A DNA stretch of 13,517 bases from Pseudofrankia asymbiotica (lineage in GTDB: Bacteria; Actinomycetota; Actinomycetes; Frankiales; Frankiaceae). Positions 1 to 13,517 of the stretch are shown here, piece by piece. Position numbers and translations under genes: made by a program. Location of the stretch: contig NZ_MOMC01000017.1 of assembly GCF_001983105.1 (NCBI RefSeq), positions 4,158-17,674 of the forward strand, written 5' to 3'. Position 1 is the first letter of the stretch. Each line of letters begins with the position of its first letter. Below the pieces are notes generated by a model. It had not been told where the DNA came from. It saw nothing but the letters and a program-made list of their open reading frames with translations, and did not search any database.

Positions 1-1
1 C

Positions 2-109
2 GGCGGCAACACCTTCGCGGCGCTGATGGACGCCGTCCGGGTGTGCTCGCTCGGCCAGATCACCGAGGGGTTCTTCGAGGTCGGTGGCCAGTACCGCCGC
101 AACGTCTAG
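2..109 (+). CDS. C-terminal fragment of a coenzyme-B12-dependent acyl-CoA mutase (methylmalonyl/isobutyryl-CoA mutase family)
   Basis: Only the last 35 codons are present; the gene enters from the left edge and ends at TAG 107-109. The readable peptide contains VCSLGQITEGFFEVGGQYRR and ends in RNV. I recognise this as the end of the substrate-binding large domain of methylmalonyl-CoA and isobutyryl-CoA mutases, including IcmA and the fused IcmF. Family members use adenosylcobalamin to rearrange the carbon skeleton of branched acyl-CoAs in the cytoplasm. With no catalytic part in the window I cannot tell which substrate it uses or whether it is a fused form. A MarR regulator follows in the same direction 288 bases later. 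The match rests on one short conserved tail, so the family call is fairly firm and the subfamily is open. Confidence 0.75.
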   Translation, partial: GGNTFAALMDAVRVCSLGQITEGFFEVGGQYRRNV

Positions 110-138
110 GCGCCGAGCGGTCGCGCAGGCCGACCCCC

Positions 139-193
139 GGGGCTGCCGGCGACCGGGGCTGCCGGCGACCGGGGCTGCCGGCGACCGGGGCTG
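139..193. repeat. Tandem repeat, 16-bp unit, three full copies plus 7 bases, noncoding
   Basis: The unit GGGGCTGCCGGCGACC starts at 139, 155 and 171 with no differences. A seven-base partial copy follows at 187-193. It lies between the mutase stop codon and the MarR gene, so it encodes no protein that I can support. The copies adjoin with no spacers, which makes this a minisatellite and not a CRISPR array. Confidence 0.95.
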
Positions 194-210
194 GCGGGCG
201 CGACGGGTGA

Positions 211-246
211 TACCGATGGGTAGGTACGGTGGTACCGGTGGGTAGG
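211..246. promoter_or_regulatory. Paired direct repeat TACCGRTGGGTAGG, possible operator
   Basis: TACCGATGGGTAGG at 211-224 recurs as TACCGGTGGGTAGG at 233-246, with one difference in 14 bases. The repeats start 22 bases apart, about two turns of the helix, so a protein could bind both on one face. The site lies 152 bases upstream of the MarR start codon. Its role as an operator is inferred from position and spacing only. Confidence 0.4.
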
Positions 247-288
247 GTGTGGCGTCAGCCGCGCCGCGCGCGGCGGCGCCGTTTTGCC

Positions 289-303
289 TTGACGTCCGGA
301 CGT
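289..303 (+). promoter_or_regulatory. TTGACG -35-like element overlapped by a perfect 12-bp palindrome (possible MarR autoregulatory site)
   Basis: TTGACG at 289-294 resembles a sigma-70 -35 box. No good -10 box appears at the usual distance: bases 312-317 read AATGAG. The perfect palindrome ACGTCCGGACGT at 292-303 overlaps the hexamer. MarR proteins usually bind short palindromes over their own promoters, so this is a reasonable autoregulatory operator. The promoter itself is weakly supported. Confidence 0.35.
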
Positions 304-384
304 GGGATGCAATGAGCACCACCCACCGTGACCACAGGCCGAGACCCGCGTCGACGGTGGCCCCCGTCGACGCCAGCACCCGCC

Positions 385-388
385 GGAG
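385..388 (+). promoter_or_regulatory. Ribosome binding site fixing the MarR GTG start
   Basis: GGAG at 385-388 lies nine bases before GTG 398-400. No comparable site precedes the other nearby starts, which decides the start codon. Confidence 0.6.
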
Positions 389-397
389 CGCAGTATC

Positions 398-904
398 GTG
401 CCGCCGCGCAAGCCCCTCCCGTTCGACCCGATCGCCGAGGCGCGACGGCAGTGGTCCGCGCACGGATGGGCGCAGGCCGCCGACGGGATGGCCGCCGTCA
501 CCTCACTGATGCGTGCCCAGCAGATCGTGCTGGCCCGCGTCGACGAGGTGCTGCGGCCGTTCGAGCTGACGTTCGCCCGCTACGAGGTGCTGATGCTGCT
601 GCTGTTCAGCCGCAGCGGCTCGCTCCCGCTCAACCGGATCGGCGTCCGCCTGCAGGTCCACCCGACGAGCGTCACCAGCGCCGTCGACCGGCTCGAGACA
701 CGCGGCCACGTGCGCCGCACCCCACACCCGACCGACCGGCGCGCGATCCTCGCCGAGATCACCGAGGAGGGCCGGGCGACCGCGCTCGCAGCCACCGAGA
801 AGCTCAACGACACCGTCTTCGCGGAGCCCGGACTGCCCGACGGCGGCATCGACACCCTCGTCGGCCTGCTCAACGAGATGCGCCAGGCCGCGGGCGACTT
901 CTAG
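398..904 (+). CDS. MarR-family winged-helix transcriptional regulator
   Basis: A 168-residue cytoplasmic DNA-binding protein, slightly longer than a typical MarR. The likely winged helix-turn-helix covers about residues 60-125. The recognition-helix region is HPTSVTSAVDRLETRG (88-103), followed by the wing RTPHPTDRRAILAEIT (107-122). The wing carries the family's D-x-R (D113, R115). The first 35 residues and the C-terminal helices should form the dimer interface. The start is GTG 398 because GGAG lies nine bases upstream. The gene follows an acyl-CoA mutase; I recall MarR genes beside isobutyryl-CoA mutase genes in Streptomyces, so a link to acyl-CoA metabolism is plausible but unproven. Its last codons lie inside a hairpin that also ends the convergent response-regulator gene. 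The ligand is unknown. Confidence 0.9.
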   Translation: MPPRKPLPFDPIAEARRQWSAHGWAQAADGMAAVTSLMRAQQIVLARVDEVLRPFELTFARYEVLMLLLFSRSGSLPLNRIGVRLQVHPTSVTSAVDRLETRGHVRRTPHPTDRRAILAEITEEGRATALAATEKLNDTVFAEPGLPDGGIDTLVGLLNEMRQAAGDF

Positions 905-934
905 GCACCCAGGTGCCTAGAAGTCGCCCGCGGC
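887..934. terminator. Perfect 23-bp inverted repeat covering both convergent stop codons, probable bidirectional terminator
   Basis: Bases 887-909 are the exact reverse complement of 912-934, leaving a two-base loop (910-911). The left arm contains the MarR stop TAG 902-904 and the right arm contains the response-regulator stop TAG 919-917. Because the arms are identical when each strand is read, both genes end GAC TTC TAG and both proteins end AAGDF. No T-run follows, as is common for GC-rich actinomycete terminators. The structure is certain; the terminator role is inferred from the convergent genes. Confidence 0.85.
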
Positions 935-1798
935 GGGGCGGGCGGCCGAGCCCGCGGCGCCTGGGGTGCCCGGGGTGACGAGACCGGTCTCGTAGGCGAC
1001 GACGACGGCCTGCGCGCGGTCGCGCAGGCGCAGCTTGGCCAGGATGCGGGCGACGTGGGTCTTCACCGTCGCCTCGCTCAGCTGGAAGGCGACGGCGAGC
1101 TCGGCGTTGCTCTGGCCGGTCGCGAGCAGGCGCAGGACCTCCAGCTCCCGCGGGGTGAGCGTGGCCAGGTCGCGGTGGATCGCGCCGGCCTGCCGGCCGG
1201 GGGCGGCGAACCGCTCGACGAGGCGGCGGGTGATCGTCGGGGCGAGCAGCGCGTCGCCGGCGCGCACCAGCCGGACCGCCGCGACGAGCTGCTCGGGCGT
1301 CACGTCCTTGAGGAGGAAGCCGCTCGCGCCGGCGGCCAGCGCCGCGTAGACGTACCGGTCGAGGTCGAACGTCGTCAACATGATCACGCGCGGCGACGCG
1401 TCCGCGCCCGCCAGGATCCGCCGTGCCGCCTCCAGGCCGTCCATCTCGGGCATCCGGATGTCCATGAGCACGACGTCGGGCCTGGTCCGGCGGACCGCCT
1501 CGACGGCGCGCACCCCGTCGGCCGCCTCGGCGACCACCTCGATCCCGTCGGCCGTCAGGATCATCCGGAAGCCCGCCCTTACCAGCGCCTGGTCATCGGC
1601 GATCACCACCCGCGGCCTGGGCGATCCGCCGTCCGGCCTCGACGCCGCGGCGGGGCCGGCCACGTCCACGGCCGACCGCGGGCCCGCGCCGCGTAGCCCG
1701 CCTGGCCCACCCGGGCTGCCTGGCCCACCCGGGCTGCCTGGCCCACCCGGGCTGTCCGGGCTGCCGGCGCTCTCGTCCGTGGGAACGTTCGGGCTCAC
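917..1798 (-). CDS. NarL/LuxR-type two-component response regulator
   Basis: A 293-residue cytoplasmic regulator. The receiver domain covers about residues 63-180, with acidic pair D68/D69, phospho-acceptor D113 (VVLMDIRMPE), T142 and K164. The C-terminal LuxR helix-turn-helix begins at LTPRELEVLRLL and includes SEATVKTHVARILAKL, so the protein should bind DNA when phosphorylated by the adjacent kinase. I chose GTG 1798 because it overlaps the kinase stop in a GTGA junction, the usual sign of translational coupling. This start gives a roughly 60-residue N-terminal extension, rich in Gly/Pro/Ser and containing three tandem GSPGGP units, which family members lack. In-frame GTG codons at residues 44 and 46 would remove most of it, but I see no ribosome binding site there. 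Likely targets are the divergent ABC exporter genes. Confidence 0.92.
   Translation of the reverse strand: MSPNVPTDESAGSPDSPGGPGSPGGPGSPGGPGGLRGAGPRSAVDVAGPAAASRPDGGSPRPRVVIADDQALVRAGFRMILTADGIEVVAEAADGVRAVEAVRRTRPDVVLMDIRMPEMDGLEAARRILAGADASPRVIMLTTFDLDRYVYAALAAGASGFLLKDVTPEQLVAAVRLVRAGDALLAPTITRRLVERFAAPGRQAGAIHRDLATLTPRELEVLRLLATGQSNAELAVAFQLSEATVKTHVARILAKLRLRDRAQAVVVAYETGLVTPGTPGAAGSAARPAAGDF
1701..1754 (-). repeat. Three identical 18-bp repeats encoding GSPGGP units in the response regulator
   Basis: CCTGGCCCACCCGGGCTG (plus strand) begins at 1701, 1719 and 1737 with no differences between copies. Read on the coding strand each copy adds one collagen-like GSPGGP unit to the N-terminal extension. 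The period is a multiple of three, so changes in copy number would keep the reading frame. Confidence 0.95.
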
Positions 1799-3618
1799 GA
1801 GGACGTACTTTTCAGCGAGCCGGGCGCGGCGTCCAGCGGGCCGGCTGGCCCGGCCTCGAGCGGGATCTGGGCGCGGACGCCGAACCCGCCGAGCGGGAGC
1901 CGGCCAGCCCACAGCGAGCCGCCGTAGACGGCGAGCCGCTCCCGCAGGCCGACCAGACCGGCGCCGCCGCCGGATCCGGCGACCGCGGTCGGCCGCCCGC
2001 CGTTGTCGGTCACCTCGAGGCGCAGCTCGGCGGGCCGGCGGTCGACGACGATCCTGACGCGGGCGCCGGAGGCGTGCCTGACGGCGTTGGTCAGTGCCTC
2101 CTGCACCACCCGGAACGCGGCCAGGTCGACGCCGGGCGGCAGCTCCACCGGTGTCCCTGCCTCCACCGGTGTCCCCGTCGTGACCAGCTCGACGTTCACC
2201 CCCGCCGCCCTGACCCTGCCGACCAGCGTCGCCAGCTGGCCGAGGCCGGGTTGGGGCGCGAGGTCGTCGTCCGTCGGACCCGTGGTGCCGTCCGCCGCCG
2301 CCCCGACGGGCGCATGCCACCCAGAGCCGCCCGCCGCGCCGTCGGCGGCGGCTCGGCCGGCACCGGCCGGCGTGGCGGCCACCCCGGCCGCCTCGGAGCC
2401 ATTGCCATCTCTGTCCTCACCATCCTCGCCGCCGCCGGGCAGGCTCGGTCCGGCGGTGGCCGGTGTCTCGGCGTCCGCCATGGTGAGGAGGCCCATCACG
2501 TGGCGCAGCTCGGTCATGGCCGCCCGGCCGCTGCTCTCGACGGCGAGCATCGCCTCCCGAGCCTGGTCCGGCGCCGCGTCCAGGACCTTGCGGGCCGCGC
2601 CGGCCTGGATGATCATCACGCTGACGCTGTGGGTGACCACATCGTGTAGCTCCCGCGCGATGCGGGCCCGTTCCTGCTCGACCGCCCGCCGGCTGGCGGC
2701 CTCCTGCTCCGCGGCGACGACGCTAGCCCGTTGCTGACGCAGGTGGATCGCATTGGCCGCGAGCCCGATGAGGACCAGCACGATGAAGGGCAGGTAGACC
2801 GGCCGGAAGTCGGGGATGTTGTCCTTCGGGAACGCGACTACCTGCGCGGCACCGACCAGGACGCTCGCCACCGCCAGCGCCCGGTGCGGGCTGTAGACGG
2901 CGGCGCTGTAGGCCGCGACCAGCAGTGCGACGAACGTGAACGGGATCGCGTCCTCGACGGTGACGCCCCGGTGGAACGCGACAGTGGCCGCCAGCACCGC
3001 CCAGTAGGCGGCGAGCGGTCGCCAGCGGCGCGCGACCAGCGGCAGCGCGACCAGCACCGCGGCGATCAGCTGCCAGTACGGAACCGCCTCAGGCTGGAGA
3101 TCGAACAGCCACGGCCGCTGAAAGGGATCGCCGTCGGCGGCGTCGGGTGCGTCCGCCGGGTCGTCGGGCAGGTCCGTGGGGCCGGCAGGTACGTCCGTGG
3201 GCCCGGCGGGCGCGTAGGCCGGGCCCACGGGCGCGTAGGCCGGACCGGTGGGCGCGTAGGCCGGACCGGTGGGATCCGCGGCGGCTCCGGGGCGCGCGGT
3301 CACCTGGCCGCCGGAACGGACGGGGTCCGGCGGGGCCGGCCGATCGGGCCGGGCCGGGGGGACCAGCCCGTCAGCCCGCGCCACGGCCGCCGCCGACTGG
3401 GCCGACGGCAACCGCGGGACCACCAGGCTGCCACCGTTGCGCGCGGCGACCAGCGTCGCCGCGACCAGCACGAACGCGAGGATCCCGTCCGCCATCCACG
3501 CCCACGGCGACAGCCGCGCCGGCAGGCCGCCGGCCCCCCGCCAGGGCCCGAGGCCCGGCCACCGCCACCGGACTCCGGCGGCACGCCGCCGGAGTCCGGG
3601 CGGGTCCGTGGTCGTCAT
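1795..3618 (-). CDS. Membrane sensor histidine kinase (HisKA_3 / NarL-partner type)
   Basis: A 607-residue membrane protein that should autophosphorylate and pass phosphate to the regulator encoded next to it. Membrane segments are visible at about 42-60, 182-197, 201-216, 225-242, 246-263 and 273-291. A long Pro/Ala loop (about 64-180) contains three PAYAP repeats. A coiled stretch leads to the HisKA_3 box ERARIARELHDVVTHSV, with phospho-acceptor H325. The ATPase domain has N box QEALTNAVRH (506-515), DNGG (538-541) and GLVGLRERL (555-563). A Gly/Ala/Asp-rich linker (about 383-455) separates the two halves. I chose ATG 3618; the frame is open further upstream, but that part is Arg-rich and unlike coding sequence. 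ATG 3495 is another possible start. A strong hairpin lies in codons 7-17. The stimulus is unknown; the divergent exporter suggests envelope stress or an antimicrobial. Confidence 0.9.
   Translation of the reverse strand: MTTTDPPGLRRRAAGVRWRWPGLGPWRGAGGLPARLSPWAWMADGILAFVLVAATLVAARNGGSLVVPRLPSAQSAAAVARADGLVPPARPDRPAPPDPVRSGGQVTARPGAAADPTGPAYAPTGPAYAPVGPAYAPAGPTDVPAGPTDLPDDPADAPDAADGDPFQRPWLFDLQPEAVPYWQLIAAVLVALPLVARRWRPLAAYWAVLAATVAFHRGVTVEDAIPFTFVALLVAAYSAAVYSPHRALAVASVLVGAAQVVAFPKDNIPDFRPVYLPFIVLVLIGLAANAIHLRQQRASVVAAEQEAASRRAVEQERARIARELHDVVTHSVSVMIIQAGAARKVLDAAPDQAREAMLAVESSGRAAMTELRHVMGLLTMADAETPATAGPSLPGGGEDGEDRDGNGSEAAGVAATPAGAGRAAADGAAGGSGWHAPVGAAADGTTGPTDDDLAPQPGLGQLATLVGRVRAAGVNVELVTTGTPVEAGTPVELPPGVDLAAFRVVQEALTNAVRHASGARVRIVVDRRPAELRLEVTDNGGRPTAVAGSGGGAGLVGLRERLAVYGGSLWAGRLPLGGFGVRAQIPLEAGPAGPLDAAPGSLKSTSS
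3208..3264 (-). repeat. Three-copy 21-bp repeat encoding PAYAP units in the kinase sensor loop
   Basis: The 15-base core GGGCGCGTAGGCCGG occurs at 3208, 3229 and 3250, a 21-base period, with six variable bases between cores. On the coding strand it gives PAYAP followed by TG, VG or AG. It lies in the loop after the first membrane helix, which is predicted to face outward. The divergence between copies suggests it is older than the exact repeats elsewhere in the window. Confidence 0.9.
3568..3599 (-). other. Perfect 14-bp hairpin in the first codons of the histidine kinase
   Basis: Bases 3568-3581 are the exact reverse complement of 3586-3599, with a four-base loop (3582-3585). With the ATG 3618 start it lies at codons 7-17 of the kinase mRNA and encodes PGLRRRAAGVR. 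A stem this GC-rich close to a start codon would be expected to slow translation. It could instead be a leader element if translation begins at ATG 3495. Confidence 0.85.
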
Positions 3619-3798
3619 CGCCGAGATCACCGGCCCGCATCCGTCCGAGCGGACGCCGGCCCGCGCGCGGCCAGGGAGGAGGCCGGCCCGTGTCTGGACG
3701 CGGAGGACGCCGGCCCGCGGTCGGCCAGAAGGAACACCGTCCCAGTGTGGCAAGTCGGCACCCGGTCGGCGTCCGTCCCGGGCGGGAGCGCCGGGCGC

Positions 3799-3822
3799 CG
3801 CGTACATCGGTCGCGTACATCG
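3799..3822. promoter_or_regulatory. Direct repeat CGCGTACATCG x2, possible response-regulator site
   Basis: CGCGTACATCG occurs at 3799-3809 and 3812-3822, a period of 13 bases. It lies about 140 bases upstream of the exporter start and 180 bases upstream of the kinase start. It contains some of the few A/T-richer bases in the gap. A binding role is inferred. Confidence 0.35.
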
Positions 3823-3943
3823 CATGGATGACGCGCGGCCCGGATCGGCCGGCTGGGCGAGCCGGCGTCGCCATCGCGGGCGACGCGCGCCGGCCCGGCC
3901 CGCGCCTAGCGTCCCGTCCGTCGAGATCACCCACCGAAACCAT

Positions 3944-3948
3944 GGAGG
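3944..3948 (+). promoter_or_regulatory. Strong ribosome binding site for the ABC ATPase
   Basis: GGAGG at 3944-3948 lies nine bases before GTG 3958. The ATG at 3942 is out of frame with the gene, so the GTG is the start. Confidence 0.75.
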
Positions 3949-3957
3949 ACGACGGAC

Positions 3958-4857
3958 GTGACCACACCCAGCAGCCCGACCCCAGCCGGGCCGCCCGGCG
4001 CGGCGCCGGCCCAGGGCCGTCCCGAGAGGGCACAGCAGGCCGGCGCCGGCACCTGGACCGCCGCGGGCGATCCCGTCATCGAGGCGCGCGGGCTGACCAA
4101 GGCCTACGGCACCGGGGCGCCGGCGCTGGTGGATGTCTCACTGACGGTGCGGGCCGGTGAGGCGGTGGCGATCGTCGGCCCGTCGGGCAGCGGCAAGTCG
4201 ACCCTGCTCAACCTGATCGCCGGGCTGGACCGGCCGACGGCGGGCAGCGTGACCGTGGGCGGCGAGCGCATCGACCAGATGAGCGAGACCGCGTCGGCCC
4301 GCTACCGGCGGGCCGGCGTCGGCATGGTCTTCCAGTTCTTCAACCTGCTCGACGACCTGACCGTCCTCGACAACATCCTGCTGCCGGCCCAGCTCGCCGG
4401 GCTGGACCGCGCCAGGGCCCGCCAGCGGGCCGCCGACCTGCTGGGCTACCTGGGCATCGCCCGGCACGCCGCGGCCTACCCGGGCCGGCTGTCCGGCGGG
4501 GAGCGCCAGCGGGTCGCCGTCGCCCGCGCCCTGATGAACAGCCCGGCGGTGCTGCTGGCCGACGAGCCGACCGGTGCCCTCGACCGCGGGGCGGCCCGAG
4601 ACGTCCAGCAGCTCCTCGTCGACCTGGGCCGAGAGGGCCTGACGATCGTGCTGGTCACCCACGACATCGCCCTGGCGCGGGCGTGCGCCACCAGGACGGT
4701 CGAGCTGGTCGACGGCGCGGTCGCCCGCGACGTGCTGGTGTCCCGAGGGCTGACACCGACGGGAGACACACCGTTCACCGGTCCTACCGCGCTCACCGGA
4801 CACGCCGGCATCACCGGAGGAACCGCCGCGGCGGGGGACGGGGCGGTGGCCCGGTGA
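3958..4857 (+). CDS. ABC transporter ATP-binding protein, MacB/LolD type
   Basis: A 299-residue cytoplasmic ATPase that powers the permease encoded next. All motifs are intact: Walker A GPSGSGKST (74-82, K80), Q-loop at Q126 in VFQFFNLL, signature LSGGERQ (178-184), Walker B VLLADEP with D202 and E203, and H-loop H235 in LVTHD. The sequence around the Q-loop and the ADEPTGALD stretch are typical of the MacB/LolD/FtsE group, which pairs with FtsX-type permeases. The first 38 residues are a Pro/Ala-rich leader not needed for the fold, and the last 45 are a Thr/Gly-rich tail. The start is GTG 3958 with GGAGG nine bases upstream. The stop overlaps the permease start in a GTGA junction. The substrate cannot be read from the sequence. 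Confidence 0.95.
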   Translation: MTTPSSPTPAGPPGAAPAQGRPERAQQAGAGTWTAAGDPVIEARGLTKAYGTGAPALVDVSLTVRAGEAVAIVGPSGSGKSTLLNLIAGLDRPTAGSVTVGGERIDQMSETASARYRRAGVGMVFQFFNLLDDLTVLDNILLPAQLAGLDRARARQRAADLLGYLGIARHAAAYPGRLSGGERQRVAVARALMNSPAVLLADEPTGALDRGAARDVQQLLVDLGREGLTIVLVTHDIALARACATRTVELVDGAVARDVLVSRGLTPTGDTPFTGPTALTGHAGITGGTAAAGDGAVAR

Positions 4858-7286
4858 GGCTCGGGAGCGGCCGGGCGGCCGCGACGCGCAAGGTGGTGCT
4901 CGGCGGCCTCGGCCGGCGCCGGGCCCAGACGGCGGTCCTCGTCGCCACCGTCCTGACGGCCGTCACCGCGTCGCTGCTCGCCACCGGGCTGCTGGTCGGG
5001 TCCAGTGCCCCGTTCGACCGTGCCTTCTCCCAGCAGCACGGCGCGCACCTGACCGCCGAGGTGGACGCGGCGAAGGCGACGGCCGCCCAGCTGGCGGCCA
5101 CCACGCGGCTCGCGGGCGTCGCGGCCACCGCCGGCCCGTTCCCGATGACGACGGTGCACGCCGACCTCGCCGACGCGCCTGGCGCCGCGGGACCGGACCT
5201 GCCGCCGCTGGCCGTCGTCGGCCGCGACGACCGCGCCGGGCCGGTCGACCGGGTCAGCCTGGTCGACGGCTCCTGGGTCGACCGCCCCGGCGAGATCGTC
5301 CTGGCCGCCAGCCTCGACTTCCGCGTGCCGACCGGCACCCGGCTGGTGGTCCGAGACCTGCCGGGCAGCCCTGAGCTGACGGTGGTGGGCATCGCCCGGT
5401 CGACCAGCCGCACCGCCGACGCCTGGGTGACCTCGGCGCAGCTGTCCGCGCTGACCGCGGCCGGCGGGCAGGCCGGCTACGAGATGCTCTACCGGCTCGA
5501 CGAGGCCGGCACCGCCGCCGCCGTCCACGCCGGGCAGGACGCCGTCGAGGACGCGCTGCCGGACGGCGCGGTCACCGCCACGCGGTCCTACCTGGACCTG
5601 CGGCGGGACGCCAACGCCGTGAGCGCGGCCTATGTCCCGTTCGTCGCGGCCTTCGGGGTGCTCGGGCTGGCGATGTCGACGTTGATCATCTCGATCGTGG
5701 TCAGCGGCGCCGTCGGCGCCGCGCGCTGGCGGATCGGCGTGCTCAAGTCGCTGGGGTTCACGCCCGGGCAGGTCGTGACGGCCTACGCCGCCCAGACGCT
5801 GGCGCCGGCCGCGGTCGGCGTCGGGCTCGGCGTGCTGCTCGGCAACCTGCTCGCCGTACCGGTCCTCGCGGACCAGGCCGACGCGTACGGCGGGCCGGAC
5901 CCGACGATCCCCCTGTGGGTCGACGCGGCGGTCACGGCCGGCGCGCTCGCCCTGGTCGCCGGCGCCGCCGTCGCCTCGGCGAGGCGCGCCGGGCGGATGC
6001 GCACGGTCGAGGCGATCAGCCTCGGCCGTGCCCCGCGGGCCGGCCGGGGCCGGCTCGCCCGGCGTCTGGCCGGCCGGCTGCCGCTGCCCCGCCCGGTCAG
6101 CCTGGGGCTCGCGAACCCGTTCGCCCGGCCCGCGCGGGCGGCGGTGCTGGCCGCCGCCGTCGGCCTGGGCGCGCTCGGCGTCACGTTCGCCGTCGGGCTG
6201 GGCACGACGCTCACCATGATCCAGAAGGAGAACGGCGGCGAGTCGCCCGCGGCCGTCGCCGTCCACCTGGGGCATGCCGGCGGTGAGCCCGGCGGCGGCC
6301 AGCGCGAGGCCGCACCCGGCGAGGCGCCCGGGCCCGGCGGCGGGCCGGCGGGCCCGGAGACCGTCACCGTGGATCCGGCGGCCGTCGCCGCGGCCGTCGC
6401 GGCCCAGCCGGGGACCGCCAGCTACTACGGCCTCGCCCAGACGAGGCTCGGCGTGCGCGGCATGGTCGGCGCGGCCGACGTCAGCGCGCTGACTGGCGAC
6501 CCCGCGGTGGCGGCCCGGCGGCTCATCACCGGGCGCTGGCTCGCGGCGCCCGGTGAGGCCGTCGCCGACACCCGGCTGCTCCGGGCGGCCGGCGCCCGGG
6601 TCGGCGACCAGATCACCGTCACCGACGCCGGGCGCGCCGCGACCGTGCTGGTCGTCGGCGAGGTCTTCGACGGGAACGACGACGCGAACCTGCTGACGAT
6701 GTCGTCGTCCCTGTCCGGACTTCGTCTGGACCTGGCGCCGGAGGAGTTCGGCGTCGACCTGGCGCCCGGGACGGACCTGACGAGCTACCTCCAGGCGGCC
6801 GAGGACGCCCTGGCGCCGCTGGGCGCGGACGCGGAGGCGAACGAGGGCGACGAGTCGACCGTGATCGTGGCGATGATCTCGCTGATCACGACGCTCACCC
6901 TGATGATCGTCGTCGTGGCCGTGCTCGGCGTGCTCAACACGGTGGTGCTCGACACCCGGGAACGCGTCCACGACCTCGGCGTCTTCAAGGCGCTCGGCAT
7001 GACGCCGCGGCAGACCATCGTGATGGTGGTGACGTCGGTCGCCGGGATCGGCGCCGTCGCCGGCCTGGTGGGCGTGCCGCTCGGGATCGGGCTGCACCAC
7101 GCGGTCGTGCCGCTGATGGGCGACGCCATCACGACCGGCATGCCGGCCGCCTACATCGACGTGTACGGCTCGCCGGCACTGGCCGCGCTCGCCGTCGGCG
7201 GTCTGGTCATAGCGGCGGCCGGCGCGATGCTCCCCGCCACCTGGGCCGCCGGAACCCGCACCGCCACCGCCCTGCGCACGGAGTAG
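4854..7286 (+). CDS. ABC transporter permease with two FtsX modules
   Basis: An 810-residue membrane protein, the partner of the preceding ATPase. After TM1 (about 25-48) comes a large extracytoplasmic domain beginning QQHGAHLTAEVD. The first FtsX module is at about 260-382, with three helices and the conserved cytoplasmic loop RIGVLKSLGFTPGQV. A fifth helix at about 425-450 starts a repeat of the same plan: a second extracytoplasmic domain, then the second FtsX module (670-810) with the loop DLGVFKALGMTPRQT. The repeated loop shows internal duplication, as in actinobacterial exporters of this type. A Gly/Pro-rich insert lies after TM5. The start is GTG 4854, overlapping the ATPase stop. Such pairs export lipids or antimicrobials or confer peptide resistance; this one's cargo is unknown. 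A hairpin follows the stop by about 10 bases. Confidence 0.92.
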   Translation: MRLGSGRAAATRKVVLGGLGRRRAQTAVLVATVLTAVTASLLATGLLVGSSAPFDRAFSQQHGAHLTAEVDAAKATAAQLAATTRLAGVAATAGPFPMTTVHADLADAPGAAGPDLPPLAVVGRDDRAGPVDRVSLVDGSWVDRPGEIVLAASLDFRVPTGTRLVVRDLPGSPELTVVGIARSTSRTADAWVTSAQLSALTAAGGQAGYEMLYRLDEAGTAAAVHAGQDAVEDALPDGAVTATRSYLDLRRDANAVSAAYVPFVAAFGVLGLAMSTLIISIVVSGAVGAARWRIGVLKSLGFTPGQVVTAYAAQTLAPAAVGVGLGVLLGNLLAVPVLADQADAYGGPDPTIPLWVDAAVTAGALALVAGAAVASARRAGRMRTVEAISLGRAPRAGRGRLARRLAGRLPLPRPVSLGLANPFARPARAAVLAAAVGLGALGVTFAVGLGTTLTMIQKENGGESPAAVAVHLGHAGGEPGGGQREAAPGEAPGPGGGPAGPETVTVDPAAVAAAVAAQPGTASYYGLAQTRLGVRGMVGAADVSALTGDPAVAARRLITGRWLAAPGEAVADTRLLRAAGARVGDQITVTDAGRAATVLVVGEVFDGNDDANLLTMSSSLSGLRLDLAPEEFGVDLAPGTDLTSYLQAAEDALAPLGADAEANEGDESTVIVAMISLITTLTLMIVVVAVLGVLNTVVLDTRERVHDLGVFKALGMTPRQTIVMVVTSVAGIGAVAGLVGVPLGIGLHHAVVPLMGDAITTGMPAAYIDVYGSPALAALAVGGLVIAAAGAMLPATWAAGTRTATALRTE

Positions 7287-7296
7287 CCGTCACCCG

Positions 7297-7320
7297 GTCG
7301 GGCGCCCAGGGGCGCCCGGC
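7297..7320. terminator. Hairpin immediately after the permease stop
   Basis: GGGCGCCC at 7300-7307 repeats at 7310-7317. The unit is its own reverse complement, so the two copies can pair across a two-base loop, with about three more flanking pairs (one of them G-U). It begins 11 bases after the permease stop. There is no T-run. It is probably the plus-strand terminator or part of a double one. Confidence 0.55.
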
Positions 7321-7336
7321 GGGGTGCGGCCTGGTG

Positions 7337-7386
7337 GCGGGTGGAATCGGGGTCCGGACTGGCAGGTCGACCCCGATTCCACCCGC
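7337..7386. terminator. Perfect 18-bp inverted repeat between convergent permease and cobK, probable bidirectional terminator
   Basis: Bases 7337-7354 are the exact reverse complement of 7369-7386, with a 14-base loop. The repeat lies in the 151-base gap between the permease stop (7286) and the cobK stop (7438), where transcription from both sides must end. Like the hairpin at 887-934, it is long, perfect and lacks a T-run. Confidence 0.8.
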
Positions 7387-7437
7387 GCCGACGAGCCGAC
7401 GCGCAGGCCGACGGGCGCCTGCCTGAAGGGGCGGGTG

Positions 7438-8280
7438 TCAGGTCGAACAGACGGGGGCGCCGGGCGCCTGGTCGTCGGGGCGGTCGGCGCGAGGGCCGGG
7501 GGCGAGCCCGCGCAGCGCCTCGAGGATGCCGGCCACGTCGGGCCAGGTGGGTGGGACCGGGCCGGTCACGGGGGGCCGGTCGACCATGACCACTGGCAGG
7601 CCGAGTGCTCGGGCTGCGTCCAGCTTCGCCGCCGTGAGGCCGCCGCCGCTGTCCTTCGTGACGAGCACCCGGATCCGGTGGTCGCGCAGCAGCCGGGTCT
7701 CGCCGTCGACCGTGTAGGGGCCGCGGTCCAGCAGGACGGTGTGCCGGGGCGGCAGGAGGTCGGTGGGGGGATCGACAGCCCTGATCACGTAGTGGCGGTC
7801 GGGGTCGGCCGCGAAGGGCGCGAGCTGGCGGCGTCCGGTGGTGACGAGGACGGCGGAGCCGGGCGGGCACAGCGCCCTGGCCCGCTCCCCGGCCGCCGCG
7901 AGATCGGGCACGCGGTGCCAGTCGTCGCCGGGACGGCGGGTCCAGCCCGGCCGGGCCAGCCGGAGCAGCGGCACGGCGGCGCCCTCGGCCGAGCGCTCCC
8001 CGCCGGCGCCGTCGGCAGCGCACGCGGCGACGGCGTGCACGGACATCGTCGCGGCGAACGGGTGGGTCGCGTCGACGACGACGTCGATCTCGCGGGCGCG
8101 CAGGAAGGCCCGCAGGCCGGCGACCCCGCCGAAACCGCCGATCACGGTCTCCCCGGCGGGCAGCGCCGGGTCTCGCACCCGCCCCGCCAGCGACGTCGTG
8201 ACCGTGTGGCCCGGTTCGCCGACGAGGGCGGCGGCCAGGTCCCGCGCCTCGCGGGTGCCGCCGAGGATCAGGACACGCAC
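7438..8280 (-). CDS. cobK: Precorrin-6A reductase CobK
   Basis: A 280-residue cytoplasmic enzyme that reduces precorrin-6A to precorrin-6B with NADPH in cobalamin synthesis. The N-terminal nucleotide-binding region begins VRVLILGGTREARD, with GGTREA at 7-12. The family motif VVDATHPFA is at 68-76, VTTGR at 146-150 and VTKDSGG at 207-213, followed by TAAKLDAAR. The length is slightly above the usual figure of about 250 because of a short insert (GAGGERSAEG) and a Pro/Asp-rich tail. I chose GTG 8280 because the Rossmann strand begins at once and the start overlaps the cobM stop by 13 bases, which implies coupling. The frame is open further upstream but that part is cobM read in the wrong frame. 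It is the last gene of cobL-cobM-cobK, the order I recall from mycobacteria. Confidence 0.93.
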   Translation of the reverse strand: MRVLILGGTREARDLAAALVGEPGHTVTTSLAGRVRDPALPAGETVIGGFGGVAGLRAFLRAREIDVVVDATHPFAATMSVHAVAACAADGAGGERSAEGAAVPLLRLARPGWTRRPGDDWHRVPDLAAAGERARALCPPGSAVLVTTGRRQLAPFAADPDRHYVIRAVDPPTDLLPPRHTVLLDRGPYTVDGETRLLRDHRIRVLVTKDSGGGLTAAKLDAARALGLPVVMVDRPPVTGPVPPTWPDVAGILEALRGLAPGPRADRPDDQAPGAPVCST

Positions 8281-9020
8281 GAGCGGTCCCGCTCCACCGA
8301 GTACAGATGGCTGTCGCGGAAGCCGCCCGCCGCCAGCGCGTCGCCGACGATGATGACGGCGGCCCGGTGGACCCCGGCGGCTCGCACGGCCGCGGCGATG
8401 TCGTCCAGGCGCCCGCGCAGCACGACCTGGTCCGGCCGGGACGCCCACGCGACCACGGCCACGGGGGTGTCGGCGCCGTACACCGGCAGCAGGTCCGCGA
8501 CCACCGCCTCGATCCGCTGCACGGACAGGTGGATCACCATGGTCGCCCGGGCGGCGCCGAGGGCGGCGAGCGTCTCGCCGGCGGGCATGGCGGAGGCGTT
8601 CTCGCTGGTGCGGGTCAGCACGACGCTCTGCGCGACGCCGGGCACGGTCAGCTCGCGGCGCAGCTCGGCGGCGGCGGCCGCGTAGGCCGACACCCCGGGG
8701 CATACGTCGTAGGGGACCCCGGCGGCGTCGAGGCGACGCATCTGCTCGGCGACGGCGCTGAAGACCGACGGGTCGCCGCTGCACAGCCGGGCGGCGTCCA
8801 GACCGGCCGCGTGCGCGTCGACGAGGTGGCCGACGATCTCGTCGAGGGTGAGCCGCGCGGTGTCGACGAGCCGGGCATCCGGAGGGCAGTGCGCGAGCAC
8901 CGCCGGATCGACCAGGCTGCCCGCGTACAGGCAGACGGGGGACGCCGCGATCAGGTTCCGGGCGCGCAGCGTGATCAGGTCGGCGGCGCCGGGTCCCGCG
9001 CCGATGAAGTGGATGGTCAT
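8268..9020 (-). CDS. cobM: Precorrin-4 C11-methyltransferase CobM
   Basis: A 250-residue cytoplasmic enzyme that transfers a methyl group from S-adenosylmethionine to C11 of precorrin-4, giving precorrin-5. It has the tetrapyrrole-methylase fold: IHFIGAGPGAADLIT at the N-terminus (3-17), the SAM-binding loop RLCSGDPSVFSAVAEQ (78-93), VCPGVSAYAAAAAELRREL (106-124), and the CobM-type stretch LTRTSENASAMPAGETL (135-151). The length matches the family. The start is ATG 9020, which overlaps the cobL stop in an ATGA junction. The end overlaps cobK. Together these overlaps show a tightly coupled three-gene unit. Nothing is missing from the motifs. The related enzyme CbiF does the equivalent step in the anaerobic pathway; the CobK and fused CobL neighbours favour the aerobic naming. 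Confidence 0.94.
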   Translation of the reverse strand: MTIHFIGAGPGAADLITLRARNLIAASPVCLYAGSLVDPAVLAHCPPDARLVDTARLTLDEIVGHLVDAHAAGLDAARLCSGDPSVFSAVAEQMRRLDAAGVPYDVCPGVSAYAAAAAELRRELTVPGVAQSVVLTRTSENASAMPAGETLAALGAARATMVIHLSVQRIEAVVADLLPVYGADTPVAVVAWASRPDQVVLRGRLDDIAAAVRAAGVHRAAVIIVGDALAAGGFRDSHLYSVERDRSCVS

Positions 9021-10498
9021 CGCGTCGCTCCGTTGATGTGGACCCACTGGGTGACCGGGAGGGCGGGCCGGAAGGCCGTGAACGAGCCGACCGGCTCGGC
9101 ATGGGAGATCGCGATCCGGCGCAGCCGGCCGCCGGCGCGGCGGTGCCAGCCGGCGAGCAGCCCCTCCGTCTCGATCGTGACCGCGTTGACGACGAGGCGG
9201 CCCCCGGGCGGCAGGGCGGCGAGACAGGCCTCGATCACGCCGGGGGCGCTGGCACCGCCGCCGACGAACACGGCGTCCGGCGTCGGCAGGCCGGCGAGCG
9301 CGCCCGGCGCGCGGCCCTCGACGACGCGCAACGTGCCCGGCGCGGTGGCGCGGATGCCGGCGGCCGCAGCGGAGGTGCCGGCCGCGGTCCGCTCGACGGC
9401 ACCAGCGAGGCGCTCGGCGTTCGCGCGGAGATGGGCGGCGCGGTCGGCCCGCGGCTCGATGGCCACCGCCCGGCACCGGCGGTCGGCGCGCAGCCACTCG
9501 GTCGTGATGCCGCCGCTGCCGGCGCCGACGTCCCAGAGCAGCTCGCCGGGTGCCGGCGCGAGCGCGGCCAGGGTGACCGCGCGGACCTCCTGCTTGGTGA
9601 GCACGCCGTCGGTGGCGAACGCGTCATCGGGCAGCCCCGGTACCCGGCCGGTCATCGCCCGCGCGTCGGCCGCGAGGCCCGGCCCGCAGCGGACCGCGAC
9701 GATCGTGAGCCGGTCGTGCGGCGGCGGCACGGCGCTGGCCGGGTAGCCGCTGGCGGGATGGCCGCCGACGGGGTGGGCGCTGACCCGTTCGTGCGGGCCG
9801 CCGAGCCGCTCCAGCACGGTGAGCTCGGCGTCGAGGCCGCGTTCGGCGACGAGGCGGCCGACCTGGGCGGCGCCGTCCTCGTCGCCGGTGAGGACCAGCA
9901 CCCGGGCGCCGGGGCGCAGCTCGGGGCCGACAGCCGCGTACGGGCGGCCGACCGCGCTGACGACGGCGGCCTCCTCGACCGGCCAGCCGAGCCGCGCGCA
10001 GGCCAGCGAGATCGACGAGGGCGCGGGCAGCACCCGCACCTGATCGGCGCCGAGCGCCCGCACGAGCGTCCACCCGACGCCGTAGTGCATCGGGTCGCCG
10101 CTGGCCAGCACGGCGACCCTGCGTCCGGGGTGGGTCTCGGGCAGGGCCGCGGCCGCGGCGGCCAGGTCGCGTGGCCAGGCCTCGCTGGCGCGTACCCGCC
10201 CGGCGACGAGCGCGAGCTGGCGGGGGCCGCCGAGCACGACGTCCGCCGCGGCGAGCGCCTCCCTCGCCGGCTGGCCGAGCCCGTCCCAGCCGTCCTCGCC
10301 GATCCCGACCACGGTCACGCCGAAGCCGACGGCGCGGGCGGGCCCGGCGGGTCCGGCGGCCCCGGCGGCGTGCGTGGACGCCGCGTGCGTTGATGCCGCG
10401 TACCCGGATGTGACGGGTCCGGACGCCGCGGGCGCGGGCGCCGCGGGCCGGGCGGCGGGCGGGGGGCTGGCTGGCACAGGGGCGATTGTGCATGTCAC
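9017..10498 (-). CDS. cobL: Precorrin-6Y C5,15-methyltransferase (decarboxylating) CobL, CbiE-CbiT fusion
   Basis: A 493-residue fused enzyme that methylates C5 and C15 of precorrin-6B and removes the C12 acetate carboxyl, giving precorrin-8. The CbiE-like half runs from VTVVGIGEDGW (61-71) through LASGDPMHYG (131-140) and LPAPSSISLACARLGWP (157-173). The CbiT-like half has LTKQEVRA (300-307) and the SAM site LWDVGAGSGGIT (321-332). Two family-atypical inserts are visible: a His/Pro/Gly stretch at about 240-261, and an Ala-rich stretch near 375-390. The start is uncertain. GTG 10498 is used because codons before it have poor third-position GC; GTG 10528 and GTG 10318 (directly before the CbiE domain) are alternatives, and none has a clear ribosome site. 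Residues 1-60 are Ala/Pro-rich with an STHAA duplication. Confidence 0.92.
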   Translation of the reverse strand: MTCTIAPVPASPPPAARPAAPAPAASGPVTSGYAASTHAASTHAAGAAGPAGPARAVGFGVTVVGIGEDGWDGLGQPAREALAAADVVLGGPRQLALVAGRVRASEAWPRDLAAAAAALPETHPGRRVAVLASGDPMHYGVGWTLVRALGADQVRVLPAPSSISLACARLGWPVEEAAVVSAVGRPYAAVGPELRPGARVLVLTGDEDGAAQVGRLVAERGLDAELTVLERLGGPHERVSAHPVGGHPASGYPASAVPPPHDRLTIVAVRCGPGLAADARAMTGRVPGLPDDAFATDGVLTKQEVRAVTLAALAPAPGELLWDVGAGSGGITTEWLRADRRCRAVAIEPRADRAAHLRANAERLAGAVERTAAGTSAAAAGIRATAPGTLRVVEGRAPGALAGLPTPDAVFVGGGASAPGVIEACLAALPPGGRLVVNAVTIETEGLLAGWHRRAGGRLRRIAISHAEPVGSFTAFRPALPVTQWVHINGATR

Positions 10499-10534
10499 CA
10501 GGTCGCACCGTCGCGTTGATGGCGGCACGCGGGC

Positions 10535-10700
10535 CTATGGGGTGTTGGTCGTCACTATCCCCGGGCAGCCCTCCCATGACACCATGCCTGCCAGGCGACA
10601 CGAGGGGAACTCCGGTGCGGCGCGAGGCGCCAAGGCCGAGGCGGTCCCGCCACTGTGAGCCGCGGCCGGTGCGCCGCGGTGAGCCAGAACACCTCGGCCG
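10535..10700 (+). promoter_or_regulatory. Cobalamin riboswitch upstream of the chelatase-cobO operon
   Basis: The conserved class features are in order on the plus strand: GGGGAACTCCGGTG at about 10603-10616, the B12 box GCCACTGTGA at 10649-10658, and GAGCCAGAACACC near 10681-10693. A closing helix P1 can form between 10539-10546 and 10688-10695, eight pairs with one G-U. The aptamer ends about 75 bases before the chelatase GTG. A hairpin at 10737-10756 (GGCAGG paired with CCTGCC) lies in the expression platform. Riboswitches of this class normally lower expression when adenosylcobalamin is plentiful. Its 5' end lies within about 40 bases of the divergent cobL start. Confidence 0.9.
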
Positions 10701-10736
10701 CCGCCCGTGGGCAACAGTTCCCGGGCCCGTACGGGT

Positions 10737-10756
10737 GGCAGGCGCGGACACCTGCC
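10737..10756 (+). other. Hairpin in the riboswitch expression platform
   Basis: GGCAGG at 10737-10742 pairs with CCTGCC at 10751-10756 around an eight-base loop. It ends 15 bases before the chelatase GTG, directly upstream of the ribosome binding site. The loop contains GGAC, which could pair with GTCC at 10644-10647 in the aptamer, resembling the kissing-loop arrangement of this riboswitch class. That pairing is a suggestion only. Confidence 0.4.
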
Positions 10757-10771
10757 GGTGCGAGGTGCTGC

Positions 10772-13030
10772 GTGTCCCTGTTCCCCTTCAGCGCGATCGT
10801 CGGCATGGACGACCTCCGGCTCGCCCTGGTCCTCAACGCGATCTCTCCCGAGATCGGCGGCGTGCTCGTCCGGGGTGAGAAGGGCACGGCCAAGTCGACG
10901 GCGGTGCGCGCCCTCGCGGCGGTGCTGCCGCCGGTGGCGGTGGTGGCCGGCTGCCGGTTCGCCTGCGACCCGCGGCGCCCCGCGGCCGACTGCCCGGACG
11001 GCCCGCACGCGTCGGACGGCCCGCACGCGTCGGACGGCCCGCACGCGTCAGCGCGCGCCGTCACCCGGCCGACCCGGCTGTGCGAGCTGCCGGTGGGCAC
11101 GACCGAGGACCGGCTGGTGGGCTCGCTCGACATCGAGCGGGCGTTGACCGCGGGCGTCGTCTCGTTCGAGCCGGGGCTGCTCGCCGCCGCGCACCGCGGC
11201 GTGCTCTACGTCGACGAGGTCAACCTGCTGCACGACCATCTCGTCGACCTGCTGCTCGACGCGGCCGCGCTCGGCGTCGCGCACGTCGAGCGTGACGGCG
11301 TGTCGGTGCGGCACGACGCCAGGTTCGTGCTCGTCGGCACGATGAACCCCGAGGAGGGCGAGCTGCGCCCGCAGCTGCTCGACCGGTTCGGGCTGACCGT
11401 GCAGGTCGCGGCGCCGCGGGAGACGGCGGCGCGGGCCGAGGTGGTCCGCCGCCGGCTGGCCTTCGACGCCGCCCCCGAGACGTTCGCGGCCGGCTACGCG
11501 ACTGTGGAGCGGGAGCTGTCGGCGCGGATCGCGGCCGCCCGCGCGGCGCTGCCGGCCGTCCGGCTGCCCGACCGGGAGCTGACTCGGATCGCGGCGGTCT
11601 GCGCCGCGTTCGAGGTGGACGGGCTGCGCGCGGACCTGGTCACCGCCCGGGCCGCGCTCGCGCACGCCGCCTGGGAGGGCCGCGCCGAGGTCACCGAGGC
11701 CGACGTCCGGGCGGCCGTCGCGCTCGCGCTGCCGCACCGCCGCCGCCGCAACCCCTTCGACGCCCCCGGCCTGGACCCGGGCCAGCTCGACGCCGCGCTG
11801 GACGCGGCTCGTCAGCACCTCGACGACGGCGACCCGGCCGACGGCGAACCTGACGTGAGCGACCCTGACGGCGGCGGCCGGGACGACGCGACCTCCGGCG
11901 AAGCGGACCTCGCCGCGGCCGCGGCCGCGGACCCGGGCGCGCCGGTCGGGCCTGATGGTCAGGCCGGCCCGGACGGCGAGCCTGACCCGGGCCCCGGTGG
12001 GGGCGGCCCGGGGAGCGGTGCGCCCGCGCCTGACGATGCGTCCACAGGCAACGGCGCCGCCGGACGCCCCCGCGCCGACCAGGCGGCCCCGACGCCGCCG
12101 GTGGGCGCGGGCGCCGCGGCGCCGGAGAGCGTCGTCGCGCCGTCGGCCACGTTCCGCGCCCGCCGGCTCGAGGTGCCCGGCGTCGGCCGGGGTGTCCCCG
12201 GCAGGCGATCGCGCGCGGTCACCGGCGCGGGCGCGATGGTGGGTGCCCAGGTTCCGGCCGGCCGGCTGCGCGACCCGCACCTCGTGGCGACGCTGCTGGC
12301 GGCGGCGCCGCACCAGCGGGCGCGCGGGCGCAGCGGCCCTGGCCTGAGGCTCAGCCCCGCCGACCTGCGCCAGGCCAGGCGGGAGGGCCGCGAGGGCAAC
12401 CTGGTGCTGTTCGCCGTCGACGCCTCCGGCTCGATGGCGGCGCGGGCGCGGATGGCCACGGTCAAGGCGGCCGTGCTGTCGCTCCTGCTCGACGCCTACC
12501 AGCGCCGCGACAAGATCGGCCTGGTGACGTTCCGCGGCGAGGCCGCGCAGCTGGCGCTCCCGCCGACGTCGTCGGTGGACGTCGCGGCGGCGAGGCTGGC
12601 GGAGCTGCCGGCCGGCGGGCGCACGCCGCTGGCCGAGGGCCTGCTGCTCGCGCACCGCACCCTCGCCAGGGAACGGCTGCGCGACCCGAGCCGCCGGGCG
12701 CTGCTCGTCGTGCTGACCGACGGCCGGCACACCGCCGGGCCCGCGCCCGGCCCGGCCGCCGAGCTGCTCGCCCGCGCCGGGGTCGCCGCGGTCGTCGTCG
12801 ACTGCGAGACGGGCCGGGTCCGCCTGGGGCTCGCCGGGGTGCTCGCCGCCGGGCTCGGTGCCCCGCTGCTGACGCTCGCCGACCTCACCGCGCCCGGCGC
12901 CGCGCCGCACGCCGCTGGGGCGGACACCCCCGGCGGGAGGCGAAGCCGGCCCGCCGCCGCGGGCCCGGACGCCGCCGGCGCGGGTGCCGGTCTCGCCGCC
13001 ACCGTCCGCGCGTTGCGGGACGCCGCCTGA
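10772..13030 (+). CDS. Fused AAA+/vWA metal chelatase subunit (ChlI-ChlD type), probably the cobaltochelatase ATPase partner
   Basis: A 752-residue cytoplasmic ATPase that probably works with CobN (not in this window) to insert cobalt into the corrin ring. The AAA+ part shows SAIVGMDD at the start, Walker [10 protein letters not shown] (35-43, K41), Walker B VLYVDE (144-149), and sensor 1 [18 protein letters not shown] with N192. A Gly/Asp/Pro-rich linker (about 350-445) joins it to a von Willebrand A domain with an intact metal site: DASGS (550-554), T618 and D650 (LTDG). Family members are annotated as magnesium chelatase, but the cob neighbours favour cobalt. I chose GTG 10772 because GAGG lies six bases upstream and the protein begins like its relatives. 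The frame is open back to 10655, but that part is the riboswitch. Three exact DGPHAS repeats interrupt the AAA+ domain at about 75-93. Confidence 0.9.
10995..11048 (+). repeat. Three identical 18-bp repeats inside the chelatase AAA+ domain
   Basis: CGGACGGCCCGCACGCGT begins at 10995, 11013 and 11031 with no differences. Each copy adds DGPHAS, giving a His/Asp-containing insert between Walker A and the [10 protein letters not shown] segment. The period keeps the reading frame. Confidence 0.95.
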
Positions 13031-13517
13031 TGGCCCCGCAGGGAAAGGTCACGAGTGTTCCCGACGACGGGCTCACGACCCGGGCGCGGCGCAACCGGCC
13101 GCTGGTGATCGTCCACACCGGCGACATGAAGGGGAAGTCGACGGCTGCCTTCGGGCTGGCGCTGCGCGGCTGGAACCAGGGCTGGCCGATCGGCGTGTTC
13201 CAGTTCGTCAAGAGCGCCAAGTGGAAGGTCGGCGAGGAGAACGCGCTGCGGGCGCTGGGCCGGCTGCACGAACAGACCGGCGAGGGCGCGCCGGTGGACT
13301 GGTTCAAGATGGGCTCCGGCTGGTCGTGGACGCAGCGCGGCCCGCTGGACGACCACGCCGCGGCCGCCGCCGAGGGCTGGGAGCGGATCAAGGCCGACCT
13401 CGCCGCTCAGACCTACGGCCTGCTGGTGCTCGACGAGTTCACGTACGCGATCGACTGGGGATGGGTGGACGTCGAGGACGTCGTGGCCACGCTCGCCGCG
13501 CGCCCCGGCTTCCAGCA
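13030..13517 (+). CDS. cobO: Cob(I)yrinic acid a,c-diamide adenosyltransferase CobO (5' part)
   Basis: The first 162 codons of a gene that runs off the right edge; the family is about 200 residues, so most of it is present. The enzyme attaches the 5'-deoxyadenosyl group of ATP to the reduced corrinoid cobalt. Visible motifs are the family P-loop TGDMKGKSTAAFG (30-42, K36), the FQFVKSAKW segment (57-65), and the acidic strand LLVLDEFTYAIDWGW (131-145). ATG 13030 overlaps the chelatase TGA by one base (TGATG), so translation is probably coupled to the chelatase and under the same riboswitch. No independent ribosome binding site is clear. The chelatase-cobO order matches what I recall from mycobacteria, where cobB follows; cobB may lie just outside this window. 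Confidence 0.95.
   Translation, partial: MAPQGKVTSVPDDGLTTRARRNRPLVIVHTGDMKGKSTAAFGLALRGWNQGWPIGVFQFVKSAKWKVGEENALRALGRLHEQTGEGAPVDWFKMGSGWSWTQRGPLDDHAAAAAEGWERIKADLAAQTYGLLVLDEFTYAIDWGWVDVEDVVATLAARPGFQ

Follow-up and report, generated by a model that had tools for sequence, protein, structure and literature searches.

How do two unrelated proteins, encoded by genes that meet tail to tail, come to end in the same five residues, spelled by the two arms of one perfect palindrome? We addressed this question in a window of 13,517 nucleotides from the Frankia-like soil bacterium Pseudofrankia asymbiotica (genome G000, contig NZ_MOMC01000017.1), the window being the whole stretch of DNA that was analysed. 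Its MarR-family regulator and LuxR-type response regulator genes are convergent, with 12 bases between the stop codons, and the histidine kinase ORF overlaps the response regulator by GTGA (Table 1). Comparative analysis indicates that, very probably, the regulator gene received at its end an inverted copy of the MarR gene's end, which made a perfect hairpin and lent the regulator five terminal residues.

Table 1. Features of the locus and of three further genes compared (window coordinates unless a contig is named)
Feature	Position	Strand	Remarks
MarR-family regulator, 168 aa, probable donor of the copied end	398..904	+	Pfam MarR 1.1e-10
MarR stop codon TAG	902-904	+	
LuxR-type response regulator, 293 aa if read from GTG 1798, probable recipient	917..1798	-	Pfam Response_reg 7.5e-29, GerE
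Response regulator stop codon TAG	919-917	-	
Histidine kinase upstream of response regulator (ORF bounds)	1795..3930	-	Pfam HisKA_3, HATPase_c
Left arm: last 15 coding bases of MarR, TAG, GCACC	887..909	+	GCCGCGGGCGACTTCTAGGCACC
Palindrome centre, two-base spacer CA	910..911		
Right arm: last codons and stop of response regulator, probable inverted copy of MarR end	912..934	-	
Outer stem extension, pairing with 937-940 beyond a 2x2 mismatch	881..884	+	
Outer stem extension, partner of 881-884	937..940	-	
Lipoprotein-like gene	C118:55352		ends QPA in 7/7 genomes with a match (8 searched)
Membrane protein gene convergent with LexA-like gene (names by reading of the sequences)	C79:229405		match in 4/8 genomes
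TetR-like gene	C92:125241		match in 8/8 genomes

A perfect palindrome carries both gene ends

The first-pass annotation described exact reverse complementarity of bases 887-909 and 912-934 around a central CA (910-911), with both proteins ending AAGDF and then TAG, and both descriptions were borne out. Its placement of the hairpin inside both coding sequences was also correct, each arm consisting of 15 coding bases, one gene's TAG and GCACC. The two-base loop that it reported holds for the DNA, where CA is the spacer, and fails for the RNA, where the stem has 22 bp and a 4-nt loop.

In the window, 73 inverted repeats were found; among the 25 listed, these two arms are the longest perfect ones. 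Folding of 81 nt yielded -61.4 and -59.5 kcal/mol for the two strands (z scores of -7.98 and -7.76); each strand folds alone, and none of 200 shuffles folded as well. No Rfam family matched positions 700-1200 at gathering scores. Chance is no reasonable account of the palindrome, as none of 354 dinucleotide-shuffled convergent junctions reached 12-bp arms.

A fold-back assembly or amplification artefact, a possibility that the annotation had raised, would fit two facts: the palindrome is perfect and short, with a spacer of two bases, and the genome is a draft made from short reads. Strain NRRL B-16386 presumably belongs to the proposed genus Pseudofrankia. The Frankia sp. NRRL B-16386 genome comprises 9,435,764 bases in 174 contigs, and the 2 x 250 bp reads at 161.4x coverage published for that assembly would span the 48 bp (PMC5391423). 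The palindrome is moreover embedded between unique flanks collinear with the sister genome G006, and perfect arms of at least 20 bp also occur in G006, which has two contigs, and in the one-contig genomes G001 and G051. Given the collinear flanks and the published read length and coverage, an artefact is very improbable.

Other perfect repeats were recorded in the same genome. A second perfect hairpin, of 18 bp with a 14-nt loop (7337-7354/7369-7386), follows closely on the FtsX-type permease gene (ORF end 7286); it lies in the convergent gap between this gene and a minus-strand CbiJ-like gene (ORF end 7438). A 15-bp perfect palindrome, also with a two-base spacer, sits near the starts of the histidine kinase and a divergent ABC gene (3568-3582/3585-3599). 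A single type of 19-bp palindrome (GTGKCGGATNNGCAAGCC, two-base spacer) occurs three times, at C79 62487-62526 and 62551-62590 and at C120 72316-72355 (contig coordinates), and the arms vary between copies by paired changes.

The shared C-terminus is native to the MarR gene

Alignment of both proteins with their orthologs, which the first-pass annotation had proposed, separated the two genes clearly. All 30 MarR orthologs (own and 29 of the same family) end in AGDF plus stop, 14 of them in AAGDF, versus none of the 12 response-regulator relatives read carrying AAGDF, which marks MarR as the donor and the regulator as the recipient. MarR matches were found in 58 genomes, and the set comprised the best 30, a same-family genome at 71 percent being among those outside it; for the regulator, 13 of 30 fetched loci were read (own and 12).

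Among more distant MarR homologs, AGDF aligned at the same place in 15 of 22, some with extra residues after it. Taken with the 30 orthologs, this indicates that the AGDF sequence is ancestral in MarR. The palindrome, by contrast with this conserved end, is missing in 29 of the 30 orthologs, and an inverted repeat that includes the stop and has arms of at least 10 bp was found only in G000. The longest hairpin near the other MarR ends, 14 bp in G004, starts 36 bases past the last sense codon. Stop codons of the 30 orthologs are TGA in 26 and TAG in four.

The regulator relatives present a different picture. All 12 keep the body of the protein (YETGLVTPG or similar) and then run into differing, freely variable ends, the closest look-alike being AAGHP in G051. 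Because the GerE domain, the last conserved one, ends at residue 268 of 293, the tail of the regulator appears free to change.

Codon spelling further links the copy to its source. The alanine codon before GDF is GCC in 28 MarR orthologs, GCA in one and GCG in one, the last being G000 itself; the right arm carries the spelling GCC-GCG-GGC, found in one of the 30 orthologs, again that of G000. Since the GCG spelling is common to gene and copy, the copy appears to derive from its own lineage's MarR or to have been homogenised with it.

Could selection on the proteins have produced AAGDF at both C-termini, with the palindrome as a consequence? The conservation of AGDF in the MarR group would agree with this, and the lack of AAGDF in every regulator relative read would not. 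The identity of the arms also continues past the stop codon to GCACC, so selection on protein is insufficient, and we consider this explanation scarcely credible. The evidence instead supports the annotation's suggestion that one gene end was duplicated in inverted form and took the place of the other gene's tail, with the direction running from MarR to the response regulator.

Sister genomes suggest that the copy arose in a single lineage

G006 is the only other genome found with the MarR/regulator pair. The two genomes are collinear from a point before MarR as far as the cobalamin genes, a stretch that takes in the regulator, the kinase and the ABC transporter; the first cobalamin gene matches Pfam CbiJ. 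In G006, MarR ends in AAGDF and the regulator in ARPSTL, and the palindrome is absent; the case that would count against replacement, orthologs that both end in AAGDF with no palindrome, was thus not seen. The regulator stop of G006 overlaps the MarR stop in CTAG, and the best perfect short-loop arm there measures 6 bp. In the alignment, eight bases of G006 (AGCGTGGA) stand opposite a 30-base inverted stretch of G000.

G005 and G004 lack the regulator-to-FtsX block, and their match to G000 passes from the end of MarR to the CbiJ-like gene. The regulator-kinase-ABC-FtsX block (window about 907-7500; G000:C79 5064-11657) thus adjoins MarR in G000 and G006 and not in G005 and G004, which identifies the MarR 3' end as a junction of gene gain or loss. 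The CbiJ-like (precorrin-6x reductase-like) gene of G005 ends in SAVA and stops at a CTAG common to MarR. In both G005 and G006, then, the gene newly placed beside MarR ends at the CTAG of MarR itself.

The simplest account of these comparisons would place the copy in the G000 line, after it had left G005 and G006; the polarity evidence comes from one sister, G006. An alternative is that the palindrome predates the split of G000 and G006 and that its centre was deleted in G006, the duplication still running from MarR to the regulator, only earlier. Palindromes are prone to deletion, and by eye AGCGTGGA of G006 matches the outer right arm at five of eight positions, a comparison drawn from a single sister pair. 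This older origin needs one more event, and the MarR codon spelling of the arm, which the other 29 orthologs do not have, would require later homogenisation of both arms. We therefore regard it as improbable and retain a copy made within the G000 line.

Template switching as the probable route

The locus has the form expected of a template switch: a new reverse-complement repeat lies beside an unchanged source, the MarR end being kept in 30 of 30 orthologs and the copy occurring only in G000. From the perfect repeat, the two-base spacer, the unchanged source alongside and the lack of the repeat in relatives, we infer short-range template switching as the route by which the palindrome may have arisen. 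Such switching can create a perfect hairpin in one event (PMC8794818).

During replication, a brief change of template at the MarR 3' end, to the opposite or the nascent strand, could have led the polymerase to write about 18 bases (GCCGCGGGCGACTTC plus TAG) backwards into the end of the convergent regulator gene. This single event would have made the 23-bp perfect palindrome and converted a regulator tail of ARP-STL-stop, as in G006, into ARP-AAGDF-stop. Replacement of the old tail would follow from the copied TAG being in frame with the regulator, presumably an accident of about one in three. Twelve central bases, GCACCCAGGTGC, fall outside the copying account.

Stop-spanning hairpins and matching C-termini elsewhere

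A search for other convergent pairs with matching C-termini, also proposed in the first-pass annotation, revealed that among 273 pairs only the MarR/regulator pair shares five residues; one other pair shares three. These pairs came from parts of four genomes (118 + 49 + 58 + 48), with genes from our own ORF caller.

Of 1077 gene ends in the surveyed parts of G000 and G006, 7 carry a perfect hairpin that spans the stop codon with arms of at least 11 bp; the corresponding counts are 0 among 1074 starts and 1 among 1072 internal places. The seven ends represent six hairpins, the MarR/regulator palindrome being counted from both sides. By genome, the counts were 5 of 773 ends in G000 and 2 of 301 in G006, for which the ORF caller returned 304 or 301 genes between runs. 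No such hairpin was found at 330 ends of G001, of the same genus, or at 321 ends of G051, and the survey gave no sign of the feature beyond the genus.

The scan of convergent junctions in G000 uncovered five further hairpins with arms of at least 10 bp that overlap a coding end; three of them were compared across the genus, the other two being C142:15029 and C92:178710. At the lipoprotein-like gene, the hairpin occurs only in G000, lies over a conserved tail and matches G000's own spelling. At the membrane protein gene, a stop-spanning hairpin is present in G000, a differently spelled and longer one in G006, and none in G005 or G004. Both cases support repeated copying of gene ends, as far as three chosen cases can suggest and with no rate implied.

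Downstream of the end of the G006 membrane protein gene, GAACTCGGCTAG (L253), this end sequence recurs in copies that are inverted and direct by turns (arm 16, spacer 2). These repeats look as if the gene end had been copied more than once.

At the TetR-like gene, a stop-spanning stem of 15, 11, 11, 12 and 12 bp was found in G000, G005, G006, G003 and G001, respectively (loops up to 25; a limit of 10 recovers the G000 stem and misses the other four), and was absent in G004, G002 and G007. A base pair has changed on both sides between G000/G005/G006 and G003/G001, a pattern that supports selection acting on stop-spanning stems. In this stem (L255-L262), the 5' arm is the last coding stretch and the 3' arm follows the TGA.

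A pattern search for GACTTC-stop palindromes returned 82 stretches in genome contigs, and within the family one of 35 genomes, the own one. In 80 of the 82 (L065-L144; ORFs of more than 40 codons on either side), no ORF pair had the same last five residues; a few stretches (for example L071, L124 and L082) share GDF or DF. When MarR was compared with the 82 stretches by tblastn, one weak match emerged, in L126 (37 percent over residues 57-132, at 6928-7152). As that match lies some 260 bases before the pattern, no stretch represents a case at the end of a MarR ortholog. In Microbulbifer, L082 and L100 are convergent, with GACTTCTAG...CTAGAAGTC at both ends, ORFs ending in GDF and RDF, and a best perfect arm of 8-9. 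In a plasmid search, the 20 records listed of 176 cover only the response-regulator part.

A probable bidirectional terminator

The hairpin at the common end of both genes would most likely act as a bidirectional terminator that lacks a U-tract, and a role in ending both transcripts is plausible. A scan for T-runs in 300-2000 found no U-tract terminator-like site, so the element differs from a canonical intrinsic terminator. It does have the features of a bidirectional hairpin without a U-tract, namely a strong stem at a convergent end in a genome where such stems are enriched.

This enrichment was assessed in 1,055,324 bases of G000 with our own ORF caller, not the annotation, and loops were limited to 10. 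Perfect hairpins with arms of at least 12 bp occur at 21 of 118 convergent junctions (0/354 shuffles), in 20 of 436 codirectional gaps (1/1308 shuffles) and in 2 of 73 divergent gaps (0/219 shuffles). At convergent ends in 400 kb each of G006, G001 and G051, for which no shuffles were made, the counts were 12 of 49, 7 of 58 and 12 of 48. These frequencies suggest that stems with no U-tract are an ordinary feature of convergent ends in this set of genomes, with the 887-934 palindrome one of the longest among them. The stems are also gained and lost: of six convergent pairs compared that are syntenic between G000 and G006, just one has long hairpins in both.

Translation bears on how well such a stem could work. 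A trailing ribosome keeps hairpins in coding regions from folding, a spacing of 30 nt or more from the stop is cited, and about 60 percent of predicted termination hairpins fall within 20 bases of the stop (PMC8355165). Because the 5' arm of the palindrome lies inside translated sequence, an efficient terminator is less likely.

The hairpin might alternatively have no function and be a neutral by-product of template switching, tolerated since the regulator tail lies outside the conserved domains. The end of GerE at residue 268 of 293, the free variation of relatives' tails and the absence of a hairpin in G006, which has the same MarR/regulator pair, are all consistent with this. Such hairpins are, however, strongly enriched at convergent ends, and the comparable stem at the TetR-like gene kept its pairing through a two-sided change in five of eight genomes of the genus. 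Lack of function is accordingly a real possibility that we judge doubtful. The joint account, a template-switch copy of the MarR end that now most likely serves as a bidirectional hairpin terminator with no U-tract, we hold with good confidence.

Relation to known systems

The locus resembles the RNA hairpins attributed to template switching by Monttinen and Loytynoja (2022, PMC8794818) in that one event yields a perfect, adjacent, lineage-specific reverse-complement repeat. The new-stem cases taken from that study are mammalian microRNAs and rRNA genes; here the source is a bacterial gene end, and, unlike in those cases, the C-terminus of a neighbouring protein has been overwritten. With template switching between inverted repeats (Abraham and Hazkani-Covo 2021, PMC8604942), it shares the simultaneous change of several neighbouring residues. 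The yeast genes described there had existing arms homogenised and spacers inverted, whereas here a new arm arose and residues passed between proteins.

Bidirectional hairpin terminators (PMC5381666, PMC1852404) likewise consist of a single stem that lies between genes meeting tail to tail and can serve both strands. In contrast to the terminators described there, this stem has no A-tract or U-tract, and its arms are coding sequence holding both stops. Convergent overlaps such as the four-base CTAG (PMC2174442) are matched by the G006 regulator and the G005 precorrin-6x reductase-like gene, and terminators within coding sequence have already been reported for convergent overlapping genes of E. 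coli (PMC2174442). Unlike the overlaps treated in that source, the G000 genes do not overlap; each arm has its own TAG, 12 bases apart, within one stem.

A literature search of titles and abstract openings found no earlier case of a C-terminus common to convergent neighbours. Template-switch hairpins and bidirectional stems are thus known, and transfer of a C-terminus to a convergent neighbour was not found in that search. The locus is a clean natural case of a known type of mutation with an unusual outcome.

Implications for terminators and C-termini

RNA stems in general arise slowly by point mutation (PMC8794818), and given that slowness the origin of long perfect terminator stems is a real question. 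At this locus, birth by a single inverted copy is visible because the source of the arm is conserved coding sequence and hence identifiable. The move of five residues and a stop codon to an unrelated protein illustrates how new C-termini can arise in a way that would escape the usual homology searches.

The stop-spanning hairpins of the survey (7/1077 ends) offer further testable cases of gene-end copying. Tentatively, and at somewhat less than even chances, gene ends in this genus may repeatedly seed their own terminators, template switching placing an inverted copy of the last codons and stop downstream and so yielding a stop-spanning hairpin in one go. If this is true, a close convergent neighbour would gain the copy as a new C-terminus, and the birth of a terminator and C-terminal innovation would be one step.
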